DNA of 38,690 nucleotides, from the NCBI GenBank assembly GCA_016790515.1, contig JAEUOY010000122.1, positions 1-38,690 on the forward strand. The letters run 5' to 3'. How positions within the stretch are numbered: position 1 is the stretch's first letter; every line of letters begins with the position of its first letter. The translations under genes and the position numbers were made by a program. This DNA is from Burkholderiaceae bacterium (lineage in GTDB: Bacteria; Pseudomonadota; Gammaproteobacteria; Burkholderiales; Burkholderiaceae_C). The notes under the pieces were generated by a model, which saw only the letters and a program-made list of their open reading frames with translations, had not been told where the DNA came from and did not search any database. Below, in pieces: positions 1 through 38,690 of this stretch.

Positions 1-2303
1 TCGTTGTTGAAGTCGGCATCGCACATGTTGCCGATGCCATCGCCATCGGTGTCGAGCTGGCTCGGGTTGGGCGTGCTCCTGCAGTTGTCCACGTTGTCGG
101 CGAAACCGTCGTTGTCGCTGTCGGGCGAGCCCATGCCCAGCGCCGAGCGGATCCACTGGTTGATCAGCGCCACACCGCCGGTATCCACCATCGCCGTGCC
201 CAGCGGCGGCATGCGGCCCAGTTCCAGTGTCTGCAACCGGTGACTGACGATCGAGCGCTCGGGCTTGCCAGGGTAGATCAGCCGCGGGTCGTTCAGCCCG
301 AACGACGACTGCGTCGGAATCACGTTGACCGCGTTGATGCTGGTCGTGGGCAGCGAATAGCGGAAGTCCTCCGGCCCCTGCCCCGGACCATTCGGACGGT
401 GGCACATCGCACAGTTGGCGTGCAGGTACGAGCGCGCCCGTGATTCGAGTCCCTGCGCGGTGTTGGCCGGATCAGCCAGCTTGTCCATCTGCGATGGGCT
501 GACGGTCAGCGGCGCGCTGAACATGCCGATGGCGTCCAGCGTGCTCAACTGGTTCGCCGTGCGGCCCGTGCCCGGATAGAACTGGTCGCGGTTGAGCTGC
601 GCCGTCTCCAGCCCCAGCGTGCGCCCCGCCGCCTCGGTGTGGCAGCCCAGGCACTGGCTGCGGCTGGGGTAAGTCCACTGCTGGCCCTCGACCGTCTTGA
701 CCTTGCCCGCCGGCAGCAGGAACGCATCGGTCTGCGCGTCGTTCCACTCGTAGCTGTAGCCCGCCCAGTCGCCATCGTCGTGGCGCACCAGCAGCCGCGT
801 CTCCACCAATCGGCCCTTGATGCGGAAACTCTTCACCGTCACCGACCCGACCGGCAGGTCCCAGTCACCATCGGGCTGGCGCAGTATCGTCTTGCCATCC
901 GGAAGCGCAAACCAGCGCTCCTTGCCCGCCCCGTCGGACCACAGCGGTGAATTCACGCCGTACGGGATCAATGCCGGGCCTGGCAATGCAGGGTTCGACG
1001 CATTCATGCACCCCGTCAACGACAACCGCTCCGGGAAGGTCGAGGGCTGCGGCGCTGCAGCCGGCGCGATGAGGTAGACATTTCCGGCGGTGGCGAGGTA
1101 TATCTCGCCTGTCTCGTCCTGCGCGAACGTGCTGACGACGGGCGACGATTCAACCAGCAACTGCGGTGCCGGCTTTCCCAGACTGTCATAGCGCAATGCG
1201 AACACCTTGCCGTAGGCGTCGGCATAGAGATAAGTCCCTGCCAGCGACGGAATGCTGGTTCCGGAGTACACGTAGCCACCGATAACTGCAGCCCCAGCCG
1301 CACTGGGATCGTGAAAGTACTCGACCACCGGGTCGATCAGCCCCACCGTCGAGCAACCGGGGTAGGCGGCGGTGCAATGGGCACCTTCGCGGGTGGGCCA
1401 GCCGTATTTGCCGCCCTTGACCACATGATTGATCTCCTCCCAGTCATTGGCGCCGACATCTCCTGCCCAGAGCGTGCCGCTGGCGCGGTCGAAGGACCAT
1501 TTCCACGGATTCCTGAAACCCGAGGCATAGATCTCCGGTAGCGCACCCAGCGTGCCGACATAGGGGTTTGCCGGTGGAATCCGATATCCAGGCGCGGCAT
1601 CGACATCGATGCGGATCATCTTGCCGAAGAGATTGTCCAGCAGCGGCGACTTGGTCTTGTAGTTCCCTTCGCCGATGCCCAGATAGAGCAGACCGTCGGC
1701 GCCGAATCCAAGGGTGCCACCCCAGTGGTACTGCGTCGTCCGCGGCGTGCGTATCAACACCTCCTCAGAAGACATGTCGATCGTCAGCCCCCCGTCACGG
1801 CTCAGGAAGCGGGAAAGTCGCGCCTCGACAGCCGTACCCTGGGTTCCGGCCGCGCTGTAGTAGAGAAAGACAAACCCGTTGTCGACGAATCTCGGGTGGA
1901 GGGCCAATCCCAAGAGGCCCATCTCGCCGTACGGCACGCCATTGAATGCTGTCAACACCCTGTCCCTGGCATCGCCGAAGGTGGCCGCCACCGTGAACGA
2001 CTTGCCGCTTCGCTGGTAACGGTTGACATAGCCCTGGCGATTGACCATGTACCAAGTCGAGGCCTGGACAGGGGACTGAACAATTGCCGTCGGAGTGAAC
2101 CCTGTGCGAACCGCCAACTGCAGGGCCACTGCCGCGGTTTGAGGCGGGCGTGCCGGCGCCAGGCAACTGGTGTTGGCTGGCCGCACGTCGAGCCCGGATG
2201 TGGCAGCCACTGCCGTGCCGGCGAGCAGCCCCCAAAGCAGCAAAGCAAGCCAACCCCAGGCCTTGCAGCTGCACGACCGCCATCGCCTTCCCGCCCGATT
2301 CAT
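1..2303 (-). CDS. PQQ-dependent sugar dehydrogenase / SO_2930-like di-haem cytochrome fusion with TSP3 repeats (partial, C-terminus off window)
   Basis: The minus strand is open from an ATG at 2303 to the left edge (767 codons seen), so the C-terminus is missing. Residues about 1-33 are a signal peptide (arginine-rich start, hydrophobic core, AVAA). Residues about 60-410 resemble the glucose/sorbosone dehydrogenase beta-propeller: GTLGFGADGLLYLGIGEG, then SGFRNPWKWSFD (R264) and GDVGANDWEEIN. Residues about 430-690 resemble the SO_2930 family di-haem cytochrome (YGVNSPLWSDGAGKERWF, LVRHDDGDWAGYSYEWNDA) with two haem c sites, CLGCH (C551-H555) and CAMCH (C631-H635). The visible end has Asp-rich thrombospondin type 3 calcium repeats (DSDNDGFADNVDNC, DTDGDGIGNMCD). 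Inferred role: periplasmic or surface sugar oxidation with electrons passed to the built-in haems. The substrate is unknown. The family call is firm; the physiological role is not. Confidence 0.88.
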   Translation of the reverse strand, partial: MNRAGRRWRSCSCKAWGWLALLLWGLLAGTAVAATSGLDVRPANTSCLAPARPPQTAAVALQLAVRTGFTPTAIVQSPVQASTWYMVNRQGYVNRYQRSGKSFTVAATFGDARDRVLTAFNGVPYGEMGLLGLALHPRFVDNGFVFLYYSAAGTQGTAVEARLSRFLSRDGGLTIDMSSEEVLIRTPRTTQYHWGGTLGFGADGLLYLGIGEGNYKTKSPLLDNLFGKMIRIDVDAAPGYRIPPANPYVGTLGALPEIYASGFRNPWKWSFDRASGTLWAGDVGANDWEEINHVVKGGKYGWPTREGAHCTAAYPGCSTVGLIDPVVEYFHDPSAAGAAVIGGYVYSGTSIPSLAGTYLYADAYGKVFALRYDSLGKPAPQLLVESSPVVSTFAQDETGEIYLATAGNVYLIAPAAAPQPSTFPERLSLTGCMNASNPALPGPALIPYGVNSPLWSDGAGKERWFALPDGKTILRQPDGDWDLPVGSVTVKSFRIKGRLVETRLLVRHDDGDWAGYSYEWNDAQTDAFLLPAGKVKTVEGQQWTYPSRSQCLGCHTEAAGRTLGLETAQLNRDQFYPGTGRTANQLSTLDAIGMFSAPLTVSPSQMDKLADPANTAQGLESRARSYLHANCAMCHRPNGPGQGPEDFRYSLPTTSINAVNVIPTQSSFGLNDPRLIYPGKPERSIVSHRLQTLELGRMPPLGTAMVDTGGVALINQWIRSALGMGSPDSDNDGFADNVDNCRSTPNPSQLDTDGDGIGNMCDADFNN

Positions 2304-2764
2304 CCTCGCATCCCGCTCCGTAAGCAACACAGCCGCAATCCGGCAACTCCCAGGCCCGTTGTACGCGCCGGCCGATCGGCGAACAGGGTCAGCGTCGAAG
2401 GGCCGGGGCAGGCCCTTCAGCCGGCAGCCGGACACACAGCGACCTTAGCACCGGATCGCGACCGGTCCGATGCATTCGTCATCTCTCGACCCACCTCACT
2501 TGGGGGGAAAGCAAGGCACTGCGTACGGTGCTGACCGGCAACGGTGGGATCGTGGCTGCCTGCTGACCTTGTGCGCGGCGGCGCGCTCCGTGGACATGAC
2601 CCGACAGACCGAAGCCACTCGCGCCGTTGCGATTGTTTATCACGTGACCCGGCAATTCTGCCGACGCGCTGCTGCACTTCCCGGCCGCATGGCCGATACC
2701 AGGGAAGCCGCCGCTCGCGCTCTCCAGACGGGCGGCGACAGCAAACCCAGGGGCCGCCAACGCC
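2304..2764. other. Divergent intergenic region without a convincing gene
   Basis: About 460 bases separate the divergent dehydrogenase/cytochrome and PL14 genes. Open frames cross it on both strands, but their Arg/Gly/Cys-rich translations have no family signature and they run antisense into flanking genes. It holds a GC-rich stem-loop (2397-2418) and a relatively AT-rich patch near 2630-2650 with the palindrome CACGTG. Promoters for both genes are expected here, but no clear -35/-10 pair was found. Confidence 0.5.
2397..2418. repeat. Perfect 8-bp inverted repeat upstream of the dehydrogenase/cytochrome gene
   Basis: GAAGGGCC (2397-2404), a 6-base loop and GGCCCTTC (2411-2418) can form a strong stem-loop about 95 bases upstream of the minus-strand start at 2303. 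It could be a leader structure or an operator. There is no U-tract, so a classical terminator is unlikely. Confidence 0.35.
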
Positions 2765-4159
2765 TTGCGCCTGCACCGGGTGGCCGAACACATCGCGGCT
2801 ATCGATCGATGCACGACTCGCGTTGGCGACACAGCTTTGAGGTATACCTTGCCATCTGCCGTTGCCACTCCCCACACCGTGACCCTGGCCCTGATCACCA
2901 CCGTCCTGCTGGCCACCGGATGTGGCGGAGGCGCCGACGCCAATGGCGGTGCCGATGCAGCGATGTCGGTAGCCGTGCTGCAGGCGATGCCGGACGAGGA
3001 GGATGCGGCGGCTTTCGCCTCGGAGTCGATGGACGACCCCAGCGCACTGGCCCCGGCCAGGGAGATCGACACCGACCGCGAAACTGTCCAACGCGCATTG
3101 CGGATCAACGAAGTTCCCGACATGAGCGCCTCGTCGGCCGCAGTCCTTGGCAGTGGCACGTCCGACCAGGAACTTGCGCAGCCGCAGACTATCGTGGTCG
3201 GAGTGACCGGCAGTCCGACAGCAGTCGAGACCGCGGCGCCTGCGAAGGTCGCCACCGGATCGGGCACGGGCAGTCAAGCCGATGATCAATCCGCCGTCGA
3301 CTTTGCCGATGCCGATGCTGCAAAGCGCGCCTTGGCATCAACCAGCCTTTGGCTGGCCGAGGGAAGCCAGGTAGCGGCGGCGACTGCCGAACCCGCCACG
3401 GGCGGTGCTGCCGCGGCCTCGGCGCCCCAGGGAGGTGCGGTCCTGCCGCTTATCTGGCAAAGCAGTTTCACGAACGGCCTGTCCGACTGGCCCGGGCGCA
3501 CCCAGGGCTGGGGCGAAGCCAATCGAAGTTTCGCGGCCGATCCAGCCGTCTCGGGAAGTGTGATGCGGGTCATCTTCCCCAAGGGCTCGATCGATCCAGT
3601 CACGATGAAGTCGAACGGCCTGCCCTACGGCGGCACAGGGTTCAGATCGAAATTGACCGGCGCGGGCTACGAAATTGCCAGGCTCAGGTACAAGATCAAG
3701 TTTCCCGCTGACTTCGACCCAGCACTGGGCGGAAAGCTGCCAGGGCTCTGCGGCGGCACCTGCAATAGCGGCGGGAAACCGCCGAATGGCACTGATGGGT
3801 TTTCAGTCCGCTATATGTGGACCGGCAACTTCGCAGCCTCGGTATATGCCTACCTGCCGACCACCGTGAAGTATGGCACGCCCATCGGCTCGCGCAGGAT
3901 TCCGCTCAAGCGAGGAAACTGGGTCGAACTCATCCAGGAGGTCAAGCTCAACTCGATCGGATATGCCGACGGACATATCAAGGTCTGGGCCGATGGTGTC
4001 AAGGTCGTGGAAGCCACTGGGCTCACGTTCCGCACGTCGCCGGGCCTGAAGATCGATGCTGTCATGTTCGAGACGTTCTACGGCGGCCATACGGCTGAGT
4101 GGGCGACGCCGAAGGACACCGAACTCATGTTCGCGGAGTTCTCGGTCGAGGCCAGATAG
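2765..4159 (+). CDS. Predicted lipoprotein with polysaccharide lyase family 14 (alginate/glucuronan lyase-like) domain
   Basis: The C-terminal part (residues about 228-464, counted from the ATG at 2765) matches PL14 lyases: LRYKIKFPADFDPALGGKLP, GFSVRYMW, VYAYLP, RGNWVELIQEVKLN, ETFYGGHTAEWATPKD. K324, S347, R349, Y361 and Y363 occur in the order and near-exact spacing I recall for the catalytic Lys, Ser, Arg, Tyr, Tyr set of the Chlorella virus enzyme vAL-1. The N-terminus has a hydrophobic stretch ending LLATGC, a plausible lipobox, followed by about 170 Ala/Asp/Ser-rich residues of unknown function. The start is uncertain: TTG codons at 2837 and 2849 (GAGG just upstream of the latter) give a more typical lipoprotein signal. 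Beta-elimination of a uronic-acid polymer in the periplasm or outer membrane is inferred from family and from the algD neighbour. Confidence 0.8.
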   Translation: MRLHRVAEHIAAIDRCTTRVGDTALRYTLPSAVATPHTVTLALITTVLLATGCGGGADANGGADAAMSVAVLQAMPDEEDAAAFASESMDDPSALAPAREIDTDRETVQRALRINEVPDMSASSAAVLGSGTSDQELAQPQTIVVGVTGSPTAVETAAPAKVATGSGTGSQADDQSAVDFADADAAKRALASTSLWLAEGSQVAAATAEPATGGAAAASAPQGGAVLPLIWQSSFTNGLSDWPGRTQGWGEANRSFAADPAVSGSVMRVIFPKGSIDPVTMKSNGLPYGGTGFRSKLTGAGYEIARLRYKIKFPADFDPALGGKLPGLCGGTCNSGGKPPNGTDGFSVRYMWTGNFAASVYAYLPTTVKYGTPIGSRRIPLKRGNWVELIQEVKLNSIGYADGHIKVWADGVKVVEATGLTFRTSPGLKIDAVMFETFYGGHTAEWATPKDTELMFAEFSVEAR

Positions 4160-4480
4160 GTGCGGTCCGGTCTCCGGCAGTGAACTTCCCTTCGATTGCT
4201 GTCAGGTCGTACCGCCACCGGCATCAACGCCGCAGCAGCCAGACGTCGGCGGCCGAACGCCCACGCGAAGCAGATCAAAGGCAGCAGAAGGCGCGACGGC
4301 GACGGCGCGCCTTCGAGCCATGCAGGGCCAATGCGAATTTGCCCACGATGTGCGGCAGGCCGGCCCGACAAGCTGCCGGCGGTGCCCCGGACCTGGCACA
4401 TACGTCCGGTAGCATACGGTCAAACCCGTACTCAATCGGCTGTACATCGGGCCACCAGACTTCTTAGAGGTTGCCATTTC
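4160..4480. other. Intergenic region upstream of algD
   Basis: These 321 bases between the PL14 and algD genes have no supported coding sequence. A minus-strand open frame is antisense to algD, and a plus-strand extension lacks family similarity and precedes the well-placed algD start. A promoter for algD is expected here, but no convincing sigma-70 or sigma-54 pair was found. The only clear element is the algD ribosome binding site AGAGG at 4466-4470. Confidence 0.5.
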
Positions 4481-5791
4481 ATGAAAATCAGCATCTTCGG
4501 CCTCGGCTATGTCGGCGCCGTCTCGGCCGGCTGCCTGGCCAGCGACGGTCACGACGTGATCGGCGTCGACCCCAACGCCACCAAGGTCGACCTCATCAAC
4601 CGCGGCGTCACGCCGATCATCGAGAAGGACATCGGCGCGATGATCGAGCGGGCGGTGGCCGCCGGGCGGCTGCGCGCCACGACATCGGTCAGGCAGGCGG
4701 TGGTCGATTCGGACCTTTCGCTTGTCTGCGTGGGCACGCCGTCGCAGCTCAATGGCAACCTCGACCTGTCCTATGTGCGCCGGGTCTGCGAGGAGATCGG
4801 TGAAGCCATCCGCCACAAGGACAGCTTCCACGTGGTCGTTGCACGATCGACGATGCTGCCGGGCTCGATGCGCAACTTGGTCATCCCGACGCTGGAACAG
4901 GCGTCGGGCAAGAGGGCCGGCATCGATTTCGGCGTCTGCAACAACCCCGAGTTCCTGCGCGAAGGCAGTGCCGTCTACGACTACCACCACCCACCCAAGA
5001 CGGTGATCGGCGAGACCGACAGCCAGGCCGGGCAGCGGCTGGTCGACCTGTATTCAGCGCTGGACGCGCCGTTGATCCGCACCTCGGTCGAAGTGGCCGA
5101 AATGGTCAAGTACGCCGACAACAACTGGCACGCGGTCAAGGTCGCGTTTGCAAACGAGATCGGCAACATCTGCAAGGCGGTCGGCATCGATGGCCACGAG
5201 GTGATGGACATCTTCTGCCAGGACACCAAGCTCAACCTGTCGGCCTACTACATGAAGCCGGGCTTTGCCTTCGGCGGCTCGTGCCTGCCCAAGGACGTGC
5301 GCGCCCTCACCTACAAGGCGCGCAGCCTCGACCTGGACCTGCCGCTGCTGAACGCTGTGCTGCCGTCGAACGAGCGGCAGGTCCAGCGCGCCATCGAGAT
5401 GGTCACCGGCAAGGGCCACCGCAAGGTCGGCGTGCTGGGCTTCGCCTTCAAGGCCGGCACCGACGACCTGCGTGAATCGCCGATGGTCGACGTGATCGAG
5501 CACCTGATCGGCAAGGGCTTCGAACTGCGCCTGTTCGACCGCAACGTCAACATGGCGGCGCTCACCGGTGCGAACCGCGACTACATCCTCAACCACATCC
5601 CGCACATTTCCAGGCTGATGGTGAACTCGGTCGACGAAGTGATGGCCTTTGCCGACACGGTGGTGATCGGCAACGGCGCGGCCGAGTTCAGGGCAGCCGC
5701 GCTGAATGCCCGCGAAGGCCAGCAGGTGGTGGACTTCGTGCGCGTCGCCGATCGCAGCAGCGGGCCGGGCTACGACGGCATCTGCTGGTGA
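4481..5791 (+). CDS. algD: GDP-mannose 6-dehydrogenase (AlgD-like)
   Basis: This enzyme oxidises GDP-mannose to GDP-mannuronate with two NAD+, supplying the uronic-acid precursor of alginate-like polymers. The protein is 436 aa, the length of Pseudomonas aeruginosa AlgD. It starts with the Rossmann motif FGLGYVGAVSAGCLA and has the UDP/GDP-sugar dehydrogenase central domain (NWHAVKVAFANEIGN), the catalytic loop FAFGGSCLPKDVRALTYK with the nucleophile at C268 (the AlgD number), and a C-terminal domain (VGVLGFAFKAGTDDLRESP). The ATG at 4481 has AGAGG 10 bases upstream and begins exactly at the Rossmann strand; longer upstream frames add unrelated sequence. The stop overlaps the GTG of the next glycosyltransferase. 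UDP-glucose dehydrogenase is a less likely alternative because length and motifs fit AlgD better. Confidence 0.93.
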   Translation: MKISIFGLGYVGAVSAGCLASDGHDVIGVDPNATKVDLINRGVTPIIEKDIGAMIERAVAAGRLRATTSVRQAVVDSDLSLVCVGTPSQLNGNLDLSYVRRVCEEIGEAIRHKDSFHVVVARSTMLPGSMRNLVIPTLEQASGKRAGIDFGVCNNPEFLREGSAVYDYHHPPKTVIGETDSQAGQRLVDLYSALDAPLIRTSVEVAEMVKYADNNWHAVKVAFANEIGNICKAVGIDGHEVMDIFCQDTKLNLSAYYMKPGFAFGGSCLPKDVRALTYKARSLDLDLPLLNAVLPSNERQVQRAIEMVTGKGHRKVGVLGFAFKAGTDDLRESPMVDVIEHLIGKGFELRLFDRNVNMAALTGANRDYILNHIPHISRLMVNSVDEVMAFADTVVIGNGAAEFRAAALNAREGQQVVDFVRVADRSSGPGYDGICW

Positions 5792-7005
5792 GCGGCGCAG
5801 TTGCGAGGGCGGCACCCGCCATCGGGCGCCGTGTGCTGATCCTGGTCGAGAACCTGCCCTCGCCGTTCGATCGACGGGTGTGGCAGGAGGCCACCACGCT
5901 GCATGCCCATGGCTACCAGGTGTCCATCGTCTGTCCGACCGGCAAGGGTCATGAAGGGCTCTACGAGGAGATCGACGGCATCCACATCTACCGCTACAGG
6001 CTGCCCAACGAGGGCGAAGGTGCGCTGGGCTACCTGCTGGAGTACTCGGCCGCGCTGTGGCACAGCTTCAGGCTGGCCTTCAAGGTCAGGCGCGAGCGGG
6101 GCTTCGATGTATTGCATGCCTGCAATCCGCCGGACCTTCTGTTCCTGGTAGGCGGCTTCTTCAAGAAGCTGTATGGCACCAAGTTCGTCTTCGACCATCA
6201 CGACATCAACCCCGAACTGTACGAGGCCAAGTTCGGCCGCCGCGACTTGTTCTGGAAGCTGATGGTCTGGCTGGAACGCGCGACCTTCCGTACGGCCGAC
6301 GTGTCGATCGCCACCAACGAGTCGTACCGGCGAATCGCCATCGAGCGCGGCGGCATGGCGCCCGAACGCGTGTTCGTGGTGCGCAGCGGCCCCAAGCTGG
6401 ACCGGCTCAGGATCGTGCCGGCGAGGCCCGAACTGAAGAAGGGCCGCAGCTACCTGGTGGGTTACGTGGGCGTGATGGGCAAGCAGGAAGGCATCGACTA
6501 CCTGCTGCAGGCTGCGCGCCACATCGTGCACGACCTGCGGCGCACCGACGTGCACTTCGGCCTGGTGGGCGGCGGCACATCGCTGGACGAGATGAAGCGG
6601 CTCGCCGTCGAACTGGGCGTGGCCGATTACGTGACCTTCACCGGCCGCGTGCCCGATGCCGACCTGCTGGACATGCTCAATACCGCCGACGTCTGCGTGA
6701 ACCCCGACGTGGCCAACGAGATGAACGACAAGTCGACCATGAACAAGATCATGGAGTACATGGCACTGGGCAAGCCGATCGTCCAGTTCGACCTGGCCGA
6801 GGGGCGCTTCTCGGCGCAGCAGGCATCGCTGTACGCGGCAAAGAACGACACGGTCGACCTGGCGCTGAAGATCGTCGAATTGCTGGACGATCCGCAGCGC
6901 CGCAAGGCCATGGGCGAATTCGGCCGCCACCGGGTGGAGAACGAGCTCGAATGGCGCTTCGAAGTGCCCAAGCTGCTGGCAGCCTACGGCCGGCTGTGGG
7001 CTTGA
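5788..7005 (+). CDS. Glycosyltransferase family 4 protein
   Basis: 405 aa with the two Rossmann-like domains of a GT-B enzyme. The N-terminal half has RRVLILVENLPSPFDRRVWQ and DVLHACNPPDLLFLVG; the C-terminal half has YLVGYVGVMGKQEGIDYLLQ, LVGGGTSLDEMKRLA and NKIMEYMALGKPIVQFD, the usual GT4 nucleotide-sugar region. The GTG start at 5788 overlaps the algD stop by four bases, so the two genes are probably translationally coupled and the enzyme may use the GDP-sugar made by AlgD; that substrate link is inferred. It ends 16 bases before the end of a convergent glycosyltransferase gene. Confidence 0.88.
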   Translation: MSGAVARAAPAIGRRVLILVENLPSPFDRRVWQEATTLHAHGYQVSIVCPTGKGHEGLYEEIDGIHIYRYRLPNEGEGALGYLLEYSAALWHSFRLAFKVRRERGFDVLHACNPPDLLFLVGGFFKKLYGTKFVFDHHDINPELYEAKFGRRDLFWKLMVWLERATFRTADVSIATNESYRRIAIERGGMAPERVFVVRSGPKLDRLRIVPARPELKKGRSYLVGYVGVMGKQEGIDYLLQAARHIVHDLRRTDVHFGLVGGGTSLDEMKRLAVELGVADYVTFTGRVPDADLLDMLNTADVCVNPDVANEMNDKSTMNKIMEYMALGKPIVQFDLAEGRFSAQQASLYAAKNDTVDLALKIVELLDDPQRRKAMGEFGRHRVENELEWRFEVPKLLAAYGRLWA

Positions 7006-7024
7006 GCGCCGCCGGAAGCGCTCA
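7003..7024. terminator. Inverted repeat containing both convergent stop codons
   Basis: TGAGCGC (7003-7009), an 8-base loop and GCGCTCA (7018-7024) form a perfect 7-bp stem. The left arm begins with the TGA of the plus-strand GT4 gene and the right arm holds the stop of the minus-strand glycosyltransferase. Its position suggests a bidirectional transcription or mRNA end. There is no U-tract on either side, so intrinsic termination is unproven. Confidence 0.4.
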
Positions 7025-8068
7025 GCGCAGCAGCCGCTGCACCTCCGCCAGCTGATCGCATGTCCACGCCGCAAGGCGTTGCTGACCCAGGGCCACCGAG
7101 AGGGCGCTGCGCCGTCCGGCGTCGGCCAGTGCCGCGCGGCAGCCCTGCGCGATGCTGGCCGGGCTTGCGGTATCGACCAGCACGGCCGCTGCGCCGAACA
7201 TCTCGCGCAGCAAACGGGTGTCGGAGGTGACCAACGGCCGGCCAAAGCCCAGCGCCTCGTTGCACACGCTCAACTGGATGCCCTCCACCTTGGTCAGGCC
7301 CAGCACCGCGTCGGCCTCGCGCAGCAGGTCGTCGAAGGCGTCGACCGGTAGGAATCCCGGCAGCACGACGTTGGCCGGCAGATCATCGAGCACGTGGCCG
7401 TGGCGGCGGGCCGTCTCGATGCGCCCGGTGAGGATGAAGCAGATTTCGGGCGCCAGACGGGCCGCCGCCAGAATCTCGCCGATCGGCTCGTCGGCCGCAA
7501 AGGAACCCGGAAACACGACCCAGGGCTTGGCCCTGGCGATCAGGCGCCGTGCCGTGCCATTGGGGGCCTGCGCCTTGCCGACCGGCGGCACATCCTCGAG
7601 CACGCGCAAATGGTCCATCGGCCAGCCCAGCGCGCGCGCCTGCGCCAGCATGGCCTGGTTGTGCACAAGCACGACATCGGCGCGCCGCAGCGACGAGAGC
7701 GCCAGGGGAAACCGGCTCCAGGGCGGCCGCAACTGGGCATTGTGGCAGTCAGCGACGACCGACACCTTGGAGCGGCTCAATGCGCGGTACAGCAGGGCGA
7801 CCCACAACAAGGGAACCTGCGGAAGTTGCACCCACACCACGCCCGGTCGCGCCGAGCGCAAGCACCGCCAGGTGCGCCAGGCATTGGCGAGGTATGTCCA
7901 GGCCTTGGCCAGCCGACCGGCATGGCGGGCCACCGGGAAGAAGACCGTCTGGCAGCCGCAGTGAGGCGCCATCGATACCTGGCGACGCTGGAAAGCGGTC
8001 CAGGCGACGAAGATCGACGACATTGCCGGCTCGTCGCCGACGGTCGCGCGGCGCGGCGCGTCGGCCAT
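7022..8068 (-). CDS. Glycosyltransferase (GT-B fold, GT4-like)
   Basis: 348 aa from the ATG at 8068 (MADAPRR), or 333 aa from an ATG at 8023; the first has AGGG about nine bases upstream. N-terminal features include GVVWVQLPQVPLLWVALLY and VVADCHNAQLRPPWSRFP, then ADVVLVHNQAML. The C-terminal nucleotide-sugar domain includes VVFPGSFAADEPIGEIL, ICFILTG, VVLPGFLP, and AVLGLTKVEGIQLSVCNEAL with a conserved Glu. It is the last gene of the minus-strand EPS operon, 14 bases after the FkbM gene. Acceptor and donor sugars cannot be read from the sequence. Confidence 0.82.
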   Translation of the reverse strand: MADAPRRATVGDEPAMSSIFVAWTAFQRRQVSMAPHCGCQTVFFPVARHAGRLAKAWTYLANAWRTWRCLRSARPGVVWVQLPQVPLLWVALLYRALSRSKVSVVADCHNAQLRPPWSRFPLALSSLRRADVVLVHNQAMLAQARALGWPMDHLRVLEDVPPVGKAQAPNGTARRLIARAKPWVVFPGSFAADEPIGEILAAARLAPEICFILTGRIETARRHGHVLDDLPANVVLPGFLPVDAFDDLLREADAVLGLTKVEGIQLSVCNEALGFGRPLVTSDTRLLREMFGAAAVLVDTASPASIAQGCRAALADAGRRSALSVALGQQRLAAWTCDQLAEVQRLLR

Positions 8069-8082
8069 CGTGATCGGCCCTG

Positions 8083-8868
8083 TCACCCGGCGGCGACCGC
8101 GGGGCGAGCCGATGCGGCAATCGCGGCGGCCTTGTCGGGCGTGAGGAAGAAGGTGTTCAGCCGGCCGCGCCGGCCACGATGGAAGCGGCCGGCATCGAAC
8201 GCATAGGGCTCGTAACCCAGGGCCGCCAGGAACTCGATGATCGCGGGGCTCGGTGCTTCGATCAGCAACACCGGCTTGTGTTCGATCAGGGTCTGGCGCC
8301 CGCCCTTCAGCACGTTCAGCTCGAAGCCCTGGACATCGATCTTGACGAAGAAGGGTCGCAGCGCCATGTCGTCGAGCCGCTGCACTCGGCATATCGACTT
8401 TTCCACCCGCACGTGCGACGACTTGAAGAAGTACATGCGCCCGTCGAGCCAATCACGGGCCTCGTGTTCGTCGAACGATGCCAGTCCATCGAACATCCAC
8501 TGTTTGTAGAACGGCACATGCAGCACGGCCTCCGTCTTCTCGTCGCCGAGCCCGAAGTTGTGCTGGACGACATGTGGCAGGCTGGCAAAGATGCCTTGCA
8601 GACGAACGAAGAGCTGATGGTTCGGTTCGAACAGTTGCACCCGCGCGCCGGGCACCATCATCAGGATCGCGTCGGTGCTTTGCCCCCGATTGGCGCCGAC
8701 GTCCAGAAACAGCGCGTCGGGCGGCGGCGACAACAGCGGGATCGCGGCGAAGTCGCGCTCGAAAGGCAGGTTCAGTGCCGAGCGCAGGCGACGCATGGTC
8801 TGAAACTTCCATTCCAGCAGGAATGGAAACTCCACCTGCAGCGTGCGCAAGGCCTTCTTGATATCCAT
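8083..8868 (-). CDS. FkbM family SAM-dependent methyltransferase
   Basis: 261 aa. The SAM-binding motif FLDVGANRGQSTDAI lies near residue 52, followed by VQLFEPNHQLFVRLQ and the FkbM signature FVKIDVQGFELNVLKGG, then VLLIEAPS. FkbM enzymes are O-methyltransferases; inside an EPS operon the likely role is methylation of a sugar hydroxyl on the repeat unit (inference). The ATG at 8868 is chosen because AGGGGA lies five bases upstream; longer in-frame sequence upstream has no similarity. It is separated by 76 bases from the GT2 gene and followed closely by the last glycosyltransferase. Confidence 0.88.
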   Translation of the reverse strand: MDIKKALRTLQVEFPFLLEWKFQTMRRLRSALNLPFERDFAAIPLLSPPPDALFLDVGANRGQSTDAILMMVPGARVQLFEPNHQLFVRLQGIFASLPHVVQHNFGLGDEKTEAVLHVPFYKQWMFDGLASFDEHEARDWLDGRMYFFKSSHVRVEKSICRVQRLDDMALRPFFVKIDVQGFELNVLKGGRQTLIEHKPVLLIEAPSPAIIEFLAALGYEPYAFDAGRFHRGRRGRLNTFFLTPDKAAAIAASARPAVAAG

Positions 8869-8944
8869 CTTTTCCCCTAGAACTGACTGAACCCTTCGGG
8901 TCGAGACAGGCGTTGCCGGTCCCGCGTGGCGATGCAGCATCGTG

Positions 8945-9943
8945 TCAGCGCTGCCAGGACATGCCGAGCATCGCCCGCACACGGGTCGACGCGCGGCGGC
9001 GGTCGCCGCGCAACAGCACACGAAGCGACAGCAGCAACGAATAGGCCACCACCGTCGGCAGATACCAGGGATAGAACTTGCGCGTGAACAGCAGGCAGCT
9101 CCGTACCAGGTAGTGCTCGGACAACAGGCTGCGCCGTGACTTGTCGGCGCTGGAGCCGATGGTGCCGCCTTCCTTGTGGAACACCACGGCCTCGGGTACA
9201 TAAGCCAGCGTGAAGCCTTGTCGACGGGCACGCAGCGCCCAGTCGATCTCCTCGTAGTACAGGAAGTAGCGTTCTTCCATCAGCCCGATCGCCGCCAGGC
9301 AGCGTGCAGAAATCATCAGCGAGGCACCGAGGATGTAGTCGAGCTGGCGCTCGACGGCCGTGGCATCACGCGGCGTGTTCATCGATGCATGCGCGCCCAG
9401 GTGGCTGGCGCGGGCCAGCCAAGGCTGAAAGCGCGCACCGCCCCAGGCCTGGACCGTGTCGGGCGCGAAGTGGTACAGCACGGTGCAGCCGCACATGCCG
9501 ACTTGCGGATCGCTGGCCAGCCGCTTGGCCATCGCCGAGACACAACCCGGCGTGACCAGCACATCGTTGTTGAGCAGCAGCACGGCACCGTCGAAGCCCA
9601 GCTGCTGCACGAAGCACAGGCCGACGTTGTTGCCTCCGGCGAAGCCCAGGTTGGCGCCGGTCTGCACCAGCACAAAGCGCGGCACCGACGCATTGCCGGC
9701 CGCTGCACCAGCCGGTACGGCAGGCGTGAAGGCAGGGCTGTGCCAAAGGTGCTCGGCCAGATCGACGTGCGCGTCCCGGGCCCAGGCTCTGATCAGCTCG
9801 CATGAGTCGTCGCTGGATCCGTTGTCGCAGACCACCACGCCGGTCACGGCGGGGTCTCGTGCCTGCTGTATCGACTGCAGGCATTCGACCGTATCGCGCC
9901 CGTTGTTCCAGTTCAGGACGACGATCCAGACCGACGGGGTCAC
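8945..9943 (-). CDS. Glycosyltransferase family 2 protein (rhamnosyltransferase-like)
   Basis: 332 aa. The GT-A fold begins immediately with SVWIVVLNWNNGRDTVECL, then VVVCDNGSSDDS, GANLGFAGGNNVG, and the metal-binding-type motif AVLLLNNDVLVTPG, later YFLYYEEIDWALRARRQGF. This arrangement is typical of rhamnosyltransferase-like GT2 enzymes. The C-terminal 60 residues contain a hydrophobic stretch (WYLPTVVAYSLLLSLRVLL), suggesting membrane contact. The GTG start at 9943 overlaps the polymerase stop by four bases, indicating translational coupling. Sugar specificity is unknown. Confidence 0.87.
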   Translation of the reverse strand: MTPSVWIVVLNWNNGRDTVECLQSIQQARDPAVTGVVVCDNGSSDDSCELIRAWARDAHVDLAEHLWHSPAFTPAVPAGAAAGNASVPRFVLVQTGANLGFAGGNNVGLCFVQQLGFDGAVLLLNNDVLVTPGCVSAMAKRLASDPQVGMCGCTVLYHFAPDTVQAWGGARFQPWLARASHLGAHASMNTPRDATAVERQLDYILGASLMISARCLAAIGLMEERYFLYYEEIDWALRARRQGFTLAYVPEAVVFHKEGGTIGSSADKSRRSLLSEHYLVRSCLLFTRKFYPWYLPTVVAYSLLLSLRVLLRGDRRRASTRVRAMLGMSWQR

Positions 9944-11481
9944 CGGGCCCACGCCGTCCTCGGCACTGGCGCGGCCGAAGCCGCCCGGTTCACCTTCGCC
10001 GACGGGCGCAGGCTGATTCCCGCGAGCATCACCGCCATCAGCACCATGAACAAGGCATGGTTGTGGTGCAGCGACAGGATGGTCTTGATCAATGCGAATC
10101 CCAGGACGCAGGACGCCAGCAGGGCCGACAACAGATCGGGGTCGTCGCGCCGGAAACCGGCGCGCAACGCGATCACGGCCATCGCGCCCAGGATGAAGAG
10201 GTAGAGCAGCAGTGCGAGGAATCCACCATCGAGCAACACCGAGAGAAAGTAGCTGTCGATGGTGAGCACACCGTGGCTGCCGACGAAGCCCAGCACGTTC
10301 GCGGCCATGTCTTGTCCGTAGCCGAGAACGGGGTGCAGGACGGCCTTGTCGAGGCCATCGCGCCACATCAGCAGCCGCGCCGCACCGCTGTTGAATTCAC
10401 GCGTCGTGCGGCCCACCAGGATGTCGACGATCATGTACAGCCCGACGGCCGACACGACCACGATGCTGATCGCCGCCAGCACGTGGAGCGCCGAGGTCAC
10501 GCTGTTGCGCGTGGCCACCGAAAGGCGCAGGGCCGCCAGCACGGCACCGGCTCCCAGCACGACGCCGAAACTGCCGATGCCCGAGCGTGAACCGGTCTTG
10601 ACGATCACGAACGCCATCACCGCGATCATCACGACCAGAGCGGCGGTCTTCCACCAGCGAAACCCGGCCGCAAACGCCAAGTAGATGGCCACTGGGGTGA
10701 CCAGCACCAGGTATTCGGAGAAGGTCAGCGGGTGCGCGAAGGTCGACTGCAGCCGGTAGCCGCCTGCTCGAACCTTGTCGCGCAGCACCTCTTCCAGGTA
10801 CTGGGAATCGACCTCCAGCAGACCGATGAACAGGTTGCGGCCGAGCCGGTATTCCACCAGGCCGAGCAGGATCACAACCACCGCCGCGGCCAGCATGGCG
10901 AACAGGATGCGGTGGATGTCGCGCCGGCTGTCGACTACCGCCAGCGCGATCAGCATCGGCAGGTAGACAGTGACGGCCTCGTTGAGCAAACCCCGCAACG
11001 ACAGCAACGGCACTTGCGCAAACAGCGCGCTCACGAGCTTGAGCAGGAACAGCATCACCAGCGGCACGAAGACGATGCGAAACCTGGACAGCCGGTCGAT
11101 TAGGCGTGCCCGCATGACCGGCGACTTGCTGACCAGGTACAGGCCCAGAATCAGCAGCAGCAGCAGACTGATACGGGTGAGCGACAGCGACGGCAAGCCC
11201 GGCAGACGTATCGAGGCGTAACGGGGCCAGACCACGGCGAGAAAGACGAAGATCGCCAGCATGTTGACGCCCGCGCTCTCAAACCTGGCCGGCGCCGCGG
11301 GAAGGCGGACAAGCAGGGCCAGTCCGACGACGCCGAACACCAGCAGAATGACCCACACCGCAAGGAACGCCGCACCGCCGGCAAGCAGCGTGGCCAGCGC
11401 GGTCGCCAGGACGAGCAGCACGCCCAGCATCAGCAGGCCCAGCACCCTGCCGATGGCGCCGGTCGATACAGCACTACGCAT
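9940..11481 (-). CDS. O-antigen ligase/polymerase family protein (Wzy/WaaL-like)
   Basis: 513 aa integral membrane protein with about a dozen hydrophobic segments and a long periplasmic-type loop (residues about 220-260, including YRLGRNLFIGLLEVDSQYL). Features of the Wzy_C/O-antigen ligase family are FAHPLTFSEYLVLVTPVAIY, VIVKTGSRSGIGSF (the short TGSRSG motif) and VLHPVLGYGQDMAANVLG. In an EPS operon with a flippase and Wzz-like EpsF the expected role is polymerisation of lipid-linked repeat units at the periplasmic face; a ligase role is less likely in this context. It begins 24 bases after the FrhB-like gene and its stop overlaps the GT2 start. Confidence 0.85.
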   Translation of the reverse strand: MRSAVSTGAIGRVLGLLMLGVLLVLATALATLLAGGAAFLAVWVILLVFGVVGLALLVRLPAAPARFESAGVNMLAIFVFLAVVWPRYASIRLPGLPSLSLTRISLLLLLILGLYLVSKSPVMRARLIDRLSRFRIVFVPLVMLFLLKLVSALFAQVPLLSLRGLLNEAVTVYLPMLIALAVVDSRRDIHRILFAMLAAAVVVILLGLVEYRLGRNLFIGLLEVDSQYLEEVLRDKVRAGGYRLQSTFAHPLTFSEYLVLVTPVAIYLAFAAGFRWWKTAALVVMIAVMAFVIVKTGSRSGIGSFGVVLGAGAVLAALRLSVATRNSVTSALHVLAAISIVVVSAVGLYMIVDILVGRTTREFNSGAARLLMWRDGLDKAVLHPVLGYGQDMAANVLGFVGSHGVLTIDSYFLSVLLDGGFLALLLYLFILGAMAVIALRAGFRRDDPDLLSALLASCVLGFALIKTILSLHHNHALFMVLMAVMLAGISLRPSAKVNRAASAAPVPRTAWAR

Positions 11482-11505
11482 GGATGAGCCCTTCGGAACA
11501 CATCG

Positions 11506-12720
11506 TCAGATTCTGCCTCTGGCGCACCGCAAACCGGTGCCAAGGAATTCCTTCAACAGGCGCCAAGGGCGCTGCAGCGACGCACAACGGGCCAGGTGCA
11601 GTCCCAGGTAGCGAGGCACCCGCCTGCCGAACAGTCGCATCGCCGTGAGGCGCGCCAGCATGCCGGCCTTTCGGCTGAACTGGTAGGGCTGGATGCGACG
11701 CAGTTCAGCCGCATCGAAGTCCTCCAGGCTGACCGCTTTGCCGGCCCCGGCGGCCAGTGCCTGGCCGGCGGCGGTGCGCACGATCACCAGGCTGCGGCCA
11801 TCACGCTCGGCAAAGTCGGGGTAGCCGTCCTTGCCATACCAGGCGTCGGCGCAGACGAGGTCGGCGAACTCACCGGTGCCATCGGCGCACAGCTTGCATC
11901 GCGGCTGAAGATGGCGGTTGAGGATGTTGCCCCACGCGGTGTTGTAGTCGAGCGTCGCCACCCGGCCATCGCGGGTATCGGCCCGCGTCAGCCCGGGCCA
12001 GCCATCGCCGCGGTAGCGAAACTCGGCCAGTTCGGCAGGCGGCACCTGCAGCCGCGCCAGCACCTCCAGCGTGCCGTGCATGCTGGGCGTGCCGGCGCAC
12101 ATGAACGACAGCAGATAGGGAATGCGCTGACTCAGTTCGGGTTGGCGATCGATGATCTTGCGCACGGCCGCCACGTCGCAGGGCTTGCCGACGAACGCGA
12201 ACCTGCCGGGACGTGCCAGCGCCTGGGGCAGCATGGCCACCGGAGACGCCGGGGCATACCGCGAGCCCGCACCGAGGGCGACCTCCTCGCGCGTGGCGCT
12301 GAGCACGGCATCGTTGCGCAAGGGGTCGTCGGCGGCCACACGGGTGTGCAGCACGAAGTCGACCTGGCGGCTTTCCAGCAAGTGGATCAGCAGGGCCGAG
12401 AGCACGCCGCCGGACGAAGCCCGGTGCCGGATGACCGGGTCCACGGCATGACCGGCGGCCAACCGGGACACCGGACCCCAGACGGGCAGGTAGCTGGCAG
12501 TTGCCGAGGCCGTGTCGCCGTGGCGCAGCCCGATGCCAGGGCACACCTCGCGCACGGCCTGTTGATCGGCCGGCGTCAGCGTACGCAGCGCCTGCGGGCG
12601 AAGCCAACCGCTGCCGTCCAGTCGCATCTGCAAGGTCTCGGGGCCGACCGCCGCAACACAGCCGCCGCAACCGCTGCACAAGCCGCTTTCCACGATCGCC
12701 TGAAGCGTCCACTCAGCCAT
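11506..12720 (-). CDS. Coenzyme F420 hydrogenase/dehydrogenase beta-subunit (FrhB) family Fe-S flavoprotein
   Basis: 404 aa. The N-terminus has a cluster motif C15-S-G-C18-G-G-C21 with a further Cys in VCPG; then come the FrhB_N region (IRHRASSGGVLSALLIHLLE), RFAFVGKPCDVAAVRKI, a second set of cysteines (SFMCAGTPS, PRCKLC) and LVCADAWYGKDGYPDF. The family binds flavin and [4Fe-4S] clusters and performs redox chemistry on varied partners. Versions in polysaccharide clusters often lie beside pyruvyl transferases, as here, where the frames overlap by eight bases. The reaction in EPS synthesis is not established; a reductive sugar modification is only a guess. Use of F420 itself is not implied. 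Confidence 0.85.
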   Translation of the reverse strand: MAEWTLQAIVESGLCSGCGGCVAAVGPETLQMRLDGSGWLRPQALRTLTPADQQAVREVCPGIGLRHGDTASATASYLPVWGPVSRLAAGHAVDPVIRHRASSGGVLSALLIHLLESRQVDFVLHTRVAADDPLRNDAVLSATREEVALGAGSRYAPASPVAMLPQALARPGRFAFVGKPCDVAAVRKIIDRQPELSQRIPYLLSFMCAGTPSMHGTLEVLARLQVPPAELAEFRYRGDGWPGLTRADTRDGRVATLDYNTAWGNILNRHLQPRCKLCADGTGEFADLVCADAWYGKDGYPDFAERDGRSLVIVRTAAGQALAAGAGKAVSLEDFDAAELRRIQPYQFSRKAGMLARLTAMRLFGRRVPRYLGLHLARCASLQRPWRLLKEFLGTGLRCARGRI

Positions 12721-13885
12721 GGCTGGCGTTGTCCCTCAGCAAGGCCTGCAGCGCCGCGTTGTACTTGTCCAACCGGACCTGCGCCTCGCGCCTGCCCCGC
12801 GCCACCTCGGCGGCCAACTGACCACGTTGTTCAAAGGCCTGCGTGACGCGCAGGAGCACCGTGGCCTGGTCGTCCCGCGTGCAGTCGGCCACATGGGCGT
12901 AGCCCAGTGAATCGAACAGGCCAGTGAACTTGCGGCTGTAGGCCAGCGGTACGCAGGGCACACCGGTGGAAAACGCTGCAATGCAGGCATGCATGCGCGC
13001 GCCCATGAAGAAATCGAACCCGGCGATGAAACTCTTGGCCTGCATCGGCGTCGCGAACGGCCCCGCCACCTCTACCCCGGGATGGCTGTCGGCGATTTCC
13101 TGCGAGGCACGCAGGTCGTCTTCGGCCAGGCGGTCCGCATTCACCACGTGCGGCACCAGCACCACTCGAACGCCTGGCAGCGCGCTGAAGTGGCGAACCA
13201 GGGCCAGCGTGGTCTCGCGGTAGTCCAGCGCCAGGCCGAACTGGTTGGCGCCCGAGTAACCGCCCGCCCATAACAGACCCGACACGTTGATACCCACCCG
13301 CAAGGCATTGTCGGGCCTGGGCAGGCGGTCGAACGGCAAGGCAAAGGCCACGTCGATGGCCTCCAGGAAAGGCGTGCCGAGGCCCCGCGACTCGAAGTAG
13401 GCGGTGGACATCCCATCCCGCGCGCACACCAGGCTGGCGCGGCGCATCGCCAGATCGGCCAACCAGGCGGCGACCGGGTGCTTGAACGGGCCCAGCGTCT
13501 GCGGGCTCAGCACCAACTTGCGGCCGCCACCGGCGGCGCGCAGCTTGGTCCCGATCAGGAAGACCAGCCGCTTCCAGCCGTAGATGTCGGAAAAGCTGTC
13601 GCCCTCGCCGATGTCGAGCACCAGATCGCACTGCGCCAGACTCCGGCCGAGCCGTCGATCCAGCCCCAGAAGGCGCTTGGTGTTGACCTGGCAGACGTCG
13701 ACGATGCTGGGATCGGCATTCAACGCGCCGTCGCGCGCCCACCCGATGATGACGAATCGCACCTGAACGCCAGCGACCAGGGCCGCCTGGGATACCAGGT
13801 GCATCTGCGCATAGGTCAAGGCGCCCACGCCCAGATTCGCGGAGTCGATGCTGTGCCAGAGCAGGCCAACTTGAATAGCTCGCAC
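12713..13885 (-). CDS. Polysaccharide pyruvyl transferase family protein
   Basis: 390 aa from a GTG at 13885 that shares one base with the preceding stop. Matches to the family include the start VGLLWHSIDSANLGVGALTY, LVLDIGEGDSFSDIYGWKRL, KLVLSPQTLGPF, LVCARDGMSTAYFESRGL, and the C-terminal FDFFMGARMHACIAAFSTGV followed by CVPLAYSRKFTGLFDSLGY, which carries the conserved Arg/His region. Family members (CsaB/PssM type) add ketal-linked pyruvate from PEP to a sugar, making the polymer acidic. Its last bases overlap the start of the FrhB-like gene, so the two products probably act in the same step or pathway. Confidence 0.87.
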   Translation of the reverse strand: MRAIQVGLLWHSIDSANLGVGALTYAQMHLVSQAALVAGVQVRFVIIGWARDGALNADPSIVDVCQVNTKRLLGLDRRLGRSLAQCDLVLDIGEGDSFSDIYGWKRLVFLIGTKLRAAGGGRKLVLSPQTLGPFKHPVAAWLADLAMRRASLVCARDGMSTAYFESRGLGTPFLEAIDVAFALPFDRLPRPDNALRVGINVSGLLWAGGYSGANQFGLALDYRETTLALVRHFSALPGVRVVLVPHVVNADRLAEDDLRASQEIADSHPGVEVAGPFATPMQAKSFIAGFDFFMGARMHACIAAFSTGVPCVPLAYSRKFTGLFDSLGYAHVADCTRDDQATVLLRVTQAFEQRGQLAAEVARGRREAQVRLDKYNAALQALLRDNASHG

Positions 13886-14478
13886 TAGACCCTCGGTTCG
13901 AGCAACTCTGGCGCCAGAACTGCTGCCTCACGGTTCTTGCAGAAGTCACTGAATTCAGCGGCCGACATTTCCCACCATTTTGTTGCCTCGATCCGCTCGA
14001 TCACCTCGGGAGTGAATCGACTGCGCACAACTCTGGCTGGGTTGCCGGCGACTATGGTATATGCTGGCACATCTTTGGTCACCACCGCTCCCGCTGCCAC
14101 GATTGCGCCTCGCCCGATGTGCATTACTGACGGCAGTACGATCGAGCCGTGACCGAGCCATACGTCGTCCTCGATCGTGCAAGTCCTGTATTCAATTTTC
14201 GCCTTGACGGAGAATGGAAGGGATTCGCCGTACAAGAAGGGATGCATCGAAATCGAAGTAACCGCGTGATTTCTTCGAAGAATATAGGCAGTAGGCGCTA
14301 TGGAGCAGTAGCGCCCGATATTCGTTCCCGGGCCAACGCGGCGGGCGTCGAAACACCCGTAGCTATAGAGTCCGACCGATACCCCATGCTTCCGCGCAAA
14401 ATACCTCCGAAGGAAGACGCTGGTCATTTGATTGCGTCGGGCAATTCTGATCAAGATCCTGTCGATAATCTCAAACAT
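13885..14478 (-). CDS. Hexapeptide-repeat acyltransferase (CatB/LbH type)
   Basis: 197 aa with left-handed beta-helix repeats: [53 protein letters not shown], and the family ending [16 protein letters not shown]. An [13 protein letters not shown] segment resembles the catalytic-His loop of xenobiotic/sugar acetyltransferases. Likely role: O-acetylation of the EPS repeat unit. The ATG at 14478 is preferred over a GTG at 14490 because GGTGGA lies seven bases upstream of it; it overlaps the flippase stop by eight bases. The gene is visibly poorer in G+C than its downstream neighbours, pointing to separate ancestry of this segment. Confidence 0.85.
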
Positions 14479-15715
14479 CTTTCGTTCCACCGATCCTGAA
14501 TATTCCAGACCTGTAGACGTTCCAATAGTTCAATATCGCAGTCACGACTGATGCAGCAAGAACAATCAGCACAAAATTTTGCAGCATCGGCGCAACGCCA
14601 ATAACCAGCGGCAACGCAAGGACCGCCACCGCCATACCCGTAAGCTGCGCAACGATGCGCTTGAACTGCAATCCAGCTGCGGTAGCAGTCACGCCAGCAG
14701 CAGCGCCGAGAAATTTGGCAATTAGAACCAGACCAAATATCGGCAGAATGCTCTCGAGATTCCTGTACGAAACACCAAAGAGCAGGCTCGCAACGGCGTC
14801 GGGATATATAATCAAAGGTAGAGCAAAAAACAGTCCAATTGCCAACAATAGGCCACCGGTGATTTTTGCGTCGCGCCCGAAGTACTGAGATTTTGTCACC
14901 GCCAAACTCGAGAGCCGCGGAATCATCACATTCCCTACCACCGGCGCCAGCGCAGATACCCCGAGCACGATCTTCTGACCCGCGCTGTAGACGCCGACCG
15001 CCTGCGTGCCGAACAGCACCCGCACGGCCACCACGTCCAACTGGTTCCAGGCCGTGGCGAGCATGCCATCCACACCGTAGGGCCAGGCGCGGCGAAGCGT
15101 GGCCAGCGGGCCGGCAGCCACCGGCTCACGCAGGCGAAGCTGCGGCAGGACCTTGCGGGTCGCGCGCAGCGCCAGCGCCAGGTAGACCAGGCGGGAGCCC
15201 AGCATGGCCCAGCCCACCGCCATCGGCGAACCGCCATGCCAGGCGACCGTGCCGGCCAGAACGAACTGCAGCACGTTGGCCAGCGCCACCAGGCCGGCCT
15301 CCAGGTCGTAGCGCCCCAGTGCCCGCAGCGGCGCCACGAAGAAATCGGCGAACGACATCGCCAGCGCGGCCATGAACAGCGGCGCGACCAAGCTGGGCGG
15401 CAAGGTCGCCGGTCCGATCGCCCAGCCCGACACGATCAGCAGCGCCATGGCCACCAGCAGCAGCACCAGCTTGGCGCGAAGCGACTCGGCGACCAGCCGG
15501 GCCGCGTCGTCGGGCCGGGCGGCCACCTCGCGAAGCAGGTAGACGGCAAATCCGAAATCCACCAACAGCACCAGCAGCGCGCTGTAGCTGAAGACGAAGC
15601 TGAACAGGCCGAACTGCGCCGGCCCCCACAGCCGCGCCAGCAGCAGGAACAGCAGCAGTCCGACCAGCAGGCGGCTGCCGACGGACACCGCCGTGTAGGC
15701 GAAATTGCGCTTCAT
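14471..15715 (-). CDS. Oligosaccharide flippase family protein (Wzx-like)
   Basis: 414 aa, about 12 hydrophobic segments, starting [20 protein letters not shown], with the family feature [20 protein letters not shown] and the mid-protein [40 protein letters not shown], which is characteristic of MOP-superfamily polysaccharide transporters. It would flip undecaprenyl-linked repeat units across the inner membrane. The start at 15715 is the only ATG at the beginning of the first membrane segment; a longer frame adds unrelated sequence. The first two thirds (above about 14940) are very GC-rich and the last third is AT-richer (38% G+C in 14521-14580 against 75% in 15061-15120), a sharp change inside one gene. 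Confidence 0.86.
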
Positions 15716-15800
15716 TCGGGGCGCGGCACGCGGTGCCCATACGCGTCGGCAAGGCGCCGAACGGGCCCGGCGCAGGCTGGGCAGCGCAGCACGGCGAAGA

Positions 15801-16490
15801 TCACGATCCCGCCCGTCCGAACACCCGGGCCGCGCTCGCTGCATCCATGTGGCTGACCAGATCGCTGATGAAGAGCGCCTGCAACCGGTGCCCGCCGGCC
15901 ATGTCGTTGTCGATGCTGGAAACACGCACCAGCATGCCGTCGGCGATGATGCCGCGAACGCCATAGCGCATCTGCGCCAGCTTCTGGCCGATGCCGGTGG
16001 TCACCACCTCGCCGCCCACGGTCACCCAATAGGTGATGGGCTCCTTGCGAGGCCCCAGCTGACTCATCAGCTGGCGCACCGGCAGCTGCCGCTGTCCCAG
16101 CGGCACACTGCCCATTCGGTTGACGGTGATGGCAAAGCCCTGTGCCGGGTAGCACACCTCTGGCCGGTGCGCGCTGGTACCGTCGCTCTGGTCACCACCA
16201 TAGGCCACCGACAGCATGATTCGCTGGCCTTCGGCGTTGACATAGGTGCGCGACAGCACCTGGTTGTAGATCTTGTCGAGCAGGGCCTGGACGTCGGGCG
16301 ACGGCAGGATCACCGGCATGCTGGTGTCCACACGCCAGGTGCCGAAAGCCCTGGGGAACATCGCCTCCAGGTCGGGCATGCCCACCTGGTCGGCCATGTG
16401 CTTGGTCGGCCGGCCCAGCACCGCCGCCCCGGCGCTGGCCAGCATCAGCAGCGCCACAAGCAGGGCGCGCCAGCGCGGCGCGTTCATCAT
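15801..16490 (-). CDS. epsI: Exosortase B-associated protein EpsI (B-type)
   Basis: 229 aa with an N-terminal signal anchor (RALLVALLMLASAGAAVLG) and a periplasmic DUF3485/EpsI domain. The family motif HRPEVCYPAQGFAI lies near residues 108-121, preceded by SVAYGGDQSDGTSA and followed by PITYWVTVGGEV. EpsI proteins occur fused to or next to exosortases; their molecular role in EPS export is not settled. The ATG at 16490 overlaps the xrtB stop by four bases, so the pair is translationally coupled. The flippase gene starts 85 bases further on. Confidence 0.9.
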   Translation of the reverse strand: MMNAPRWRALLVALLMLASAGAAVLGRPTKHMADQVGMPDLEAMFPRAFGTWRVDTSMPVILPSPDVQALLDKIYNQVLSRTYVNAEGQRIMLSVAYGGDQSDGTSAHRPEVCYPAQGFAITVNRMGSVPLGQRQLPVRQLMSQLGPRKEPITYWVTVGGEVVTTGIGQKLAQMRYGVRGIIADGMLVRVSSIDNDMAGGHRLQALFISDLVSHMDAASAARVFGRAGS

Positions 16491-17392
16491 GGCTTGGCCG
16501 CCTCTCGGCGGAACGCCAGGCGCAGCACGCTGTCGGTGCCCAGCATCAGCACCAGCCCCACCATGAACAGCACCATGCCGGCAAAGCCATGGATGAAGCC
16601 CTGGCCGGCTTCGTCACCGAAGTGATAGGTGACCAGCACCAGGAGCATCACCCGCACGATGTTGGCGGCGAACGAGATGGGGATGATCAGGATCGCCAGC
16701 AGCACGTTGCGAACCGCGTTCGTGTAGCGCATCAGGTTCATGTAGAGCAGGCCCAGCGCCTCGAGCGTGAACATGCTGTTCAGCCCGGCGCAGGCATCGG
16801 CAACCAGCAGCTGGTAAGGCCCCACGGTCATCACCACGCCGGCACGGCCCACCGGATAGCCCGCCTGGTACAGCAGATTGGCGGCCACGGCAGACACGGC
16901 ACTCTTCAGCGGCCCGGTGACCGATGCCACCACGCTGCCTGGCAGCGGCACCATGAACAGCAGGAAGAACAAGGGAAACCAAACCAGCCGAAGCGCCCGC
17001 GCGCCCAGAAAGAGAAGAACCAGCGCGGCCAGCACCACGATCTGCGAGAACACCTCGAAGAACATGATGAACTGCGACCGGCCGAGTACGTACAGCACCA
17101 GGCCGACCAGAAGCAGCGGCAAGCCCCAGCCGACGCTGGGCTGCGGCTGCAGCGCGGCCAGTTCGTAGCGCTTGCCGTAGAGCAGCCAGAGACTCACCGC
17201 CAGGATGATGGGGCCGTGGCCCTGCTCGTCGCTGGGCCAGATCCGCTGTGCCAGCATCAGGTAGCTGGGCACATAGAGCGCTGCAAAGCCGATCGACAGC
17301 GCCACCAGCGCCAGCAGGTCGGTACCAGGCGGGAGGATGGGCTGCCGCTTGCCGATGGGCGCGGCTTGTCCCGCTCGCGGCGGGGTCGTCAT
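16487..17392 (-). CDS. xrtB: Exosortase B
   Basis: 301 aa polytopic inner-membrane transpeptidase-like protein. The exosortase triad is present: C201 in VADACAGLNSMF, R247 in SFAANIVRVMLL, H268 in GFIHGFAGM. Other family features are WPSDEQGHGPIILAVSLWLL near residue 52 and FFLLFMVPLPGSVVASVTGPLK near 143-163. Exosortases recognise C-terminal PEP-CTERM sorting signals and process the protein at the membrane; the B type is embedded in an EPS operon with EpsI, as here. Its protein substrates are not evident in this window. The start at 17392 lies two bases after the epsG stop. Confidence 0.95.
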   Translation of the reverse strand: MTTPPRAGQAAPIGKRQPILPPGTDLLALVALSIGFAALYVPSYLMLAQRIWPSDEQGHGPIILAVSLWLLYGKRYELAALQPQPSVGWGLPLLLVGLVLYVLGRSQFIMFFEVFSQIVVLAALVLLFLGARALRLVWFPLFFLLFMVPLPGSVVASVTGPLKSAVSAVAANLLYQAGYPVGRAGVVMTVGPYQLLVADACAGLNSMFTLEALGLLYMNLMRYTNAVRNVLLAILIIPISFAANIVRVMLLVLVTYHFGDEAGQGFIHGFAGMVLFMVGLVLMLGTDSVLRLAFRREAAKP

Positions 17393-17394
17393 GC

Positions 17395-18300
17395 TCAGAA
17401 CTCGTTGACGATCACGCCCGCCAGCGTGGCCGGCGTCTCAGCCAGGTTGGCCACCATCTCCTCCAGGCTGACCACCTGGCTCTTGCCTTGACGGGCGATC
17501 ACCAGCGCGGCACCGCAGCGGGCGGCGATCACCGCGCTGTCGCTGCCGTACTGGGCTGCCGGCGTGTCGACCACCACATGGTCGAACTTGCTCAGCAGCT
17601 CACGCATCAGCAGGCCGAAGGCAGGGCGTTCCACCAGCTCCAGCGGGTTGGGCGGCGTGATGCCCACCGGCAGCACGAACAGGCTGGACACGCCGGGCAC
17701 CTGCTGGATGACCTTGGCCTCGGCCCGGCCGCTCAGGATGCCCGACAGGCCGGCATCGTTGGGGATGCCGAACACCTGGTGCTGACGCGGGCCGCGCATG
17801 TCGGCATCGACCAGCAGGGTGCGGCCGCCCAACTGGGCCAGCGTGATGGCCAGGTTGGCGGCGAAGAAGGTCTTGCCGTCACCCGAATCGGGGCTGACCA
17901 CGGCGATGGCGCGGCGATCCTGACCCTCGTTGAACAGCCGCATCATGATCTGGCTGCGGATGGCACGGAAGCTCTCGGCCTGCACGCCGAAGGGCTGGTT
18001 CAGCGCCACCAGTTCGGGGTTGGCCTTGCGCCGGTCTTCTGCAGCATAGGGGTAGTGGAACTGCTGGCTCAGCGCGAACAGCACGTCGTCGGCGCTGGCG
18101 TAGCCCAGCGCGATGGCGGCCTCGCCGAAGCGGATGCCCTTTTCGCGCTGGTGGCGCAGGATCTTCTCGACCTGGTCGGGGTTGAGATTGCGGGTTTCGG
18201 CAATGATCGAGCCGATCGACCGGTCTGCCACCGCCGGGCCGTCGTCGGTCACCACGGTGCTGGTGTCGTTCGTTGCGCTCGAATCCTTGAACTTGGCCAT
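17395..18300 (-). CDS. epsG: Chain-length determinant tyrosine kinase-like ATPase EpsG, with MshEN-like N-terminus
   Basis: 301 aa cytoplasmic ATPase of the BY-kinase/MinD type: Walker A SPDSGDGKTFFAANLA (K143), Walker A' TLLVDADMRGP (about 161-171), Walker B HVVVDTPA. It would act on the inner-membrane chain-length protein EpsF. Two features stand out. Residues 28-80 form two 24-residue blocks separated by five residues (SIG...HQ, REKGI, RFG...QQ), the layout of the MshEN/T2SSE_N domain that binds c-di-GMP in MshE. The C-terminus ends GVIVNEF with no tyrosine cluster, so autophosphorylation of a tail is not supported. The start at 18300 lies one base after the epsF stop. Confidence 0.92.
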   Translation of the reverse strand: MAKFKDSSATNDTSTVVTDDGPAVADRSIGSIIAETRNLNPDQVEKILRHQREKGIRFGEAAIALGYASADDVLFALSQQFHYPYAAEDRRKANPELVALNQPFGVQAESFRAIRSQIMMRLFNEGQDRRAIAVVSPDSGDGKTFFAANLAITLAQLGGRTLLVDADMRGPRQHQVFGIPNDAGLSGILSGRAEAKVIQQVPGVSSLFVLPVGITPPNPLELVERPAFGLLMRELLSKFDHVVVDTPAAQYGSDSAVIAARCGAALVIARQGKSQVVSLEEMVANLAETPATLAGVIVNEF

Positions 18301-18301
18301 C

Positions 18302-19735
18302 TCAGGCGCCCTTGTTGACGGTGGGGGCCGGCAGGCCGATCACGCGTTGTTGCATCTGCAGGGCATGCTTGCCCGCGACGAAGCGCCTGGTGCCGGGCTT
18401 GGGCAGAACGCCCAGAACCGGCAGGCCCAGCGCAGCGATGATGTCCTCAGGCGCACGCACCCGGCGATCACTCAGCTCCAGCAGCAGGGCCACGCCCATG
18501 GCCAGCAGCGCGCCAAGCAGGATCGCCAGCGCGGTGTTCAGCAGGATCTTCGGCGATGCGGGCTCGGCCGGCGGCAGCGCCTGGGTCAGCAGGTTGGCGT
18601 AGCTTTGCGTGGTCTGCGATTCCATCGCGGTCTGGTTCAAGCGGGCCATCACGCCGTCGTAGGCGCGCTGGGCGTTCTCCACCTCGCGCACCAGCACCTG
18701 GCTCTGGTCGCGAACGGCCTTCAGCTGCAGCAGCTTGGCGCGCTGGGCGTCCAGCTCACGCCGCACCTGGGCCTCCCGCTGCTTGTTGATGGTGTTGGTG
18801 ACGCCCACACCGCCCGAGACGCGGCGCACCTCGGCGTCGATGCGGCTGCGCAGTTCGGCAATGTTGGCCTTGGCTTCCACCACCTGCGGGTGGTTGTCGC
18901 CATACTTGGCGTTCAGCTCCTGCAGGCGGGCTTCGTTGCGGGTCAGGTCGGCCTTCAGGCCGCTGATCAGCGGGTTGCTCAGCACCTCCTGCGTACGATC
19001 GGACTGCGCGCCCTGGGCCTGCGCCTGGCGGCTGCCCGACTCGGATGCGATCGCCTGGACCTGCACCAGCTGCGACGACAGTTCGATCAGCCGGGCGTTC
19101 TCCACATCCAGGCGTTCGTCGGCGTTGATGATCCCCTTGTCGCGCTGGAAGGCCGACAGCCGGTTCTGGGCGCGCTCCAGCGCGTCGCGGGCATCCTTGG
19201 ACTGCGCGGCGAAGAAACTGCTGAACTGCTTGGCCGGGTCGACGCGCAGCTCCAGCGTGGTGGCGATGTAGGCCTGGGCGAAGGCGTTGGCCATGCCGGC
19301 GGCAAAGCGCGGGTCGGGCGCTCGGTAATTGACCTGGATGACGTTGCTGTCACGCGAGGGCTTCACGTCCAGGCTCTTCTTCAGCAGTTCGACCAGCCAC
19401 TGTTCGATCGTGCCCTTGCCTTCGCCGTCGGTCTGCCATTGCTCGCGGATCTGCGGGTTTTCGGCGAGCTTCAGATCGCGGATGACCTTCAGCGCCACCC
19501 GGTCGCTGGCGAGGATGTCGACTTGCGTGGCCATGAAACTGGGCAGCGCCATCGACGGGAAGGCCATCGCCGACACCGGGTCGGGCTTGACGTCGATCAC
19601 CACGCTGGCCGCGCCGTCGTACTGCCTGGGCAGCAGCAGGCTGACCACCACGGTGGTCGCCACCACCAGCGCGAACACCAGCAGCGCCGCCCATTTGCGC
19701 GCGCGCAGGATCGACAGGAACTGTCCGAAGGTCAT
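18302..19735 (-). CDS. epsF: Chain-length determinant protein EpsF (Wzz family)
   Basis: 477 aa inner-membrane co-polymerase. There is an N-terminal Wzz domain with a membrane segment at about 14-34 (KWAALLVFALVVATTVVVSLL), a long periplasmic helical region rich in Gln/Arg/Glu coiled-coil sequence (about 160-400), and a second membrane segment near 420-445 preceded by PPAEPASPKI, the proline-rich element usual before TM2. It sets polymer length together with EpsG and the polymerase. It begins after a 354-base gap behind epsE, so it may have its own promoter; the bases just before the ATG carry only a weak ribosome-binding sequence (GGGAAAG). Confidence 0.92.
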   Translation of the reverse strand: MTFGQFLSILRARKWAALLVFALVVATTVVVSLLLPRQYDGAASVVIDVKPDPVSAMAFPSMALPSFMATQVDILASDRVALKVIRDLKLAENPQIREQWQTDGEGKGTIEQWLVELLKKSLDVKPSRDSNVIQVNYRAPDPRFAAGMANAFAQAYIATTLELRVDPAKQFSSFFAAQSKDARDALERAQNRLSAFQRDKGIINADERLDVENARLIELSSQLVQVQAIASESGSRQAQAQGAQSDRTQEVLSNPLISGLKADLTRNEARLQELNAKYGDNHPQVVEAKANIAELRSRIDAEVRRVSGGVGVTNTINKQREAQVRRELDAQRAKLLQLKAVRDQSQVLVREVENAQRAYDGVMARLNQTAMESQTTQSYANLLTQALPPAEPASPKILLNTALAILLGALLAMGVALLLELSDRRVRAPEDIIAALGLPVLGVLPKPGTRRFVAGKHALQMQQRVIGLPAPTVNKGA

Positions 19736-20089
19736 TGGCGTGTCTTTCCCAAATGTGGCGGTGTCAACCGCGTGCGAATGCTGGGGCTTCGATCAAGGGG
19801 CCCGGCGACTCTCGTCAAGCGAGGCTCTGCCGGTATTGCAGGCTGAGGTAGGTGGTGGTGAAGAAGCCCGATACGAAACAGATCTGCAGCGTGCACCAGA
19901 TTGCGGCCTTCATGCCTCGGGCTGCGCGCTCGTGCAAGGCAGGCGGGCCATCGGTTTCCACGATCCGATCTGCATCGCCACCACCGACAGTGTCAACCAA
20001 CCGTGCAATCGGACCCCGATTCAGGATGCATGATTGGCGTGCCAGAAGTGCAAGGACTTTCACGAATCGGTCGCCAAGTTGCGCGAAGC
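19736..20089. other. Gap between epsE and epsF
   Basis: This is the longest break inside the EPS operon. It holds one weakly supported small open frame (19815-19913 or a longer version) and two similar minus-strand segments, each with GGTTGACAC (about 19769-19777 and 19990-19998), both containing a perfect TTGACA -35 hexamer. No matching -10 hexamer is seen at 16-18 bases from either, and no terminator-like stem with a U-tract was found. Confidence 0.45.
19815..19913 (-). CDS. Possible small single-pass membrane protein (uncertain)
   Basis: From an ATG at 19913 this encodes 32 aa, starting MKAAIWCTLQICFVSGFFTT and ending LSLQYRQSLA, a single hydrophobic helix with a short polar tail. Codons from the ATG onward mostly end in G or C like those of neighbouring genes, whereas the frame upstream does not. 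A GTG at 19961 would give 48 aa and one at 20063 would give 82 aa. No good ribosome binding site precedes any of them. I do not recognise a family. It lies between epsE and epsF in the same direction. Confidence 0.25.
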   Translation of the reverse strand: MKAAIWCTLQICFVSGFFTTTYLSLQYRQSLA

Positions 20090-20944
20090 CTAGAAGAGGC
20101 TCTCCCGCACGAACACCACATCGCCGTCGCGCATCGTCTCGTCCATCTTCGGCGTGATCACCTGTACCTTGCCGTCGGGCCCCTTGCGATGCACACGAAT
20201 GTCCTTCTCGGTGCCGCGCTGGGTCAGGCCGCCGCCGGTGGCCAGGCTCTGCATCAGCGTCATGCCGCGCTCCAGCCGCATAGGGCCAGGGCGTTGAACC
20301 TCGCCGTAGATGTAGACCATGGCTTGGCGGTCGACCCAGACGGAGTCGCCGTTCAGCACAAGGATGTCCTTGTCCTTGCCGCCGGCGGCGAAGACCGTCG
20401 GCAGGTCGATTTCGGTGCGGAAGGGCTGGCCGTTACGAGTGCCGGTGATGACGATCAGCTCGGTGCCGTTGTTGGCCACGCCGCCGGCCATCGCCAGCAG
20501 GTCGGTCAGGCGCATGTCGGCCACCTCGATCGGGTAGCGGCCCGGGCGGTTCACCTGGCCCAGCACGCTGGCCTGATTCCCCCGCACTTGCAGCACCACG
20601 ATGGTGACCTGCGGCTGCTTCACGAAATTGCCGTTGCGCAGGCCATCGGCGATCAGCTTCTCGGCTGCGGTGACGCTCAGGCCGCCCAGGCGGATGCTGC
20701 CCAGCAGAGGGTAACTGACGACACCGGCCTCGGTGACGCGCGTCTCGAGTGTCAGGTCGGGGTTCTGGTAGACGTTGATGCGGATCACGTCGCCCGAGCC
20801 CAGGCGGTATTCGTTCGCCGCGGGCGCAGCAGCGACCTGGGCGGTGGCGAGGACTGGAGCGAGGCCCAGGGACAGCCCGATCGCCAGACTGGCGGCAATC
20901 GCGGTGCCCGCTCGGCGGGCTGGCAGCAGCAGGTCGTTGATCAT
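20090..20944 (-). CDS. epsE: Polysaccharide export protein EpsE (outer-membrane Wza/KpsD-like)
   Basis: 284 aa. A signal sequence (residues about 1-36, ending ATAQV) is followed by the Poly_export domain EYRLGSGDVIRINVYQNPDL, VSYPLLGSIRLGGLSVTAAE, and two SLBB-type segments (ASVLGQVNRPGRYPIE; VYIYGEVQRPGPMRLERGMT). It would form the outer-membrane export channel or its periplasmic part. Unlike Wza there is no lipobox cysteine after the signal, so acylation is not predicted. The ATG at 20944 shares one base with the epsD stop; the far longer open frame that includes it upstream is out of frame with epsD and has no similarity. Confidence 0.92.
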   Translation of the reverse strand: MINDLLLPARRAGTAIAASLAIGLSLGLAPVLATAQVAAAPAANEYRLGSGDVIRINVYQNPDLTLETRVTEAGVVSYPLLGSIRLGGLSVTAAEKLIADGLRNGNFVKQPQVTIVVLQVRGNQASVLGQVNRPGRYPIEVADMRLTDLLAMAGGVANNGTELIVITGTRNGQPFRTEIDLPTVFAAGGKDKDILVLNGDSVWVDRQAMVYIYGEVQRPGPMRLERGMTLMQSLATGGGLTQRGTEKDIRVHRKGPDGKVQVITPKMDETMRDGDVVFVRESLF

Positions 20945-21903
20945 CACTTCAGGCCCATCCCTTTGTTGATATCGGTGGCGTTCAGACTGGCACTGGCCGC
21001 CGGCGCCGCCGCCGGCGCCGACGCGGCCGCCGCCGCTGGCGCGCCTGCGCCGAACTTGCCCACGTACTCGATCTTGGCCGCCGCGCGCATCGCCTTGACG
21101 TCCTCGTCCATCAGCTTGCGCTTGCGCTCGTTGAGCAGGTACTGCTCGATCGCCGGGCGCGCCTGCTCTTCGCCGACGGGCTGGCTGCGCGAGCCGGCCA
21201 GCACCAGCACCTGCACGCCGTTGGGGCCCTGGTTGATGATGGCCTGGCCATCCTGCAACCTGGCGAAGGCGTCCAGGCTCTGCAGCGGCAGCTGCTCGGC
21301 GGCACGCACGGCCTGGTTGCCGCTGAACTTGAAGTCGTTGGCCTTCAGGAACTCGACGAACTCGTTGATGTTCTTCGCGGCACTCAGCTTCTCGCGCAGC
21401 ATCGGCACCTGGTCGGGCCTGGCCTCGATGCCGATCTCCTGGATGCTGTAGATGCGGCGCTCCTTGAACAGCGCGGGCTTCTCGTCGTAGTACTTCTTGA
21501 TCTCTTCGGGCGTCGGCTTGCTGGCGGCTTCGCCGACCTTCTCGAGGTAGGCGCGGGCGATGATCTCGCGCTTGGCGGCCTCGAGCTGCTGCACCACGCG
21601 CGGGTCGCGGTCGATCTTCAGGTCGTCGGCCTTCTGCAGCGCCAGTTCCTGGTCGATCAGCCGCTCGAGGATCTGCTTGCTGGCGGCGTCGGCCTGTTCC
21701 GGCCGGATGTTGCGCTGCTGCTGCAGCACGAAGTTGATCTGGTGGACCGTGATCTCGCTCTTGTTGACCTTGGCCGCGGTCTGGCTGGCGGCCTTGTCCT
21801 TCTTGTCGCCACAGCCGGCCAGCAGCGCCACCGAGATGGCCAGCGCGAGCGCGCCGATGCGCAACACGCCGCTGCGGGAGGCCGGGGATTCCTGCGTCTT
21901 CAT
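20944..21903 (-). CDS. epsD: EpsD family peptidyl-prolyl cis-trans isomerase-like lipoprotein
   Basis: 319 aa. The N-terminal signal ends in the lipobox VALLAGC, so it is a predicted lipoprotein. A SurA/PrsA-like N-terminal helical domain (ITVHQINFVLQQQRNIRPEQ, ILERLIDQELALQKADDLKI) is followed by a PPIase-type core (PTPEEIKKYYDEKPALFKER, FVEFLKANDFKFSG) and an Ala-rich tail. It may help outer-membrane assembly of the export machinery (inference). The ATG at 21903 is chosen for its lipoprotein signal and AAGGAG 11 bases upstream; 25 further in-frame residues upstream would precede the signal. It is the first gene of the minus-strand EPS operon. Confidence 0.9.
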   Translation of the reverse strand: MKTQESPASRSGVLRIGALALAISVALLAGCGDKKDKAASQTAAKVNKSEITVHQINFVLQQQRNIRPEQADAASKQILERLIDQELALQKADDLKIDRDPRVVQQLEAAKREIIARAYLEKVGEAASKPTPEEIKKYYDEKPALFKERRIYSIQEIGIEARPDQVPMLREKLSAAKNINEFVEFLKANDFKFSGNQAVRAAEQLPLQSLDAFARLQDGQAIINQGPNGVQVLVLAGSRSQPVGEEQARPAIEQYLLNERKRKLMDEDVKAMRAAAKIEYVGKFGAGAPAAAAASAPAAAPAASASLNATDINKGMGLK

Positions 21904-22025
21904 GTTCGGGTCGACTCCTTCCCACTGCGGGGATGCCAGGGTGCCTGCGCCATCCGCGAAGCGCCGGGGGCCTGTCACAGATCAGACCACGAGTGTAATG
22001 GCCGTCCATGACCACCCTGGGGCCG

Positions 22026-22052
22026 CCGGCCTGCAGCCGAGGGGGAGGCCGG
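22026..22052. repeat. Inverted repeat in the ubiE-epsD gap
   Basis: CCGGCCT (22026-22032) and AGGCCGG (22046-22052) form a perfect 7-bp stem with a 13-base loop, between the end of ubiE and the start of epsD. It lacks a U-tract. It may help separate the ubiE transcript from the EPS operon. Confidence 0.3.
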
Positions 22053-22082
22053 AAGCCTGAACCGGGCTTGGCGTGACGGATT

Positions 22083-22099
22083 GCCCGGGGCTGCCGGGC
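22083..22099 (-). terminator. Short GC hairpin after ubiE
   Basis: GCCCGG (22083-22088), a 5-base loop and CCGGGC (22094-22099) form a stem 24 bases past the ubiE stop on the minus strand. No run of T follows, so it is only a candidate terminator or mRNA-end structure. Confidence 0.3.
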
Positions 22100-22122
22100 G
22101 ACGCCTCAGCGCAGCCGGCCGC

Positions 22123-22854
22123 TCAGCACTTGATGCCGACGTGCAGCGCGACGACGCCGGCCGTGAGGTTGTGCACGTCGACGTGGCCGAAGCCGGCGGA
22201 CTTCATCATCGCCTTCAGTTCGGCCTGCGGCGGGTGCATGCGGATCGATTCGGCCAGGTAGCGGTAGCTGTCGGCGTCGTTGGCGATCCACTTGCCCAGC
22301 AGCGGCAGCACCTTGTGCGAATACCAGTCGTAGGGCTTGCGCAGCGGCTCGGCCACCTGGCTGAACTCCAGCACCAGCAGGCGCCCGCCGGGACGCAGCA
22401 CGCGGCACATCTCGGCCAGCGCGACGTCCTTGTGCGTCATGTTGCGCAGGCCGAAGGCGACGCTGACGAGGTCGAAGGCGCCGGTCCCGAAAGGCAGGCT
22501 CTCGGCGTCGCACACCGCGGTGGGCAGCGCCAGGCCTTCGTCGAGCAGCCGGTCGCGTCCGGTGACGAGCATCGCCTCGTTGATGTCGGTGAGCAGCACC
22601 ACGCCGGTGTCGCCGACATGGCCGGCGAATGCGCGCGCCAGGTCGCCGGTGCCGCCGGCGATGTCGAGCACCTTGTCGCCCGGCTGCAGGTTGGCCACCG
22701 CCACGGTGTAGGCCTTCCAGGCGCGGTGCAGGCCCAGCGACATGACGTCGTTCATCAGGTCGTAGCGCTTGGCGACCGAATCGAACACGCCTCTGACGCG
22801 GCGGGCCTTTTCGGATTCATCGACGGTCTGGTAGCCGAAATGGGTCTGGGCCAT
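22123..22854 (-). CDS. ubiE: Demethylmenaquinone / 2-methoxy-6-polyprenyl-1,4-benzoquinol methyltransferase
   Basis: 243 aa C-methyltransferase of ubiquinone (and menaquinone, where present) synthesis, using SAM. The N-terminal signature is [20 protein letters not shown]; the SAM site is [16 protein letters not shown] (about 63-78); then [20 protein letters not shown] and [18 protein letters not shown], both diagnostic for UbiE. Length fits the family (about 250 aa). The ATG at 22854 has GGAG eight bases upstream. It follows the DUF971 gene by 14 bases; this DUF971-ubiE pairing is common in Burkholderiales. Confidence 0.95.
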
Positions 22855-22868
22855 GTTGCGCTCCGCGG

Positions 22869-23273
22869 TCAGTGGCTGGCGCAGGCGCCGCCGGCCTTCT
22901 GGGGCATCGGCGCGTCACGGTCGATGCCGGATTCGGCCAGGCGCTGCTCGTAGCGCTGCCACAGTTCGGCCTGTTCGGCACCGAGCTTGTAAAGATAGCC
23001 CCAGGCGAAGATGCCGCTGTCGTGACCGTCGCTGAAGGTGGGCTGCACCGCGTAGTGGCCGACCATCTCGATCTTCGTGATGCCGACCTCGCGCTTGCCG
23101 GTCTGCAGCGTCTCCTGCCCCGGGCCGTGGCCCTGCACCTCGGCCGACGGCGAATAGACGCGCATCAATTCGAACGGGATGCGGAACACCGCACCGTCGT
23201 CGAAACCGATCTCGAGCACGCGCGTGGCCTGGTGCAGCGTGAGGGCGGTGGGCTGGGGCGTCGGGCTCGGCAT
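22869..23273 (-). CDS. DUF971 (gamma-butyrobetaine hydroxylase-like N-terminal domain) protein
   Basis: 134 aa. Matches to DUF971 include [60 protein letters not shown] and [13 protein letters not shown]. Family members are small stand-alone versions of the zinc-binding N-terminal domain of butyrobetaine hydroxylase; a link to iron-sulfur metabolism has been suggested for some, but the function here is not established. The start at 23273 begins at the conserved domain. It probably shares a transcript with ubiE, 14 bases downstream. Confidence 0.88.
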
Positions 23274-23307
23274 GGCGGTGATCGGTCTGACTGGGGCTGT
23301 GATTTTA

Positions 23308-23329
23308 GCGGCGGGCCCGCCCCCGCCGC
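23308..23329 (-). terminator. GC-rich hairpin between the Uma2 and DUF971 genes
   Basis: GCGGCGGG (23308-23315), a 6-base loop and CCCGCCGC (23322-23329) make a perfect 8-bp stem 18 bases after the Uma2 stop on the minus strand. It is followed on that strand by TAAAATC, which is not a U-tract but could be a -10-like element for the DUF971-ubiE transcript (no -35 found). Candidate transcript boundary only. Confidence 0.35.
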
Positions 23330-23347
23330 GGACCGTGGCCAGGGTGA

Positions 23348-23959
23348 TCAGTCGGGCGCCTGCGGCGTCGCCGGCTGGGCCGGCGGGGCGAAATCGACCT
23401 CTTCGAACAGCGAGGCCACCGGCCAGGGCTGGGCGATTCGCTCGATCGGGATCAGATCGTTGGCGGTCAGCGGGCGCAGTACCCACAGGCCCTGCTCGTT
23501 CCTGGAGAACAGATCGGCATGCGCGCGGTCCTGCTCGACCAGCAGGTAGTGCGTCAGCGTGTCGAGGGTCCGGTAGATCTCGAACTTGCGGCCTCGGTCG
23601 TAGGCAGCGGTGCTGTCGCTGAGCACCTCGACCACCAGCCAGGGGTGGCTGATGAAACGGTCTTCGCCGGGTTGGCGGTCGCGGGGGTCGCAAGTGACCA
23701 TCGCATCGGGGTAGAGAAAATTACCGTCGGTGTCGGTGTTCAACTTGGCATCCAGACCGTGCACCCGGCAAGGCGTGCCCTTCAGGGCTTGTCGCAGGAA
23801 GATGACCGCGTTCAATGCGATGGTGTTGTGGGTCAACCTCGCGCCCACCATGGCATACACCTCGCCATCGACCAGCTCATGCCGCTCGGCCTGCTGTGCC
23901 TCCCAGGCGAGGTAGTCCTCGGCATGGGCGAATCGGGGCGGGTTCGACACGGCGCTCAT
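23348..23959 (-). CDS. Uma2 family endonuclease-like protein
   Basis: 203 aa with the Uma2/DUF820 PD-(D/E)XK-type core: YLAWEAQQAERHELVDGEVY, the Asp in FLYPDAMVTCDPRD, HPWLVVEVLSDSTAAYDRGR containing the E-x-L-S motif, and KFEIYRTLDTLTHYLLVEQD with the trailing Lys/Tyr. Uma2 genes are abundant in cyanobacteria and scattered in Proteobacteria; their biological role is poorly known. The ATG at 23959 has GGAG seven bases upstream. No partner gene, repeat or toxin-antitoxin context is visible, so it looks like a solitary insertion between housekeeping genes. Confidence 0.87.
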   Translation of the reverse strand: MSAVSNPPRFAHAEDYLAWEAQQAERHELVDGEVYAMVGARLTHNTIALNAVIFLRQALKGTPCRVHGLDAKLNTDTDGNFLYPDAMVTCDPRDRQPGEDRFISHPWLVVEVLSDSTAAYDRGRKFEIYRTLDTLTHYLLVEQDRAHADLFSRNEQGLWVLRPLTANDLIPIERIAQPWPVASLFEEVDFAPPAQPATPQAPD

Positions 23960-24027
23960 CGTGATCTCCGGTCGGTGCGGCTTTCGGATTATCGGCGGGG
24001 CCCTGCTGATCCGTCGCCGGGACCGCG

Positions 24028-24915
24028 TCAGCCCAGGCGCAGCGCCATCACCCCGGCGACGATCACGCCGGTGCCGATGGCGCGCTGCAACCCGAACGGC
24101 TCCTTCAGCAGCAGCGTGCCCAGCAGCGCGGCGAACAGCACCGAGGTCTCGCGCAGCGCGGCCACGCTGGCCACCGGCGCGCGGGTCATCGCCCACAGCG
24201 CGATCGCGTACGAGCCGATCGACGCGCTGCCGCCCAGCGTGGCCAGCGGCCAGCGCCCCCGGGCATAGGCCAGGATCTGCGCCCGGCCGGCAGGGCCGCG
24301 CCGCAGCCACACCAGCAGCGGGTACGTCACGCCGTCGAGCACGAACAGCAGCATCACGTAGCGCAGCGCGCTGCCGCCGGCGGCCACCTCGGCGCGCACG
24401 CCGAGGCCGTCGACGACGGTGTAGACCGCGATGATGCCGGCGTTGGCGAACGCGAAGCCCAGCGCCTTGCCGTGGTGCAGCGCCTCGGCCGGCCGGGCCA
24501 GCCCGACCAGCGCCACGCCGCCGGTGATGCCGATCACGCCGATCCAGGTGCCCAGGCTGGGCGCCTCGCCGATCGCGCTGGCGCTGCCCAGGGCCACCAG
24601 CAGCGGCGCGAAGCCGCGCATGATCGGGTAGGTCAGCCCCAGGTCGCCATGCTGGTAGGCGCCGGCCAGCGCGATGTAGTAGCCGATGTGGACCACCAGC
24701 GACGCGGCGATGTAGGGCAGCCCGGCGGGGCCCGGCAGGCCGACGATCGCCAGCAGCGGCAGCGCGACCACCGCGCCCAGCGCGTGCACCAGCGCGGTGT
24801 CCAGCGGCTTGTCGCCGCTGCTCTTGACCAGGGCGTTCCAGCCGGCGTGCAGCAGCGCGCCGACCAGCACCGCGGCCACCACCGGCCAGGTCAGGGTCAG
24901 GTCGGGCGACAACAA
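24028..24915 (-). CDS. EamA/DMT family transporter
   Basis: About 295 aa and ten hydrophobic segments, with two EamA repeats. The first begins WPVVAAVLVGALLHAGWNAL and includes AYQHGDLGLTYPIMRGFAPL; the second includes GFAFANAGIIAVYTVVDGLG and VAALRETSVLFAALLGTLLL, ending in FGLQRAIGTGVIVAGVMAL. It is an inner-membrane drug/metabolite-type exporter or permease with unknown substrate. No ATG lies near the first membrane segment; adjacent TTG codons at 24915 and 24912 are the best starts, so the N-terminus is uncertain. It is divergent from eutB, so a role in ethanolamine or amine traffic is possible but unproven. Confidence 0.83.
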   Translation of the reverse strand: MLSPDLTLTWPVVAAVLVGALLHAGWNALVKSSGDKPLDTALVHALGAVVALPLLAIVGLPGPAGLPYIAASLVVHIGYYIALAGAYQHGDLGLTYPIMRGFAPLLVALGSASAIGEAPSLGTWIGVIGITGGVALVGLARPAEALHHGKALGFAFANAGIIAVYTVVDGLGVRAEVAAGGSALRYVMLLFVLDGVTYPLLVWLRRGPAGRAQILAYARGRWPLATLGGSASIGSYAIALWAMTRAPVASVAALRETSVLFAALLGTLLLKEPFGLQRAIGTGVIVAGVMALRLG

Positions 24916-24975
24916 GGCGGGCAGCGCCGGGTACGGTCGGGTGATCTCTCGTCCATCGGGTCTCGATACTATCCA

Positions 24976-24994
24976 TTGGCCCCTGGATGGCCAA
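24976..24994. promoter_or_regulatory. Inverted repeat in the eamA-eutB divergent region
   Basis: TTGGCC (24976-24981) and GGCCAA (24989-24994) flank a 7-base spacer, overlapped by a second dyad ATCCA/TGGAT (24971-24975, 24984-24988). It lies between the divergent transporter and eutBC genes, the right place for an operator. A TACTAT sequence at 24967-24972 could be a -10 element, but no -35 was found. Confidence 0.3.
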
Positions 24995-25037
24995 ATCCGG
25001 GAGGGCGTGTCATGCCGACCGTGGCAGACTGGGCAGC

Positions 25038-26438
25038 ATGGGCTACCGCGCCACGCTCGGCGGCGAAACCTACCGCTTCGCCACCCTGGCCGACCTGATG
25101 GCCAAGGCCACGCCCGAGCGCGCGGGCGACCAGCTCGCCGGCATCGCCGCCGACAGCGCGCGCCAGCGCGTGGCCGCCCGCGAGGCACTGGCCGATCTGC
25201 CGCTGGCCACCTTCGTGCAGCAGGCGCTGGTGCCCTACGAGGCCGACGAGATCACCCGGCTGATCATCGACAGCCACGATGCCGCGGCGTTCGCGCCGGT
25301 GGCGCACCTGACGGTCGGCGGCTTTCGCGACTGGCTGCTGGGCGACGCCGCGACGACCGCCACGCTGGCCGCGCTGGCGCCGGGGCTGACGCCCGAGATG
25401 GTGGCCGCTGCAGCCAAGCTGATGCGCAACCAGGACCTGTTGCTGGTGGCCAGCCGGGTGCGGGTGGTCACGCGATTCCGCGACACGATCGGCCTGCCCG
25501 GCACGCTGGCGGTGCGGCTGCAGCCCAACCACCCGGCCGACAGCCCGGCCGGCATCGCCGCCAGCATCCTCGACGGGCTGATGTACGGCGCCGGCGACGC
25601 GGTGATCGGCATCAACCCGGCGGCCGACAGCGTGCCTGCCATGGTGCAGCTGCTGCACCTGCTCGACGAGCTGATCGCCCGCCACCAGATCCCGACCCAG
25701 GGCTGCGTGCTGACGCACGTGACCAACACGCTGCAGGCGATTCGCCTGGGTGCGCCGGTCGACCTGGTGTTCCAGAGCATCGCCGGTACCGAGGCCGCGA
25801 ACCGCAGCTTCGGCATCGGCCTGGCCCTGCTCTACGAGGCGCATGCCGCGGCGCTGGCGCTGAAGCGCGGGCCGCTCGGCGACAACGTGATGTATTTCGA
25901 GACCGGCCAGGGCAGCGCGCTGTCGGCCAACGCCCACCATGGCGTCGACCAGCAGACGGTCGAGGCGCGGGCCTACGCGGTGGCGCGGCGCTACCGGCCG
26001 CTGCTGGTCAACACGGTGGTCGGCTTCATCGGGCCCGAGTACCTGGTCGACGGCAAGCAGATCGTGCGCGCCGGGCTGGAGGACCATTTCTGCGGCAAGC
26101 TGCTCGGCCTGCCGATGGGCTGCGACATCTGCTACACCAACCACGCCGAGGCCGACTCGGACGACATGGACAACCTGCTGGTGCTGCTGGCCAGCGCCGG
26201 GCTGAACTTCATGATGGGCGTGCCGGGTGCGGATGACGTGATGCTGAACTACCAGAGCACCTCGTTCCACGACGCGCTGTTCGTGCGCCAGCTGCTGGGG
26301 CTGAAGCGCGCGCCCGAATTCGAGGCCTGGCTGCAGCGGCTGGGCCTGACCGACGCCGCCGGCCGGCTGCTGCCGGCGCCGCAGCGGCCGGCGCTGGCGG
26401 CGTCGTTCAGCCCGCTGCTGGACGGGCCGCCGCGATGA
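25038..26438 (+). CDS. eutB: Ethanolamine ammonia-lyase large (heavy) subunit
   Basis: 466 aa. With EutC it uses adenosylcobalamin to convert ethanolamine to acetaldehyde and ammonia. Family features are LMRNQDLLLVASRVRVVTRF, the substrate-site stretch VRLQPNHPADSPAGIAASIL (conserved R-x-Q), GDAVIGINPAADSV, TQGCVLTHVTNTL, VFQSIAGTEAANRSFGI, VMYFETGQGSALSANAHHG and MGCDICYTNHAEADSDDMD. Length is close to the enteric enzyme (about 453 aa). The ATG at 25038 starts just before the conserved N-terminal block; an in-frame ATG 51 bases earlier is less likely. No eutA reactivase, eutL or microcompartment shell genes are visible, so this is the simple catabolic form. Its stop overlaps the eutC start by four bases. 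Confidence 0.95.
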   Translation: MGYRATLGGETYRFATLADLMAKATPERAGDQLAGIAADSARQRVAAREALADLPLATFVQQALVPYEADEITRLIIDSHDAAAFAPVAHLTVGGFRDWLLGDAATTATLAALAPGLTPEMVAAAAKLMRNQDLLLVASRVRVVTRFRDTIGLPGTLAVRLQPNHPADSPAGIAASILDGLMYGAGDAVIGINPAADSVPAMVQLLHLLDELIARHQIPTQGCVLTHVTNTLQAIRLGAPVDLVFQSIAGTEAANRSFGIGLALLYEAHAAALALKRGPLGDNVMYFETGQGSALSANAHHGVDQQTVEARAYAVARRYRPLLVNTVVGFIGPEYLVDGKQIVRAGLEDHFCGKLLGLPMGCDICYTNHAEADSDDMDNLLVLLASAGLNFMMGVPGADDVMLNYQSTSFHDALFVRQLLGLKRAPEFEAWLQRLGLTDAAGRLLPAPQRPALAASFSPLLDGPPR

Positions 26439-27205
26439 ACGAGCTGCCCGCCGCCGGCGCGACGCCGGCCGACCCCTGGGTCGATCTGCGCCGCCACACG
26501 CCCGCGCGCATCGCGCTGGGCCGCGCTGGCGGCAGCCTGCCCACTGCCGAGCTGCTGCGCTTTGCCGCCGCCCATGCCCAGGCCCGCGATGCGGTGCACC
26601 TGCCGCTGGACGTGGCCGCGCTGAACGCGGCGCTGCAGGCCGACGGCTGGCAGCCGATCGAGGTGCACAGCCGCGCGCCGCAGCGCGATGCCTACCTGCG
26701 CCGCCCCGACTGGGGCCGCCGGCTGGCCGCGGCCAGCGCCGAGCGGCTGCAGCACTGCGCCGGCGCGCCGGTCGACCTGGCGGTGGTACTGGGCGACGGC
26801 CTGTCGGCGCTGGCCACGCAGCGCCATGCGGTGCCGCTGCTGCGCGCGCTGCGCGAGGCGCTGGCCGGCGCACTGACGATCGCGCCGCCGGTGATCGCGC
26901 TGCAGGCCCGGGTGGCGCTGGCCGACGAGATCGGCGCGCTGCTGCAGGCCCGGCTGGTGCTGATCGTGCTGGGCGAGCGGCCGGGGCTGAGCTCGCCCGA
27001 CAGCCTGGGCGCCTACCTGACCCACGCGCCGCAGGTCGGCTGCAGCGACGCGCAGCGCAACTGCGTCAGCAACATCCGGCCCGAGGGCCTGCCGCCCGAG
27101 CTGGCGGCTCGCCGGCTGGCCTGGCTGCTGCGCGAGGCGCTGCGCCGCCGGCTGACCGGCATCGGACTGAAGGACGACAGCGCCACCGAACTGCTGGCGC
27201 CATAG
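26435..27205 (+). CDS. eutC: Ethanolamine ammonia-lyase small (light) subunit
   Basis: 256 aa. Contains the EutC features DLRRHTPARIALGRAGGSLP, LPLDVAALNAALQADGW, RRPDWGRRLAAASAERL, DLAVVLGDGLSALATQRHAV, VLIVLGERPGLSSPDSLGAY, and CSDAQRNCVSNIRPEGLPPE near the C-terminus, which contributes to the cobalamin-binding surface in the family. Translationally coupled to eutB (ATGA overlap at 26435-26438). It ends 15 bases before the convergent ABC ATPase gene. Confidence 0.95.
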   Translation: MNELPAAGATPADPWVDLRRHTPARIALGRAGGSLPTAELLRFAAAHAQARDAVHLPLDVAALNAALQADGWQPIEVHSRAPQRDAYLRRPDWGRRLAAASAERLQHCAGAPVDLAVVLGDGLSALATQRHAVPLLRALREALAGALTIAPPVIALQARVALADEIGALLQARLVLIVLGERPGLSSPDSLGAYLTHAPQVGCSDAQRNCVSNIRPEGLPPELAARRLAWLLREALRRRLTGIGLKDDSATELLAP

Positions 27206-27220
27206 CCCTCGGCGGGGCGA

Positions 27221-29176
<1,956 letters not shown>

Positions 29177-29180
<4 letters not shown>

Positions 29181-30505
29181 GGCCCGGCCTCCGGCTGCGG
29201 CCGCAGCCGCGAGCCGTCGGCCAGCGCCGCGGCCGCCGCGGCCGTCACCGGCACCACCTGGTCGCCCGCGCGCAGGCCCGACACCACCTCGGCCAGCCCG
29301 TTGCCGCGCAGGCCCAGCGTGACCGCCTGGCGGCGGGCGCGGCCGCCGTCGACCTTCAGCACCCAGGGCGCGGGCGTGTCGGCAGCGTGCAGCGCATCGA
29401 CCGCCACCAGCACCGCGGCGGCACGGCGGGCTACCTCGATGTCGACCGACACCGTCATGTCCTGGCGCAGGTAGGCCGGCGGCGCGGCGACGCGCAGCTT
29501 GACCTCGACCGAGCCGCGCTGCGGGTCGACCGCCGGGTTGATGTAGACCAGCTCGGCGCCGAAGCGCTGCTGGGCATAGGCATCGGCCGAGGCCAGCGCC
29601 GCCTGGCCCAGGTGCAGCAGGCGCAGGTTCCTTTCCTCGATCTGCACCACCAGCTGGGTGTCGCCGGCCGCCGACTGCGGCGACAGCACCATCAGCACCT
29701 TGCCGGGCTGCACCACGTCGCCGGGTTCGACGTTGCGGCCGATCAAGGTGCCGGCCACCGGCGCGCTCACCGTGGCATAGCGCAGCCGCGCCCGCGCGGC
29801 CTCGACGCCGGCGCGCGCCTGCTCGAGCGTGGCGACCGCCAGCGCGCTGTCGCTGCCGTCCGGGCGCGCCGCGGCCAGCTGCTGCCGGGCGCTGCGCCAC
29901 TGGGCGGCGGCCACCTGCTCGGCGCGCTGGGCCTCGTCCACCGCCGCCTGGCCGACGAAGCCCTGGGCGAACAGGTCGCGGCTGCGCGCCAGCGCGCGGC
30001 TGGCCGCCGCGTGGTTGGCCTCGGCCTGGCCCAGCGCCTGTTCGGCCACCGGCGCCTGCACCTCGCGCAACTGGCGCAGCCGCGCCTGGGCCTGCTGGAC
30101 GGCCAGCTCGGCCTGGTTCAGCGCGGCGCGCAGTTCGGTCGACTCCAGCTCGATCAGCACCGCGCCGGCCGCCACCGTCTGCCCTTCGGCCACCGGCACC
30201 CGCTACACGGTGCCGGTGAGCTGCACCCCGACGTCGACGCGGTGCGGGGTCTCGACGCGGCCGCTGGCGACCACGCTCTGGACGAAATCGCGCTGCACCA
30301 CCGTCGCCACCGGCACCAGCGGCCCCTGCAGCCAGCGCGGGGCGGCCAGCACCGCCCCGACACCGACGGCGACCAGCAACAGCGCCTTGCCGGCATGGCG
30401 GCGCAGGAACGCCAGCGACGACGCCAGCGGGGATGATCGTCCGACGATTCCAGGCATCGGCGGCATTCTCGGCGCGCCGGGCGGCGGTGGCATGATCTGG
30501 CGCAT
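29177..30505 (-). pseudogene. Membrane-fusion (HlyD/MacA-like) adaptor gene interrupted by an in-frame TAG
   Basis: Two open frames in the same phase are separated only by a TAG (30203-30205). Upstream part: a cytoplasmic start, membrane anchor (GKALLLVAVGVGAVLAAP) and the beginning of the lipoyl/barrel-sandwich domain ending VQLTGTV. Downstream part: RVPVAEGQTVAAGAVLIELE, a coiled-coil hairpin (ELRAALNQAELAVQQAQARL), the second lipoyl half (APVAGTLIGRNVEPGDVVQP) and beta-barrel domains. A family member needs both, so the gene reads as one adaptor with a single nonsense codon, for example CAG to TAG. Sequencing error, a true pseudogene or readthrough cannot be told apart here. A GTG just after the TAG could restart translation but would lack the membrane anchor. 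The intact start may be 30505, 30493, 30466 or 30457. Confidence 0.85.
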
Positions 30506-30609
30506 CGGCCCGCCGCCGATCCGGCCATCAGTTGACCTTGCTCAAGACCGATCGGTGCGCCGGGTCCGAGTGTCGGCCCCGGCGGTTCACCCATCGAAGG
30601 AGTTCCAGC

Positions 30610-31071
30610 ATGTACCAGCGCATCCTCGTGCCGATCGACGGCAGCCCGACCTCCGACCGCGGCCTGCAGGAGGCCATCGCGCTGGGCAAGCTCACCGGCG
30701 CCAGCCTGCGGCTGCTGCACGTGGTCGACGAGACCTCGTTCGCGATGAGCGCCGACGCGTTCGGCGGCTACGCCGGCAACGTGATCGACCTGCTGCGCGA
30801 AGGCGGTGCCGAGATCCTGGCCAAGGCACGAAGCACCGTCGAAGCCGCCGGCCTGGGCGTCGACACCGTGCTGCGCGACAACCTGGCCGGCCGCGTCAGC
30901 GACCTGGTGACCGACGAGGCGAAGACCTGGCCGGCCGACCTGATCGTGCTCGGCACCCATGGCCGGCGCGGCGCCGGCCGGCTGCTGCTCGGCAGCGACG
31001 CCGAGCAGGTGCTGCGCCAGGCGCCGGTGCCGGTGCTGCTGCTGCGCAGCGCCGAAGCCGCCGCCGCCTGA
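30610..31071 (+). CDS. Universal stress protein (UspA family, ATP-binding type)
   Basis: 153 aa single Usp domain. It starts MYQRILVPIDGSPTSDRGLQ and carries the nucleotide-binding pattern G-x2-G-x9-G-S in GTHGRRGAGRLLLGS, followed by EQVLRQAPVPVLLLR. The motif marks the ATP-binding (MJ0577-like) subgroup. The ATG at 30610 has a strong AAGGAG seven bases upstream (30597-30602), which decides it against an in-frame TTG at 30532. It is monocistronic, divergent from the adaptor gene and convergent with the DUF3683 oxidoreductase. A general stress role is known for the family; the specific role is unknown. Confidence 0.92.
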   Translation: MYQRILVPIDGSPTSDRGLQEAIALGKLTGASLRLLHVVDETSFAMSADAFGGYAGNVIDLLREGGAEILAKARSTVEAAGLGVDTVLRDNLAGRVSDLVTDEAKTWPADLIVLGTHGRRGAGRLLLGSDAEQVLRQAPVPVLLLRSAEAAAA

Positions 31072-31081
31072 TCGGCCGGCG

Positions 31082-34000
31082 CTACACCAGCACGCGTTCG
31101 ATGCCGCCGGCGTTGGCCCGGGCCACGTAATCCTGCAGCCAGGTCTCGCCGAGGATCTGGCGCGCCATCTCGACGACGATGTAGTCGGCCTCGAGCAGGC
31201 CGCTGGACAGGTCGTCCTCGTAGCGCTTCAGGCCCTGCAGGCAGCTGGGGCAGGAGGTCAGGATCTTGACGTTGGCGCCAGCCACGCTGCCGGTCGCCCT
31301 GAGCGCCGCCTCGTCCCGGCGCAGCTCCTCCTCCTTGCGGAAGCGGATCTGGGTCGAGATGTCGGGCCGGCTGACGCCCAGCGTGCCGCTCTCGCCGCAG
31401 CAGCGCTCGCTCTTGCGCACGTTCGGGCCGACCAGGGCCCTGACCGTCTTCATCGGCTCCTGCTGCTTCAGCGGGCTGTGGCAGGGGTCGTGGTAGAGGT
31501 AGCCCGCCGCATGGCCATCCTTCGCGCCCGGCAGCGTGATGCCCTTTTCCAGCAGGTACTCGTGGATGTCGACGATGCGGCAGCCGGGGAAGATGTCCTC
31601 GAACTTGTAGCCCTGCAGCTGGTCGTAGCAGGTGCCGCAGCTGACCACCACGGTCTTGATGTCCAGGTAGTTCAGCGTGTTGGCGACGCGGTGGAACAGC
31701 ACCCGGTTGTCGGTGATGATCTGCTCGGCCTTGTCGAACTGGCCCGAGCCACGCTGCGGGTAGCCGCAGCACAGGTAGCCCGGAGGCAGCACGGTCTGCA
31801 CGCCGGCGTGCCACAGCATCGCCTGGGTCGCCAGGCCGACCTGGCTGAACAGCCGCTCCGAGCCGCAGCCGGGGAAATAGAACACGGCTTCAGTCTCGGC
31901 GGTGGTCGCCGCCGGGTTGCGGATGATCGGCACGTAGTCGCGGTCCTCGATGTCGAGCAGCGCGCGCGCGGTCTTCTTCGGCAGCCCGCCTGGCAGCTTC
32001 TTGTTGACGAAGTGGATCACCTGCTCGCGCAGCGGCGCGGCGCCGACGCTGGCCGGCGGCGCGCCGGTCTGCTTGCGGGCGGCGAGCTTCAGCACGTCGT
32101 TGGCCACGCGCTGGGCCTTGAAGCCGACGCCGACCATCGCGCTGCGCAGCAGCTTGATGGTCTGCGGGCTGGTCGCGTTGAGCATCATCATCGCCGCGGC
32201 ATTGCCGGGGCGGAAGCTCTTCTGCCCCATCTTGCGCAGCAGGTTGCGCATCGCCATCGAGACGTCGCCGAAGTCGATCTTCACCGGGCAGGGGGTCAGG
32301 CACTTGTGGCAGACGGTGCAGTGGTCGGCGACGTCCTCGAACTCCTCCCAGTGCGCCAGGCTGACGCCGCGCCGTGTCTGCTCCTCGTACAGGAAGGCCT
32401 CGACCAGCAGCGAGGTCGCCAGGATCTTGTTGCGCGGGCTGTACAGCAGGTTGGCGCGCGGCACGTGGGTCGCGCAGACCGGCTTGCACTTGCCGCAGCG
32501 CAGGCAGTCCTTGATGCTGTCGGCGATCGCGCCGATGTCGCTCTGCTGCATGATCAGCGACTCATGGCCCATCAGCCCGAAGCTGGGTGTGTAGGCATGG
32601 CTCAGGTCAGCCACGTGCACGTCGCTGCCCAGCCGCGCCAGCGCGTCGCCACGCAGCAACTTGCCCTTGTTGAAGCGGCCTTCGGGGTCGATGCGGGCCT
32701 TGTAGTCGGCGAAGCTGCCCAGTTCCGCATCGCTCATGAACTCGAGCTTGGTGATGCCGATGCCGTGCTCGCCGCTGATCACGCCGCCCAGGCTGCGCGC
32801 CAACGTCATGATGCGCGCCACCGCCTCGTGGGCGGTCTGCAGCATCTCGTAGTTGTCGCTGTTGACCGGGATGTTGGTGTGCACGTTGCCGTCGCCGGCA
32901 TGCATGTGCAGCGCGACCCACACGCGGCCGCGCAGCACCTCCTGGTGAATCGCGTTGCACTGCGCGACGACCGGCTCGAACGCCGCGCCGCCGAAAAGTC
33001 GCTGCAGCGGCTTGACGATCTGCGTCTTCCACGACGCGCGCAGTGAGTGGTCCTGCAGCAACGCGAACACGGTGCGCCCGCTGTCGGCATGCACGTTGTC
33101 CAGGTTGGCGAGCCAGGCCTTCCACTGTGCACCGACCACGCGCAGCAGCGCCAGCGCCAGCTGCACGCGGTCTTCCAGCAGCATCGCGTTCGGGATCTCG
33201 CCCGCGTCGTCGCGCTGGCCCAGGGGCAGCTCTCCGCGCGTGAAGAAGGCTTCCAGGCGTTCAGCGAGCGCCAGCTTGTTTCGCAGCGACAGCTCGATGT
33301 TGATGCGCTCGATGCCCAGCGTGTACTCGCCCATGCGTTCGAGCGGGATCACGACGTCTTCGTTGACCTTGAAGGCGTTGGTGTGGCGGGCGATCGCGGC
33401 GGTCTTCTTGCGGTCGAGCCAGAACTTCTTGCGCGCGTCGGCGCTGACCGCGACGAAGCCCTCGCCGTTGTGCGAGTTGGCGATCCGCACCACCTCGCTG
33501 GTGGCGCGCGCGACGGCGTTCTCGTCGTCGCCGACGATGTCGCCGATCAGCACCATCTTCGGCAGCCCCGAACCGCCCGCCGCGCCGGCGGCGGCCGCGC
33601 GCTTGCTCTTGGTGGTGTAACCGACCGCCTTCAGGTAGCGGTCGTCCATGTGTTCGAGCCCGGCCAGGATCGCGCCGCCGCGCTTCGCGTCCTCGAACAG
33701 GAAGTTCTTGATCTCGACGATCGAAGGCACCGCCTCGATCGGGTTGCCGAAGAACTCCAGGCACACCGTGCGCACATGCGCCGGCATCCTGTGCACCACC
33801 CAGCGCGCGCTGGTGATCAGGCCGTCGCAGCCTTCCTTCTGGATGCCGGGCAGGCCGGCGAGGAACTTGTCGGTGACGTCCTTGCCCAGGCCTTCCTTGC
33901 GGAACACCGCGCCCGGGATGTCCAGCCGCTCGGTCTTCTCGAGCTGCTTGCCGGTCGCGTCGAACCAGCGCAGCTCGAAGCTGGCCAGCGGCGCGTCGTG

Positions 34001-35044
34001 GATTTTGCCGAGGTTGTGGTTCAGGCGGATCACTTCCAGCCACTTGGCCTGCGGCGTCACCATGCGCCAGGAGGCCAGGTTGTCGAGCGCGGTGCCCCAC
34101 AGCACGGCCTTCTTGCCGCCGGCGTTCATCGCGATGTTGCCGCCGACGCAGCTGGCCTCGGCCGAGGTCGGGTCGACCGCGAAGACATGGCCGGCGCGCT
34201 CGGCCGCGTCGGCCACGCGCTGGGTCACGACGCCGGCGCCGGTCCACACGGTGGCCACCTTGCGAGCCACGCCCGGCAGGTCGACGAACTCGACCTCGCT
34301 CATCTGCTCGAGCTTCTCGGTGTTGATCACCGCGCTCTTCCAGGTCAGCGGCACCGCGCCGCCGGTGTAGCCGGTGCCGCCGCCGCGCGGGATGATCGTC
34401 AGCCCCAGCTCGACGCAGCCGGCCACCAGCGCGGCCATCTCGGCCTCGGTGTCGGGGGTCAGCACGACGAAGGGGTATTCGACGCGCCAGTCGGTCGCAT
34501 CGGTCACGTGCGACACCCGCGACAGGCCATCGAACTTGATGTTGTCCTTGGCCGTCGCGCGGCCCAGCACGCGGCGGCAGCGCTGGCGAAGCTCGGCCAC
34601 GGCGCCGAAGTGCGCGGCAAAGCGCTGCACCGCGGCGCCGGCCATGTCGAGCAGCTCGCCGACCAGCGCGTCGCGCTGCGCGTCGGCGGACGGCGTGCGG
34701 CGCTGCGCGACCTCGTGCAGGCGGTGGTTCAGCGCGTCGATCAGCAGGCTGCGACGCTTCGGGTTGTCGAGCAGGTCGTCTTCGAGGTAGGGATTGCGCT
34801 GCACCACCCAGATGTCGCCCAGCACCTCGTAGAGCATGCGCGCCGAGCGGCCGGTGCGGCGCTCGTCGCGCAGCAGGTTCAGCAGCTCCCAGGCGCGTGG
34901 GCCGAGCAGGCGCAGCACGATCTCGCGGTCGGACAGCGAGGTGTAGTTGTAGGGAATCTCGCGCAGGCGGGGCGCGGGCTCGGCCCGGGCGGCGGGATCG
35001 GCCAGACGCTCGGCCAGATGGGTGGAGGCGATCGGTGCGTTCAT
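31082..35044 (-). CDS. FAD/FMN-binding Fe-S oxidoreductase with DUF3683 (D-lactate dehydrogenase/GlcD-like plus CCG domains)
   Basis: 1320 aa multidomain protein. Order: DUF3683-type N-terminus (about 25-190, [19 protein letters not shown]); FAD-binding PCMH domain with the pyrophosphate loop [15 protein letters not shown] near 220 and [23 protein letters not shown]-oxidase C domain with [16 protein letters not shown] near 715 and [13 protein letters not shown]; two 4Fe-4S motifs, [11 protein letters not shown] near 844 and [12 protein letters not shown] near 908; and two CCG (GlpC/LldE) domains, [11 protein letters not shown] near 1090 and CCGESGTLG near 1215. It probably oxidises a 2-hydroxy acid and passes electrons to quinone; the substrate is not readable. 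The start at 35044 (MNAPIAS) is preferred; a -10-like TAAAAT lies at 35109-35114, arguing against starts at 35110 or 35128. Confidence 0.92.
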
Positions 35045-35200
35045 GGGGCGGCGGGCGCCGGAATCTTCGAAACGGTTCAGCGTCGCCTCTCGAGGCACCT
35101 GAGGCTGCATTTTATCGCGGCGCAACAATCCGGCGGCGTGCGCCGGCCGCCGGCCCGCACCGGCTGGCGGGTTAATCCCGTAGCGACGGCGCCGGCCGGT

Positions 35201-35222
35201 GTGACAGAAACGGGCCTGTCAC
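35201..35222. promoter_or_regulatory. Operator-like inverted repeat upstream of ugpB
   Basis: GTGACAG (35201-35207) and CTGTCAC (35216-35222) are perfect inverted 7-mers with an 8-base spacer, about 50 bases before the ugpB start. The half-site resembles a PhoB half-box (CTGTCAY), but Pho boxes are direct repeats with an 11-base period, and the second direct copy here is poor. A dimeric repressor or activator site is plausible. Confidence 0.4.
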
Positions 35223-35272
35223 GAACGAGCGACACACTCGGTCGCCTTTGCCCACCGCCCCTCGGAGAGACC

Positions 35273-36589
35273 ATGACACTGAAGTTCCACGCTGCCGCGC
35301 TGGCGGCCCTGGCCGCGATCGCCATGCCGGCGCAGGCCCAGACCGAAATCCAGTGGTGGCATGCGATGACCGGCGCGCTCGGTGACCGGGTCACCGAGAT
35401 GGCCAGCGGCTTCAACGCCAGCCAGAAGGACTTCAAGGTGGTGCCGGTCTACAAGGGCAGCTACCCCGAGACGATGACGGCGGCGATCGCCGCCTTCCGC
35501 GCCGGCAACGCGCCGCACATCGTGCAGGTGTTCGAGGTCGGCACCGCGACGATGATGTCGGCCAGGGGCGCGATCAAGCCGGTCTACCAGATGATGAAGG
35601 AATCGGGCCAGGCCTTCGACCCCAAGGCCTATGTCTCGGCGGTGGCCGGCTACTACACCGACCGCAAGGGCAACATGCTGTCTTTGCCGTTCAACTCGTC
35701 GACCACCGTGTTCTACATCAACAAGGACGCCTTCAAGAAGGCCGGGCTCGACCCCGAGCGGGCACCGAAGACCTGGAAGGAATTCGCGGTGACTGCGGGC
35801 AAGCTCAAGGCCAGCGGCCAGGCCTGCGTCTACACCACCGGCTGGCCGTCGTGGGTGCATGTCGAGAACTTCAGCGCCTGGCACAACCTGCCGATCGGCA
35901 CGCTGGAGAACGGCATCGGCGGCGTCGGCACCGAGTTCACGATCAATTCGCCGCTGCAGGTGGCGCACATCCAGATGCTGGGCGACTTCGCCAAGAACGG
36001 CTGGTTCACCTATGCCGGCCGGCGCAACGAGGCCGAGGCCAAGTTCTTCAGCGGCGAATGCGCGATGCTGACCAGCAGCTCGGCGGCGCAGGCCAACATC
36101 CGCAAGAACGCCAAGTTCGACTTCTCGGTCAACTTCCTGCCCTACAACGACGGCATCAAGGGCGCGCCGCAGAACTCGATCATCGGCGGCGCCAGCCTGT
36201 GGGTGCTGTCGGGCAAGAAGCCCGCCGACTACAAGGGGGTGGCGCAGTTCTTCAACTACCTGTCCAGGCCCGAGCTGCAGGCCGCCTGGCACCAGGGCAC
36301 CGGCTACGTGCCGATCACCAACGCGGCGGCCGAGCTGACCGCCAAGTCGGGCTACTACGAGAAGAACCCGGGCACCGACATCGCTGTCAAGCAGCTCAAC
36401 AACAAGCCGCCGACCGCCAATTCCAAGGGCCTGCGCTTCGGCAATTTCGTGCAGGGCCGCGAGGTGATCGAGGAGGAGATCGAGGCCGTGCTGGCCGGCA
36501 AGAAGGACGCCAAGACCGCGATGGACGACGCGGTGCGGCGCGGCAACGAGATCCTGCGCAAGTTCGCCGCGGCCAACAAGGACAGCTGA
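35273..36589 (+). CDS. ugpB: sn-Glycerol-3-phosphate-type ABC transporter substrate-binding protein
   Basis: 438 aa. Signal peptide about 1-22 ([13 protein letters not shown]), then the UgpB-like solute-binding fold: [114 protein letters not shown]. The first block and [19 protein letters not shown] are close to Escherichia coli UgpB, which binds glycerol-3-phosphate and its diesters. The ATG at 35273 follows GGAGAG by four bases; a much longer open frame upstream is antisense to the oxidoreductase gene. It leads the ugpB-A-E-C-like operon. Confidence 0.92.
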
Positions 36590-36611
36590 TCGCCGCGATG
36601 CTGCACTGCAG

Positions 36612-36643
36612 CCGCCGCCGCGCTGCCGCAGCGCAGGCGGCGG
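36612..36643 (+). repeat. Large GC-rich stem-loop between ugpB and ugpA
   Basis: CCGCCGCC (36612-36619) pairs with GGCGGCGG (36636-36643), and inner GCGCT (36620-36624) pairs with AGCGC (36630-36634) around a 5-base loop with one bulged A: 13 bp in total. It lies 22 bases after the ugpB stop within the 80-base gap. There is no U-tract. Such intercistronic hairpins in ABC importer operons often protect the binding-protein mRNA or cut expression of the membrane genes; that role is inferred here. Confidence 0.55.
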
Positions 36644-36669
36644 GGCGCCTGATGCACTGAATCCCGGGC

Positions 36670-37551
36670 ATGGAAAAGCGCGTCCACTTTCGCTCGTCGT
36701 GGCTGCCCTACCTGCTGGTGGCGCCGCAGATCGCGATCACGCTGGTCTTCTTCTTCTGGCCGGCGGCGCAGGCACTGTGGTTCGCCTTCCTGCGCCAGGA
36801 TGCGTTCGGCCTGAGCTCGGAGTTCGCCGGGCTGGACAACTTCCGCGACCTGCTGGCCGACGTCAACTACCTGCAGTCCTTCCGGGTCACGGCGATCTTC
36901 AGCGTGCTGGTGGCCGCCGGTGGCATCGCGCTGGCGCTGGCGCTGGCGGTGATGGCCGACCGGGTGATCCGCGGCGCGCTGGCCTACCGCACACTGCTGA
37001 TCTGGCCCTACGCAGTGGCGCCGGCGATCGCCGGCGTGCTGTGGGGTTTCATGTTCGCGCCGTCGATCGGCATCGTGACCTATGTGCTGAAAGGCCTGGG
37101 CATCGACTGGAACTGGGTGCTGCAGAGCGACCAGGCGATGCTGCTGGTCGTCATGGCCTCGATCTGGAAGCAGATCAGCTACAACTTCCTGTTCTTCCTG
37201 GCCGGGCTGCAGTCGATCCCGCGGTCGCTGCTGGAGGCCGCGGCGATCGACGGTGCGCGGCCGCTGCGCCGCTTCTGGACCATCGTCTTCCCGCTGCTGT
37301 CGCCGACCACCTTCTTCCTGCTGGTGGTCAACATCGTCTACGCGTTCTTCGACACCTTCGGCGTGATCGACGCCACCACCCAGGGCGGGCCGTCGGGCGC
37401 GACGCAGATCCTCGTCTACAAGGTCTACAACGACGGCGTCAAGGCGGCCGATCTGGGCGGCTCGTCGGCGCAGTCGGCGATCCTGATGTTCATCGTCATC
37501 ACGCTGACCGTGGTGCAGTTCCGCTTCGTCGAGCGGCGCGTCAACTACTGA
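36670..37551 (+). CDS. ugpA: sn-Glycerol-3-phosphate-type ABC transporter permease UgpA
   Basis: 293 aa, six predicted membrane segments. The N-terminus [20 protein letters not shown] is typical of UgpA/MalF-like permeases. The cytoplasmic coupling (EAA) loop is [20 protein letters not shown], followed by [20 protein letters not shown] and [20 protein letters not shown], close to E. coli UgpA. The ATG at 36670 follows the intercistronic hairpin; no strong Shine-Dalgarno is seen (weak CCCGGGC). ugpE follows eight bases after its stop. Confidence 0.92.
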
Positions 37552-37559
37552 AGGCTGCG

Positions 37560-38408
37560 ATGGTCGAACGCCGTCCCTGGCTGGATCTCGTCACCCACCT
37601 GGGGCTGGCGCTCGGCGTGCTGGCGGTGGCCTTTCCGCTCTACATCACCTTCGTCGCGTCGACGCTGACGCTCGAGCAGGTGCTGCAGGTGCCGATGCGG
37701 CTGCTGCCGGGTGACCAGTTCGGGGCCAACTACACCCAGGTGCTGGGCGCCGGATCCACCCGCGGTTCGACTGCGCCGGTGGCGCCGATGCTGGCCAACA
37801 GCCTGGTGATGGCGCTGGTGATCGCGATCGGCAAGATCGCGATCTCGATCGTCAGCGCGTTCGCTATCGTCTATTTCAGGTTTCCGCTGCGCAAGTTCTT
37901 CTTCTGGATGGTCTTCGTCACGCTGATGCTGCCGGTGGAGGTGCGCATCATCCCGACCTTCAAGGTGGTGTCCGACCTCGGCCTGCTCGACAGCTACGCC
38001 GGGCTGACGCTGCCGCTGATCGCCTCGGCCACCGCCACCTTCCTGTTCCGCCAGTTCTTCCTGACCGTGCCCGACGAGCTGCTGGAAGCCGCCCGGATGG
38101 ACGGCGCCGGGCCGATGCGCTTCTTCTTCGACATCCTGCTGCCGCTGTCGGCCACCAGCATCGCCGCGCTGTTCGTGATCCAGTTCATCTACGGCTGGAA
38201 CCAGTACCTGTGGCCGCTGCTGATCACCAGCGACGAGCGCATGTACACCGCGGTGATCGGCATCAAGCGCATGATCGTCGGCGGCGACGCGCTGACCGAG
38301 TGGAACCTGGTGATGGCCACCGCAATGCTGGCGCTGCTGCCGCCGGCGCTGGTGGTGCTGCTGATGCAGCGCTGGTTCGTCAAGGGCCTGGTGGATACAG
38401 AGAAGTAG
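37560..38408 (+). CDS. ugpE: sn-Glycerol-3-phosphate-type ABC transporter permease UgpE
   Basis: 282 aa partner permease with six membrane segments. It starts [20 protein letters not shown] and has the EAA loop [20 protein letters not shown], then [20 protein letters not shown] and [20 protein letters not shown], a UgpE-like stretch, ending [13 protein letters not shown]. The ATG at 37560 is preceded by GAAGG overlapping the end of ugpA. It forms the transmembrane heterodimer with UgpA. Confidence 0.92.
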
Positions 38409-38438
38409 CCGGGCCGCCACTTCCCGAACAAGGACAAC

Positions 38439-38690
38439 ATGGGCGCGATCAGCATCCGCAACGTGATCAAGCGCTACGGGCGCGGGCCCAAGGCCAACCA
38501 GGTCATCCACGGCGTGTCGGCCGAGATCGCCGACGGCGAGTTCATCGTCATCGTCGGCCCCAGCGGCTGCGGCAAGAGCACGCTGCTGCGCATGGTGGCC
38601 GGACTGGAGGAGATCAGCGAGGGCGAGATCGCGATCGGCGGGCGTGTCGTCAACGATGTCGAGCCGGCCGACCGCGACATCGCGATGGTG
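38439..38690 (+). CDS. ugpC: sn-Glycerol-3-phosphate-type ABC transporter ATP-binding protein (partial, cut by right edge)
   Basis: 84 codons are seen, open to the window edge. The N-terminus [20 protein letters not shown] is followed by [20 protein letters not shown], Walker [30 protein letters not shown] and the start of the Q-loop region ([10 protein letters not shown]), as in the MalK/UgpC subfamily. The ATG at 38439 has AAGGAC a few bases upstream, 30 bases after ugpE. The signature, Walker B and C-terminal regulatory (TOBE) domain lie outside the window. Confidence 0.92.

Follow-up and report, generated by a model that had tools for sequence, protein, structure and literature searches.

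The locus analysed here raises the question as to whether c-di-GMP may act directly on the machinery that sets the chain length of an exopolysaccharide (EPS). The window, i.e. the entire 38,690-nucleotide stretch under analysis, encodes an EpsG-like protein whose N-terminus had been read, in a preliminary description made from the sequence alone, as a tandem MshEN-like and possibly c-di-GMP-binding module of an EpsG kinase, with a degenerate T2SSE_N fold used only for protein contacts as the alternative. The protein scores 276.5 bits against the NCBIfam EpsG model TIGR03029 (residues 26-299) and 127.1 bits against TIGR01007 (cut-off 108.05). Since the former score lies under the equivalog cut-off of 313.8 despite extending over the full length of the model, the protein is best treated as a member of an EpsG-like subfamily. 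The features of the gene and of its neighbours are collected in Table 1.

Table 1. Location in the window of the epsG-like gene, its sequence motifs and the adjoining EPS genes; conservation counts refer to the 77-protein EpsG alignment.
Feature	Position	Strand	Residues	Basis or conservation
epsG-like gene, MshEN-like N-domain and BY-kinase-like P-loop ATPase domain	17395..18300	-	301 aa	ORF
MshEN block 1	18148..18219	-	28-51, SIGSIIAETRNLNPDQVEKILRHQ; Ser at 1, Gly3, Arg at 10, Gln24	
Spacer, five residues	18133..18147	-	52-56, REKGI	sequence
MshEN block 2	18061..18132	-	57-80, RFGEAAIALGYASADDVLFALSQQ; Arg1, Phe2, Gly3, Gly10, Leu21, Gln24	
EX2RX2R motif	17956..17976	-	109-115, ESFRAIR	E109 76/77, R112 76/77, R115 77/77
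Walker A	17869..17895	-	136-144, SPDSGDGKT, Lys143 present	
Walker A'	17794..17817	-	162-169, LLVDADMR	D165 77/77, D167 46/77 (Asn 31/77)
Walker B	17560..17580	-	241-247, HVVVDTP	D245 71/77
epsF, membrane/periplasmic chain-length (PCP) partner	18302..19735	-		TIGR03017 564.4 bits, cut-off 422.75
Exosortase B (xrtB)	16487..17392	-		TIGR03113 361.9 bits, cut-off 275
epsI, B-type	15801..16490	-		NF045609 283.7 bits, cut-off 220
epsD family peptidyl-prolyl isomerase	20944..21978	-		TIGR02925 247.1 bits, cut-off 108.9

Past epsI, the same strand carries frames with Wzy-like and glycosyltransferase domains, and the flippase match of the cluster is weak (36 bits against an NCBIfam cut-off of 800). 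The arrangement around epsG recurs in its near relatives, for which the best 80 of 549 confirmed proteins were taken (Paucibacter, Rubrivivax, Aquabacterium, Roseateles and kin, all with Burkholderiales-type names): in 71 of the 78 having at least 1500 nt of upstream sequence, EpsF is encoded at most 300 nt upstream of epsG, and XrtB within 1500 nt downstream in 46 of the 74 with enough sequence. The EPS cluster is adjoined on the plus strand by eutB and eutC, encoding the large and light subunits of ethanolamine ammonia lyase (24987-27205), and a frame with a polysaccharide lyase 14 domain is located close to the cluster end (2765-4159, plus strand). No Rfam match to a c-di-GMP riboswitch was obtained in the window at gathering scores. 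In the genome as a whole, 26 GGDEF match rows were recorded, and two low-molecular-weight phosphatase matches were found elsewhere, with none in the window (the assembly is 82% complete). The same genome encodes an 868-aa PilB/GspE-like ATPase frame (contig C69, 1737-1985; L001/L002) with overlapping MshEN-type blocks, which score 43.9 and 37.3 bits against the NCBIfam MshE-type c-di-GMP model NF053729; because of these blocks, it is likely to be a second c-di-GMP receptor of this genome.

The two 24-residue blocks of the EpsG-like protein and their five-residue REKGI spacer lie exactly where the preliminary description had placed them (18061..18219, residue 28 starting at 18219 and residue 80 ending at 18061), and the residues it had listed were read correctly: R1, G3, G10, L21 and Q24 in block 2, and G3, L12, L21 and Q24 in block 1, with Ser at position 1 and Arg at position 10. 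Gly3 and Gln24, which in MshEN supply contacts through the backbone and to ribose and phosphate, are thus present in both blocks, as G30, Q51, G59 and Q80. Positions 2, 17 and 21 are hydrophobic in both (I29, V44, L48, F58, V73 and L77), five of these six being Leu or conservative replacements and one aromatic, with the Leu of the consensus at two only. The Arg (or Lys/Leu) expected at position 1 of both blocks is found in block 2 (R57), with Ser in block 1 (S28), and the turn glycine at position 10 is present in block 2 (G66), but replaced by Arg in block 1 (R37). Arg1 can be exchanged for Lys or Leu with tighter c-di-GMP binding; Ser is not covered in the excerpt of that study (PMC11731258).

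NF053729 matches residues 29-80 of the window protein (profile positions 2-53 of 53) with an E-value of 5.5e-8, at a score of 32.5 bits (36.1 in the genome search) that lies under the curated cut-off of 38. A position matrix for which 20 high scorers among the order's MshE-type domains were chosen gave 12.0 for the window EpsG, as compared to a maximum of 3.9 over 300 shuffles of the protein. By these measures, the two-block match is above chance. Profile comparison retrieved the structure of MshE with c-di-GMP (5htl) with E-values of 5e-11 for the EpsG family profile and 5.8e-4 for the window protein alone, while XpsE, a non-binder through changes at several contact positions (PMC5013675), was found by the family profile at only 0.35-0.5. 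Pfam returned no MshEN (T2SSE_N) match for the window EpsG at E<=1, nor was MshEN among the 11 families matched by the 77 EpsG proteins at E<=0.01. As the NCBIfam model and the PDB profile search detect the domain, we read this as a limit of the Pfam model's sensitivity.

Structure prediction had been proposed in the preliminary description alongside the profile search. The AlphaFold2 model of the window EpsG has a mean pLDDT of 90.9, with ten-residue means of 91-98 over residues 31-80, and places helices at residues 29-36, 41-54, 58-64 and 70-81. The N-domain is thus predicted to adopt the four-helix MshEN_N fold, and its top Foldseek match, also the best in the PDB, is MshE with c-di-GMP (5htl; rmsd 1.5 over 56 columns, with the caveat that helical bundles are being compared). 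The remainder of the protein shares its fold with the BY-kinases Wzc, CapAB and BceF, as judged from fold comparison. The assignment of the N-domain to the MshEN type is hence upheld by the NF053729 profile, by comparison with the solved 5htl and by the predicted fold.

In order to follow the putative site across the family, EpsG proteins were collected with TIGR03029 at E<=1e-40, which found them in 78 of 300 genomes sampled from the order; nine kinase-domain-only matches (L081-L089) were set aside, and 76 loci of this order sample plus the window protein make up the 77-protein alignment. NF053729 matches all 77 at E<=0.01 and the NfrB model 54 of them. Within 100 genomes, 16 of 29 EpsG genes pass the NF053729 cut-off (in one case by adding a neighbouring match), and the 13 that miss it include the window gene. 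Block 2 is strongly conserved in the 77 proteins (Arg1 70, Phe2 77, Gly3 77, Gly10 59, Leu21 72, Gln24 77), and block 1 retains Gly3 in 77, Gly10 in 69 and Gln24 in 61, with Arg1 in only nine. The entire protein has twelve invariant columns, and G30, F58, G59 and Q80 account for four of them. Among the near relatives plus the window protein, F58, G59 and Q80 are kept in 81/81 and Q51 in 80/81, and the full quartet of both Gly3 and both Gln24 is present in 138 of 156 EpsG, while the remaining 18 each keep three of these residues.

The preliminary description had pointed to Arg1 and Gly10 of block 1 as the residues whose conservation should be followed, and here the outcome is mixed. The Arg speaks against a working site, while Gly3 and Gln24 of both blocks and positions 1, 2 and 21 of block 2 favour one. 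Gly10 of block 1 is widely kept in the order sample, but among the 81 proteins made up of the near relatives and the window protein, Gly at residue 37 is limited to 12, the other 69 having R, N, K, H or A. Across 157 proteins, residue 38 is G, N or D in 51 of the 76 EpsG without Gly37 as opposed to none of the 81 with it, a contrast which suggests that the block-1 turn moved by one residue where Gly37 was lost, largely within one clade.

Several single cases may be added. In L017, L018, L027 and kin, residue 51 (Gln24 of block 1) is Ala or Ser, with the remaining polar contacts kept. One genome of the order (G058) has four EpsG-like genes (L059, L074, L075 and L080), of which L075 and L074 are the closest to the window EpsG in the order sample (55% and 50% identity). 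A search of 398 genomes of the phylum yielded two EpsG outside the order, one retaining the contacts (L175) and the other altered at residues 58 and 80 (L176).

Residue changes were counted on a tree of 30 XrtA-associated kinases and 156 EpsG, of which 76 come from the order sample and the others are near relatives and the two extra-order proteins; L078 (at a contig end) and L129 (truncated) were left out, and one identical row was merged. The median number of changes was 10 for the 12 positions corresponding to c-di-GMP contacts of MshE, as given in the contact list of PMC5013675, and 42 for the domain's remaining 41 positions (Mann-Whitney p 1.8e-4). G30 and G59 did not change at all, F58 and Q80 changed once each and Q51 seven times, compared with 24 changes at Lys143 of the P-loop. 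This contrast is due to Gly3 and Gln24 of both blocks and to block 2, the block-1 contact positions 28, 44 and 48 having changed 46, 35 and 33 times. Furthermore, the conservation of the domain is in part attributable to its fold, since the non-contact positions 61, 62, 65 and 72 change as slowly as the contacts.

Canonical PilB of the same order, with its related N-domain, served as the better control. When aligned in register with the EpsG profile, all 25 PilB proteins keep none or one of the four polar contacts, with five of the alignments spanning all four positions of the quartet and 20 spanning part of it; Ala occupies the position of Q51 in all 24 that cover it, and neither Gly at 59 nor Gln at 80 occurs. 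GspE aligned in 4 of 17 cases and in fragments only, and was thus not used as a control; in the best ungapped segment of the first 320 residues, one GspE keeps three of the quartet and one keeps two.

As regards the BY-kinase-like domain, Walker A, A' and B and residues 109-115, which we take to be the EX2RX2R motif of BY-kinase rings, are all intact in the window EpsG (K143, D165, D167, D245 and E109/R112/R115). The P-loop lysine is present in 11 of the 77 EpsG, the window protein included, and absent from 66 (Arg in 32, another residue in 34), while Lys143 is kept in 64 of the 80 near relatives. All of the 30 XrtA-associated kinases possess it, a sample that favours canonical members because the best-scoring 30 of 52 listed matches were taken. 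The C-terminal tyrosine cluster is missing from the window EpsG, which has no Tyr in its last 25 residues; the same stretch holds 0-1 Tyr in 76/76 EpsG of the order (L078, at a contig end, not being counted) and 0-2 in 80/80 near relatives, as against 3-8 in 30/30 XrtA-associated kinases. NF053729 matched none of the ten XrtA kinases scanned, out of these 30, at E<=0.01. The genome of the window itself encodes an XrtA-associated kinase with an intact P-loop and a long tyrosine-glycine tail repeat (contig C145, 52069-52689; L200), which thereby provides a natural in-genome control for EpsG.

With the tyrosine cluster absent and the P-loop lysine missing from most relatives, the label of kinase in the preliminary description is doubtful for EpsG, even if the Walker motifs of the window protein itself are intact. 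Two further ideas were abandoned. Loss of Gly10 in block 1 seemed linked to retention of the P-loop lysine, and the raw counts were strong (71 and 65 against 11 and 10); however, only four independent pairs occur on supported branches (sign test p 1), and we therefore treat the association as clade history. Many independent deaths of the ATPase were likewise not retained, as the 24 residue changes at Lys143 come down to seven when scored as Lys/not-Lys, and to three as basic/not-basic.

The explanation that we favour, and consider fairly probable, is that EpsG is a stand-alone BY-kinase-like partner of EpsF, the residues 28-81 of which form an MshEN_N domain that accommodates one c-di-GMP between its two blocks. 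The BY-kinase-like domain would use its EX2RX2R surface to form, or join, a ring on the cytoplasmic side of EpsF, at its base; the N-domain is connected to this surface by a linker of approximately 25 residues. Binding of c-di-GMP to the N-domain would then shift assembly or release, in whichever direction, and thereby set polymerisation and chain length. Canonical PCP-2 systems such as Wzc cycle by phosphorylating their C-terminal tyrosine cluster (PMC12004946). As the EpsG family has lost this controlling tail, c-di-GMP may have taken over the control that the tail normally exerts, and as its ATP site looks intact, the window EpsG may combine ATP and c-di-GMP inputs. A broader version, which we advance tentatively and with less than even confidence, is that c-di-GMP took the place of tyrosine phosphorylation in switching the co-polymerase cycle of XrtB-type EPS systems, making EpsG a ligand-gated BY-(pseudo)kinase; it is prompted by the lost tyrosine tail, the often lost catalytic lysine and the almost unchanging c-di-GMP-type pocket.

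The N-domain could instead be a degenerate T2SSE_N fold, i.e. a contact module which takes no nucleotide and through which EpsG attaches to EpsF or to an adjacent EpsG. The NF053729 score under the cut-off, the Ser28 and Arg37 of block 1, the absence of a Pfam MshEN match at E<=0.01 from all 77 proteins, and the PilB proteins of the order, which keep a related N-domain after losing the contacts, are all in line with such a module. In EpsG, unlike in PilB, the polar contacts are precisely the invariant or nearly invariant residues, and for the family this alternative is disfavoured on the pattern of conservation; for the window protein by itself it still has to be reckoned with, and overall we regard it as rather unlikely. 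A related thought is that the family binds c-di-GMP, while in the window protein and the clade without Gly10 of block 1 binding has been weakened or lost, with reliance on ATP instead. The replacements at residue 37 and the frequent retention of Lys143 among the near relatives would fit this. Yet the same 81 proteins keep F58, G59, Q80 and, with one exception, Q51; the G, N or D at residue 38 is confined to proteins without Gly37; and the link between Lys143 and residue 37 amounts to the four pairs mentioned above. We hold this reading to be improbable.

Finally, the domain might bind a different ligand, either a dinucleotide of the cGAMP type or a single guanine nucleotide placed in the second half-site, which is the better kept of the two. 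Block 2 is indeed much better conserved than block 1, and its position 2 is Phe instead of Leu throughout the 77 proteins. Both halves of the site need Gly3 and Gln24, however, and these are retained in both blocks, in full or with three of four, in every one of the 156 EpsG; moreover, cGAMP is bound weakly by MshEN (PMC5013675). A different ligand thus appears very improbable, and c-di-GMP remains the ligand of our preferred explanation.

EpsG can be compared with several known systems. It shares with the MshEN domain of Vibrio MshE and the GSPII domains of Thermus PilF the two 24-residue blocks, the five-residue spacer, Gly3 and Gln24 in both blocks and the predicted fold. In EpsG, however, the domain is fused to a BY-kinase-like domain rather than to a pilus or secretion ATPase, there is no room for an MshEN_C subdomain, position 2 of block 2 is Phe and Arg1 of block 1 is absent, as is Gly10 of block 1 in the window protein. 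With the EpsG family TIGR03029 of XrtB-associated EPS clusters, the window protein has in common the full-length match and the adjoining EpsF and XrtB; it differs in falling below the equivalog cut-off and in its intact P-loop, the lysine of which is missing from most sampled members. The fold, the Walker A, A' and B motifs and EX2RX2R are those of Wzc, CapAB and BceF, from which EpsG departs through the missing tyrosine cluster and the additional MshEN N-domain.

A further parallel is EcpK of Myxococcus xanthus, a BY pseudokinase that works together with EpsV and does so without phosphorylation (PMC12004946). Like EpsG, EcpK stands alone as a BY-kinase-like protein paired with a PCP-2 and lacks the tyrosine tail, and many EpsG resemble it in missing the P-loop lysine; it has, however, none of the Walker motifs that the window EpsG keeps (PMC12004946). 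By term counts, c-di-GMP, MshEN and EpsG do not occur in the main text of that study. In Escherichia coli NfrB, a c-di-GMP-activated glycosyltransferase, an MshEN domain also controls polysaccharide production, but there it is fused to the glycosyltransferase and not to a chain-length partner.

The presence of an MshEN domain in EpsG is probably not new, since MshEN proteins were stated in 2016 to include one in exopolysaccharide biosynthesis of Methylobacillus, with the methanolan cluster cited (PMC5013675). The excerpt names no gene, and we infer that the protein in question is EpsG. EpsG as a c-di-GMP receptor was not found in the literature searched by title and abstract, a scope that leaves most subscription papers aside, and the excerpts of PMC11340318 and PMC4195743 contain nothing on the EpsG N-domain. 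As far as this literature goes, the contrast between retention of the apparent ligand site and loss of the tyrosine tail has not been described either.

Should the favoured explanation be correct, c-di-GMP would have a direct effect on the machinery determining polymer length, beyond its effects on gene expression or on a synthase. The conservation pattern singles out G59 and Q80 as residues of interest here. The explanation would also supply, for BY pseudokinases, an answer as to how the co-polymerase is driven to assemble and to come apart again without tyrosine phosphorylation; by what means such proteins stimulate a PCP-2 had been left as a question (PMC12004946). If the ligand-gated reading holds in addition, EpsG would show, for one family, how a BY pseudokinase drives both the assembly and the release of its PCP-2.
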